DNA from: Elusimicrobiaceae bacterium
Lineage (GTDB): Bacteria; Elusimicrobiota; Elusimicrobia; Elusimicrobiales; Elusimicrobiaceae
Direction of reading: 5' to 3'
Length of the DNA: 38,292 nt
Assembly: GCA_017646765.1 (NCBI GenBank)
Contig: JAGCMD010000026.1
Location: forward strand, 1 to 38,292
Shown piece after piece: positions 1 through 38,292 of the stretch. A program made the translations under genes and the position numbers. How positions within the stretch are numbered: position 1 is the stretch's first letter; every line of letters starts with the position of its first letter. The notes beneath the pieces were generated by a model that worked only from the letters and a program-made list of their open reading frames with translations, did not search any database and had not been told where the DNA came from.

Positions 1-182
1 ATCGTAATGCCGCGTTCGCGCTCCAACGGGTTGGAGTCTAAAACGGTATCTTGCGCTTCGTCCTCTTTTACTTTAAATTCTCCGGCAAATTTAAGCAGTG
101 CATCTACTACGGTAGTCTTGCCGTGGTCTACGTGGGCGATAATGGCCACGTTGCGTACATCTTGACGGGTAGGAGTTGTCAT
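1..182 (-). CDS. typA: TypA/BipA ribosome-associated GTPase, N-terminal fragment
   Basis: Only the first 60 codons lie in the window; the gene runs off the left edge. The peptide starts [12 protein letters not shown] and continues with the G1 P-loop AHVDHGKTT and the switch region [13 protein letters not shown], the combination typical of TypA/BipA, a translational GTPase that binds the 70S ribosome and is needed under stress and at low temperature. EF-G, LepA and TetM share the P-loop, but the [12 protein letters not shown] wording and the short N-terminus fit TypA best. The start at base 182 is the only ATG before the P-loop; an AAGGA sequence lies 12-16 bases upstream, a rather long spacing. 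A terminator-like hairpin sits in its leader (see 206-234). Confidence 0.88.
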
Positions 183-205
183 AATTATACCAGTTCCTTA
201 TTAAA

Positions 206-234
206 TTCTCACAAAAAACCCCGCCTCCGCGGGA
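206..234 (-). terminator. Terminator-like hairpin in the typA leader
   Basis: On the minus strand, CCCGC-GGAG-GCGGG followed by a run of six T. It reads towards typA although the nearest upstream gene (340-972) is on the opposite strand, so it does not end any visible gene. It could be an attenuator in the typA leader, or the end of a short RNA. The hairpin is clear; its role is inferred. Confidence 0.5.
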
Positions 235-327
235 TTGCATAACTGCAACTTGAGTGATTATTTATATTTTAGTATTTTTTGAGCTGTTTTGCTTGAAAAT
301 ACACTTCACTCAGACGTATAAATGTTT

Positions 328-333
328 TATAAT
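328..333 (+). promoter_or_regulatory. -10 element of a probable leaderless promoter (gene at 340)
   Basis: A perfect TATAAT whose last base is six bases before the ATG at 340, which would place the transcription start at the start codon. No clear -35 is visible at 17-18 bases. Confidence 0.55.
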
Positions 334-339
334 AACGGT

Positions 340-972
340 ATGGAACGATTGCTTGAAATTATTGGCATTGTGGTCGGGATGTATGTAATATATGCATTGA
401 CCATGGGAAAATGGAATTATACGTCGCAAGCGCAACGGGAGCACCGCAAGACCGAGCTGAAAGAGGCCGGACTATCGGTGCGTTTTTATTTTATGCATCC
501 GCGTACGCAGTTTGTGCTGACGTTAGCCAGCGGCGGCATCTTTACCTTGTATTGGTTGTATAAACAATGGAGCCGGGTGCTGCGCGGTTTTAAACGGCTG
601 GACGGTACGCCGCTGTCCGGTTCGGCTTGGGGACGGGCGCTGGGCGGTTGGTGGAGTTTTTTTGCGTTGGGAAATTTAATCAACCGTACGTGCGAATATA
701 TGCAAAAAGAAACGTCGTGGCCGTCTTGGTTGTGGGGGAGTGTGTGGCTGAGCGGTTTGGGGCTCGTGTTTGTGCCGGTGGAGATGGAATATCGGCTGGC
801 GGGTTTTGTGATCTTTTGTTTCGTGCCGACGGTTTTACAACGCCGTATAAATACGTTAACGGCCGAACATATACCGGCGTTTCCGCGTGCGGTAGAAATA
901 GTGGTTATGCTGCTCGGGGCGGTGTGTGTTGTCGGGTGTGTAATGGCTTGGCATCAATTTTTAGGAAGATAA
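340..972 (+). CDS. Multi-pass membrane protein, DUF4234-like
   Basis: A protein of 210 residues if it starts at MERLLEII. The upstream ATG at 322 would add six residues but overlaps the TATAAT, so 340 is preferred. Hydrophobic segments lie near residues 4-22, 60-76 (the GIFTLYWLYKQW segment), about 100-115, 135-155, 157-172 and 190-207. The Gly-rich turn followed by a YWLYK-like stretch resembles the DUF4234 family of small integral membrane proteins; this is a weak resemblance. No catalytic motif is visible. The gene stands alone, with a stem-loop directly after its stop. Function unknown. Confidence 0.65.
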   Translation: MERLLEIIGIVVGMYVIYALTMGKWNYTSQAQREHRKTELKEAGLSVRFYFMHPRTQFVLTLASGGIFTLYWLYKQWSRVLRGFKRLDGTPLSGSAWGRALGGWWSFFALGNLINRTCEYMQKETSWPSWLWGSVWLSGLGLVFVPVEMEYRLAGFVIFCFVPTVLQRRINTLTAEHIPAFPRAVEIVVMLLGAVCVVGCVMAWHQFLGR

Positions 973-976
973 ATAG

Positions 977-1010
977 CCCGGCGTATTAGTTTGAAAAAGC
1001 CGGGGGTTGC
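977..1010 (+). terminator. Weak stem-loop after the membrane protein gene
   Basis: CCCGGC at 977-982 pairs with GCCGGG at 999-1004 across a 16-base loop. The following bases are only moderately T-rich, so termination efficiency is doubtful. Confidence 0.3.
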
Positions 1011-1075
1011 TCTTGCCTGCGACGCAAGACCGCCAATATTTAGTAAAATAATTGTATACGATTTTGGAGGGAATA

Positions 1076-2680
1076 ATGATAGAACTTTTTGAAGACCCAC
1101 GGCTGGATAAACCGTCTAACGACCCGGCTCCGGCCAGTCTAGTCAAATTCAGACAAATTTCCCAAGATGCTCTAAAAGGTGCCGGCGAAGCACGCATCAA
1201 AGCCCAAAAAGATAAGGGCAAGATGACCGCACGCGAACGCATCTCGTACCTATTAGATAAAGACAGCTTTTTTGAAATTCAAAGTTTATTGGAAACGTCT
1301 TGTACCGATTTTGGCGTCAAAGATAAACACATCAAAGGCGACGGTGTAGTAACCGGATTTGGCCGCATTAACGGGCGCGAAGTGGCGCTTTTTGCGCAAG
1401 ATTTTACGCAATTGGGCGGCTCGCTCGGTTTAGCGCACGCGCGTAAAATTGCCGACATTATGGACAAAGCCATTGAGGCCAAAATCCCGATCATCGGGCT
1501 TTTTGACTCCGGCGGCGCGCGTATCCAGGAAGGGGTGGACAGCTTAAACGGTTTTGGCGAAATTTTCTATCGCAACGTCAAAGCGTCCGGCGTGATTCCG
1601 CAGATTTCCGTCATTTTAGGGCCGTGTGCGGGCGGGGCGGCGTACTCTCCGGCGCTTACCGATTTTATCTTTATGGTAGACGGCATTAGCCATATGTTTA
1701 TCACGGGGCCGGGTGCCGTAAAGGCAGCCACCGGGGAAGAAGTTGATTTTGATTCTTTGGGCGGCAGTGCCCCGCATAGCGAAAAAAGCGGCGTGTGTCA
1801 ATTTGTGGCCAAGTCCGAACAAGATTGTTTCCGCCAAGTGCGTGAGCTGCTCTCTTTCCTACCGCAAAACTGTGAGGAACGCTCGCCCATGCAGACCACC
1901 AGCGACGTGACCGACCGTGCCGTACCGGTGCTGGAACGCATTTGCGAAATGGACCCCAAAAAAGCATTTCGTATCCATCATGTGATTTGGCGTTTGGCCG
2001 ACGATTTTGGCTTCTTTGAAATTCACCAAAATTTTGCTAAAAATATTGTAACGGGTTTTATTCGCTTGGCGGGGCACGTGGTCGGTGTCGTAGCCAACAA
2101 CCCGGCCCATTTGGGCGGCGCGTTAGATTGCGACGCCAGCGACAAAGCCGCGCGCTTTATCCGCTTTTTAAATGCGTTTAATATCCCGCTTTTAACCCTG
2201 GTAGATACGGGCGGTTATTTGCCCGGCGTGGCGCAAGAGCACGGCGGTATTATCCGCCACGGCGCGAAGTTGTTGTACGCTTATTCTGAGGCCACCATCC
2301 CGAAAATTACGCTTGTTTTACGCAAGGCCTACGGCGGCGCGTATATCGCGATGGGTTCTAAAATCTTAAAAGGCGATTTTAACTTTGCCTTCCCCAGCGC
2401 GGAAATTGCCGTGATGGGGCCGCGAGGAGCGGTAGAAATTTTGTACTCCCGCGCACTCAAGGCCGAGAAAGACCCTGCCAAACAAGAAGAACTTAAAATG
2501 AAAATGACGCAGGAATACTCGGATAAATTTGCCTCGCCGTATCAGGCGGCCACCAACGGCTCTATTGACGAAATTATTGAGCCGGCCGAAGCACGCAGTA
2601 AAATCATCCGCGCGTTTGCGGTCTTGCGCACGAAGCGCGACCCGAAAAATCACCCGCGAAAGGGCAATATTCCGTTGTAA
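1076..2680 (+). CDS. mmdA: Acyl-CoA carboxyltransferase, MmdA/PccB family
   Basis: A 534-residue protein of the carboxyltransferase (crotonase-like) fold. Both halves are present: the N-half has FDSGGARIQEGV and LGPCAGGAAYSPALTDF, the C-half has LVDTGGYLPG and RKAYGGAYIAMGS. These are the acyl-CoA and biotin-pocket motifs of propionyl-CoA carboxylase beta chains and methylmalonyl-CoA decarboxylase alpha chains, and the length is normal for them. The start is ATG 1076, preceded by GGAGGG at good spacing; an in-frame TTG at 1052 lies before that site and is rejected. No biotin carrier, biotin carboxylase or membrane decarboxylase subunit lies nearby, so carboxylase and sodium-pumping decarboxylase roles cannot be separated here. 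The sigma factor gene follows 42 bases later. Confidence 0.85.
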   Translation: MIELFEDPRLDKPSNDPAPASLVKFRQISQDALKGAGEARIKAQKDKGKMTARERISYLLDKDSFFEIQSLLETSCTDFGVKDKHIKGDGVVTGFGRINGREVALFAQDFTQLGGSLGLAHARKIADIMDKAIEAKIPIIGLFDSGGARIQEGVDSLNGFGEIFYRNVKASGVIPQISVILGPCAGGAAYSPALTDFIFMVDGISHMFITGPGAVKAATGEEVDFDSLGGSAPHSEKSGVCQFVAKSEQDCFRQVRELLSFLPQNCEERSPMQTTSDVTDRAVPVLERICEMDPKKAFRIHHVIWRLADDFGFFEIHQNFAKNIVTGFIRLAGHVVGVVANNPAHLGGALDCDASDKAARFIRFLNAFNIPLLTLVDTGGYLPGVAQEHGGIIRHGAKLLYAYSEATIPKITLVLRKAYGGAYIAMGSKILKGDFNFAFPSAEIAVMGPRGAVEILYSRALKAEKDPAKQEELKMKMTQEYSDKFASPYQAATNGSIDEIIEPAEARSKIIRAFAVLRTKRDPKNHPRKGNIPL

Positions 2681-2710
2681 GGATGCGTGTATCCAAAAAA
2701 TAAAATTTGA

Positions 2711-2716
2711 TAAGAT
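2711..2716 (+). promoter_or_regulatory. -10 element of a probable leaderless promoter (sigma factor)
   Basis: TAAGAT ends six bases before ATG 2723. No Shine-Dalgarno sequence precedes the gene. The same spacing recurs before several other genes in the window. Confidence 0.45.
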
Positions 2717-2722
2717 ATGACT

Positions 2723-3895
2723 ATGGAAAACGAAAATTCTTTAGACACCACCGGTGAGTATTTCCGTCAGTTGGGCCAAGTGGCCCACGAACTGGACCGG
2801 GCCGAAATAGCCAAATTATGGGCTCAGGCCAAAAAAGGCAACGAAAAAGCCAAACATAAATTGTTGGAGATGAATTTGCGGCTTGTTATTCCGGCGGCGA
2901 AGCGGTTTTTGCGTCCCGGGATGGAACTGATGGATTTAGTAGAAGAAGGCAATTTGGGTTTGTTGCAAGCGATCCAAAAATTTGAGCCGGCTAAAGGATA
3001 TCGTTTTTCTACGTATGCGGTGTATTGGATAGAGCAGTATATCCGCAAATATATAGAAGAACAGACCGGTTCTATTAAAATTCCGTCGCATGCTTGGGGG
3101 AACCTCAAACGTTGGTTTCGTGCGTGGAACGAGCTGAAAGAAACCAACGGGCGCGATCCGTCATTGCGGGAAATGGCGCAAGAGCTGGATTTGTCTGCCC
3201 GGCAGGTAAAATCTATCGTGGATACGATTAACGCCGCTCGCGGGGTAGATTCCCTAGCTACTACCGTCCACGCAGAGGAAGACCTAACCCTGGAAGATTT
3301 AATCAGTGATGACGGAAAAGGGAACCCGCATGATGTGTTTTTACATCAAGAAGATCAAAACACGCTCAAGCAAAGCATGGCCAGTTTAAATGACCGGGAC
3401 CGTCAGATTATTATCTTGCGTTATGGGCTGGATGATAATGCGCCTAAAACATTGGGAGAAGTGGCGGAAGAGTTGGGGCTCTCGCGTGAGCGGGTACGCC
3501 AAATTGAGACGCGTGCCATTGCGGCCTTACGGCGGGAAGCGCGCAAAGCCGGTATCATAGAAACTACAGAAGAAAATTTCCGTACCCGTAATTTACATAG
3601 TGCTATGCGTCCGAAAGCTAAAACCAATATTTTGGGTGAACAAGTGCGCGCACGCAGCGGTTTGCTGCACCTGTTGGACCAAGCGGCTGCCAAGGCAAAA
3701 AAACAAGCCGCTATGAAAAATAAAAAGAAAGTTGCTGCCAAAAAAGCTGTCCGTGCTTCTAAGAAAACAATAAAATCGGTGCAAAAGAAATCTGTACGCA
3801 CACCGAAAAAAACAGTCAAAAAGAGCGTTGCTAAAAAAGCACTCAAAAATAAAGCGATTAAAAAAACGAGCCGTAAAGCTGCCCGTAAAAAATAA
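2723..3895 (+). CDS. Sigma-70 family RNA polymerase sigma factor with histone H1-like C-terminal tail
   Basis: A 390-residue protein. Residues 5-20 resemble region 1.2. Region 2 follows (about 45-125), with the -10-binding segment ending RFSTYAVYWIEQYIRKYI; then region 3 (about 130-200) and region 4 (about 225-280), which has the helix-turn-helix TLGEVAEELGLSRERVRQIE. This places it with RpoD/RpoS-type group 1/2 factors, without the large region 1.1 and non-conserved insert of RpoD; RpoH is less likely. The last 67 residues (324-390, bases 3692-3892) are low complexity with about 27 Lys and 4 Arg, built from repeated KKA/KKT/KKS units, like bacterial histone H1-like proteins. ATG 2717 is also in frame, but 2723 fits the -10 spacing. 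It may be the main or a stationary-phase sigma factor; the sequence does not settle which. Confidence 0.87.
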   Translation: MENENSLDTTGEYFRQLGQVAHELDRAEIAKLWAQAKKGNEKAKHKLLEMNLRLVIPAAKRFLRPGMELMDLVEEGNLGLLQAIQKFEPAKGYRFSTYAVYWIEQYIRKYIEEQTGSIKIPSHAWGNLKRWFRAWNELKETNGRDPSLREMAQELDLSARQVKSIVDTINAARGVDSLATTVHAEEDLTLEDLISDDGKGNPHDVFLHQEDQNTLKQSMASLNDRDRQIIILRYGLDDNAPKTLGEVAEELGLSRERVRQIETRAIAALRREARKAGIIETTEENFRTRNLHSAMRPKAKTNILGEQVRARSGLLHLLDQAAAKAKKQAAMKNKKKVAAKKAVRASKKTIKSVQKKSVRTPKKTVKKSVAKKALKNKAIKKTSRKAARKK

Positions 3896-3900
3896 TTTTT

Positions 3901-3974
3901 GCCCCCGTAGCTCAATTGGATAGAGCGATTCCGTCCTAAGGAAGAGGTTGCGAGTTCAACTCCCGCCGGGGGTA
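3901..3974 (+). tRNA. tRNA-Arg (anticodon CCU)
   Basis: Cloverleaf: acceptor GCCCCCG/CGGGGGT with discriminator A, D-stem GCTC/GAGC, anticodon loop GTCCTAA giving CCU, and T-loop TTCAACT in a short T-arm. No CCA is encoded. It begins five bases after the sigma factor stop codon, so it is probably processed from the same transcript. Confidence 0.9.
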
Positions 3975-3978
3975 TTTC

Positions 3979-4114
3979 TTCCTGTTTTTCTTCCTAAAAA
4001 TAGCCAATTTCGTTGTTGCAAACTTGGTCGGATACCTCCGCGCTACCGCGCGCGTGCCGCCAGTATACCTTCCTCGTTTGCGCCTAGAAATTGACTATTT
4101 TATTTTGAAAAACA
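3979..4114. repeat. Long imperfect inverted repeat (MITE/REP-like), full copy
   Basis: The arms are TGTTTTTC at 3983-3990 with its complement at 4107-4114, and AAAATAGCCAATTTC at 3997-4011 with its complement at 4087-4101 (14 of 15 match). Weaker pairing continues inward through GCAAAC and GGATACC-like segments, giving a foldable element of about 132 bp. The first 71 bp recur at 4205-4275. There are no coding signs. Confidence 0.7.
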
Positions 4115-4204
4115 TTCTCACGCGCGTCCGGAACTGCGTAAAATTAGTTTGAAAACCCGCCTGTTACGATTTATGGGAGATGATAACCGCCCGGGGGTAC
4201 ATTT

Positions 4205-4275
4205 TTCCTGTTTTTCTTCCTAAAAATAGCCAATTTCGTTGTTGCAAACTTGGTCGGATACCTCCGCGCTACCGC
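4205..4275. repeat. Second, half copy of the inverted-repeat element (71-bp direct repeat)
   Basis: Bases 4205-4275 are identical to 3979-4049 (offset 226). It ends exactly where the stop codon of the minus-strand gene 4276-4761 begins. The preceding CGGGGGTA (4192-4199) also matches the 3' end of tRNA-Arg. The 90 bases between the two copies (4115-4204) show no gene. Confidence 0.8.
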
Positions 4276-4761
4276 TTAAGATTTTTGTTCAGCGGTGGAC
4301 GCGTCGGTTGGAGAGGAAACTTCTTCTTTATTTTGCGGGAAAAGTTCGGCAGCCAAATTTTTGACCGTTTCCAAGGCTTGGTTGTATTCGGTCGTTGCTT
4401 GCGTGAGTTGGGAAGTCGGGCGGTTGTTTTTGTTGTTTTTGGCGATTTCCAACTCTAATTTTGTCTTCTTAAATTCAAAATTCTCTATAGCTAAGCGCAG
4501 CAAAATACGATTTAAGAGCTGCGCCTTTTTCACACTGTTCATGTTTGGGCAAGCGGCCAAGGCTTCTTTGAGTTTATCTAAATCTTGTTGGGCCTGTTCG
4601 CGGGTAACCAACTGCAAAACGGGATTGTCCGGCGCAAGTTCCGGCACCGAAACAGCCGATGCCAACGCCGCATTACGCTCCGGCAGGAAACTGTTTCCTA
4701 CCAACATGCCGCTTACAAACAACAAAGCCATCGTAAATATGTATAAAATAAAACGCATCAT
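4276..4761 (-). CDS. Membrane-anchored helical protein of unknown function
   Basis: 161 residues (160 if the second ATG at 4758 is used). An N-terminal hydrophobic segment (about residues 3-25, ending VSGMLVGNSF) is a membrane anchor or uncleaved signal. The rest is charged and helix-forming (about residues 50-145), likely a coiled coil, and ends in a Ser/Thr/Glu-rich tail. A TATAAA sits seven bases before the second ATG and TAAAAT nine bases before the first, so it may be another leaderless gene; no good ribosome site is present. The stop abuts a repeat copy. I do not recognise a family; a small periplasmic or envelope-associated role is possible but not shown. Confidence 0.6.
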   Translation of the reverse strand: MMRFILYIFTMALLFVSGMLVGNSFLPERNAALASAVSVPELAPDNPVLQLVTREQAQQDLDKLKEALAACPNMNSVKKAQLLNRILLRLAIENFEFKKTKLELEIAKNNKNNRPTSQLTQATTEYNQALETVKNLAAELFPQNKEEVSSPTDASTAEQKS

Positions 4762-4804
4762 ACTCTTTATATTTTATCAAAATACCCGCCCCTTGGTATA
4801 ACGG

Positions 4805-5350
4805 CTAGCGGGAGGGTTTATATACTTTGTGTCCTTCACGAACGTACGCGGCGAGAACTTCTTCTCCGGCTTGCGGTTCAAGGTTTCCGTAAACGGTGAT
4901 GCCGCGCTTTTTAAATTCGTTAAGCCAATCGGGCTTAAACCCTTCGTCAAATCCGGTAATTTCTTCCACACGGTTTGAGGGTACCCCGTAATACACGGCT
5001 TTAATACCGGACCACATAATCCCGCCCAAGCACATGATGCAGGGTTCAGAGGTAACATACAAACTTAAATTATACGGGGCTAAATCAAACGTGCCTAATT
5101 TTTGTTCGGCCGCTTTAATGGCGTTCATTTCCGCGTGATGGTGGCTGCACTTTTCTTGGACGACAGAATTAGAATCCTTGGCTACTAAATTGCCTTTTTC
5201 GTCATAAATGGCAGCCAAAAAGGGGCCGGCTCCCCGGGCAATGCGTTCTTTAAGTTCTTTTTGTAACGCTAAAATGATTTGGGCGGCTTTTTCTGCCTTT
5301 TCTATTTGTATCGGCTCATTAGCTAAAATTTCGTTCTGTTTTGAAATCAT
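4805..5350 (-). CDS. Nucleoside/nucleobase deaminase (CDA fold, GuaD/TadA-like)
   Basis: 181 residues starting MISKQNEI, preceded by AGAGGA at good spacing; a longer reading from 5389 is rejected. Zinc-site motifs of the cytidine/deoxycytidylate deaminase superfamily are present: HAE at residues 72-74 and PCIMC at 103-107. The downstream GVPSNRVEEITGFDEGF segment resembles guanine deaminase-type members more than tRNA adenosine deaminase TadA, which is usually shorter (about 150-165 residues). It probably hydrolyses an amino group from a purine or pyrimidine base or nucleoside in the cytoplasm; the exact substrate cannot be read. It is transcribed divergently from the TSCPD gene. Confidence 0.78.
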   Translation of the reverse strand: MISKQNEILANEPIQIEKAEKAAQIILALQKELKERIARGAGPFLAAIYDEKGNLVAKDSNSVVQEKCSHHHAEMNAIKAAEQKLGTFDLAPYNLSLYVTSEPCIMCLGGIMWSGIKAVYYGVPSNRVEEITGFDEGFKPDWLNEFKKRGITVYGNLEPQAGEEVLAAYVREGHKVYKPSR

Positions 5351-5394
5351 AAAAATCCTCTTAGTGGCATCTTCAGTACACCGGGCCAATAGGT

Positions 5395-5400
5395 ATTATA
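5395..5400 (-). promoter_or_regulatory. -10 element for the deaminase gene
   Basis: TATAAT on the minus strand, about 45 bases before the ATG, allowing a short leader with the AGAGGA site. The -35 is weak. It lies in the divergent intergenic region shared with the TSCPD gene. Confidence 0.4.
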
Positions 5401-5424
5401 CAAAAAACAACCCCGGTTATAACT

Positions 5425-5433
5425 TGCTATAAT
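5425..5433 (+). promoter_or_regulatory. Extended -10 promoter of the TSCPD gene
   Basis: TGC followed directly by TATAAT (5428-5433), an extended -10 arrangement. It lies 30 bases before the ATG, leaving room for the AAGGAGAG ribosome site. Confidence 0.6.
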
Positions 5434-5463
5434 ATAATATTAATAACTTCAAGGAGAGTAACG

Positions 5464-5718
5464 ATGGCTTCTTTTTCTTTTACCACGCAAGGGGTATGTT
5501 CGCAGGAAATTCGTTTTGAGTTAGATGCCCAGAACCGGGTGCATCATGTAAATTTTGTGGGCGGTTGCCCGGGAAACTTAACCGCCATCAGCAAACTGGT
5601 GGAAGGGGCTAATGCCCAAGAAGTAGCTGCCTTGCTAAAGGGCAACGATTGCGCCGGGAAAGGTACCTCGTGCGCGGACCAATTGGCCCGTGCGTTAGAA
5701 CAAGCCTTGGCTAAATAA
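5464..5718 (+). CDS. TSCPD-domain protein (TIGR03905-type)
   Basis: 84 residues, ATG preceded by AAGGAGAG. It has the marks of the small TSCPD family: a glycine/cysteine stretch FVGGCPGNLTAISKLVEG and the C-terminal GTSCADQLARAL motif, corresponding to the TSCPDQLA signature also found at the C-terminus of some ribonucleotide reductases. Three of its four cysteines (in CPG, NDC and SCAD contexts) could bind a metal. The stand-alone family is of unknown function. It lies 41 bases before ftsK, which seems to have its own promoter. Confidence 0.8.
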   Translation: MASFSFTTQGVCSQEIRFELDAQNRVHHVNFVGGCPGNLTAISKLVEGANAQEVAALLKGNDCAGKGTSCADQLARALEQALAK

Positions 5719-5746
5719 TAAACTACCTAAGCACCTTCAAAAAAGG

Positions 5747-5752
5747 TAAAAT
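5747..5752 (+). promoter_or_regulatory. -10 element of a probable leaderless promoter (ftsK operon)
   Basis: TAAAAT ends seven bases before the ftsK ATG at 5760. No ribosome site lies between. This would be the main promoter of the 7.4-kb envelope operon. Confidence 0.5.
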
Positions 5753-5759
5753 ACACTAT

Positions 5760-8084
5760 ATGCCCAGATATTACTACGCAGCCAAAAAATCACGAAAGAA
5801 AACGAAAAAAACATCCTCCATGGCGTGGGTGCGTTCCGCTTTGTATATTTTGGGGGCGGCAGCCTGCGTTTGGTTAGGCTATATTTTATGGGTAAATGCC
5901 AGTGGCACGTTGGCGCAACGGACTTCGTCCGGCTTGTTTCAAATATTAGGGCAGGCGGCCGGGTTAATTCCGTTATTGTTGGCGTACTGGTTGTTGCAAA
6001 CTATGCGTAAAAAAAGCGCGTCGTTTTTGTTGTTTCTGGTGGGGAGCGGGGTTCTGCTTTGTGCGTGTGCCAGTTTGCTTACCTGTTTGCGGCTGATTTT
6101 TACTAACTCATTACTAGATGGCGGCCGTGCGGGAAGCAGTATTTTTTATGCATTTAGGGGAGTAACGGGCAGCGTGGGAGCGGCGTTATTTTCATTAGCG
6201 TTTGCCCTGGTGGGATTACAAATTTTATTTGCTATACCGTGGGCGGTTGTTTTTCAAAAAACATTGGAGTTTATTCAAAACGACTTTAGCGGTTGGATAG
6301 AAGCCCGTGCCGAGCTAAAGCAAAAAGTGGAACAAGGACGCGTAGCCGTGAAGGCTAAAGCCGAGGCAACGCAGGTGCAGCGAGAGGCATCGTTGGCGGC
6401 TGTAGCCGAAGAAATACACGCCATGCCGGAAATTCACCGGGCTAAACCGGTGGTCCGCCGTCCAAAAGCCGAGCCGATTACAACGCTTCCCCGCCGTGAT
6501 GAAGCGCCTTCTTTACCGCCGGAAGAGAAGGCTCAACCCAAAGACGAGAACGGCGAAGTGAAAAAATTTGACCCGGCTACGTTTCAATTGCCTTCGTTAG
6601 ATTTATTGCACGACCCAAAGGGCGACGGTATCGTCGGCCCAACAGACGAAGAAATTGCCAAAGCTACTAAACGCTTGGAAGACACGCTTAAAAACTTTGA
6701 TATTGGTGCGCACGTAACGGGCGTTTCGCCGGGCCCGGTCGTTACCCGCTACGAAATTCAACCCGATGCCGGCGTCAAAATGTCCTCCATTACGGCACTT
6801 ACGCAAGATATTCAGGCCAGCATGCAGGCACGTTCTATCCGCGTGCAAGCGCCGATTCCGGGCAAAAGCACCATGGGGTTTGAAATTCCAAACGACCGCA
6901 GCGTTACGGTAACGATGAAGGAAATTTTACAATCACCGGTTTATGCAAATTCCAAAGCAGTTTTGCCTATTGCCCTAGGCCGCCACGCCAACGGAGACCC
7001 GGCCGGCACGGTAGCCGAAAAATGGCCGCATATGCTTATAGCCGGGGCCACGAATAGCGGTAAATCTATTTGTGTGCATACAATCATTATGTCCATTTTG
7101 TTTAAACACCGCCCGGACGAAGTGAAATTTTTACTCATTGACCCCAAACGTGTGGAGCTAACGCTCTATGAAGGTATCCCGTATTTATATGACCCTAAAA
7201 CCTCGTGTGATGATGCCGATATTATTACCAAAGCGTCCGATGCGGCCAAGTCCTTGCAAATGCTTGTAAAAGTGATGGAAAAACGGCTTGATTTATGCCA
7301 ACTGGCCAAGGTCAAAAACATTGAGGGCTACAACCAATGGGCCAAGCAAAATAACGAAGAAAAAATGTTCTACATCTTCGTTATCATTGACGAAATGGCC
7401 GATCTGATGCTGCAGACCAAAGCATCTATTGAAGACTCTATCCAACGTCTTGCGCAAATGGGCCGCGCCATGGGTATCCACTTAATTTTATGCACCCAGC
7501 GCCCGTCTGTAAAAGTGGTAACGGGCATTATTAAAGCCAATATGCCCTCGCGCATTGCTTTGCAAGTAGCGTCGGGCATTGACTCCAAGGTTATTTTGGA
7601 CGGCGTGGGAGCCGAAGATTTACTCGGACGCGGTGATATGCTGTTATTAGACAGTTCCACCCAAACTCCGCTACGTATCCAAGGGGCGTACGTGGCGCCG
7701 GATGAAATTAAAGCGGTCGCCGATTTCTTGCGTGCGCAGGGCGGGCCGGACTACCCGGTGCAGGTCGTCAGCGAACAACCCGCAAACGGTATGCGCCCGC
7801 AAGACGGGTTAGGAACAACCCCCGAAGAACAGTTGCAAGCGTTGCGGCTTATTAAAGAGCGCCGCCGCGTCAGCCAAGATTTGCTTAAAGCCCATTTCGG
7901 CTCGTCGGCACGCGCAACCAATATGCTTAGCGTGCTGGAAATGCGCGGATACATCACCAAGCCCGAAGGCTCTAACCGGTGGGAAATTCACTACGATTTA
8001 ATTGACCAAGGAATTGAAGAATTGGAAAATCCGCCCTATGAGAAAGATTACGAGGAAAAAACATATGAATCGGTTTATAAATAA
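5760..8084 (+). CDS. ftsK: DNA translocase FtsK/SpoIIIE
   Basis: 774 residues. The N-terminus has four hydrophobic membrane segments (about residues 21-45, 58-82, 86-114 and 134-165), then a charged, proline-containing linker (about 170-290). The motor domain has Walker A GATNSGKS at 429-436 and Walker B FVIIDE with D544/E545. The C-terminal winged-helix gamma domain (about 700-765, ending MLSVLEMRGYITKPEGSNRWEI) recognises KOPS-like DNA sequences. FtsK anchors at the septum and pumps chromosome termini apart, delivering dimers for XerCD resolution. Its length is like the compact SpoIIIE/FtsK type, not E. coli FtsK. It overlaps the next gene by 20 bases and heads a long co-directional operon of envelope genes. 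Confidence 0.95.
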   Translation: MPRYYYAAKKSRKKTKKTSSMAWVRSALYILGAAACVWLGYILWVNASGTLAQRTSSGLFQILGQAAGLIPLLLAYWLLQTMRKKSASFLLFLVGSGVLLCACASLLTCLRLIFTNSLLDGGRAGSSIFYAFRGVTGSVGAALFSLAFALVGLQILFAIPWAVVFQKTLEFIQNDFSGWIEARAELKQKVEQGRVAVKAKAEATQVQREASLAAVAEEIHAMPEIHRAKPVVRRPKAEPITTLPRRDEAPSLPPEEKAQPKDENGEVKKFDPATFQLPSLDLLHDPKGDGIVGPTDEEIAKATKRLEDTLKNFDIGAHVTGVSPGPVVTRYEIQPDAGVKMSSITALTQDIQASMQARSIRVQAPIPGKSTMGFEIPNDRSVTVTMKEILQSPVYANSKAVLPIALGRHANGDPAGTVAEKWPHMLIAGATNSGKSICVHTIIMSILFKHRPDEVKFLLIDPKRVELTLYEGIPYLYDPKTSCDDADIITKASDAAKSLQMLVKVMEKRLDLCQLAKVKNIEGYNQWAKQNNEEKMFYIFVIIDEMADLMLQTKASIEDSIQRLAQMGRAMGIHLILCTQRPSVKVVTGIIKANMPSRIALQVASGIDSKVILDGVGAEDLLGRGDMLLLDSSTQTPLRIQGAYVAPDEIKAVADFLRAQGGPDYPVQVVSEQPANGMRPQDGLGTTPEEQLQALRLIKERRRVSQDLLKAHFGSSARATNMLSVLEMRGYITKPEGSNRWEIHYDLIDQGIEELENPPYEKDYEEKTYESVYK

Positions 8085-8835
8085 TTGCGGTATAGCCGTT
8101 GGAGCGGTGATGTTGTTTGCTTGTACGGGTGCGCAATCGCCGGAAATGCCGGTCGTAACGGAAGAACCTTCACAAGAAACAGTTTCTCAGCCCCGGCCTG
8201 TTACGCCCGCTGTTAAACCGGCAGACACTCCCCCGGCGGCGCCTCAACCTACTCAAATCATCAAAGTGGAAACGCCCGAAAAAGAACAAATCGCCGGGCA
8301 GTCTCCGGTAGAACGCTTAAAGGCGTGGGATAAAAATTTGCATTTTTTAAGAACGGATTTTATCCAAAACTCCTCTTTTGAGCGGGTAGTCATCAGCCGT
8401 TCGCAAGGCACGTTGTTTTACGACCAAGCCAAACACGCCTTGCGTTTGGATACAAAAGATACCGACGGTGCGGTTATTCAATCGGCCGTAACGGATAAGA
8501 GAAAAATTTTTATTTTGGATGAAAAAGGGAAAGAAGTTTCGCAGCTTTCTTGGCAAGAGTGGCAGCAAGGGCAGCCCAATCAAGCCCTTTTTGATTTTGG
8601 GAATTATACCGAGCTGCTTTCCCGCCATCACGTAAAGGTAATTCGCCCCGATTTTTTGGCCTTAACGCCTAAAGAAGGCGAAGAATATACGCTGTACTTA
8701 ACACTGCGTCCGGAAGATTATTTCCCACAAGGTATTAAGCTCGTTTCGGGTGATATGGTTACCCAAGCCGAATTGACCCACATACAACAAAACAAACCGT
8801 TGCCTCAAGCAACCTTCGGAGGATTTTTTAAATGA
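8065..8835 (+). CDS. LolA-fold outer-membrane carrier-like lipoprotein
   Basis: 256 residues. The start MNRFINNCGIAVG is preceded by GAGGAAA and lies inside the end of ftsK. A signal peptide ends in the lipobox LFAC (Cys20), so the mature protein should be lipid-anchored. A Pro/Thr-rich linker (about 25-75) leads to a domain (about 80-256) with the LolA pattern: VERLKAWDKNLHFLRTDFIQ, then SQGTLFYDQ and DKRKIFILDEKGKEV. LolA proper is a soluble periplasmic chaperone moving lipoproteins to the outer membrane; an anchored, linker-bearing version is a variation, closer to LolA-like outer-membrane sorting proteins. Its stop overlaps the pgsA start (ATGA). Confidence 0.75.
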   Translation: MNRFINNCGIAVGAVMLFACTGAQSPEMPVVTEEPSQETVSQPRPVTPAVKPADTPPAAPQPTQIIKVETPEKEQIAGQSPVERLKAWDKNLHFLRTDFIQNSSFERVVISRSQGTLFYDQAKHALRLDTKDTDGAVIQSAVTDKRKIFILDEKGKEVSQLSWQEWQQGQPNQALFDFGNYTELLSRHHVKVIRPDFLALTPKEGEEYTLYLTLRPEDYFPQGIKLVSGDMVTQAELTHIQQNKPLPQATFGGFFK

Positions 8836-9455
8836 TGACGCTCGCTAATAAAATTACGTTAACCCGTGCCGCTATGTCCATTTTGATGTTTTTATTTATT
8901 TTAATGCCTTTCGCGTGGGCGCGGATTGTGGCGATTGTAATTTTTACCGTGGCGGCCAGTACCGATTGGATAGACGGGAAAATTGCGCGAGAAACGCATA
9001 CAGTTACCCCGTTTGGAGCGATTGTAGACCCCTTTGTGGATAAAATTTTAGTAATCGCCGCCTTCTTTGCTTTTGTAGGTATACGGGAATTAGATGTGCC
9101 GATTTGGGCCGTATTTTTTATCCTTTTGCGCGAACTGATGGTTTCCAATTTGCGTGCGATTGCGGCCCTGGAAGGAAAAGTAATGGCGGCAGAGCGGTGG
9201 GGAAAGTTTAAAACCGTGGTGCAAATGTCAGCTATCGGCACGATTTTCTTTGTGCTTCTTATGTATCATTTATCGTATTTGTTGGGGGGAATCGGGCAAG
9301 AAATCAGCGTGTTTTTATTTGTATTATTGTGTAAAATTCCGTATGTGGCCACGGTTATTGCGGCGGTCATTACATGGGTGAGTATGATTTCGTATTTGCG
9401 TAATAATTGGGATTTACTTAAAAAATCGTGGAGTTTACCGGCATGCAACAAGTAG
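8832..9455 (+). CDS. pgsA: CDP-diacylglycerol-glycerol-3-phosphate 3-phosphatidyltransferase
   Basis: 207 residues, an integral membrane enzyme making phosphatidylglycerophosphate from CDP-diacylglycerol and glycerol-3-phosphate. The CDP-alcohol phosphotransferase signature is complete: D48-G49-x2-A52-R53-x8-G62-x3-D66-x3-D70. Six or so hydrophobic segments cover the protein. The ATG overlaps the stop of the lipoprotein gene and is preceded by GGAGGA. Phosphatidylserine synthase shares the motif, but the adjacent pgpA (the next step) supports PgsA. Confidence 0.92.
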   Translation: MMTLANKITLTRAAMSILMFLFILMPFAWARIVAIVIFTVAASTDWIDGKIARETHTVTPFGAIVDPFVDKILVIAAFFAFVGIRELDVPIWAVFFILLRELMVSNLRAIAALEGKVMAAERWGKFKTVVQMSAIGTIFFVLLMYHLSYLLGGIGQEISVFLFVLLCKIPYVATVIAAVITWVSMISYLRNNWDLLKKSWSLPACNK

Positions 9456-9925
9456 TGCGTTGTCTGGCTACGGGTTTTTATATTAGTTACCTGCCGCCGC
9501 TTATTTTTCCGTTTAAGAAAAATACGGGCGCGGGGTTTTTGGGAACCTTGTGGGGGATCCCGCTGGTACTGCTGTTTCCCGCTGACACGTTTTTATATTC
9601 AATTTGCATGTTGGCTTTTTGGGCGTTTGCGGTGTATATCTGTAAAAAAGTACAATTTAAGGGATATACCGGCCATGATAACCCTAAAATTGTCATTGAT
9701 GAAGTGGCCGGGTATATAGCGGCGATGGCATTTTTACCGCGTAGTGCGGGATATTTGGCGGCAGCCTTCGTGTTATTCCGTACTTTTGATACCCTTAAAC
9801 CGGGGCCCGTCAAAACATTTGACAAAATGCAAAACGCTTTTGGCGTAGTATTTGACGATGTGGCAGCCGGACTAATGGCCAATATTTTAATTCAGCTTTT
9901 TATTATTTTTGTAGTTCGGGGTTAA
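9443..9925 (+). CDS. pgpA: Phosphatidylglycerophosphatase A
   Basis: 160 residues from MQQVVRCLATGF, overlapping pgsA by 13 bases. It removes the phosphate from phosphatidylglycerophosphate to give phosphatidylglycerol, directly after PgsA. The PgpA pattern is visible: an N-terminal YLPPLIFPFKKNTGAGFLGTLWG-like loop region, IVIDEVAGY with the acidic pair, and RTFDTLKPGPV followed by FGVVFDDVAAG. Three to four hydrophobic segments. A GTG at 9428 could add five residues; ATG 9443 has only a distant GGAG, so the start is slightly uncertain, and translational coupling to pgsA is likely. Confidence 0.88.
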   Translation: MQQVVRCLATGFYISYLPPLIFPFKKNTGAGFLGTLWGIPLVLLFPADTFLYSICMLAFWAFAVYICKKVQFKGYTGHDNPKIVIDEVAGYIAAMAFLPRSAGYLAAAFVLFRTFDTLKPGPVKTFDKMQNAFGVVFDDVAAGLMANILIQLFIIFVVRG

Positions 9926-9944
9926 CCCAAGGAGAATTGTAATT

Positions 9945-10577
9945 ATGCAAGCATCTACATTACGTGAGCTTATTGCAGCAGGCGGGCCGGTGCTTATCTT
10001 GCTGGTGCTGTTGTCTATTTATTCTATCTCTGTTATTTTAGAGCGGTTTTTCAGGATGCGTACCGCTATGTCTTTATCGCGCAAATTACTGGCGTATTGC
10101 CATCATCCGTTGCGTTCGGAAAATTACCAAAAAGTGGAAGAGGCGTGCCGCAAAGAGAGCGTCAAGCATACGCCGGCGGCCCATTTGCTTACTAAATTGG
10201 TAGAAGCGCGCTCCCGCTCGTTGGAAGAACAAGAAAGAATAGCCGAAGATACTATTGAGTGGGAAACTACGAAACTTCAACGCCGCTTAACGGTGCTGGG
10301 TACACTGGGCAGTATTACGCCGTTTATCGGACTTTTCGGTACGGTTATTGGGGTTATGCACGCATTTAAAGATTTGGCGGCCAATACGGCAGCGGCGGGG
10401 GGAGCCTCCGTAGTGGCGGCGGGTATTGCCGAGGCGCTTGTCAACACGGCGGCGGGGCTCTTTGTAGCTATTCCGGCGGTTATTGCCTATAACTATTTTT
10501 TATCTAAGACGAATTATTTTGCTAAGGAATTGGAGAGCGTAGCCAACGAGTTTATTTACCGCTCCCATAATGATTAA
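9945..10577 (+). CDS. exbB: ExbB/TolQ-type proton channel subunit
   Basis: 210 residues with the MotA/TolQ/ExbB layout: a first membrane helix (about 12-34), a cytoplasmic domain, then two helices (about 120-143 and 158-185) holding LGTLGSITPFIGLFGTVIGVM and AGIAEALVNTAAGLFVAIPAV, the proton-channel core. An AAGGAG site precedes the ATG. It works with the ExbD-type protein encoded next to convert proton motive force to outer-membrane work. TolQ versus ExbB cannot be decided from sequence alone; no TolB or Pal gene is in the window. Confidence 0.9.
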   Translation: MQASTLRELIAAGGPVLILLVLLSIYSISVILERFFRMRTAMSLSRKLLAYCHHPLRSENYQKVEEACRKESVKHTPAAHLLTKLVEARSRSLEEQERIAEDTIEWETTKLQRRLTVLGTLGSITPFIGLFGTVIGVMHAFKDLAANTAAAGGASVVAAGIAEALVNTAAGLFVAIPAVIAYNYFLSKTNYFAKELESVANEFIYRSHND

Positions 10578-10582
10578 AGCCT

Positions 10583-10987
10583 ATGAGCACACACAGAAAA
10601 AGAACCGTCATGGCGGAAATAAACATGGTGCCGTTTATTGACATCACGCTTATTTTGCTGATTATTTTTATGGTGATGAGCCCGCTGCTCGTTCAAATGC
10701 AGCTGACGGTGGATTTGCCCCGTTCGCAATCGGTCAATACACAAGCGGAAGATGATGTAATCCGTATTGAAGTGGAAAAAAACGGTAAAATTACGGTGCA
10801 GAACAAACATCTTACGCTTAAAAATTTGGAACGGGAACTCATTTTAAGAATGGGGAAGGCCAACAAAAAAACAATTCTTGTTCAGGCCGATAAAGATGTT
10901 CCCATACAGCAAGTAGTGTCTGTTTTTGATATTGCCAAAAAATTGGGCGCTGCTAAATTAGGGATAGGAGTGCTTTCAAAGAACTGA
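10583..10987 (+). CDS. exbD: ExbD/TolR-type stator subunit
   Basis: 134 residues. A single membrane helix near the N-terminus (about 16-38) carries the proton-relay aspartate in MVPFIDITLILLIIFMV (D20). The rest is a periplasmic domain with the family's ending (KKTILVQADKDVPIQQVVSVFD, GAAKLGIGV). It follows the exbB-like gene by five bases, and its stop overlaps the start of the tonB-like gene (TGATG), so the three are translationally coupled. Confidence 0.9.
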   Translation: MSTHRKRTVMAEINMVPFIDITLILLIIFMVMSPLLVQMQLTVDLPRSQSVNTQAEDDVIRIEVEKNGKITVQNKHLTLKNLERELILRMGKANKKTILVQADKDVPIQQVVSVFDIAKKLGAAKLGIGVLSKN

Positions 10988-11700
10988 TGGATCGTTATTT
11001 AGTTTTTTCCGGCGGACTTCACGCGCTGGCTGCATTAGTGTTAGTTGCCTGTTTGGCGGCTCCGGCCAAAAAGGCGGCGGCTACATATACTATTGATTTT
11101 ATCGGTACGGGTAAAGTAGTGGCTACTACCGGGCAGGAAGCTGCCCCCAAAACGGGCGTCCAAGTGCCGCAACCGGCTCCGCAAGCGGTGGCTAAACCCG
11201 AACCGCCCGCCCCGGCTCCTGCTAAAAAAGCGTATGCCGCTAAGACGGAAATTGCCGAAAAACCCAAACCTCAAAAAACCAACGTAAAAGAAGAGCCTCT
11301 AGCCGCGCCGAGCGTATTGGACGACGCAGAAACTGAAGCAACGGCTAAACCTGCCGAAGGGGAAGACGGCGCGCAAGAAAACGCTTTTGGCGGTGGAAAT
11401 ATTCAAACCGATTTTGCTAATTTTCCATATCCGTGGTATATTACGCAAGTGCGTAACAGCTTGTGGATTGAGTGGGAAAAACGACGCCCGGCGGGCAGCA
11501 CATTGGGAACCCTGGTTTCTTTTGCCATTGCGCGGGACGGAAAAGTGAGAGATTTAAAAATAGATAAAAAATCCGGGGATGAGACCTTTGATTTCGCGGC
11601 CACGTCGGCAGTTATTAACGCGGGGCCTTTTGCGCCGTTACCTATGTATTACGAAAAGGATGAGCTTACCGTAACGGTGGAGTTTAAACAGGAGACATAA
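10987..11700 (+). CDS. TonB/TolA-like protein with TonB C-terminal domain
   Basis: 237 residues. An N-terminal membrane anchor (about 5-25), a Pro/Ala/Lys-rich spacer (about 50-130, with PAPAPAKKA-like stretches) and a C-terminal TonB/TolA-type domain (about 145-237: YITQVRNSLWIEWEKRR, FAIARDGKVRDLKI, FDFAATSAVINAGPFAPLP). It spans the periplasm and transmits ExbB/ExbD motion to outer-membrane partners. The W/AxxAVxxAxPFxPLP pattern fits TonB-family C-termini. The spacer is shorter than TolA's helical rod. Whether it serves transport (TonB) or envelope constriction (TolA) is open; the operon with ftsK leans to the latter. Confidence 0.85.
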   Translation: MDRYLVFSGGLHALAALVLVACLAAPAKKAAATYTIDFIGTGKVVATTGQEAAPKTGVQVPQPAPQAVAKPEPPAPAPAKKAYAAKTEIAEKPKPQKTNVKEEPLAAPSVLDDAETEATAKPAEGEDGAQENAFGGGNIQTDFANFPYPWYITQVRNSLWIEWEKRRPAGSTLGTLVSFAIARDGKVRDLKIDKKSGDETFDFAATSAVINAGPFAPLPMYYEKDELTVTVEFKQET

Positions 11701-11703
11701 ACT

Positions 11704-12204
11704 ATGAACGGATGGCATAGGTTTGGTATTTTGGTGGTGTGTTGTATAGCTGTTATGATTTTATTCCCGAATTATGATTTTGCGGGGTGGACTTTTGTCG
11801 GGATGATGTTACTAATGTGGACGGGTGCGATTATGCTTTCGTCGCTGGTAGCTAATATGTTTGGCTTTTCCAATTCGGAACGGTTTAACAAACTGCTTAC
11901 CTTGGTGTTGCTGGCCATGATTCTGTTTTCGTTGTTGTGGTATTTCCCGCAAACGGACAAAGTTTCCCCTATCAATAAACTCAAATATGGGGAATATCCC
12001 ACTAAAGCCACTATTAAAAGAGGGATTAAACGGCTGACTTTTAATTTTGATTTTGTTCGGCGTAATGTCCGCCGGGATGCCAATTATGTTAATCAAGAGA
12101 TTCCTTATTCCAACGCCGTGAAACGGACGCGTGAAACGGTACAACGCGTGCAAGATCGTGCCAATGCTGCGATTGATTACATGGAAGATGCGATAGAAGA
12201 GTAA
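11704..12204 (+). CDS. Three-helix membrane protein of unknown function
   Basis: 166 residues, three bases after the tonB-like stop. Three hydrophobic helices (about 8-22, 29-53 and 62-80) precede a basic, helical C-terminal half (about 95-166) with FVRRNVRRDANYVNQEI and a heptad-like end RETVQRVQDRANAAIDYMEDAIEE. I recognise no family. Its position between an Exb/Ton set and an epimerase suggests an envelope-linked role; that is inferred from context only. Confidence 0.7.
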   Translation: MNGWHRFGILVVCCIAVMILFPNYDFAGWTFVGMMLLMWTGAIMLSSLVANMFGFSNSERFNKLLTLVLLAMILFSLLWYFPQTDKVSPINKLKYGEYPTKATIKRGIKRLTFNFDFVRRNVRRDANYVNQEIPYSNAVKRTRETVQRVQDRANAAIDYMEDAIEE

Positions 12205-12216
12205 ATAGAAAAATTT

Positions 12217-13185
12217 ATGAAAAATACCATTTTAATTACAGGCGGCAACGGTTTTATCGGGCGGGTGCTGACCAATAAATTATTGCAAGAAGGGTTTAAG
12301 GTACGTGTGGTAACACGTAAACACCCGACTCAGCAACCGGCCAACCCGGCCGTTACGCTTGTCCGGGCCGATTATGACGACGTAAAATCGCTTCAACAAG
12401 CTATGGAAGGCTGCGTGGGTGTGTTTCACTTAGCGGCCGCCATTTTTGGTTTTCGCCGCGCCGATTTTGAAAAAGCCAATGTCACTCACACGCGCAATGT
12501 GGTTCAAGCCGTCAATCAATCGCCGCAAATTACTACGTTTGTGCACGTGTCCAGTTTGGCAGCCAGCGGTTTTGCGCAAGATGCTAAAACGCCGCGTACC
12601 GAAGATATGACTCCGGCTCCGGTGTCCGATTACGGCATCACCAAGTTGGGGGGAGAAGAAGCCGTTAAAACGCTTCGCCCCGGTGTGAAGTGGACGATTA
12701 TCCGCCCGCCGATTGTATATGGCAGGCACGATTCCGGCGTCTCCAAAATTGCGTTGTGGGTTAAACGCGGTGTGATGGTAAATACTTCGGGCAACGGATA
12801 TTTTAGTTTTGTGCATGTGGACGATTTAGTCAGTGCGTTATGGCAAGCGTATCAACGGCCCGACACGGCCGGTGAGACGTATTTTATTGCGGAAAGTGCT
12901 ACCTATAGTTGGGACTATTTTATTACCGAAATGGCCCGCGCTATGAATTGCCATAGACCGTTTATGCCGTCGGCCCCTAAGTGGCTGCTTAATGCGGCGG
13001 CTTTTGTGTATGAAACATTGGCCCGCGTGAGCGGCGCGCAACCGGCACTGAACTATGATAAAGTTACCGAGGCTACCGTAAAAGGACATTGGATTTGTTC
13101 CAATCACAAATGGACTTCTTTGACCGGACAGCAATTTACACCGCTTAAAGAGGGATTGGAAAAAAGTTTTACACGTCCATCATAG
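12217..13185 (+). CDS. NAD(P)-dependent epimerase/dehydratase (extended SDR)
   Basis: 322 residues, Rossmann fold. The nucleotide motif TGGNGFIG is at residues 8-15, an acidic ADYDD at about 51-55, and the catalytic YxxxK is Y139-G-I-T-K143, with the upstream serine in HVSSLAA (110-116). The IIRPPIVYGRHDSG segment fits the extended SDR group (sugar-nucleotide epimerases and dihydroflavonol/sterol-type reductases). No further substrate residues allow a precise call. It is the last gene of the ftsK operon. Confidence 0.85.
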   Translation: MKNTILITGGNGFIGRVLTNKLLQEGFKVRVVTRKHPTQQPANPAVTLVRADYDDVKSLQQAMEGCVGVFHLAAAIFGFRRADFEKANVTHTRNVVQAVNQSPQITTFVHVSSLAASGFAQDAKTPRTEDMTPAPVSDYGITKLGGEEAVKTLRPGVKWTIIRPPIVYGRHDSGVSKIALWVKRGVMVNTSGNGYFSFVHVDDLVSALWQAYQRPDTAGETYFIAESATYSWDYFITEMARAMNCHRPFMPSAPKWLLNAAAFVYETLARVSGAQPALNYDKVTEATVKGHWICSNHKWTSLTGQQFTPLKEGLEKSFTRPS

Positions 13186-13203
13186 TCAAAGTAATGCTAA
13201 TTT

Positions 13204-13212
13204 TGTTATAAT
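13204..13212 (+). promoter_or_regulatory. Promoter -10 of tRNA-Ser
   Basis: TG-T-TATAAT, an extended -10, ending 24 bases before the tRNA. TAGTCA 18 bases upstream is a possible weak -35. Confidence 0.6.
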
Positions 13213-13236
13213 ATATCGGTTGGTTTGAACGTTTTT

Positions 13237-13327
13237 GGAGAGGTGGCTGAGAGGCCGAAAGCGGCGGTTTGCTAAACCGTTATACGGGTTAATTCCCGTA
13301 TCGAGGGTTCGAATCCCTCCCTCTCCG
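13237..13327 (+). tRNA. tRNA-Ser (anticodon GCU)
   Basis: 91 bases with the long variable arm of class II tRNAs. Acceptor GGAGAGG/CCTCTCC with discriminator G; anticodon loop TTGCTAA giving GCU; T-arm GAGGG-TTCGAAT-CCCTC; variable arm with the TACGGG/CCCGTA hairpin. No encoded CCA. A strong terminator follows. Confidence 0.95.
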
Positions 13328-13330
13328 TAG

Positions 13331-13368
13331 AATTAAAAAAGACTCCCGCAAGGGAGTTTTTTTTAATT
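13331..13368. terminator. Terminator after tRNA-Ser
   Basis: ACTCCC-GCAA-GGGAGT (13342-13357) flanked by A-run and T-run, AATTAAAAAAG on the left and TTTTTTTTAATT on the right. It works in both directions by structure. Confidence 0.85.
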
Positions 13369-13380
13369 CTAGGAAGAGTG

Positions 13381-13681
13381 GAGTGACACAAACTGCTTTG
13401 TGTCACGTCGGGATTCGAAGCCCGGAGCGTTGTACGAGTTTTGCCGATAGGCAAAGGCGAGTACCGCGAGGGCGGGCCCGCAGGAAAATACCGTCAGGTA
13501 TTTTACCGCAGGGCGAATCCACACAAACTGCCTTGTGTCACGTCGGGATTTCGGGCCCGGATAAAAGCCCGCAAAGACTTGCGGGCGTATCAATAAGCTT
13601 AGCCGAAGGCGGAATAATCCCGCAGGGATTTATTCCGTCAGGGAATTGACGCAGGCTATTTTACCGGACGGCATTTTCCCC
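13381..13681. repeat. Stem-loop array in a 430-base intergenic region
   Basis: A run of short hairpins, mostly with four-base loops: GTGACACAAA/TTTGTGTCAC (13383-13406), TTTGCC/GGCAAA (13440-13455), AAAATACC/GGTATTTT (13485-13504), ACACAA/TTGTGT (13521-13538), GCCCGCAA/TTGCGGGC (13567-13586) and GGAATAATCCC/GGGATTTATTCC (13611-13636). A unit of about 30-40 bases beginning ACACAAACTG and running through GTCGGGATT occurs twice, at 13386 and 13521. Overlapping open frames exist on both strands but look like by-products of the repeats. Function unknown. Confidence 0.6.
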
Positions 13682-13714
13682 AAAGGACCTATGTTTTTAT
13701 AGGTCCTTTTTTTT
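13682..13714 (+). terminator. Strong intrinsic terminator closing the stem-loop array
   Basis: AAAGGACCTAT (13682-13692) pairs perfectly with ATAGGTCCTTT (13699-13709), followed by more T. No gene ends just before it, so it may end a transcript covering the stem-loop array. Confidence 0.85.
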
Positions 13715-13756
13715 ATCCCGGGGGGCCTCTTGGCCCACGCTTTTTCCGGCTTTTTA

Positions 13757-13777
13757 TTTTACACTATTAGTGTAAAA
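13757..13777. promoter_or_regulatory. Perfect 21-bp palindrome, likely operator
   Basis: Arms TTTTACACTA and TAGTGTAAAA around one central T. TTTACA within it (13758-13763) is a usable -35, with TATTTT at 13782-13787 as -10 (18-base spacer), so a bound repressor would cover the promoter of the 489-residue exported protein gene. The palindrome is not followed by a T-run, so a terminator is unlikely. Confidence 0.6.
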
Positions 13778-13802
13778 GTGGTATTTTAAAAAGAGGGAAT
13801 TT

Positions 13803-15272
13803 ATGAATAAAAAATTTTTTATCGTTGTGCTAAGCGGTTTGTTCTTATTGCCGGGATGGAATATTGTATTGGCTCAAGGGGGAGCTGCGGGTAAGGCACT
13901 AGTCAAAGCATCCTCTTGGATCCCCAAACGGGCCAATATCGTTACCGAAATTACGGATGCGGTCAAGCAAAAATCGTTTGAGAAATTATTGGGCGAGGCG
14001 CTTGATTCTCCTTCCAAATTGGTACCTTTGGAAAATTTTCAAGGCAGCCCCGAGCAGGTAGGCAACATTACAAACCGTATTGCGCATACCTTCGGTTATT
14101 CCAAGTTGTTTTCTGCCGAAGAAAAGAAGCTCCTTCGGGAAGGAAATGCCCAGAAATTTTCGGAAGGGGGAGATAAAGCCTTGCTTCCGTTGGCCAAGGC
14201 CCTTTATTTGGAGGGGCTTGATGCCCAAATTATGGCCGAGTTGGGAAAACAGATAACCTTTTCGGAAGCGGAAATGAAGGCTTATATAGATCGTAAATTA
14301 AAATTACAGCGTTTTATAGCGGATATGGAAAACGGATGGGGCAGCCTTTTGAGCCAAACCAGTTTTCGCGGAGCCGACAATCCTTCCCGATACATTGTGA
14401 ACGGTTTTCTTTTGCAAAACCCGGTTCGCGGCGGATCTTTTCATTTAGATATGGTGAAAGACAGAGCGGCCGAGATAGACCGTCTTTTAAGTAAGGGGGG
14501 GATTAACAAAGGTTTCTTTTTACTTAATAAACAAGAAAATGCCTATTTTGCATCGTTGTCGCTGGCCGATCAAAGAAAATTTGCCCAAATCAAATATCAG
14601 CAAGCCGCTGAAAGTGTATTTTACTATTATAGGAAAGGATTTTTAAATATGACAGCCAACGACTTTAGACAATTTTATGCTTGGAGAAACCGGGCCGAAT
14701 ACTTTAGAAATTTATCTAAGGTGTTGGAGACGGAAACATTTCCTCGTTCTACGATTAGTTTAGGATTTGAAGAGGCCCCCAACAGCCCGTTTGCCCAATT
14801 ACGTTTACTTCCTCCGGCTCAGCGTATGGGCAGATTGCAATTTGATATTGACCGTATGGTTGACTCGGAGGCGAAGCAAACGTTGGTGACGGAATTGGCT
14901 CGCCAAAAATCGCTCTACGAACGCCATGCTTTTTCACAAACTTTTGGTGTGCCGTATCATCAAGTGCCGGATCTAAACGGAAGACACTATGACGAATTTT
15001 TAACTCAAATAAAATTTATGTTCGGCAAGAGAAAAAGTGACGGAAAACTATGGTCGGATGTAATCCGCGGATTTGAGACGAGTTACGGTCTTGAAAAACA
15101 TAATGACGTACTTAGAAAGATTACTAATGCGCAACAAGCGTTTGCCCCCAAGCTAAAAGAAGATTTTATGCAATACTACAAATGGTCTTATGAGAAAGGA
15201 GTGTATGGCTCGCTGCAAGGATTTTTTGAGCGTGCCCACAGACGTGGATATCAATTAAATGACCCCGAATAA
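13803..15272 (+). CDS. Exported protein of unknown function (489 aa)
   Basis: 489 residues. A classical signal peptide (MNKKFFIVVLSG, hydrophobic core, cleavage likely after VLA at residue 24) shows export. The mature protein is mostly helical and charged, rich in Phe/Tyr/Gln/Lys in its middle part, with no cysteines, no later membrane helix and no repeats that I can see. AGAGGGAA precedes the ATG. I recognise no domain. A perfect palindrome covers its promoter, so expression is probably switched. A TTGCAC/TATAGT promoter for the next gene lies just beyond its stop. It could be a periplasmic or secreted factor of a lineage-specific family. Confidence 0.75.
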   Translation: MNKKFFIVVLSGLFLLPGWNIVLAQGGAAGKALVKASSWIPKRANIVTEITDAVKQKSFEKLLGEALDSPSKLVPLENFQGSPEQVGNITNRIAHTFGYSKLFSAEEKKLLREGNAQKFSEGGDKALLPLAKALYLEGLDAQIMAELGKQITFSEAEMKAYIDRKLKLQRFIADMENGWGSLLSQTSFRGADNPSRYIVNGFLLQNPVRGGSFHLDMVKDRAAEIDRLLSKGGINKGFFLLNKQENAYFASLSLADQRKFAQIKYQQAAESVFYYYRKGFLNMTANDFRQFYAWRNRAEYFRNLSKVLETETFPRSTISLGFEEAPNSPFAQLRLLPPAQRMGRLQFDIDRMVDSEAKQTLVTELARQKSLYERHAFSQTFGVPYHQVPDLNGRHYDEFLTQIKFMFGKRKSDGKLWSDVIRGFETSYGLEKHNDVLRKITNAQQAFAPKLKEDFMQYYKWSYEKGVYGSLQGFFERAHRRGYQLNDPE

Positions 15273-15275
15273 AAT

Positions 15276-15304
15276 TTGCACGAACGCGCTTTTTATTGTA
15301 TAGT
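15276..15304 (+). promoter_or_regulatory. Promoter of the DUF805 gene
   Basis: TTGCAC (15276-15281), 17-base spacer, TATAGT (15299-15304). Start of transcription near 15311, leaving a leader of about 29 bases with GGAGG. Confidence 0.65.
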
Positions 15305-15339
15305 AATGCTAGCAGTTAACTTTTATTACGGAGGATAGT

Positions 15340-15669
15340 ATGCAAGCTTTTAACACGTATTTTGTGGATGTGCTTAAAAAGCATTACATTGATTTTTCGG
15401 GCCGGGCAACTCGTACACAATTTTGGATGTTTGTGTTGTTTGAGATTGTCGTTGCCATTTTGTTGGGTATTGTATTAAGCTTTATCGGCGATATCGGGGC
15501 CGTGATTGCAAAGATTTGCGGATTGGCGCTTTTGTTGCCGTCCTTGGGTATCGGGGCACGGCGTTTGCGCGACGGAGGGTTTTCTCCCTGGTGGTTGCTG
15601 TTGGAGTTTGTGCCGGTCGTGGGGAACATTGTTTTGTTGGTGATGTGGCTGTTGCCTTCTAAAAATTAA
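15340..15669 (+). CDS. DUF805 small membrane protein
   Basis: 109 residues after a GGAGGA site. The layout is that of DUF805 (YhaH/YhaI-like inner-membrane proteins): an N-terminal IDFSGRATRTQFWMFVLF motif, hydrophobic segments at about 28-48, 52-70 and 80-100, and the central LPSLGIGARRLRDGGFSPWWLLL signature. The function of the family is unknown. It has its own promoter and terminator, so it is monocistronic. Confidence 0.88.
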   Translation: MQAFNTYFVDVLKKHYIDFSGRATRTQFWMFVLFEIVVAILLGIVLSFIGDIGAVIAKICGLALLLPSLGIGARRLRDGGFSPWWLLLEFVPVVGNIVLLVMWLLPSKN

Positions 15670-15693
15670 TTGGCCGATTGTTTTTTGCAACTT

Positions 15694-15723
15694 CCCGGGT
15701 CCGTTTGGTGGGCCCGGGTTTTT
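15694..15723 (+). terminator. Terminator of the DUF805 gene
   Basis: CCCGGGTCC (15694-15702) pairs with GGGCCCGGG (15710-15718, one G-T pair), followed by TTTTT. The smpB promoter begins immediately after. Confidence 0.85.
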
Positions 15724-15740
15724 ATCGTTCCTGTCGGGTT

Positions 15741-15749
15741 TGGTATAAT
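15741..15749 (+). promoter_or_regulatory. Extended -10 of a probable leaderless promoter (smpB)
   Basis: TGG-TATAAT, with the hexamer at 15744-15749 ending six bases before ATG 15756. No Shine-Dalgarno sequence fits. This is the clearest case of the pattern in the window. Confidence 0.65.
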
Positions 15750-15755
15750 ATATCC

Positions 15756-16226
15756 ATGGCAAAAAAACAGTCTGTTTTAGTCGTCTGCTCTAACCGCAAG
15801 GCCTACCACGATTATTTTATTGAGGCCGATTACGAAGCCGGCCTTTCTTTGTTGGGGGCGGAAGTAAAATCCATCCGTCAAAAAGAAGTCAGCTTGGAGG
15901 GGAGTTTCGTGCGGATAGAAAACGGCCGGGCGTACGTGTATAATATGCACGTTAAACCCTACAAATTTAATTCTATTACCGAAATGGACCCAACCCGTCC
16001 GCGTGAATTATTACTCAATAAAAAAGAGTTGCGCAAATTGGCGGCCAAGGCAGAGATTAAGGGCTATGCGCTGGTGCCGTTGGAAATTTATTTTAAAAAC
16101 GGTTGGGCGAAGTTAAAATTGGCCGTTGCCAAGGGTAAACACTTATTTGACAAACGCGAAGCCCTTAAAAAGAAAGATTTAAACCGTGAGATGGAGCAAT
16201 CTTTTAAAAATAAAATACGGTTTTAA
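15756..16226 (+). CDS. smpB: SsrA-binding protein SmpB
   Basis: 156 residues, the usual length. SmpB binds tmRNA and guides it into stalled ribosomes for trans-translation. Typical parts are the N-terminal NRKAYHDYFIEADYEAGLSLLGAEVKSIR, the internal GYALVPLEIYFKNGWAKLKLAVAKGKHLFDKRE and a basic tail. A longer in-frame reading from 15678 is rejected because it crosses the upstream terminator. The tmRNA gene itself is not in the window. tRNA-Leu and ftsQ follow on the same strand. Confidence 0.95.
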   Translation: MAKKQSVLVVCSNRKAYHDYFIEADYEAGLSLLGAEVKSIRQKEVSLEGSFVRIENGRAYVYNMHVKPYKFNSITEMDPTRPRELLLNKKELRKLAAKAEIKGYALVPLEIYFKNGWAKLKLAVAKGKHLFDKREALKKKDLNREMEQSFKNKIRF

Positions 16227-16266
16227 CGGTGGGTAAAATTTACTGGATTTTTGCGTCGTAATATTC

Positions 16267-16272
16267 TAAAAT
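16267..16272 (+). promoter_or_regulatory. -10 element before tRNA-Leu
   Basis: TAAAAT ends ten bases before the tRNA. The -35 is poor. It could drive tRNA-Leu and the division genes behind it. Confidence 0.4.
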
Positions 16273-16282
16273 ATATCTACTT

Positions 16283-16366
16283 GGGCGGGTGGCGGAATTG
16301 GCAGACGCGTACGGCTCAGGACCGTATGGACGAAAGTCCTTAAGGGTTCAAGTCCCTTTCCGCCCA
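16283..16366 (+). tRNA. tRNA-Leu (anticodon CAG)
   Basis: 84 bases, class II. Acceptor GGGCGGG with TCCGCCC and discriminator A; anticodon stem-loop TACGG-CTCAGGA-CCGTA giving CAG; T-arm AGGG-TTCAAGT-CCCT. No encoded CCA. The ftsQ ATG is only 14 bases downstream. Confidence 0.94.
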
Positions 16367-16380
16367 TTACTTTTGGTAAC

Positions 16381-17205
16381 ATGATTAAATCGCACAACTA
16401 TCATCGGACGAGCACTATTTCTCTACACAGAAGGGGAAGTTCGCGCCGAAAATCGGGGGTGCGGTTTTTTTTGAAGTTATTTTTGTTTTTAATGATAGCG
16501 GGAACGATTGTCGCCGGCGGTTGCTGGGGCGTGGTAAAAGGGTACCGGGTATTGCGTCAAGCGCGGCTGTCCGATTGGCATGTTAAAAAGGTGGTTGTCG
16601 CCGGCGTAACAGGGGATTTGTACAAAGCGTTAATGACATTAGCCGGCCCTTACCAAGACAAGCCTTTTACCATTAAAGAGGCGGTTGCTTTGCGCGATAA
16701 AGTGCGCAGCCGTTATCCCATGCTTAAAAATGTTTCCGTCAAACGCGGGCTCATTAGCGGCAAATTGACGGTGGCGGCTACTCACCGCACGCCGCTTGCC
16801 AAATTTATTCGGCCGGACAGTGCCGTCCAATATATAGATGCCGATAGCACGATTTATACCGATCCTCATCCCGATTTGCTCACCCCGGTACCGACGGTTG
16901 AACTAACCGGAGAAGTGCCGGAAAAACTAAACCCCGAATTTATTGATTTGGTGGAAAGTACCCTTAAATTAAACAAGAATTTGGATTTTGTTTTATTACG
17001 TATGAATTTAACCGATAACACGGTGCAAATGCATTTGCCGGACGGAGACGAAATTAACTTCGGCCCGGCCGTCAATTTGAAAAAGAAAACAGCCCGTGCG
17101 GCGCAAATTATGGCTGTGGCGCGGGGGAAGTATTCGTCCCCGTTTGTGCTTGACTTTCGGTTTTTTGAAGAAGGCAAAGTTTTTTTAGCCCAAAAAGCCC
17201 GTTAA
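16381..17205 (+). CDS. ftsQ: Cell division protein FtsQ/DivIB
   Basis: 274 residues. A basic cytoplasmic N-terminus (about 1-28), one membrane helix (about 29-52), then a POTRA domain (about 63-130, starting WHVKKVVVAGV and including RYPMLKNVSVKRGL) and a beta domain (about 140-260). FtsQ links early and late division proteins at the septum. Sequence conservation in this family is low, so the call rests on architecture and on the position directly before ftsA-ftsZ. The start has no clear ribosome site; only 14 bases separate it from the tRNA, so RNase processing of tRNA-Leu would leave a nearly leaderless ftsQ mRNA. Confidence 0.85.
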   Translation: MIKSHNYHRTSTISLHRRGSSRRKSGVRFFLKLFLFLMIAGTIVAGGCWGVVKGYRVLRQARLSDWHVKKVVVAGVTGDLYKALMTLAGPYQDKPFTIKEAVALRDKVRSRYPMLKNVSVKRGLISGKLTVAATHRTPLAKFIRPDSAVQYIDADSTIYTDPHPDLLTPVPTVELTGEVPEKLNPEFIDLVESTLKLNKNLDFVLLRMNLTDNTVQMHLPDGDEINFGPAVNLKKKTARAAQIMAVARGKYSSPFVLDFRFFEEGKVFLAQKAR

Positions 17206-17292
17206 GTTTTATAATAAAAGAGGATGTAAAAAATACTAGACCTGTACCGTTTTTTTATACTAAAATTTATTGACGACTTTTAGGTGAGTGTT
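17206..17292 (+). promoter_or_regulatory. Possible internal promoters before ftsA
   Basis: The 87-base gap, the largest between genes of this division cluster, contains TATAAT (17210-17215) and an overlapping TATACT/TAAAAT (17256-17266). Neither has a good -35. Extra promoters ahead of ftsA-ftsZ are common in bacteria, but these are candidates only. Confidence 0.3.
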
Positions 17293-18543
17293 ATGGCAAA
17301 AACAAATTTAATTGCAGGATTGGATATTGGCAGCGGTAAAATGACGTGCATTGCCGCGGCTCATGACGAAGAAACAAATACGTTGAAAGTATTAGCCGGG
17401 CGCAGTGTGCCGTGTAAGGGCCTTCGCGGAGGGATGGTTTCCGATATTCGTGAAACCTCTTCGGCTGTTACCCATATTTTGGGGAGTATTGAACGCGAGT
17501 GCAACCGCGATATCAGTAATTTATTTGTGGGGGTGCGCGGTTCGCATTTGGAATCGTTTAGTAATCACGGTACATATAACATATCCCGTATGGATAAAGA
17601 AATCACCCGCGCCGATATGGACCTGGCGGTAGAAAATGCCAAAGCTATGCCGCTTAAAAATGATAACGAGATCATTAACGTGGTTACCCAAGGCTACGCG
17701 ATAGACAAACAACGCGGTATTTCTAATCCGGAGGGAATGGAAGGCTCGCTGTTAGAGGTAGATGTGCATATTACTACCGGTTCTTCCACCCATATGAACA
17801 ATTTAGCCAAAGCTATCCAACGTCCCGGTTATAAAATTGATGATACCTTTTACAGTTTGGTGCCGCTGGCCGAATGTGTGCTGACGCAAGAGGAAAAGGA
17901 AATCGGCGCTCTTATTTTAGATTTAGGCGGAGAAACCATGTCCGTGGGTATTTACATTGACGGTATTTTGAAATTCTCGCGCGATATTCCCTATGGGTGT
18001 GATTTGATTACCAGCGATCTTTCGCGCTTGCTGCATACCTCCCGTCAAAATGCCAAAGAAATCAAAGAAAAATACGGGGTCTCTTTCCCTACTTTCTTAG
18101 ATGAAGAAGGTGAAATTCCGGTGCCTTCTTTGGACGGACGCACTATTCATAATATCAAAAAGAGCTATGTGCTGGATATTATCCAACCGCGTGTGGAAGA
18201 GCTGATGGAACAAGTCGCGCGTTGCGTAGAGATGTCCGGTTACAAGAATTTCCCGGTGGTTGGCGTGGTAACGGGCGGGGGTTCGTTGATGCCGGGTATC
18301 ACCGACCATTGTGTGAATATTTTAGGGCTTAAGGAAGTGCGCCGCGGTATTGTGCAGCGCGAACTTATCACCAGTGATGACACTTTTTTTGATCCGCAAT
18401 ACAGCACCGCCATGTCGCTTGCTATTTATGCGTCCGGATGTACGGGTTACGAGGAATACGGGAACTCTTCCTATGATAAAGGTTCCTCTATGTTCGGCAA
18501 GTTCGGCAAGTGGCTTAAAGGAGTAGATATTTTTGGCGGTTGA
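17293..18543 (+). CDS. ftsA: Cell division protein FtsA
   Basis: 416 residues. An actin-fold ATPase that tethers FtsZ to the membrane. Visible are phosphate-1 GLDIGSGK near residue 10, the 1C domain inserted after it, phosphate-2 LILDLGGETMSVGIY (about 212-226), the adenosine motif GVVTGGGSLMPGI (about 325-337) and the C-terminal amphipathic membrane-targeting helix MFGKFGKWLKGVDIF. ATG 17293 with AGGTGAG upstream is chosen over the in-frame GTG at 17284, which lies in that ribosome site. The stop is 11 bases before ftsZ. Confidence 0.96.
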   Translation: MAKTNLIAGLDIGSGKMTCIAAAHDEETNTLKVLAGRSVPCKGLRGGMVSDIRETSSAVTHILGSIERECNRDISNLFVGVRGSHLESFSNHGTYNISRMDKEITRADMDLAVENAKAMPLKNDNEIINVVTQGYAIDKQRGISNPEGMEGSLLEVDVHITTGSSTHMNNLAKAIQRPGYKIDDTFYSLVPLAECVLTQEEKEIGALILDLGGETMSVGIYIDGILKFSRDIPYGCDLITSDLSRLLHTSRQNAKEIKEKYGVSFPTFLDEEGEIPVPSLDGRTIHNIKKSYVLDIIQPRVEELMEQVARCVEMSGYKNFPVVGVVTGGGSLMPGITDHCVNILGLKEVRRGIVQRELITSDDTFFDPQYSTAMSLAIYASGCTGYEEYGNSSYDKGSSMFGKFGKWLKGVDIFGG

Positions 18544-18554
18544 TGGGGTGTGTT

Positions 18555-19700
18555 ATGAGAGATTTATTTTTACCGGCGAGTTCTTTTGAAACGAAGAAAG
18601 CTAAAATTAAAGTGGTAGGTGTGGGCGGCGGCGGTGGAAACGCTATCAACCACATGGTGGCCTCCGGCTTAAAAGACGTAGACTTTATTGCTGTTAATAC
18701 CGACGCGCAAGATTTGCGCCGCAACCAGGCCCCCTATTTGGTACAAGTAGGCGAAAAAATTACCAAGGGCTTAGGTGTAGGCGGAGACCCGGAACGCGGT
18801 AAACGCGCCGCCGAAGAATCTAAGGAAAAGTTAAAGCTTATTATCGGCGAGTGCGATTTGTTGTTTATTACAGCCGGTATGGGGGGCGGCACGGGAACCG
18901 GGGTGGCTCCGTACTTGGCCAAATTGGCTAAAGAAATTTATGGGGATGAATTATTAGTGTTAGGGGTCGTTACGCGGCCTTTTTCTTTTGAAGGATACGT
19001 GCGCGAGAAACAGGCGGATGAAGGCATTGAAGAAATGTCCAAATATGTTGACTCCATGATCATTGTTCCCAACGACAAGCTTTTTGCTAACGTAGATGCC
19101 AAGACCTCTTCGCGGGATGCGTTCCAAATGGTAGATGAAGTTTTATTGCAGGCGGTCAAAGGAATTGCCGAAGTTATTACGCAGCCGGGCGAAGTAAATA
19201 TTGATTTTAATGATGTACGTAAAGTGATGTGCCATTCGCAAAAATCACTTATCGGTATCGGAGAAGCCAGTGGCCCGGGGCGTCATTTACAAGCCGTTAA
19301 AAAAGCTATTTCTTCGCCGTTACTTGAAAATGCCGATATCCGCGGTGCTAAAGGTTTTATTGTCCATTTTTCGGCCGAAGAAAACCTAACGCTCTTGGAA
19401 CAGGGAGAAGTGATGAATTTAATTCGTCAATATGCCAGTAATGATTCTATCATTATGTTTGGATATACGTATGATTCGTCGCTGGCGGGTGCTTTTAAGG
19501 TAACGGTTATTGCCACGGGTATCAACCCGGAAAAGGCAACTATTTTGACAGGTCGGCGGCCGCTGCCGGCGGTGGGCTCATCCCCGGTTAAACCGGCAGG
19601 TAATGATATTTTTTCCTCTTTTGAAGAAAAACCGCAAAATGCCGAACCGGAAGACGAAATGCTGATACCTGCTTTTTTACGCCGTAAAAAAAATAGATAG
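18555..19700 (+). CDS. ftsZ: Cell division GTPase FtsZ
   Basis: 381 residues. The tubulin signature GGGTGTG is at residues 110-116 and the N-terminal nucleotide loop GVGGGGGNAINHM at about 20-32; the T7 region NIDFNDVRKVM is present. A short linker leads to the conserved C-terminal peptide IPAFLRR, which binds FtsA, followed by a few basic residues. ATG 18555 has GGGTG upstream; the TTG 18540 and ATG 18543 overlap the ftsA stop and are less likely. Confidence 0.97.
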   Translation: MRDLFLPASSFETKKAKIKVVGVGGGGGNAINHMVASGLKDVDFIAVNTDAQDLRRNQAPYLVQVGEKITKGLGVGGDPERGKRAAEESKEKLKLIIGECDLLFITAGMGGGTGTGVAPYLAKLAKEIYGDELLVLGVVTRPFSFEGYVREKQADEGIEEMSKYVDSMIIVPNDKLFANVDAKTSSRDAFQMVDEVLLQAVKGIAEVITQPGEVNIDFNDVRKVMCHSQKSLIGIGEASGPGRHLQAVKKAISSPLLENADIRGAKGFIVHFSAEENLTLLEQGEVMNLIRQYASNDSIIMFGYTYDSSLAGAFKVTVIATGINPEKATILTGRRPLPAVGSSPVKPAGNDIFSSFEEKPQNAEPEDEMLIPAFLRRKKNR

Positions 19701-19715
19701 TAACGGGAGAAATGT

Positions 19716-20807
19716 ATGGCGGTAGGATTACAAAGTTTGTTAAGAACAGTGGTGGATAATAAAGCCAGCGGGTTACATATCCGCGGGAATTCCAATGCGT
19801 ATGTGCGTTTGCATGGCGAAATGAAGCCCATTGAAGATAGTTTTGTATCCAACGAGGATGCTAAAAAGATGGCTTTTGCTTGCATGGGCGAGCGCGAGAA
19901 AAAAATCTTTGAAAGAAATAATTCGGTAGATTTCTCGTTAGATGCTAAATCGTACGGACGTTTCCGTTTTAATGTGTTTCGCCAGATGGGAAAATATTGT
20001 ATGGCGATTCGTCACATTCCCTATAAAATCCCTACTTTTGAAGAATTTCATTTGCCCGGTGATATTTTGTGCAAAATGGCGGAAAACCGCCGCGGGTTAA
20101 TTTTAGTAACCGGGATGACCGGTTCCGGGAAATCCTCTACTATGGCGGCGATGGTGGACCACATCAATCAAACGCGTGCCGGCCATATTTTAACTATAGA
20201 AGACCCGGTAGAATTTGTGTATAACGATAGCGGTTGTATCGTCAGCCAATTGGAGCTGGGGGTGGATACCCCTTCGTATACCAGTGCCCTGCGTGCAGCT
20301 ATGCGTCAGGATCCGGATGTTATTTTTATCGGCGAGCTTCGCGATCACGAAGTAATAAAAGCTGCCATTGGCGCGGCTGAAACCGGGCAGTTGGTGCTGG
20401 GTACCATGCACACGGTGAGTGTATCGCAAACGCTTTCGCGTTTAGTAGATGCCTACCCGGTGGAACAACATGAAACCGTTCGGGCACAGTTAGCCGAACT
20501 CATACGCGGGATTGTCTGCCAGCGGTTGATACCGGCCGTGGAAAATGGGATGTATCCGGCTATGGAAATTTTGGTTTCTACGCCGCAGGTACGCAAACTG
20601 ATTGCAGAAAATAAAGCGGGCGATTTGTACAAACTGATGCAGAACGGCGAGTTCTACGGTATGAACACCTTTGACCAATCGTTGGCTAAGTTATACAAAG
20701 AAGGCCACATTGATTTGGAAACCGCCCAAAATGCGGCGACCAGCCCGGATGCAATTATGCTGGCTATTCGCGGCGTGACAGACAGCTTGTCTGCGGAGGA
20801 AGAGTAA
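19716..20807 (+). CDS. pilT: Type IV pilus retraction ATPase PilT
   Basis: 363 residues, normal for PilT. Walker A GMTGSGKS at residues 133-140, Walker B DPDVIFIGE at 199-207 followed by LRD, the His box TGQLVLGTMHT, and the N-terminal PAS-like domain beginning LLRTVVDNKASGLHIRGN. PilT is a hexameric ATPase that disassembles type IV pili (twitching, DNA uptake). The AIRGVTDSL ending resembles the PilT AIRLEA motif region, though not exactly. Its place between ftsZ and cmk, with no other pilus gene nearby, is unusual. GGGAGAA precedes the ATG. Confidence 0.9.
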   Translation: MAVGLQSLLRTVVDNKASGLHIRGNSNAYVRLHGEMKPIEDSFVSNEDAKKMAFACMGEREKKIFERNNSVDFSLDAKSYGRFRFNVFRQMGKYCMAIRHIPYKIPTFEEFHLPGDILCKMAENRRGLILVTGMTGSGKSSTMAAMVDHINQTRAGHILTIEDPVEFVYNDSGCIVSQLELGVDTPSYTSALRAAMRQDPDVIFIGELRDHEVIKAAIGAAETGQLVLGTMHTVSVSQTLSRLVDAYPVEQHETVRAQLAELIRGIVCQRLIPAVENGMYPAMEILVSTPQVRKLIAENKAGDLYKLMQNGEFYGMNTFDQSLAKLYKEGHIDLETAQNAATSPDAIMLAIRGVTDSLSAEEE

Positions 20808-20808
20808 T

Positions 20809-21489
20809 ATGCGTACCAACGGACTTTTAATTGCAATAGACGGCACGGCGGGTACAGGTAAATCCACGGTTGGTAAAGCGGTGGCGGCCCGTTTTGGGTA
20901 TGGTTTTTTGAGTACCGGGGAAATGTACCGGGCGCTTGCTTACACGGTGTTTGCTAAAAAAATAAATCCGGAAGATCATGACGGTGTTTTGGCGGCAGCT
21001 CGGGCGATGCGGTTTACGTTTGCCCGTCAGGAAGATGCGTCGCTTAAAATGTTTGTAGACGGTGAATATTTAGGCCCGAAACTCCATTTGGAAGAAGTGG
21101 GAAACGTGGCCAGCCGTGTTTCTACTAACGGTGAAGCGCGCCGCGTGCTGACCGAAAAAATGCGGGAAGTCGGTCAAGACGGCGGTATTGTGATGGAAGG
21201 CCGCGATATCGGCACGGTGGTGTTTCCGGATGCAGATAAAAAATTCTATTTAGATGCCTCTGCCGAAGAACGCGCTAACCGCCGGTTTAAACAGCTTAAA
21301 GAAGCCGGCGAAAACCCGAATTACGACGAGATTTTGCGTTTAATTCAAGAGCGTGACCACCGCGATAAAAACCGTGCAACCGCTCCGCTTAAACCGGCCG
21401 AAGATGCGGTGATTATTGATACATCTTCTTTAAATTTACAACAGGTCATTGACGCTGTTTTGGAGAAACTACCCCAACATGCTTCTTAA
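20809..21489 (+). CDS. cmk: Cytidylate kinase
   Basis: 226 residues. P-loop GTAGTGKST at residues 12-20 after IAIDG, the CMP-binding STGEMYRALAY segment, GRDIGTVVFPDADKKFYLDASAEERANRR, and the LID-type RDHRDKNRATAPLKPAEDA. It phosphorylates CMP and dCMP with ATP. The ATG follows the pilT stop by one base and has GGAGGAAGAG upstream. The order cmk-plsC-rpsA is found in many bacteria and supports all three calls. Confidence 0.95.
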   Translation: MRTNGLLIAIDGTAGTGKSTVGKAVAARFGYGFLSTGEMYRALAYTVFAKKINPEDHDGVLAAARAMRFTFARQEDASLKMFVDGEYLGPKLHLEEVGNVASRVSTNGEARRVLTEKMREVGQDGGIVMEGRDIGTVVFPDADKKFYLDASAEERANRRFKQLKEAGENPNYDEILRLIQERDHRDKNRATAPLKPAEDAVIIDTSSLNLQQVIDAVLEKLPQHAS

Positions 21490-22072
21490 TTTGGTAAAAT
21501 TTAGTGCAAGGATTTATTTTAAAACCTTCCACGATTTTAAAGTGGAAGGGTTGGAAAATATTCCCAAAACAGGGGCCCTTATCATTGCGGGAAACCACCT
21601 TTCCAATGCGGATCCGCCCGCTATCGGCGGTTTTGCCGGTTTGGTACGCGATTCGCGTTTCGTGGCTAAGAAAGAGCTATTTGATATCCCGGGGTTAGGG
21701 TGGTTTTTCCGGCGTAGCGGGTATATCCCGGTGGACCGGGCCCGTACGATTGGGGATTTCGGCGCACTGAAAGAAGTAGTTCATGCGCTGGAAAGAGGGG
21801 AAAGTGTAGTGATGTTCCCAGAAGGAACCCGCAGTAAGACGGGTAAACCGCAAAAGCCCAAAAGCGGTATCGGATTTTTGGTATATCAAACGGGCGTGCC
21901 GGTATTACCGGTAAAAATAGAAGGCACTTTTGGTTGGCCGTGGGTGCGCAAAATACGGGTCACATTTGGTAAAGTAATGCACCTGCAAAAAGATGAAGCC
22001 TTGGAGCCCAAAGCGCAGTATAAACAATTTGCAGCACAAATAATGGAAGCAATAAATTCAATTCACAGCTAA
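21479..22072 (+). CDS. plsC: 1-acylglycerol-3-phosphate acyltransferase
   Basis: 197 residues from MLLNLVKFSARI, overlapping cmk by 11 bases. It acylates lysophosphatidic acid to phosphatidic acid, feeding the PgsA/PgpA pathway encoded in the other operon. The acyltransferase HX4D motif is H40-LSNA-D45; FPEGTRSKTG (about residue 113 on) is the glycerol-phosphate-binding block, and VLPVKIEGT a later block. GGAGAA lies 11 bases ahead of the ATG. Confidence 0.92.
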   Translation: MLLNLVKFSARIYFKTFHDFKVEGLENIPKTGALIIAGNHLSNADPPAIGGFAGLVRDSRFVAKKELFDIPGLGWFFRRSGYIPVDRARTIGDFGALKEVVHALERGESVVMFPEGTRSKTGKPQKPKSGIGFLVYQTGVPVLPVKIEGTFGWPWVRKIRVTFGKVMHLQKDEALEPKAQYKQFAAQIMEAINSIHS

Positions 22073-22083
22073 CGGAGGTTACG

Positions 22084-22110
22084 CAGGCGGTCTGACAAGC
22101 GGGCAGCCTG
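22084..22110 (+). promoter_or_regulatory. Possible stem-loop in the rpsA leader
   Basis: CAGGC (22084-22088) can pair with GCCTG (22106-22110) just before the AAGGAC ribosome site of rpsA. S1 autoregulates its mRNA in Proteobacteria through leader hairpins; similarity here is only positional. Confidence 0.3.
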
Positions 22111-22122
22111 TAATAAGGACTT

Positions 22123-23331
22123 ATGACTACAAACGAAGAAATCAAACAAACCGAAGACACAATTAACGAAACTGAAATGACGATGGACCAGTTAATTGCG
22201 CAGCAAGAGTCTTTATCGGAGAAGTTGTATAAGAAGGAAATTGTGGAAGTGCCCGTTGTACAAATCAACCAAGATTATATTTTAGTGGACGTAGGAGCCA
22301 AAAAAGAAGCGGCTATTGCCTTGAGCGAATTTGAGGGCAAGGCCGTTCCTAATGTGGGGGATACGATTTCTGCGGTTTTAGTCAAACGCGGCAGTGATGA
22401 ACGCCCGGCGCTTTTGTCCCACAAAAAAGCCCTTGAGTTTTTGGGGTGGGACGTTTGCAAAAAAGCGTACGACGCTAAAGAACGCGTCAAAGGGACCATT
22501 GTGCAATGTGTCAAAGGCGGTTATATGGTGGAAGTGTTTGGCGTAAGCGGTTTTATGCCCCTTTCCCTTTCGGAGTTGCATACGGCGTATAAACATTATT
22601 TGCCCGTCGGCGCCAAAATCAAAGCCGTTATTGTAGAATTTGCTAAAGAAAAACAAAAACTCATTGTTTCGCGCAAACAAGTGTTGGAAGAAGATGAAGC
22701 CGTCCGCCGCGCACAAGTGCTGGGCGAAATTAAAGCCGGCGATGTGTTACGCGTGGTAGTTTCTAAGGTGGATAAAGAAAAATTATACTTGCGTTTTCAC
22801 GGTATTGAAGGCGTTGTAGCGTTGGAAAATATCGCTTGGAAAGAACCGGAAACGGCAATTGCTAACTTCCGCCGCGGACAACGCCTCAAAGCCAAACTTT
22901 TAAATTTGGATAAAGAAACCCCCCGCTTGGAATTTGGTCTTAAACAATTATTCCTTAACCCGGCCGATGCGTTAAAACGCCGCTATCCGTACAAGAGCTC
23001 CGTCAAAGCGACGGTAGTAAAAGTATCGGAAGAAGAAGGCGTGGAATGCACCATCGGTAAAAATAATACCAAAGCTTATATCAGCCCCTTTGAAATGGGT
23101 CGTGATTTTAACGCCAAAGAAGGCGATACGATTACAGCTTTGGTAGTGGGTGTCAATCCGGAAACCTTTACGGTAAATCTCTCGGTCAAGAAGTACGACC
23201 AAGCCCAGAACCGCAAGGTGGTGGCGCAATACTTAAAGCAAGCCCCGCGCCCGACGCTAGGTGAGTTGTTGCAAGATTCTTTTGGTAAAACGGAAGAAGA
23301 CGAAGCAGCGGACGAAACCAAAACCAACTAG
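22123..23331 (+). CDS. rpsA: S1-domain protein, 30S ribosomal protein S1
   Basis: 402 residues with four S1 RNA-binding repeats (about 38-100, 122-188, 203-270 and 287-355), the second containing KGGYMVEVFGVSGFMPLSLSEL and the others the same G-x-V...G-F/Y layout. S1 binds mRNA on the 30S subunit and helps start translation on weak or structured messages. E. coli S1 has six repeats; four-repeat versions occur in other phyla. An acidic N-terminal part precedes the first repeat. It is the last gene of the smpB-fts operon and is followed by a strong terminator. Confidence 0.92.
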   Translation: MTTNEEIKQTEDTINETEMTMDQLIAQQESLSEKLYKKEIVEVPVVQINQDYILVDVGAKKEAAIALSEFEGKAVPNVGDTISAVLVKRGSDERPALLSHKKALEFLGWDVCKKAYDAKERVKGTIVQCVKGGYMVEVFGVSGFMPLSLSELHTAYKHYLPVGAKIKAVIVEFAKEKQKLIVSRKQVLEEDEAVRRAQVLGEIKAGDVLRVVVSKVDKEKLYLRFHGIEGVVALENIAWKEPETAIANFRRGQRLKAKLLNLDKETPRLEFGLKQLFLNPADALKRRYPYKSSVKATVVKVSEEEGVECTIGKNNTKAYISPFEMGRDFNAKEGDTITALVVGVNPETFTVNLSVKKYDQAQNRKVVAQYLKQAPRPTLGELLQDSFGKTEEDEAADETKTN

Positions 23332-23348
23332 TTTAGCTTGAATTGAAA

Positions 23349-23379
23349 CAGCCCCGCTCATTAGAGCGGGGCTGTTTTT
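23349..23379 (+). terminator. Terminator of the rpsA operon
   Basis: CAGCCCCGCTC (23349-23359) and GAGCGGGGCTG (23364-23374) pair perfectly around ATTA, followed by TTTTT. Confidence 0.95.
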
Positions 23380-23380
23380 G

Positions 23381-23411
23381 CATAACAACCCCCGGACTTT
23401 TGGCCCGGGGG
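23381..23411 (-). terminator. Terminator of the aldolase gene
   Basis: On the minus strand CCCCCGGGCC and GTCCGGGGG pair around AAAA, followed by TTGTTATG. It lies beyond the aldolase stop; the T-run is modest. Confidence 0.65.
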
Positions 23412-23433
23412 GTTAAATGATTAGCGTAAAAAC

Positions 23434-24411
23434 TTATTTTACGCGGCCGGCAGAACCAAATACGTTTTCGTTCTTTTCGGCATACATTTTAATCAGTTCT
23501 TCGCGGGCCGGGCCCAAGTATTTGCGCGGGTCAAATTCACTGGGTTTGGTCGCAAAGATTTTGCGGATGGTGGCGGTCATTACGAGGCGGCCGTCAGAAT
23601 CTACGTTGATTTTGCATACCGCCATTTTAGCGGCTTTGCGTAATTGTTCTTCCGGGATACCGGCGGTATTGTCCAATTTTCCGCCGTATTCGTTGATTTG
23701 TTTAACGGCCCATTGCGGAACGGAAGAAGAACCGTGGAGCACAATCGGAAAACCGGGCAAGCGTTTGGAGACTTCTTCCAAAATATCAAAGCGCAGTTCC
23801 GGTAATTTTTCGCCGGGTTTTACTTTAAATTTATACGCGCCGTGGCTGGTGCCGATGGAAATAGCCAACGAATCTACACCGGTGCGTTTGACGAAATCTT
23901 CCACTTGGGCCGGGTCGGTATACGTGTGGTGTTCGGCGGAAACTTCGTCTTCAATACCGGCCAAAACGCCCAGTTCGCCTTCCACGGTTACGTCGTGTTG
24001 GTGCGCGTAATCTACCACTTTTTTGGTCAGCGCAACGTTTTCTTCGTACGGCAAGCTGGAACCGTCAATCATAACGGAGGAAAAACCGTTATCAATGCAG
24101 TCTTTGCACAATTCAAAACTATCACCGTGGTCTAAGTGTAGGCAAAGCGGAACGGGTTTACCGATTTCGCTCATCATTTCCACCGCGCCGCGGGCCATCC
24201 AGCGTAAAAGCGTGGAATTGGCGTATTGGCGGGCGCCTTTGGATACTTGCAGAATCACCGGGGAACCGGTCTGCACACAAGCGGTTACAATCGCTTGGAG
24301 TTGTTCCATATTATTAAAGTTGTAAGCCGGAATGGCATAGCCGCCGGCCATAGCATCTTTGAACATTTGGCGCGTGTTTACGAGGCCAAGTTCTTTATAA
24401 GAAACGGTCAT
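23434..24411 (-). CDS. fba: Fructose-1,6-bisphosphate aldolase, class II
   Basis: 325 residues. A zinc-dependent aldolase of glycolysis and gluconeogenesis. Typical parts are AYNFNNMEQLQAIV near the N-terminus, LHLDHGDSFELC with the catalytic Asp and first zinc His, VEGELGVLAG with the Glu, and SIGTSHGAYKF and PIVLHGSSSV with the later zinc histidines. GGAGGAG precedes the ATG. It is monocistronic, facing the rpsA terminator and divergent from the M42 peptidase gene. Confidence 0.95.
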   Translation of the reverse strand: MTVSYKELGLVNTRQMFKDAMAGGYAIPAYNFNNMEQLQAIVTACVQTGSPVILQVSKGARQYANSTLLRWMARGAVEMMSEIGKPVPLCLHLDHGDSFELCKDCIDNGFSSVMIDGSSLPYEENVALTKKVVDYAHQHDVTVEGELGVLAGIEDEVSAEHHTYTDPAQVEDFVKRTGVDSLAISIGTSHGAYKFKVKPGEKLPELRFDILEEVSKRLPGFPIVLHGSSSVPQWAVKQINEYGGKLDNTAGIPEEQLRKAAKMAVCKINVDSDGRLVMTATIRKIFATKPSEFDPRKYLGPAREELIKMYAEKNENVFGSAGRVK

Positions 24412-24445
24412 GAGCTCCTCCTAAAAAATAAACTCCTTCCCCTTT

Positions 24446-24474
24446 ATTCTACAATTTTTCCAACGGTTTGTTAA
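24446..24474 (-). promoter_or_regulatory. Promoter of fba
   Basis: On the minus strand TTAACA (24469-24474), 17-base spacer, TAGAAT (24446-24451), about 35 bases before the ATG. Confidence 0.6.
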
Positions 24475-24516
24475 CTTTTTGGCGAAGAACCCCCTTGGCG
24501 TACCTACTTTTTTAAC

Positions 24517-24545
24517 TTGCAAAAAAAAGAGTTTGAGAGTATAAT
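24517..24545 (+). promoter_or_regulatory. Promoter of the M42 peptidase operon
   Basis: TTGCAA (24517-24522), 17-base spacer, TATAAT (24540-24545). Leader of about 33 bases. Confidence 0.75.
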
Positions 24546-24584
24546 GTAGATACTTGAAATCTAAAAAAGCAGGTAAAAAAGACG

Positions 24585-25631
24585 ATGAATCTGGATTTTT
24601 CACTTCTTAAAACATTGACCGGATTGGCCGGTGTTTCCGGACGGGAAGCCCCCGTGCGGCAGTTTTTGCAAAAACAGTTGGCTCCGTATGCCGACGAAAT
24701 TCGCACGGACAAGTTGGGCAATCTAATCGTTTATAAAAAAGGGACGTCGGATAAAAACCTGCTTTTGTGTGCCCATATGGATGAAGTGGGCCTAATGGTA
24801 CGTTATATTGACGACCGGGGCTTTTTATATGTAGTGCCGGTGGGGGGGATAGACCCCCGCACCTTGCTGACGCAACGGGTACGTGTGCAAACCAAAAACG
24901 GTCCGATTTTAGGGGTTATCGGCACGAAACCGGCTCACATTACCACGGAAGCCGACCGTGCCAAGGCAGTGCCCATGAGCGATCTATATATTGACACCGG
25001 CTTGCCGGCAGATAAAGTCCGCCAACAAGTATCGTTGGGGGACAGTGTTGTTTTGGACCGAGAATATGAAGAATTTGGCGAAGGCCGCATTTGTGCCAAA
25101 GCGTTAGATGACCGCGCAGGAGTGTTTGTATTGGCCGAATTATTGCGGGCCGTCAAACAACCCTTTTACAATATATATGCCGTGTTTACAGTGCAGGAAG
25201 AAGTCGGCTTGCGCGGGGCTAAAGTGGCTTGTTTTGGGATAGAAGCGGAGCTGGGTTTTGCCTTAGATACTACCGGGGCGGCGGATGTGCCGGGCATTTC
25301 CCCGGCTAACTATATTGTTAGCGTGGGTAAAGGGGTAGGTGTTTCGGTTATTGACGGATACACCATTACGCCAACGTGGCTTTTTGAAGAATTAAAACAG
25401 ATTTGTGAGAAAGAAAAAATTCGCTTTCAGGTGCGTATAGCGCCGCGGGGCGGTAATGATGCGGGAGCTATCCACCAGGATAAAACCGGGGTGGCGGCTT
25501 GCGCGCTATCTATTCCCACGCGCAATATACACGCTTGTGTAGAAGTGGAAGATAAAACAGATATTACTGCTATGTTTCAACTCGTTTTATATGTTACGGA
25601 ACAAGGGCTTGCCGGCCCGCAAGGAGAATAA
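24585..25631 (+). CDS. M42-family aminopeptidase
   Basis: 348 residues, the usual M42 length. A cobalt/zinc metallo-aminopeptidase forming large dodecameric shells that trim peptides. Metal-site motifs are AHMDEVG (His64, Asp66), the bridging KALDDRAG (about 172), the catalytic pair in VQEEVGLRG (about 205-206), GFALDTT and the final RNIHACVEV. The insert beginning GVIGTKPAHI is the dimerisation domain typical of the family (also annotated as endoglucanase M or glutamyl aminopeptidase). The ribosome site is weak. The transketolase-like gene starts one base after its stop. Confidence 0.92.
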   Translation: MNLDFSLLKTLTGLAGVSGREAPVRQFLQKQLAPYADEIRTDKLGNLIVYKKGTSDKNLLLCAHMDEVGLMVRYIDDRGFLYVVPVGGIDPRTLLTQRVRVQTKNGPILGVIGTKPAHITTEADRAKAVPMSDLYIDTGLPADKVRQQVSLGDSVVLDREYEEFGEGRICAKALDDRAGVFVLAELLRAVKQPFYNIYAVFTVQEEVGLRGAKVACFGIEAELGFALDTTGAADVPGISPANYIVSVGKGVGVSVIDGYTITPTWLFEELKQICEKEKIRFQVRIAPRGGNDAGAIHQDKTGVAACALSIPTRNIHACVEVEDKTDITAMFQLVLYVTEQGLAGPQGE

Positions 25632-25632
25632 A

Positions 25633-27981
25633 ATGCGTAAAAATTTTTTATTAGGGCAAAAAAGAGCTGTATATATGGATGTGTCCGATTGTAAAAAACA
25701 TTCCGTAAGCGTGCTGTCTGCGTCCGAGCGTGCTGCCTTGACCAAATTGGATTTAGTGTACCGCACCTTGGTGGCTTTATTATTTAACTATGTGCCTACC
25801 TCGGGGCACCCGGGGGGGAGTATTTCCAGCGGACGTATCGTAGAGCACCTTTTATATAAAGAGATGGCGTATGACTTAAAAAATCCGCAATTGGACGCGG
25901 CTGATATCATTTCGTACGCGGCGGGACACAAGGCCTTGGGGCTTTATGCCATGTGGGCCTTACGTAATGAGTGTGTACGCATTGCCGCTCCCTCGTTACT
26001 GCCGGCAAAGAAAGAACGGCAACTGCGCTTGGAAGATTTGCTCGGTTTCCGTCACAACAAAGTACAAAATACGCCACTATTTAACAAGTTCCATGCCAAA
26101 GCGTTGGGCGGCCATCCCGAGCCGGTGGTTCCCTTCGTACGTACCAGTACCGGAGCCAGCGGCGTAGGGGACGGCTCCGCGGTGGGGCTGGCACTTGCGG
26201 CGGCAGATGCGTATGGTAAAAAATGTCCCGTTGTTCATATTATTGAAGGCGAAGGCGGGCTTACGGCCGGGCGTGTCAGCGAGGCTGCGGCGGTGGCGGC
26301 TACGGCGCAACTTAGAAATGTAGTGTTCCACATTGATTGGAACCAAGCCTCTATTGAAACGGAACGTGTCACTTCCGACGGGAAAAACCCCGGAGACTAT
26401 GTGCAGTGGAATCCGTGCGAGTTTTTCCGTATTCACGATTTTAATGTTATTTTCGTCCCTAACGGACACGATTTTAATCAAATTCATACCGCCCAACGTT
26501 TAGCGGCTGGTATGAAAAACAACCAGCCGACAGCGATTGTGTACCGTACGGTCAAAGGGTGGAAGTACGGTATTGAGGGGAAAGCATCTCACGGGGCGGG
26601 GCACAAGTTTGCTTCGGAAGGGTTTTATAAAGCCTTGGCAGAATTTGAAAAGACTTTTGGGGTTGCCTTTCCGCATTTTGAAGGCGAAAAAACACCCGCC
26701 ACTATAGAAAAGTATTTCTGGGCCAGTTTGGAAGTCGTCCGCCGGGCGCTTGAAAAAGAAAAATCAACGGCTAAGTTCGTTGCCAAGTTGATTGCGGCGC
26801 GTGCGCTGGCTCTGCAAAAAGCGAAACGATCTGTGCGTAAAGGATTAGGGAATAGCCAAGCCCTATATCAATTTTCATCAACGAAAGTGCCGGCAGAATT
26901 CGTATTTGAAAAAGATAAATCATATACGACGCGCGGCGTTTTAGGCAACGTGTTAGCTTATTTAAATAAGCAAACCAAAGGTACGTTGTTTGTCGGTTCG
27001 GCCGATTTGTACGGCTCTACGGGTGCTGCGGCAGTAGCGAAAGATTTTGCCCCGGGTAATTTTAATGCGGTGACCAATCCGTTGTCGCGCCGGGTAGCTA
27101 TGGGCGGTATTTGTGAAGACGGCATGGCGGCTGTTTGCAGCGGGATATCTTCCTTCGGTAAACACATGGCTGTCAGCGCGTCGTACGGGGCCTTTGTGGC
27201 GTTTGAACATGTGGCGGCTCGTTTACACGCTATTGGTGTACAAGCTGCGCGTGAAGCCGGATTAACCCCTAATACGCTTGTTTTGTTTAACGGACACGCC
27301 AGCTTGCCAACCGGGGAAGACGGCCCGACACACGCCGATCCGCAGTCGCTGCAGTTGTTGCAAGACAACTTCCCGAAAGGAGCGTGCATTACGGCAACTC
27401 CTATGGAAGTGGATGAAATTTGGCCGTTGGTTACAAAATCTTTATCGTTGCGGCCGGCCGTGTTTGCGCCGTTTGTGGCGCGGCCTTCGGCGGCTTTGGT
27501 GGATAGAAAGGCACTCGGTATGGAACCGGCACAGCAAGCCGCCAACGGAATTTATTATATGCGCCGTGCTAAAGGTAAGGCGGACGGAACGGTTTTGGTG
27601 CAAGGGGCCGGTGTGGGCCGGATTGTAGCCAAAGATGTACTTCCGGCGCTTGCTAAAAATAAACTGAATATAAACGTGGTGTATATTACCAGCCGGGAAC
27701 TTTTTGAAGCATTGCCGCGCGCTATGCAAGAAAAACTTTTGCCGTTGGCGCTACGTCAAACGGCTATGGGTATTACCGATTTTACATTACCGACGCTGGA
27801 GGCGTGGTTGCTAAGCCAAGCGGGGCGGGAGCATTCTCTCTACCCGCACAAGCGGGGTGAGTTCTTGGGCAGCGGCAGTGCCGGTAAAGTATATGAAGAA
27901 GCGGGACTGACCGGTCAGGATATTCTTGCGGCGGTAAAGTCCTATGTAAAAGATTTGAAAAAAGCCAAACATTGGCTGTAA
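25633..27981 (+). CDS. Transketolase-like thiamine diphosphate enzyme, atypical and long
   Basis: 782 residues; standard transketolases have about 630-680. Three domains can be laid out: the TPP domain (about 30-355, with TSGHPGGSIS and AAGHKALGLY), a long linker (about 355-440), the pyrimidine domain (about 440-635, with the catalytic Glu in GGICEDGM and NGHASLPTGEDGPTHADPQS), and a C-terminal domain. The metal-binding GDG motif reads GEG here (IIEGEGGLTAGR), with the paired Asn in HIDWNQ. The usual GHGS reads GHKA. It should be a two-carbon transferase, but substrate residues differ enough to leave the reaction open. ATG 25633 follows AAGGAGAA; the upstream frame to 25591 is not used. Confidence 0.8.
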   Translation: MRKNFLLGQKRAVYMDVSDCKKHSVSVLSASERAALTKLDLVYRTLVALLFNYVPTSGHPGGSISSGRIVEHLLYKEMAYDLKNPQLDAADIISYAAGHKALGLYAMWALRNECVRIAAPSLLPAKKERQLRLEDLLGFRHNKVQNTPLFNKFHAKALGGHPEPVVPFVRTSTGASGVGDGSAVGLALAAADAYGKKCPVVHIIEGEGGLTAGRVSEAAAVAATAQLRNVVFHIDWNQASIETERVTSDGKNPGDYVQWNPCEFFRIHDFNVIFVPNGHDFNQIHTAQRLAAGMKNNQPTAIVYRTVKGWKYGIEGKASHGAGHKFASEGFYKALAEFEKTFGVAFPHFEGEKTPATIEKYFWASLEVVRRALEKEKSTAKFVAKLIAARALALQKAKRSVRKGLGNSQALYQFSSTKVPAEFVFEKDKSYTTRGVLGNVLAYLNKQTKGTLFVGSADLYGSTGAAAVAKDFAPGNFNAVTNPLSRRVAMGGICEDGMAAVCSGISSFGKHMAVSASYGAFVAFEHVAARLHAIGVQAAREAGLTPNTLVLFNGHASLPTGEDGPTHADPQSLQLLQDNFPKGACITATPMEVDEIWPLVTKSLSLRPAVFAPFVARPSAALVDRKALGMEPAQQAANGIYYMRRAKGKADGTVLVQGAGVGRIVAKDVLPALAKNKLNINVVYITSRELFEALPRAMQEKLLPLALRQTAMGITDFTLPTLEAWLLSQAGREHSLYPHKRGEFLGSGSAGKVYEEAGLTGQDILAAVKSYVKDLKKAKHWL

Positions 27982-27997
27982 TTTTGGAGGAACAACT

Positions 27998-28426
27998 ATG
28001 GCAGAAGAAAAACCTTATTTAACCGGGCGGACGTACCTTTTTAAACTCCCCAAAGGTAAAGACCTGGTGGAATCGTTGGCGGATTTTTGCCACGATAACC
28101 AAGTCAAATGCGGGATTGTAAGCGTGGTAGGGTGTGTGGCAAATGCTACGCTGGGATATTATGACCAAGCTAAAAAACGCTACGAGAAAACGGTTATTAA
28201 CCAACCGTTGGAGCTGTTACATATGACCGGCAATATCTCTATTCAAGATAACCGGCCTATGGTGCATGCTCACGTAACGCTGGCAGACGAAGAATATAAT
28301 GTAATCGGCGGGCATTTACTGCCGGGTACTAAAATACATGTCTGCGAAGCGTATGTGCAAGAGCTGGTGGGCGAGCCAAAAGTCCGTCGGACCGATAAAG
28401 TAACTAAACTGGCCCTTTGGGGTTAA
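27998..28426 (+). CDS. PPC/DUF296-domain protein
   Basis: 142 residues after GGAGGAA, 16 bases behind the transketolase gene. The PPC fold is shown by RTYLFKLPKGKDLVESL at the start and the triad H90, H92 and H106 in VHAHVTLADEEYNVIGGHL, which holds a metal ion in solved bacterial members. The role of the family in bacteria is unclear; in plants it joins AT-hook DNA-binding proteins. No DNA-binding part is attached here. Probable last gene of the M42 operon. Confidence 0.88.
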   Translation: MAEEKPYLTGRTYLFKLPKGKDLVESLADFCHDNQVKCGIVSVVGCVANATLGYYDQAKKRYEKTVINQPLELLHMTGNISIQDNRPMVHAHVTLADEEYNVIGGHLLPGTKIHVCEAYVQELVGEPKVRRTDKVTKLALWG

Positions 28427-28450
28427 GCTAAGTTGCGTTTTTTGTGAAAC

Positions 28451-28485
28451 GAAAAACCCCCGGCTGCGCCGGGGGTTGGCTTTTT
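28451..28485. terminator. Bidirectional terminator between convergent genes
   Basis: CCCCCGGC (28457-28464) and GCCGGGGG (28468-28475) around TGC, with AAAAA on the left and TTGGCTTTTT on the right. It serves the PPC gene on the plus strand and the giant exported-protein gene on the minus strand. Confidence 0.9.
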
Positions 28486-28488
28486 CAA

Positions 28489-31400
28489 TTAGTAAGCTTG
28501 AGAGTGAGCGGGTGAGGTGCCTTCCTGATAGAACTCCTCATAATCATCCTCACTTTGCGATTGGGACGGGGCGGCCTGCTCCCGGGCAGAAGACGCCTTT
28601 GGCGCAGCAAGCTGATAGAATTTTTCTTCAAATTCGTCCCAGATTTTATTAAGGGCCTGTTGCAAGTCCGTTCTTAAAAATGGGAGTTCATTATTCTCTA
28701 ATTTTCTTAAATAGGAATCTGCTGTTTGTCGTATTTTAGCGGCAAAAGGCTCCGCTTCTTGCGGATATCCCAGTTCTTCAAATGCTTGTTCTATTACGAG
28801 CTGATAGAACAGACACATCCCCTCAATGGCAATCTCAAGTGCTTCGCGTAACAAAGCTGTCTGTTTTTCCTCAGAGAGCGAATTGAACTGTTTGAGCAAT
28901 TCTGTATCGGAGATTTGGTCTATCTGTTTTGCTGCCGGCGAAAGCCCGTAGTCCAAGTAATGTTGTTCGTTTAGCCTGGGAGTAACTTGGCGGTCCAGTT
29001 CCGTTATTTTTTGCATCAATTCTTCCTCCGTTATAGTATCCAGCGAATTTTTCCAGCTGTCAACGGTACTGATTGCATTTTTATAAATATTCAATTTACG
29101 GATCAATCTTATATCTTCTTCCAGTCCGCTGGTGCGATCTTGGTAGTTGTTTATCCAGAAATTTCTCGCCTCTATATTCTGTTCCTGGAAATGGATTTTA
29201 TAATTATAGAGGGTCGTTAACTTGTCTGCTTTTTCGTTGTGCTTTTTGTTTATTACTTCCGCTTGTTCTATTTGTTCCAAACCGCTGCCTTCCAAGTTTT
29301 CAAGATCTTTTTCCCATTGGTCTAATTCTTCGTGGATGGCTTTTAAATCTTGGGCAAAAAGTTTATCTGCGTCGGGCAAAGCTCCGCCATTTGTATAGAA
29401 AAAGGGCGTTTCCACAACCGCACGATAATCGGCTACACCGTCCGCAAGTATCTTCTTAGTCATAACCGCGTGCGTATTCACTAAGAAGTTTTCCTGAGCT
29501 TTTCGGGCGTCTAATTGCTTTTTTAACGCGTCCATCTGTTCGTATATTTTCATATCCATGAGGTGCGTTCCGAACAGTTTATCTATGCCGGCCATTCCGA
29601 GCAGAGCAGGCATTAAAAAGACATCTGCTTCGCGGTCAAGCATATCAAGCACGGGGTCTTTAGGTGTTTTAGGGGCCGCCAATGCCTGAGAAAGCGGATC
29701 CGTCGGTTCTGCTTGTCCCGTTTCCAATAAGGCATTATAGGTTTTCTCCCATTCCGGATCGTTTATCTTTTTAAGAGCTTCTTCTGTTTGTTCTTTTTCC
29801 AAATGTTTTAAGAACATATCTTTGCTCCATCCTGCGGCAGGCCCGTAAATAAATTTCCATTTGGCAAAGAATTTGACGTTTTGGTAGAAGCTTTTAAGTA
29901 AATTACCCGGTTGATTCCACCACAGTTTAGTGAGGGCTCCCGCAGGCATATATCCTTGTTCGGCCATGATATCAGCCGTCAATTTAGTAATGTTTCCGTC
30001 TTCATCTATCAAGCCAAAATTCTTAGCTGTTTGCGTATCTTTTAACAGAGAATTAAGGATGTTAACATCTTTTTCCATCATAGCACTGGCTGCATCCGGG
30101 GTAAATCCGCTAGCCGTTTTTACGTCGGCTTGATATATAAAAGCGTTTTGAAACTCGGTAGCTTCGGCAGCGGAGACGCTTGCTTTTTTGGCGGTAGCTT
30201 TGGAGACCGGTTTGGTAATGGCCACCCGTACTTGCTCGGTTAAGGTATGGGATTCCGGGGCTACACCCGAGTATCTTCCAAACACTTTTTTTTCTGGGCC
30301 TACAAGGATTTCCATCGTTGTTTTACCGTCTTTAGAAGTTATCTTACTTAACAAAGCCTCCGGCTCCCGTTGGAGTGCCTGTAAGACATTTTGCGCATCT
30401 TTAGCACTCACGCGAAGATAAGAATTTCCGCCATCGGCAGATACCCACCAATCTACAGTTTCCGGGTTTTTGGCTAGCGCCCGTGCATACACTTGTTGTG
30501 TTTCTAGGTAAGCGCGGGTTTGGGCACTTACGGCTTCTCCGCTTATGCCGACAGCCAATTCTTCGCTGCCCCAGACGCCAGGCCGCGGCCCAACCGCTTT
30601 CGTAATTACTCGTTCATGCGCCTGAAATTTTTTGGCATTGTTGTAAAATTTTCCCTTGCCTGGGACCAATTTGCCGGCGTACTCCGTTTCAAGTTTTACA
30701 ACAGCTCTATCAGCCGTCTCTATTTCCGTAGAGAGTTTGGTAATAGGTTTGCGGAAGCTTATCAATTTTGGATTATCGTAAACGCTCTGCATTTGATAGA
30801 GGGGCTTTCCCTTTCTAAAAATGAAGTTTCCGTCTTCGTGGAGCGTATATTCCACACCTGTTTTAACCTTTTTGATGCGGCCCGTTTGAGCGCTTGTTTG
30901 AACCACGGGCCGGCCCAACTGCATATCTTTTTGGGCAGTCGTAGCCGCTGCAAGATTAAGGTCACTCCATTTATCAAATTGAGCAATTTTTCTGTTATAC
31001 ATTTTTTTGAACGCACTGAAGAACGTTCGGATGCCGCTGCGCGTGAATGTGAGTGCGCTGTTAGAGGCTTCCCTAAGCGCTCGGATAGAAGTTTGAAATT
31101 CACCGGCGAGGCCCTGGTCTTTGGAGAGGGCTTCGCCGAACCCTTTTTCCAAGTATGCGATGGTTTCTTCCATCTTAGCGGTTGCCGCAGCGAAATCGGC
31201 CTTTTCTCCGGTTTGCCCGGCCTTGGTAAGCAAGTTTTCGGTTTCCGTCAATAACGTTTGCGCTTTTGTATCCGCCTTTAGCGTATTTTTTAAGTTAGCT
31301 GAGGCGGCAGCGGCGGTACTGGCGGCGTTTTCCCAGCGTTGCAATTGCATGGCTTTAGTGGCCACGTTATTTAATCCCGCCGTTGCAGCTGCCAAATCGG

Positions 31401-34017
31401 CGGAGTTCCCGGCTTTTGCCAAAATGGCGGCGGCTTCCCGGCTCTTTTGGGCCGCTTCGCCGTATTTAGCGGCTCTGGCGGCAGCCGTAACTTCTTTTTC
31501 AGCGGCCTTGAAAGCTTGCGTCGCTTCACCCCACAACTTGGAAGCTTGGGGGGCATTTTCGGCCACGTTAGCCATCACTTTATCGGTTTGTATCAAAAGC
31601 TCTTGTGCCTGCATCCCCGCGCGGACTGTTTGAGCTTTGCTAACGAATTTTGCCGTTTTGAAAGCACTCGGCAGGGCTGACGCGGAAACTCGGATCAGGC
31701 GTATGAATTTAAATGTGCCGCTTAATATATACTCAAAGATTTTACCGCCGATTACCCATAATATAGCTTCCCAAACAAGATTGACGGTGCCGGCTAATAC
31801 CTGCAAATCGCTTAAGTAATGATCAAGCGGATTGTTATGATAAATATGGGCCAATTTCCGGTTTCCCTGCCGATCTTTTTGATTGGAGTATATCCAAGAG
31901 CCATAGATTTCATTTTTTAGATTGAATTCTTGGTCAGATTCTTTAGTTGATTTTTCTAATCCGGCGTTTATAAAATTTATGGATATGGGCGGGGCATCTC
32001 GTTGTTCTACAATTTCCGTTAGGGGGCGTCCATCCAAGCCGGGATGAGTGACCGTTTTCATCCGGGGAGCTGTAATGGGAGCAAGCCGGTCTAACGCGTC
32101 GGCCAACGCATCTTGAAGTCTTTCATATCGTTGGATTTCCACATGGTAACCGGAAAAAACACCAACCCTCAATGTCCCGTATTGCTCTTCCGCATGGGCA
32201 TTTAAAAGAACATCTGCAATATTTCTGGCCAGCGAGTCGCGTTGCTGCTGAGTGAAAAAGTAAGGCGCTTGAGCCTCGCGGTTTTTTACCACGGCTTGTT
32301 TATCAGCGCCGGAGAAATCCGCTTGGGTTTTAACAGGGTGTTCCGTTCCTAAATCATGTTTGAGATAAAAGTTCTTACCTGCTACCGACCCGGGATTAAA
32401 GACCTCGGGGAGGGGAACTCGGAGGTCATTGAGCGTAGCTGCCGTCGTAGCAGCCAATATCTTTACGCTGGCACATTTGTTATTGGCGGAGGTTACCAAT
32501 AAATTCTGAATTTTTTTAACGGTAGCTGTGGGAATTTGATTATTTTGGAAATAATAAAGTATTGTGCTAAAGAAAGCCCCTTGGATGTCAAAAAGCAGGT
32601 GGTCTTCTTCGGAGTTCAAAAATTGTTGGTCGCACTCTGGGTTGAATAAATCAAGTACGGCGGGCAAGAAATCGTTGTTTCCTTTAAAGGTAAGTTGATC
32701 GGTTTCTAAAGCATACATAACAGCGTATTGCATAAGCGCGCTGGCAGCGTCTATGGGCATGACCGAGTTTTTACTGCCCGGGGCAAACGCCTTTAATTCG
32801 TTATAGAAATCGGAGGTAAAATCCTCAAATATATGCTCAAAAGAGGTTACCTCGGCAAAATCCTCGTTTCTGCTATACCCCACAATGTGATAGTTGCTGG
32901 GGATATAGGCAAAAGAAGCAACTTGTATCATTTGGTCTAAATGGTCTGTATCAAGCGGATCAAATGCGAAAATATCTTTTCCTTCCGGCCCCTTGAGTAT
33001 TACGGGTTTGGCAAGCGCTTCTTGAAAAACTTTCTCCGGTACGGCCGTATAGCTCTCCTGCGTATTGGTAACAGGAAATTTTTTAATTGGATTGGGTTTA
33101 CCCATCTTTTGATAAAGCTGGTCTAATCTAAACAAGGCCAAACGGTACGAATATCTTTGTAAGAAAGACAGTTGGTCTTGCACCAGAAGGGGGACGTCCG
33201 AGTTTTGCACGAGTTCCAAAGCGTGCAAAACGTGAGCTGTAGCTTGCGGCAAGAGGTCTAAGATAATATCCTGAATATTGGGATCTTGATATTGCTGGGC
33301 TGCCTGCAACGCGCTGACCAATGCTTCGGTAGCATAAACAGAAATATAACGCGCTGCTTTTTTATTCTCATTATTCGGGTTGAATGGAATCTCTCCGCCC
33401 GGATTGTCTATCATTCTCATGAAAGACTCCATTTGCTCTATCCACCCGTCTATGGTTGGCGGTTCTTGGTTTGCAATTTCTTGAAATTTATCAAAGGCAG
33501 CTTGGGCAAAGGCTTCTTCCTTGTTCCTGCGATCTGCCACTGCGGAATCGTTGCGACGGGGCTCCGAGGGTGCTATGGCATCCGCTGGGTGAGTAAGATT
33601 ATCATACGTGGCGCGGACTTCATCATCCCGAACCGGGGAAAGGTCTGAAGTTGCCCTTTGGTACTGCCGGTTCAGGCCCGTTGTCGCGTGCAGGATTTGC
33701 ATATACGAGCCAAAGCTTTCCGCGGCTTTTTCATCACCGGAAGTAAAATCTAAGGTTTCGTATTTGTCCGCTAATTGCATCATGGCCGCTACATACAAGT
33801 CTTCCTTTTCTTGAGCATTTCTGGCATATTTAAAAAAATTCGTCTCATTAAAATAATACGGTTGTGCTTCGCCGTGCGACGGCGCTTGTTGCGCGCGGAG
33901 TGAATACGAGCCATATGGGCCGGCCCGGTCCGCCACTTGTTGCGCGCGGAGTAAATCCGGCGCCACAATATTAAAGGTGAAAACTAAAATTAAAAAACGG
34001 CAGATCCATGTAATCAT
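28489..34017 (-). CDS. Giant exported protein of unknown function (1842 aa)
   Basis: 1842 residues, 14 per cent of the window. A signal peptide covers about residues 1-25 (hydrophobic ILVFTFNIV, then LLRAQQ). Residues 60-550 are helical with HEAT-like pairs (around 225-275 and 490-540). A hydrophobic stretch at about 740-775 (LAGTVNLVWEAILWVIGGKIFEYIL) could be a membrane segment or buried helix. Residues 800-960 are Ala-rich coiled coil with TPR-like spacing. Residues 1050-1260 look beta-rich (HEDGNFIFRKGKPLYQ, WWVSADGGNSYLRVSAKD, ILVGPEKKVFGRYSG). Residues 1560-1800 are charged helices, ending in a Ser/Gln/Glu-rich tail. No catalytic motif is evident. GGAGAA precedes the ATG. It is probably periplasmic or surface-located; I assign no function. 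Confidence 0.8.
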   Translation of the reverse strand: MITWICRFLILVFTFNIVAPDLLRAQQVADRAGPYGSYSLRAQQAPSHGEAQPYYFNETNFFKYARNAQEKEDLYVAAMMQLADKYETLDFTSGDEKAAESFGSYMQILHATTGLNRQYQRATSDLSPVRDDEVRATYDNLTHPADAIAPSEPRRNDSAVADRRNKEEAFAQAAFDKFQEIANQEPPTIDGWIEQMESFMRMIDNPGGEIPFNPNNENKKAARYISVYATEALVSALQAAQQYQDPNIQDIILDLLPQATAHVLHALELVQNSDVPLLVQDQLSFLQRYSYRLALFRLDQLYQKMGKPNPIKKFPVTNTQESYTAVPEKVFQEALAKPVILKGPEGKDIFAFDPLDTDHLDQMIQVASFAYIPSNYHIVGYSRNEDFAEVTSFEHIFEDFTSDFYNELKAFAPGSKNSVMPIDAASALMQYAVMYALETDQLTFKGNNDFLPAVLDLFNPECDQQFLNSEEDHLLFDIQGAFFSTILYYFQNNQIPTATVKKIQNLLVTSANNKCASVKILAATTAATLNDLRVPLPEVFNPGSVAGKNFYLKHDLGTEHPVKTQADFSGADKQAVVKNREAQAPYFFTQQQRDSLARNIADVLLNAHAEEQYGTLRVGVFSGYHVEIQRYERLQDALADALDRLAPITAPRMKTVTHPGLDGRPLTEIVEQRDAPPISINFINAGLEKSTKESDQEFNLKNEIYGSWIYSNQKDRQGNRKLAHIYHNNPLDHYLSDLQVLAGTVNLVWEAILWVIGGKIFEYILSGTFKFIRLIRVSASALPSAFKTAKFVSKAQTVRAGMQAQELLIQTDKVMANVAENAPQASKLWGEATQAFKAAEKEVTAAARAAKYGEAAQKSREAAAILAKAGNSADLAAATAGLNNVATKAMQLQRWENAASTAAAASANLKNTLKADTKAQTLLTETENLLTKAGQTGEKADFAAATAKMEETIAYLEKGFGEALSKDQGLAGEFQTSIRALREASNSALTFTRSGIRTFFSAFKKMYNRKIAQFDKWSDLNLAAATTAQKDMQLGRPVVQTSAQTGRIKKVKTGVEYTLHEDGNFIFRKGKPLYQMQSVYDNPKLISFRKPITKLSTEIETADRAVVKLETEYAGKLVPGKGKFYNNAKKFQAHERVITKAVGPRPGVWGSEELAVGISGEAVSAQTRAYLETQQVYARALAKNPETVDWWVSADGGNSYLRVSAKDAQNVLQALQREPEALLSKITSKDGKTTMEILVGPEKKVFGRYSGVAPESHTLTEQVRVAITKPVSKATAKKASVSAAEATEFQNAFIYQADVKTASGFTPDAASAMMEKDVNILNSLLKDTQTAKNFGLIDEDGNITKLTADIMAEQGYMPAGALTKLWWNQPGNLLKSFYQNVKFFAKWKFIYGPAAGWSKDMFLKHLEKEQTEEALKKINDPEWEKTYNALLETGQAEPTDPLSQALAAPKTPKDPVLDMLDREADVFLMPALLGMAGIDKLFGTHLMDMKIYEQMDALKKQLDARKAQENFLVNTHAVMTKKILADGVADYRAVVETPFFYTNGGALPDADKLFAQDLKAIHEELDQWEKDLENLEGSGLEQIEQAEVINKKHNEKADKLTTLYNYKIHFQEQNIEARNFWINNYQDRTSGLEEDIRLIRKLNIYKNAISTVDSWKNSLDTITEEELMQKITELDRQVTPRLNEQHYLDYGLSPAAKQIDQISDTELLKQFNSLSEEKQTALLREALEIAIEGMCLFYQLVIEQAFEELGYPQEAEPFAAKIRQTADSYLRKLENNELPFLRTDLQQALNKIWDEFEEKFYQLAAPKASSAREQAAPSQSQSEDDYEEFYQEGTSPAHSQAY

Positions 34018-34049
34018 AAATTCTCCTGTGGGTAAAAAAACTTTATACT

Positions 34050-34080
34050 ACTATTATAGTGTTTTTTATAGTAAAAACAA
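34050..34080 (-). promoter_or_regulatory. Promoter of the giant exported-protein gene, with small palindrome
   Basis: On the minus strand TTGTTT (34075-34080), 16-base spacer, TATAAT (34053-34058). The -10 is centred in ACTAT-A-ATAGT (34050-34060), an 11-bp palindrome that could be an operator. Confidence 0.6.
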
Positions 34081-34088
34081 GGCCTATT

Positions 34089-34094
34089 TTGACA
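34089..34094 (+). promoter_or_regulatory. Consensus -35 hexamer between divergent genes
   Basis: A perfect TTGACA on the plus strand. No convincing -10 lies 16-18 bases downstream (the best is CATCTA), so it may be accidental or need an activator. It lies too far from the GH57 -10 at 34202 to serve it. Confidence 0.25.
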
Positions 34095-34099
34095 AGAAA

Positions 34100-34145
34100 A
34101 AATACCCAGTTGCATCTAGGTCTTTAGACCTAGGCGGGGTTTTTA
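34100..34145. terminator. Terminator-like hairpin upstream of the GH57 gene
   Basis: CTAGGTC (34116-34122), TTTA, GACCTAG (34127-34133), flanked by an outer ACCC/GGGG pairing, with AAAAAAT on the left and GGGGTTTTT on the right. It lies between two divergent genes, so it ends neither. It may insulate the GH57 promoter or act as an attenuator. Confidence 0.55.
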
Positions 34146-34201
34146 ATTGAAAGTACAAAAACGGAAATAAAAAAAGCACAGCAAATAATGCGCAAATGGG
34201 T

Positions 34202-34207
34202 TACAAT
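34202..34207 (+). promoter_or_regulatory. -10 element of a probable leaderless promoter (GH57 gene)
   Basis: TACAAT ends six bases before ATG 34214. No ribosome site is present. Confidence 0.5.
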
Positions 34208-34213
34208 ATATAT

Positions 34214-36577
34214 ATGAAGTATCTTTGTATACACGGACACTTTTATCAACCGCCCCGCGAAAATGCGTGGTTGGAAATCATTGAACAGCAAGACAGTGCT
34301 GCCCCTTATCACGATTGGAACGAACGTATTTGTGCCGAATGCTATGCGCCCAATGCGCTTGCACGGCTGTTGGACGGACAACAAAATCTAATTCAACTTA
34401 CCAATAACTATTCATATATCAGTTTTAATTTTGGCCCGACGCTGCTTAGCTGGATGGAGAAAAAAGAGCCCGAAGTATACCAATCTATTTTGGAAGCAGA
34501 TAAATTAAGCCGGGTGCGTTTTGGCGGGCACGGCAGTGCTATTGCCCAGGCGTACAATCATATGATTTTGCCGCTGGCTAACGACAGAGATAAAGAAACC
34601 CAAATCAAATGGGGCATTGCCGATTTTACCAAACGCTTTGGCCGCGCACCGGAAGCTTTGTGGCTGGCCGAAACGGCGTGTGATACGCCCACCTTGTGTG
34701 CGTTGGCCGACGCCGGGATGAAGTTTGTGATTTTAGCGCCCGGTCAATGTGCGCGCATCCGCAAGATCGGGGAAGAGAAATGGCAGGAAGTTGGTTCGTC
34801 GGTGGATCCCAAACGCGCGTACCGATGCAACTTGCCTAACGGCAAAAGTATCGCCCTCTTTTTTTATGACGGGCCTATTTCGCAAGGGATTGCTTTTTCG
34901 GACACATTATCGTCCGGGGAAAAATTCGCTTCGCGGTTACTCAGCACCTACAACAACAGCGAAGAACCGCAACTGATGCACATCGCTACGGACGGAGAAA
35001 CCTACGGCCACCACCAAAAATTTGCCGATATGGCCCTGGCCTATTGTTTAAAGAAAGTGCAGGAAACGCCGGATGTGGAACTGACCGTTTACGGCGAATT
35101 TTTGGAAAAAAATCCGCCGCTGTATGAAGCGCAAATTGTGGAAAATTCTTCGTGGAGTTGTTGCCACGGGGTAGAGCGTTGGCGTGCCAACTGCGGGTGT
35201 AATTCCGGGCGTCCCGGCTGGCACCAGAAATGGCGCGGGCCGTTGCGCGCAGCGTTAGATTTTGTGCGCGATGAGCTTATCCAAACTTTTCAGACGGTCG
35301 GCGCGGAATATTTTAAAGACCCGTGGGCCGCGCGTAACGATTATATAGATTTAATGTTGGACCGCAGTTTAGACGCGCAACACCGTTTCTTCTTAAAACA
35401 CGCTACCGAAAAGGCTTGGAACGACCGTCCCGGCGCGCTTATGTTACTTGAAATGCAGAAAAATGCCTTGTTTATGTACACAAGCTGCGGGTGGTTTTTT
35501 GACGAAATCAGCGGCTTGGAAACGGTGCAAATTATGCAATATGCCTGCCGCGCGCTGGAGTTAAACCGCCGGATGAGTGGTAAGGATGTAGAGCCGGCTT
35601 TTATTGAAAAGCTCGCCCTGGCTCCCAGCAACATTAAAGAACTTAAAAACGGGGCCAATGTGTATGAACGGTATGTTAAACCGCAAGCGACCCCGGTGGA
35701 AAAGATTGCCCTGGCGCACATTATTTCGCTTTTTGCCGACGAGACCGTCAACCCGCACCGCGCTTTCTGTTGGGATGTCACCCACTTTGCGCCGCACAAA
35801 TTTTCCGCACAAAATACGCGTTTGTGGGCGGGGGAAATAACCCTTAAGTCTACTATTACCGTAGAGGAAAAAACCGTTCGCTTTGCCGTTTTCCGTCAAG
35901 GGGCAGCCGTGTTCACTTGTGCGGCACAACTGGCGGATGAATCAAATTTTGCAGCGTTACTTAGTGAATTGGAAAATTTATTTAATACGCAGCAATACGA
36001 ACAATTGCAAGAACGTATTTCTCAAACATTTACCTACAGTTGTTTGGTATCTTCCATGATTAACGACGTGCGCCGCCGCGTGATGGAAAGCACGTTTCGT
36101 AAAATGGATGAGCAAACCGACCGGCAATTTTCGCAACTGTTCCAAACGCAGTATCCCATGGTGCGTGCGTTACAACTGATTGGGGCGCCGGTGCCGCAGA
36201 CGTTTTTGACGGTGGCTTCTTTTGTGCTTGCGGAAGATTTGAAGGCGGAAATCCGCGCGGCGGAAATTAACATCGGGGCGTTGGAAGAGCTGATGGAAGA
36301 TGTAAAAGCATTGGGGCTTACCGTGCCGGAAAGTGTTAATGAAGTGGTTACCGAGCGTGTTTCGTCGTTGGCGTTTGCTTTTGCGCGTAACCCGGTCAGT
36401 ACGGCGGCCGTGATGAAATTGGTGGAACTGTTAAATTACGCCGACATTTTCGGTTTTACCCCCGATATTGTCAAAGCACAGGAATTTGTGTTTTTAGGCA
36501 TTGAAAATTTAGGTGCCGAAGCCCGCAATAAAGATATCTTGCGTGCGCTGGCGCGCAAATTAAAAATCGCTTTATAA
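34214..36577 (+). CDS. Glycoside hydrolase family 57 protein with DUF3536 domain
   Basis: 787 residues. The N-terminus MKYLCIHGHFYQPPREN carries the GH57 HGH motif (H7, H9). The expected catalytic nucleophile is Glu153 in LWLAETACD, and the acid/base is Asp260 in HIATDGETYGHH. A cysteine cluster (SSWSCCHGVERWRANCGC, about 310-327) follows, and the C-terminal half (about 340-787) matches the layout of DUF3536. GH57 members act on alpha-glucans (amylase, amylopullulanase, branching enzyme, 4-alpha-glucanotransferase). There is no signal peptide, so it acts in the cytoplasm, probably on glycogen-like polymer. ATG 34214 is chosen over 34196 because the family begins here and the -10 overlaps the longer version. 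Confidence 0.9.
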   Translation: MKYLCIHGHFYQPPRENAWLEIIEQQDSAAPYHDWNERICAECYAPNALARLLDGQQNLIQLTNNYSYISFNFGPTLLSWMEKKEPEVYQSILEADKLSRVRFGGHGSAIAQAYNHMILPLANDRDKETQIKWGIADFTKRFGRAPEALWLAETACDTPTLCALADAGMKFVILAPGQCARIRKIGEEKWQEVGSSVDPKRAYRCNLPNGKSIALFFYDGPISQGIAFSDTLSSGEKFASRLLSTYNNSEEPQLMHIATDGETYGHHQKFADMALAYCLKKVQETPDVELTVYGEFLEKNPPLYEAQIVENSSWSCCHGVERWRANCGCNSGRPGWHQKWRGPLRAALDFVRDELIQTFQTVGAEYFKDPWAARNDYIDLMLDRSLDAQHRFFLKHATEKAWNDRPGALMLLEMQKNALFMYTSCGWFFDEISGLETVQIMQYACRALELNRRMSGKDVEPAFIEKLALAPSNIKELKNGANVYERYVKPQATPVEKIALAHIISLFADETVNPHRAFCWDVTHFAPHKFSAQNTRLWAGEITLKSTITVEEKTVRFAVFRQGAAVFTCAAQLADESNFAALLSELENLFNTQQYEQLQERISQTFTYSCLVSSMINDVRRRVMESTFRKMDEQTDRQFSQLFQTQYPMVRALQLIGAPVPQTFLTVASFVLAEDLKAEIRAAEINIGALEELMEDVKALGLTVPESVNEVVTERVSSLAFAFARNPVSTAAVMKLVELLNYADIFGFTPDIVKAQEFVFLGIENLGAEARNKDILRALARKLKIAL

Positions 36578-36584
36578 GTGTTTT

Positions 36585-37880
36585 TTAAAACGCACCGCCG
36601 ATAACAAATCCTACCTGGTGGCTGCCGTCCTGTAAGTTGTGTGTGTAATTGATTCCAAAAGGTAGCGGAAAGCGCCATAAGCGGTAAAATAAGTTGGCGC
36701 CTGCTCCGCTGTGCGGGCGAAACGAGCCCTCCACGCGCGTGTAAGAAATTTCATAAAACGGGGCCAATGATAGAAGGCCTGTTTGGTTTCGCAACAAATA
36801 ATACGCAAAAGAAATGCCGGCTCCGGCGGCTCGGTCGCCGCGGAACTGCCGGTCGTATTTTCCCGCCCCGGTCAGGACTTCGGTAGAAAGAATTTGGTCG
36901 GTAAAATCGGCTTCAAATGCCTCTTGGGCCTTAACCTCGGCAATCAATAGGTGGCGTCCCGGAAATTCTAAAATACCTGTTCCTTGGGCGGCTAATTTAG
37001 AAATCGCATAATCACTGTCACTCCATTTTCCGCCTCCGCTGTACGCTAACGAAGCACTATATCCCGTGCGGGCATGAGGTAAATCCTGCAAGCTTTTTTG
37101 TTTGTCCGTTAATCCATATCCGGCCAGCGCTCCCATATTCATACCGGGACGGATATCGTTAGAAAAATGGAGGCCGGCTGTCAGTGCGTGGTGGTTGCCG
37201 CTGTCTAATTGGTTTTGGGCGTAGACCACGCGGTTGTAAACCGGGGAGATAAACACACGTCCCGATGGTGAAAAGCGGTAGTTATATAACAAAGAAATTT
37301 TATCTTGTCTGGCTCGTACCGAGCGCAAAAGCGAGCTGCGGTGGTCGTCGTCATCAGTAGTAGAAAAAACGCTATATACATTACTCCAGCCGCCGCGGTA
37401 AAAGTTTTGGTCAAAGTGGAGTTGGGTATAGGCCATAGTTAAAAGATGCCGGCCGATGGAGATTCCCTTGCGTGTGGTAAAACCGTCTTTACTGCCGCCC
37501 GCAAAGAAGAAAATTTGCTCGGCTTGTTTAAATAAATTCCCGGCTACGACCGACGCTCCGGCCGCACTTTTGGAGCCTCCGGTAAAAAAGGCCAGTGGAA
37601 AAATATAATATCCGTCTTGAGCGTTGATGGTGATATCAATTTGCCCGTTGTGTTCGGTTTCGGAAAATTCCAATTTCTTAAATACGCGTAATTTGTGCAG
37701 GTCATCTTGGGCTTTTTCGTAAGCGGCGGGGGAAAAACTATCCCCCGGTTTTAGTTGGAAACGATGGAGCAATGTCTGGGGTTGCATACGGGTTGTTTGG
37801 GCGGTAATGTGTTGTACGGTTTGTGCAGCGAGTCCATTTACAAGCCCGAGGATAAATAAAATAAGAAAAAATTTTTTCAT
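36585..37880 (-). CDS. Omp85/BamA-like outer-membrane beta-barrel protein
   Basis: 431 residues. Signal peptide MKKFFLILFILGLVNGLAA with cleavage before Gln20. Residues about 22-92 form one POTRA-like domain (FQLKPGDSFSPAAYEKAQDDLHKLRVF). The rest is a barrel of alternating, aromatic-rich strands. QFRGDRAAGAGISFAYYLL resembles the VRGF/Y-containing loop-6 motif of Omp85 proteins, and the last residue is Phe, the usual outer-membrane assembly signal. BamA has five POTRA domains and about 800 residues, so this is a short relative, possibly TamA-like or an uncharacterised surface antigen. It converges with the GH57 gene with 7 bases between them and no clear terminator. Confidence 0.78.
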   Translation of the reverse strand: MKKFFLILFILGLVNGLAAQTVQHITAQTTRMQPQTLLHRFQLKPGDSFSPAAYEKAQDDLHKLRVFKKLEFSETEHNGQIDITINAQDGYYIFPLAFFTGGSKSAAGASVVAGNLFKQAEQIFFFAGGSKDGFTTRKGISIGRHLLTMAYTQLHFDQNFYRGGWSNVYSVFSTTDDDDHRSSLLRSVRARQDKISLLYNYRFSPSGRVFISPVYNRVVYAQNQLDSGNHHALTAGLHFSNDIRPGMNMGALAGYGLTDKQKSLQDLPHARTGYSASLAYSGGGKWSDSDYAISKLAAQGTGILEFPGRHLLIAEVKAQEAFEADFTDQILSTEVLTGAGKYDRQFRGDRAAGAGISFAYYLLRNQTGLLSLAPFYEISYTRVEGSFRPHSGAGANLFYRLWRFPLPFGINYTHNLQDGSHQVGFVIGGAF

Positions 37881-37886
37881 GGTTCT

Positions 37887-37892
37887 ATTCTA
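37887..37892 (-). promoter_or_regulatory. -10 element of a probable leaderless promoter (Omp85-like gene)
   Basis: TAGAAT on the minus strand ends six bases before the ATG at 37880. No ribosome site is present. Confidence 0.5.
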
Positions 37893-38012
37893 ACAAATAG
37901 GGAAAAAATATTGGACGGTTGTTTTTAATTAGAAAATGGAAGTGATGTGCGCCCACTTACTCGGTTGCCGGAGCCGCCGCTTGCAGCGGGAGAGTTTTAT
38001 TGTATCACTAAA

Positions 38013-38031
38013 CCCCCGGCTTCGCCGGGGG
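38013..38031 (-). terminator. GC-rich terminator-like hairpin
   Basis: CCCCCGGC and GCCGGGGG around TTC. On the minus strand it is followed by TTTAGTG, so it could end a minus-strand transcript entering from beyond the right edge. Nearly the same stem closes the genes at 28457. Confidence 0.55.
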
Positions 38032-38067
38032 AATAAGGAAGGTTTACCGTTTTTCTTAAAATAAGAG

Positions 38068-38275
38068 GTCATTCCCGAGTGTTTCTATCTGGAATCTTCC
38101 ACGCACGCTGTGGTTGTGTGCCGTTTCTAAAAGATGTCATTCCCGAAAGTTTTGGGCGGCCCGCAGGGTTCGGGAATCTCCACTGCTTGAAATTACGTAA
38201 GGAGGAGATCCCCGAGTCCTCGCCGGACGGGCAACCTCGGGGATGACGAAAAGGGGCGAGCCACTGCGGAATGAC
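38068..38275. repeat. Cluster of REP-like palindromic repeats
   Basis: Four copies of a GTCATTCCCGA-type end motif: plus strand at 38068 and 38136, minus strand ending at 38247 and 38275. The copy at 38136-38181 is itself a hairpin (ATTCCCGAA with TTCGGGAAT), and 38204-38247 is a homologous copy in the opposite orientation, both with a GAATCTCC/GGAGATC-type end. No gene is seen from 37893 to the right edge. Confidence 0.65.
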
Positions 38276-38292
38276 GCTTAATTTTACAACCA

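What the first reader, a model, noticed from the sequence alone, without database searches (positions are those of the whole stretch)
3692..3892. Sigma-70 factor fused to a histone H1-like lysine-rich tail
The last 67 residues of the sigma factor hold about 27 Lys and 4 Arg in KKA/KKT/KKS repeats, placed directly after region 4. Region 4 sits at the -35 element, so the tail could bind upstream DNA non-specifically, bridge DNA or couple transcription to nucleoid state. Lys/Ala-rich extensions are known at the N-terminus of some actinobacterial sigma factors; a C-terminal one is, to my knowledge, uncommon. The frame is open to a normal stop.
Basis: partly seen in the sequence, partly recalled or inferred. 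Interest (0 to 1): 0.75.

Follow-up and report, generated by a model that had tools for sequence, protein, structure and literature searches.

The report
Sigma factor with histone-like lysine tail
In a family of gut bacteria, a stress-type RNA polymerase sigma factor ends in a long, floppy, lysine-rich tail like that of histone H1; the tail is kept in every related species checked and probably helps the polymerase hold on to DNA, but nobody has tested it.

Summary
The ORF at 2717-3895 (+) is a 392-aa RpoS-like (group 2) sigma-70 factor of Candidatus Avelusimicrobium (Elusimicrobiota). Its last 67 residues hold 27 Lys, 4 Arg and no Asp/Glu, in frame to a TAA stop. It is not an artefact. All 60 intact, non-identical genus homologues examined carry such a tail (27-98 aa, 32-53% K+R, net charge +11 to +36), while its sequence and length change quickly. 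Tail dN/dS is mostly 0.1-0.4 (core mostly 0.02-0.07), and neutral drift would have erased the charge, so charge itself appears selected. Tailed homologues occur in Elusimicrobium minutum and, probably independently, in about four other Elusimicrobiota lineages; sister families have short basic ends.

One detail is wrong: the tail is not directly after region 4. About 50 residues intervene, with a class-wide conserved module (H-x-G/A-M...KT[N/D]ILG) matching no Pfam or PDB family, then a predicted helix.

Best reading: a disordered polycation that raises non-specific DNA affinity or dwell time of the alternative holoenzyme, like the lysine repeats of Streptomyces TopA. The function is inferred. 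The kind is known from actinobacterial TopA, HupB/HupS, Ku and HrdB; a C-terminal tail on an RpoS-like sigma factor appears undescribed.

The parts
2717..3895 (+). RpoS-like / group-2 sigma-70 factor, 392 aa
   Evidence: Pfam regions 2, 3, 4; best NCBIfam models RpoS 1e-69 and cyano RpoD/SigA 1e-68, both below their cut-offs; a separate RpoD exists at G000:C90
2861..3064 (+). sigma region 2 (PF04542), residues 49-116
3119..3331 (+). sigma region 3 (PF04539), residues 135-205
3377..3532 (+). sigma region 4 (PF04545), residues 221-272
3536..3637 (+). conserved C-terminal module after region 4 (residues 274-307, EARKAGIIETTEENFRTRNLHSAMRPKAKTNILG); G279, L306, G307 invariant in 39 diverse members
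   Evidence: alignments A1/A2; no PDB hit up to E=5 and no Pfam family above cut-off
3659..3718 (+). predicted helix between the module and the tail, residues 315-334 (its end overlaps the first residues of the tail)
   Evidence: AlphaFold2 model m3f7026c93387, helix at model residues 313-332, pLDDT about 76-87 up to model residue 330
3692..3892 (+). Lys-rich, predicted mostly disordered C-terminal tail, residues 326-392 (27 K, 4 R, 0 D/E; net charge +31)
   Evidence: model pLDDT about 48-59 from model residue 331 on
3900..3975 (+). tRNA-Arg(CCT) 4 nt after the stop codon; same strand and place in 14 of 18 genus loci scanned, opposite strand in the other 4

Best explanation
The gene encodes an alternative, RpoS-like sigma factor whose C-terminus has grown, in the Elusimicrobiaceae, into a disordered polycationic tail tethered to region 4 through a conserved linker module and a helix. 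In the promoter complex the tail would lie near the DNA upstream of -35 and bind it through charge alone, raising association rate and dwell time of the alternative holoenzyme (or of free sigma) without changing sequence specificity. Shown here: tail, position, conservation, selection on composition. Inferred: DNA as target, disorder in vivo, effect on transcription.
For: All 60 intact non-identical genus homologues carry the tail, K+R 32-53%, D/E median 2%, net charge +11 to +36. Core dS is often about 1, while simulated neutral drift from this tail gives at 1 substitution/site a net charge of about +6 (-1 to +14), K+R 18%, D/E 8%. Tail dN/dS mostly 0.1-0.4, core mostly 0.02-0.07. KK pairs 4-5 residues apart are about 3 times commoner than in shuffled tails. 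Tail predicted disordered. On the tree the K-tail label needs 8 changes, at least 5 forced by strongly supported branches. Other K-rich C-termini in the sampled genome are mostly on nucleic-acid binders (ribosomal proteins, a DEAD-box helicase). C-terminal lysine repeats of Streptomyces TopA stabilise the enzyme-DNA complex; lysine-rich ends of Ku and mycobacterial HupB are needed for DNA interaction (PMC7398561).
Against: No experiment. A polycation also binds RNA, ribosomes or other polyanions. The genome's HU (92 aa) and TopA lack such tails and RpoD ends without one, so it is not a general DNA-binder feature here. The alpha CTD is present, so the tail is not replacing it. Some family members in genus g14 have only 23-31-residue basic ends.
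Confidence: 0.6

Rival explanations
1. The tail targets the sigma factor to other polyanions (RNA, ribosomes, polyphosphate) and stores or inactivates it, rather than acting at promoters.
For: K-rich C-termini in the sampled genome sit mostly on RNA-binding ribosomal proteins (S20-like, L31-like, L27-like). A paper on polyphosphate-binding proteins in E. coli uses the term lysine-rich (search hit, abstract only, PMC12345225).
Against: Neither PPK1 (PF02503) nor PPK2 (PF03976) is found in the 96%-complete genome, while both ring in control genomes, which argues against the polyphosphate version. RNA or ribosome binding is not excluded.
Confidence: 0.17
2. The tail is a charge-based regulatory handle: an anti-sigma partner, protease adaptor or lysine acetylation acts on it (or on the KT[N/D]ILG module) to switch the factor.
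For: The adjacent module is conserved class-wide, as expected of a binding site. Acetylation of lysine repeats in Streptomyces TopA is proposed in the literature (unpublished remark in PMC7398561).
Against: No partner gene identified; the tail sequence itself is too variable for a specific protein interface.
Confidence: 0.13
3. The tail is a tolerated low-complexity extension under weak constraint only, with no function of its own.
For: Length ranges 27-98 aa and sequence is barely alignable between species; indels are frequent. Lys fraction falls somewhat as local GC rises (rho -0.44), so mutational bias contributes.
Against: Never lost in the 60 intact genus homologues; acidic residues almost excluded (E 1.5%, D 0.2%) although neutral simulation predicts about 8%; repeated growth in separate lineages.
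Confidence: 0.09
4. Assembly or frameshift artefact.
For: None found.
Against: The same architecture in independent assemblies of about 60 species-level genomes and in a single-contig genome of 1,643,562 bp.
Confidence: 0.01

Closest known systems
C-terminal lysine repeats of actinobacterial topoisomerase I (Streptomyces/Mycobacterium TopA)
   Same: Degenerate H1-like Lys-rich repeats at the C-terminus of a DNA-acting enzyme; repeat number varies between species
   Different: Different enzyme and phylum; there the effect on DNA-complex stability and processivity was measured (PMC7398561)
Streptomyces principal sigma factor HrdB with lysine repeats
   Same: Sigma-70 family factor bearing H1-like lysine repeats (stated in PMC7398561)
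   Different: Principal (group 1) sigma; extension is N-terminal (own knowledge); here an RpoS-like factor with a C-terminal tail
HupB/HupS (HU with Lys-rich C-terminal tail) and actinobacterial Ku
   Same: Lys-rich C-terminus needed for DNA interaction (PMC7398561)
   Different: Nucleoid or repair proteins, not promoter-recognition factors; the HU of the window's genome has no tail
RpoS / group-2 sigma-70 factors
   Same: Regions 2, 3, 4 and overall similarity
   Different: Extra C-terminal module plus tail; scores below the curated RpoS cut-off
ECF sigma factors with C-terminal extensions (e.g. ECF41, ECF56)
   Same: Extra C-terminal part after region 4
   Different: Those are folded regulatory domains on ECF factors (PMC3426412, PMC8999054, PMC7730460, titles and abstracts); here a short module and a polycation on a region-3-containing factor

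Membership tests
Sigma-70 family (regions 2, 3, 4) | Pfam regions 2, 3 and 4 above gathering cut-off | tested here: met
   61.1, 50.5 and 69.8 bits, cut-offs 24-25.3
RpoS equivalog | NCBIfam TIGR02394 or NF004207 score above cut-off | tested here: not met
   234.9 against 378.7 and 225.6 against 394; so 'RpoS-like', not RpoS
Primary sigma factor (RpoD, group 1) | It is the genome's RpoD | tested here: not met
   RpoD models below cut-off; a separate long RpoD-type ORF at G000:C90
H1-like lysine-repeat tails | Lys/Ala-rich, acid-poor C-terminus with degenerate KK repeats | tested here: met
H1-like lysine-repeat tails | Tail binds DNA and stabilises the protein-DNA complex | not testable with these tools
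   needs biochemistry
ECF sigma factors with C-terminal extension | Region 3 absent (ECF architecture sigma2-sigma4 only) | tested here: not met
   region 3 present, PF04539 50.5 bits

The most novel reading that the evidence does not exclude
The tail, together with the uncharacterised KT[N/D]ILG module, makes this alternative holoenzyme an architectural promoter complex: the polycation wraps or bridges upstream DNA and couples RpoS-type transcription to nucleoid state, possibly tuned by lysine modification, a mode of sigma action that I know of for no C-terminal extension.
Probability: 0.13. Interest if true: 0.8.

Novelty: new variant of a known kind. Interest (0 to 1): 0.5.

Why it matters
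It shows that lysine-repeat tails, known mainly from actinobacterial DNA-binding proteins, have also been added to the C-terminus of an alternative sigma factor in a different phylum, C-terminal to the -35-binding region, and are kept by selection on charge rather than sequence. If the tail raises holoenzyme-DNA affinity, it would be a simple way for one sigma factor to gain promoter occupancy. What appears to be the cultured species Elusimicrobium minutum has a tailed homologue, so it can be tested.

Tried and rejected
Frameshift or assembly artefact: rejected by about 60 genomes. DNA tandem-repeat slippage array: none detected. Lineage-wide habit of K tails on all DNA binders: rejected, since HU, TopA and RpoD lack them. 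Tail replacing a missing alpha CTD: rejected, the alpha CTD is present. Polyphosphate sensing: weakened, no PPK1 or PPK2 found. Known domain in the linker module: none in Pfam or PDB sequence search. The AlphaFold2 model is poor globally (pTM 0.41) and Foldseek matches are to sigma factors only, with rmsd 17-19 A, so it says nothing on the tail. A count of Lys substitutions in closely related tails (15 pairs) was too small to show avoidance of K-to-E changes by itself (7 of 54); the neutral simulation and the overall composition carry that argument. Papers: none held combined sigma factor, lysine-rich and C-terminal extension, or Elusimicrobia and lysine-rich. Sigma factors of phyla outside Elusimicrobiota were not surveyed for C-terminal K tails.

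Full report
OBSERVATION. The ORF 2717-3895 (+) translates to 392 aa. Pfam finds sigma-70 regions 2 (49-116), 3 (135-205) and 4 (221-272). The best NCBIfam models are RpoS (1e-69) and cyanobacterial RpoD/SigA (1e-68), all below their cut-offs, so the protein is RpoS-like or group 2 without being a formal RpoS. The same genome has a separate RpoD-type gene and a small third sigma-like ORF. Residues 326-392 (3692-3892) contain 27 Lys, 4 Arg and no acidic residue and end at a TAA. In 422 ORF-called genes from about a third of the genome, this is the most Lys-rich C-terminus (40% against a mean of 8%); the next two (30%) look like ribosomal proteins.

ORIGIN. Named relatives are gut Elusimicrobia, including Candidatus Avelusimicrobium excrementipullorum at 71% and Elusimicrobia bacterium UBA1202 at 87% identity. 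The window's genome is therefore assigned to Candidatus Avelusimicrobium or a very close genus (Elusimicrobiaceae, Elusimicrobiota).

CONSERVATION. The sigma factor was found in 87 of 90 family genomes. All 60 intact non-identical genus homologues analysed have a Lys-rich tail: 27-98 residues counted from 18 residues after the ILG motif, 32-53% K+R, D/E median 2%, net charge +11 to +36. The presumed E. minutum has 76 residues after the ILG motif with 24 Lys; genus g14 has basic ends of about 23-78 residues. In the sister family f2 and other families of the class the protein usually ends in a short basic stretch (KKRK, RRKPR...KKK), but L224 (f7), L232 (f8), L237 and L027 (f2) have longer K-rich tails. 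On a tree of the sigma core the K-tail label needs 8 changes, at least 5 forced by strongly supported branches (a quick tree with many weak inner branches, and a threshold-defined label, so the count is approximate). Endomicrobium has an unrelated Arg-rich end.

SELECTION. Between close relatives the post-ILG stretch has dN/dS mostly 0.1-0.4 (a few pairs to 0.6), against mostly 0.02-0.07 for the core. That stretch includes about 18 better-conserved residues next to the module, which lowers its ratio somewhat. A neutral simulation starting from this tail (kappa 2, GC 0.47, stops forbidden) predicts at one substitution per site a net charge near +6, K+R 18% and D/E 8%; the real tails keep +11 to +36 and D/E near 2%. 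KK pairs spaced 4-5 residues apart are about three times as common as in shuffled tails. No DNA tandem array is present. K fraction falls moderately with local GC (rho -0.44, 37 tails), so mutation bias plays some part.

WHAT LIES BETWEEN. The tail does not follow region 4 directly. Residues 274-307 form a module conserved across the class; G279, L306 and G307 are invariant in a diverse set and T303 nearly so. It matches nothing in PDB up to E=5 and no Pfam family above cut-off. AlphaFold2 gives a helix at residues 315-334 (model 313-332) with moderate to good confidence and a low-confidence, extended tail. The global model is poor (pTM 0.41), as expected for free sigma, and Foldseek adds only that the core resembles sigma-S and sigma-A.

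MECHANISM. The most likely function is non-specific electrostatic DNA binding that stabilises the alternative holoenzyme, or free sigma, on DNA. [quoted passage not shown] DNA binding by this tail is not shown. RNA or ribosome binding is the main rival. Polyphosphate is less likely because PPK1 and PPK2 are not found. The tail does not replace the alpha CTD, which is present, and HU, TopA and RpoD of the genome have no such tails.

NOVELTY. Lysine repeats on sigma factors are known for HrdB (PMC7398561) and C-terminal extensions are known for ECF factors, but I found no report of a C-terminal lysine-rich tail on an RpoS-like factor. The library is open-access only and other phyla were not surveyed. 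I rate it a new variant of a known kind.

CONTEXT. The gene lies 3' of an acyl-CoA carboxyltransferase-like gene (named from its sequence, not tested), kept next to it in only some relatives. A tRNA-Arg(CCT) follows the stop by 4 nt and lies on the same strand in 14 of 18 genus loci scanned.

Noticed in passing
L186:7360-8136 (+) (G083, presumed E. minutum): 258-aa protein with about 130 N-terminal residues of H1-like Lys-rich sequence fused to a DksA/TraR C4 zinc finger (PF01258, 5.9e-10); the DksA-like proteins of the window's genus lack the Lys-rich part. A second putative transcription-initiation factor with an H1-like segment in the same family.
   Followed up: partly
window 3976-4049 and 4202-4275: Two 74-nt direct repeats (99% identical) just after the tRNA-Arg, the first with an inverted partner (AAAATAGTCAATTTC) at 4087-4101; three more diverged copies elsewhere in the genome: a small dispersed REP/MITE-like element.
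   Followed up: partly
window 3536-3637 and homologues: Class-wide module after region 4 of the sigma factor (H-x-G/A-M...KT[N/D]ILG; in other families NLQPGW..PK.RTDILGQ.IP.GR) with no known family: a candidate docking motif.
   Followed up: partly
L198:13590-13967 (-), L193:11298-11645 (+), L170:16157-16498 (+): Ribosomal L27-like and L31-like proteins of this family carry C-terminal PAKKA/KKTAAKK tails.
   Followed up: no
window 28489-34017 (-): A 1842-aa ORF beginning with a hydrophobic signal-like segment, no annotation attempted; possibly a large secreted or surface protein.
   Followed up: no

Follow-up and report, generated by a model that had tools for sequence, protein, structure and literature searches.

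What does an exported protein of 1842 residues, in which an initial annotation made from the DNA alone found no recognisable domain, do for the bacterium that encodes it, and how has it evolved? The gene lies in the window analysed here, the whole 38,292-nucleotide contig JAGCMD010000026.1 of an Elusimicrobiaceae bacterium (assembly GCA_017646765.1). ORF analysis confirms it on the minus strand (28489-34017), with a start codon at 34017, a stop codon at 28491-28489 and 1842 uninterrupted codons. The frame is not a chance one, since its leader and start are conserved in the sister genome (G064, UBA1202) and homologous long open frames exist in 45 genomes. What the sister keeps comprises a ribosome-binding-like GGAG stretch, the start codon itself and the codons for the signal peptide.

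The leader and promoter region of the giant gene (34018-34210, minus strand, with the GGAG before its ATG) is common to the divergent GH57 gene on the other side. For the regulated-looking promoter that had been proposed for the giant, support goes no further than the leader, which is 87% identical to that of the sister over the aligned stretch; a simple scan found one promoter-like site against 0.8 ± 1.0 in shuffled sequences, which is not above chance. Rfam gave no match over 28000-34600. A short palindrome, TAGGTC..GACCTA, is found at 34104-34134 in the divergent promoter region and is largely kept in the sister.

We then asked how far the protein extends beyond its own genome, which holds a single copy without paralogues. 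Used as the sole query, it matched 12 of 61 genomes including its own, all from the same genus; these matches were weak, the better ones mostly at 26-33% identity in open frames of about 1300-2440 residues. None of 24 genomes outside the genus was matched by this query. A profile made from 13 N-termini (A2) reached 45 of the 66 genomes of the genus. The neighbouring GH57 gene, present in all 66, divides the genus into two subclades, one of 46 genomes (at least 67% identity, or the gene split over contigs) and one of 20 (60-64%). The giant was found in 45 of the 46 genomes of the first subclade and in none of the 20 of the second; the lone first-subclade genome without it, G085, has its GH57 gene near a contig end. 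Across the phylum, a further profile (A4) matched 46 of 340 genomes, 45 of them in the genus, and two of these 45 are second-subclade genomes with weak matches near the hydrophobic segment only, in other, shorter proteins. A weak A4 match in G109 (genus g15) lies in a frame that is secretin-like by our own reading and was dropped as a family member. Scans of genome contigs confirmed 0 of 18 stretches with the single window sequence and 8 of 21, at 7 named loci, with alignment A3. In viral contigs 0 of 1 stretch was confirmed, and phage records contained no match to the giant.

In total, 56 giants were collected from the 45 genomes, after large frames that by eye were plainly other proteins (among them a helicase, an RND pump and GH57) had been left out, along with one frame of 698 residues (G022). 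Forty-nine are complete with a stop codon, ranging from 930 to 2436 residues with a median of 1299. The genomes of these gut Elusimicrobia are small, about 0.9-1.8 Mb. The relatives at named loci belong to uncultured Elusimicrobium, Elusimicrobiaceae or Elusimicrobia assemblies, five of which are labelled RUG or UBA; a habitat was given for two, namely sheep rumen and horse faeces. The window giant has nothing above cut-off in Pfam and no sequence relation in the PDB, and searches of Pfam, PDB sequences and Foldseek revealed no confident match to a known family over most of its length. Among Pfam, NCBIfam, PADLOC and PHROGs, the only domains found in the family are J-domains in relatives, the window copy being without a Pfam match. 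The absence of a recognisable domain thus holds for the window copy in Pfam, but not for the family, in which 18 of 50 scanned members carry a J-domain. No description of the family was found in the literature searched, within the terms used. By its sequence, the giant is a member of a previously unnamed, genus-restricted family of predicted exported, mostly helical proteins, as the initial annotation had surmised when it suggested a lineage-specific family of giants; profile search now extends it to 45 genomes.

Most giants occupy one syntenic locus, in the usual order GH57, PhoH, giant, ferredoxin-NADP reductase-like (FNR-like) and GltD-like, where neighbours were identified by BLAST to reference neighbours and named by us from sequence. 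The exact arrangement of a PhoH-like gene, the giant and a convergent FNR-like gene, with the divergent GH57 and the GltD-like gene next outward, was found for 20 of the 56. In the window, the giant stands directly beside the syntenic marker of the locus, a GH57 gene with DUF3536 (34196-36577, plus strand; Pfam, BLAST), and PhoH does not adjoin it; the sister locus (L107) has the order GH57, giant, PhoH.

Both ends of the giant stand out from its body. The signal peptide (residues 1-26; 33940-34017, minus strand), delimited by the sister alignment and the family profile, displays an N-terminal positive residue, a hydrophobic core (hydropathy 2.02) and a small residue before the cleavage point, which by the usual -3/-1 rule we take to follow A25. 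This Sec signal-peptide pattern, already proposed from the window sequence, is kept in 27 aligned members, and most members conform to M-x-[ST]-[FW]-x-[CS]-R-x(5)-F-x(2)-N-x(3)-P-x(4)-A-Q. Between window and sister, 24 of 27 signal-peptide residues are identical, against 585 of 1601 in the body; across the 27 members, mean column identity is 58% in the signal peptide versus 18-24% in full-length alignments. The peptide is dedicated to the family: a profile of it (A7) matched only giants in 10 of 10 genomes, with a next best hit at E 0.15. The signal peptide ends in LRAQQ, and a few residues on, at residue 39, SLRAQQ repeats it (about 33880-33970); on its sequence, this repeat is a small local duplication, which the sister lacks. 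At the other end, the tail (28489-28551, minus strand; alignment and residue counts) combines an acidic stretch with a terminal Ala-Tyr, and the charged C-terminus noted earlier is apparent in the nine acidic versus three basic residues of positions 1797-1842. Ala-Tyr closes 15 of the 49 complete giants versus 2 of 492 other frames of the same loci, and any terminal Tyr 22 of 49 versus 9 of 492; the C-terminal Ala-Tyr may be a recognition tag.

Between the ends, the N-terminal half is predicted to be an alpha-solenoid of HEAT/ARM-like arrangement (about residues 60-645; 32083-33840, minus strand). AlphaFold2 models residues 1-856 as a solenoid of helices (pTM 0.58, mean pLDDT 56.8), for which Foldseek returned no match at E <= 0.001; VIA-align superposed it on HEAT/ARM and designed repeat proteins with Z of 8-13 (maximum 13.2), values that the tool itself describes as common for repeat folds. 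These matches imply a similar arrangement and not kinship, and Pfam scans at the limits used listed no curated HEAT/ARM model. The HEAT-like helices of the initial annotation can accordingly be retained as a modelled architecture, but not as a match to a curated family. Prediction was carried out in overlapping segments with a fold search, as had been advised; the model of residues 727-1842 (pTM 0.26) is unreliable apart from the Ala-rich array, and its Foldseek hits were meaningless, with none at E <= 0.001. The beta-rich middle part that had been proposed has little to lean on, the model there being unreliable. The Ala-rich array itself (residues 806-990; 31048-31602, minus strand), anticipated as a coiled coil, contains 26% Ala and is modelled as helices with pLDDT of about 55-85. 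It can be aligned in the window copy and in the sister, and not in most other close relatives.

The suspected internal membrane segment is supported at residues 738-756 (31750-31806, minus strand), a hydrophobic and probably membrane-spanning stretch (Kyte-Doolittle 1.64; alignment) with the family motif E-A-x-L-W-x(2)-G-G. A segment profile could be placed in 46 of the 56 giants, the other 10 not being anchored; segment hydropathy ranges from 0.91 to 2.19 across members and is weak in several. Directly after it comes a basic stretch (31570-31749, minus strand), with 9 K/R and 3 D/E in 60 residues of the window copy. In 45 of the 46 placed giants, K+R is higher in the 60 residues after the segment than in the 60 before (means 11.6 and 6.9), with mean D+E of 1.9 after and 6.8 before. 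Such a basic flank is the positive-inside pattern of a chain that crosses the membrane once and keeps its C-terminal half on the inner side. Cysteine, however, drops from 0.41% before the segment to 0.08% after it, a scarcity that counts against a C-terminal half in the cytoplasm and in favour of export of the whole chain. Overall, the giants contain 0.23% cysteine versus 1.19% in 14 window proteins taken as cytosolic, and are richer than these 14 in Q, N, T, Y and W.

J-domains were found in 18 of 50 scanned giants and were absent from 32, including the window copy. The count combines two sets in which Pfam DnaJ matched 10 of 15 and 8 of 35 members, the window protein being in both and negative in both; the 50 are the 56 giants less six fragments or second copies. 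NCBIfam J-domain models matched 9 of 12 giants. The tripeptide HPD is intact in 15 of the 18 J-domains, replaced by HTD in one and by APD in two; PMC8215388 describes this motif as essential for contact with Hsp70. Wherever both could be placed, the J-domain is located after the hydrophobic segment. In the window giant, the corresponding place (about residues 1193-1255; 30253-30441, minus strand; alignment A3, Pfam/NCBIfam) holds neither a J-domain nor an HPD motif, and Pfam detects no J-domain in the protein. The sister, whose library scan covered NCBIfam only, has none in the alignment or by J profile. As far as alignment can tell, the J-domain is lost from the window copy, which by its domains does not belong to the class C J-domain co-chaperones.

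How the giant evolves is best seen against its flanking genes. Between window and sister, identity amounts to 93.4% for GH57 but to 37.4% (609/1629) for the giant. At the DNA level, the flanks are 83-93% identical and only scraps of 126 and 170 bp remain in the body; these two aside, similarity ends about where the signal peptide ends. Closer pairs permit synonymous divergence to be compared, and dS was tabulated for five genes in 10 pairs picked for closeness (Nei-Gojobori counts in their simple form, Jukes-Cantor corrected and rough beyond values of about 1). In the closest pair, G012/G014, GH57, PhoH, FNR-like and GltD-like are 98-99% identical and the giant 64%, with dS of 0.14, 0.14, 0.14 and 0.17 for the neighbours and 0.82 for the giant. 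In G023/G065, the flanking genes are 96-99% identical and the giant 69%, with dS of 0.26 (GH57), 0.23 (PhoH), 0.31 (FNR-like) and 0.26 (GltD-like) against 0.76. In these two pairs, the closest for which every gene of the five could be compared, the dS of the giant thus exceeds that of its flanks about three- to six-fold. Among the remaining 8 of the 10 it is also the highest or saturated, with flank dS already high in most. Locally raised dS would be expected if a lineage further away had supplied the gene or parts of it; it would not be expected from relaxed or positive selection on the protein.

In some pairs, mosaic structure is visible within the gene itself. Among five close pairs, taken from 903 GH57 pairs, differences at fourfold sites are clustered beyond all 5000 shuffles in three; in two, clustering is not significant (381 and 302 of 5000 shuffles), and a general mosaic pattern is lacking there. 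Identity in windows was compared in the same five pairs plus G074/G084. The giants of G017 and G073 are, in amino acids, mostly 83-98% identical at their ends and 18-38% in a central block. Windows of the G012 giant are mostly nearest to G067, its GH57 being nearest to G014 (99%); the middle of the G014 giant is nearest to G020, despite the pairing of its GH57 with G012. In G015 (L018), three giants stand in tandem: in two of them identity is about 60% across almost all of the length they have in common. The third resembles these two in its leader, its start and a C-terminal part of about 350-400 residues (about 54-63%), with 23-24% in the middle, a pattern suggestive of recombination or conversion at the giant ends. 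Overall dN/dS of 0.15-0.33 in the five close pairs marks the protein as constrained and functional. Together with the raised dS, these comparisons, drawn between species-level genomes and not among strains, point to recurrent replacement of the giant by divergent alleles, as would be expected of polymorphic surface proteins.

From the family, its locus, its conserved ends, its J-domains and the locally raised dS with mosaic blocks, we infer a topology, a position, a selective agent and a chaperone contact as follows. With a probability of roughly 0.5, we regard the giant as an envelope-anchored or surface-exposed alpha-solenoid protein that is diversified by allele exchange and that, in J-bearing members, recruits DnaK. 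The dedicated signal peptide would send the HEAT-like N-terminal half out of the cytoplasm; the hydrophobic segment would anchor the chain in the membrane or lie on it, with the basic stretch on the far side. The HPD-bearing J-domain of relatives would recruit DnaK, acting either in a C-terminal half that stays in the cytoplasm or on a giant that still awaits export; in the window copy, the J-domain appears to be gone and the predicted Ala-rich helical array is present. Exposed in the envelope or at the surface, the giant would be a target of diversifying pressure by phage, predators, competitors or the host, and divergent alleles or blocks would be exchanged between species, both ends and the neighbouring genes staying put. 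The export signal, the composition and the swapping of alleles make the surface role suggested by the initial annotation plausible, but an inner-membrane-anchored giant is equally possible, given the membrane-spanning-like segment and the strongly basic stretch that follows it. A fuller version of the scheme, possible but not likely, joins all its elements: the exported half would face outward, the internal J-domain would bring DnaK to the membrane or to a chain not yet exported, and whole blocks, among them the J-domain, would be gained, lost and traded between species at the one locus.

A possible but doubtful alternative sees in the giant a co-chaperone or scaffold across the inner membrane, with a periplasmic solenoid, one pass and a cytoplasmic half whose J-domain brings DnaK, with no surface role and with fast evolution reflecting loose constraint on spacer helices. 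The positive-inside pattern in 45 of 46 placed giants and the intact HPD in 15 of 18 J-domains agree with this topology. DjlA is a membrane co-chaperone, and the DjlA model is among the NCBIfam matches of the 9 of 12 giants, although it falls below the curated cut-off in the one member with scores. Such a function, however, fits poorly with a J-domain missing from 32 of 50 scanned members, the window copy among them, and with a cysteine-poor C-terminal half; nor would loose constraint raise dS about three- to six-fold above the flanks.

That same cysteine depletion, which runs throughout the protein, favours a giant that is exported in full and then either released or retained at the outer surface. 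The J-domain would in that case be a pre-export DnaK hook that keeps the chain unfolded for Sec, and the terminal Ala-Tyr (15/49 versus 2/492 in controls) a sorting or processing tag. The dedicated signal peptide is also in keeping with full export, which we nevertheless consider unlikely: transfer would tend to halt at the conserved hydrophobic segment with its basic flank, and Pfam and NCBIfam revealed no known outer-membrane secretion signal.

The variable body between conserved ends, and the three tandem copies of G015 with ends about 60% alike and one middle at 23-24%, also recall a polymorphic interbacterial toxin or recognition protein, in which a conserved delivery part carries a variable payload. 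This is very improbable, since scans of Pfam, NCBIfam, PADLOC and PHROGs yielded no toxin domain, no variable small immunity-like gene adjoins the giant in the conserved gene order and variability is not limited to the C-terminus. An assembly or binning artefact or a decaying gene, conceivable for contigs of metagenome-assembled genomes on which some fragments end at contig edges, is refuted by the 56 long frames that 45 genomes conserve, for the most part at a single syntenic locus, and by the dN/dS of 0.15-0.33 in five close pairs, and its probability is negligible.

The reading of an envelope giant diversified by allele exchange can also be set against known systems. Polymorphic bacterial surface proteins that evolve by recombination are a general kind, and the giant resembles them in its fixed locus, conserved ends and flanks, raised dS and mosaic blocks; it differs in that its surface exposure is deduced and its variation lies between species-level genomes instead of strains. 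Its N-terminal model resembles the alpha-solenoids of HEAT/ARM proteins (karyopherins, adaptins and designed repeats; Z 8-13), from which it is separated by the lack of a PDB sequence relation or a Foldseek match at E <= 0.001, so that the arrangement is common and the family is not. J-bearing giants are reminiscent of DjlA and of the DjlB/DjlC type through their HPD motif and hydrophobic segment, and of DjlA through the NCBIfam model, the listed score being below cut-off. Unlike these proteins, the giants reach 0.9-2.4 thousand residues and have a signal peptide and a presumably exported HEAT-like half, and the window copy has no J-domain. Class C J-domain proteins, according to the review PMC8215388, have only the J-domain in common with DnaJ and may hold transmembrane regions, the J-domain being in some cases a late add-on. 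On this reading, the giant works like a polymorphic surface protein, and J-bearing members possibly also like a membrane J-protein.

Almost every genome of one subclade has the giant, and apparent allele exchange lets it diverge much more quickly than the genes around it; its place is therefore probably at the interface of these little-studied gut bacteria with phages, predators or the host. The unusual pairing of export and an internal J-domain in one giant could show whether DnaK helps to export or anchor giant proteins; if the fuller scheme is correct, a polymorphic surface trait has taken in a co-chaperone module.

Other exported proteins were noticed along the way. One of 431 residues, encoded in the window at 36585-37880 (minus strand), has a sub-threshold POTRA match and, among four genomes, a 72% identical copy in G011 and no match in G064, G021 and G015. 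The other subclade and genus g12 (L111, L114-L123) encode several exported proteins of about 660-1490 residues, some of which adjoin genes for an ankyrin-like repeat protein, Era and SmpB. Those of 800-1490 residues share with the giants their large size, their export and a marginal match at the hydrophobic segment (hhalign probability 42 and 52%; A4 profile E 1.2e-5 in G068 and 6.6e-7 in G010), and differ in their loci and signal peptide and in showing no J-domain motif by pattern in the frames read; any link to the giants is, at the sequence level, marginal. Finally, the window encodes near SmpB an exported protein of 489 residues (13803-15272, plus strand) with no Pfam match, which is 41% identical in the sister, against 93% for GH57; of the 66 genomes of the genus, 19 match it at E <= 1e-5. 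As this protein is hyper-divergent too, part of the divergence of the giant may be common to exported proteins of the group.
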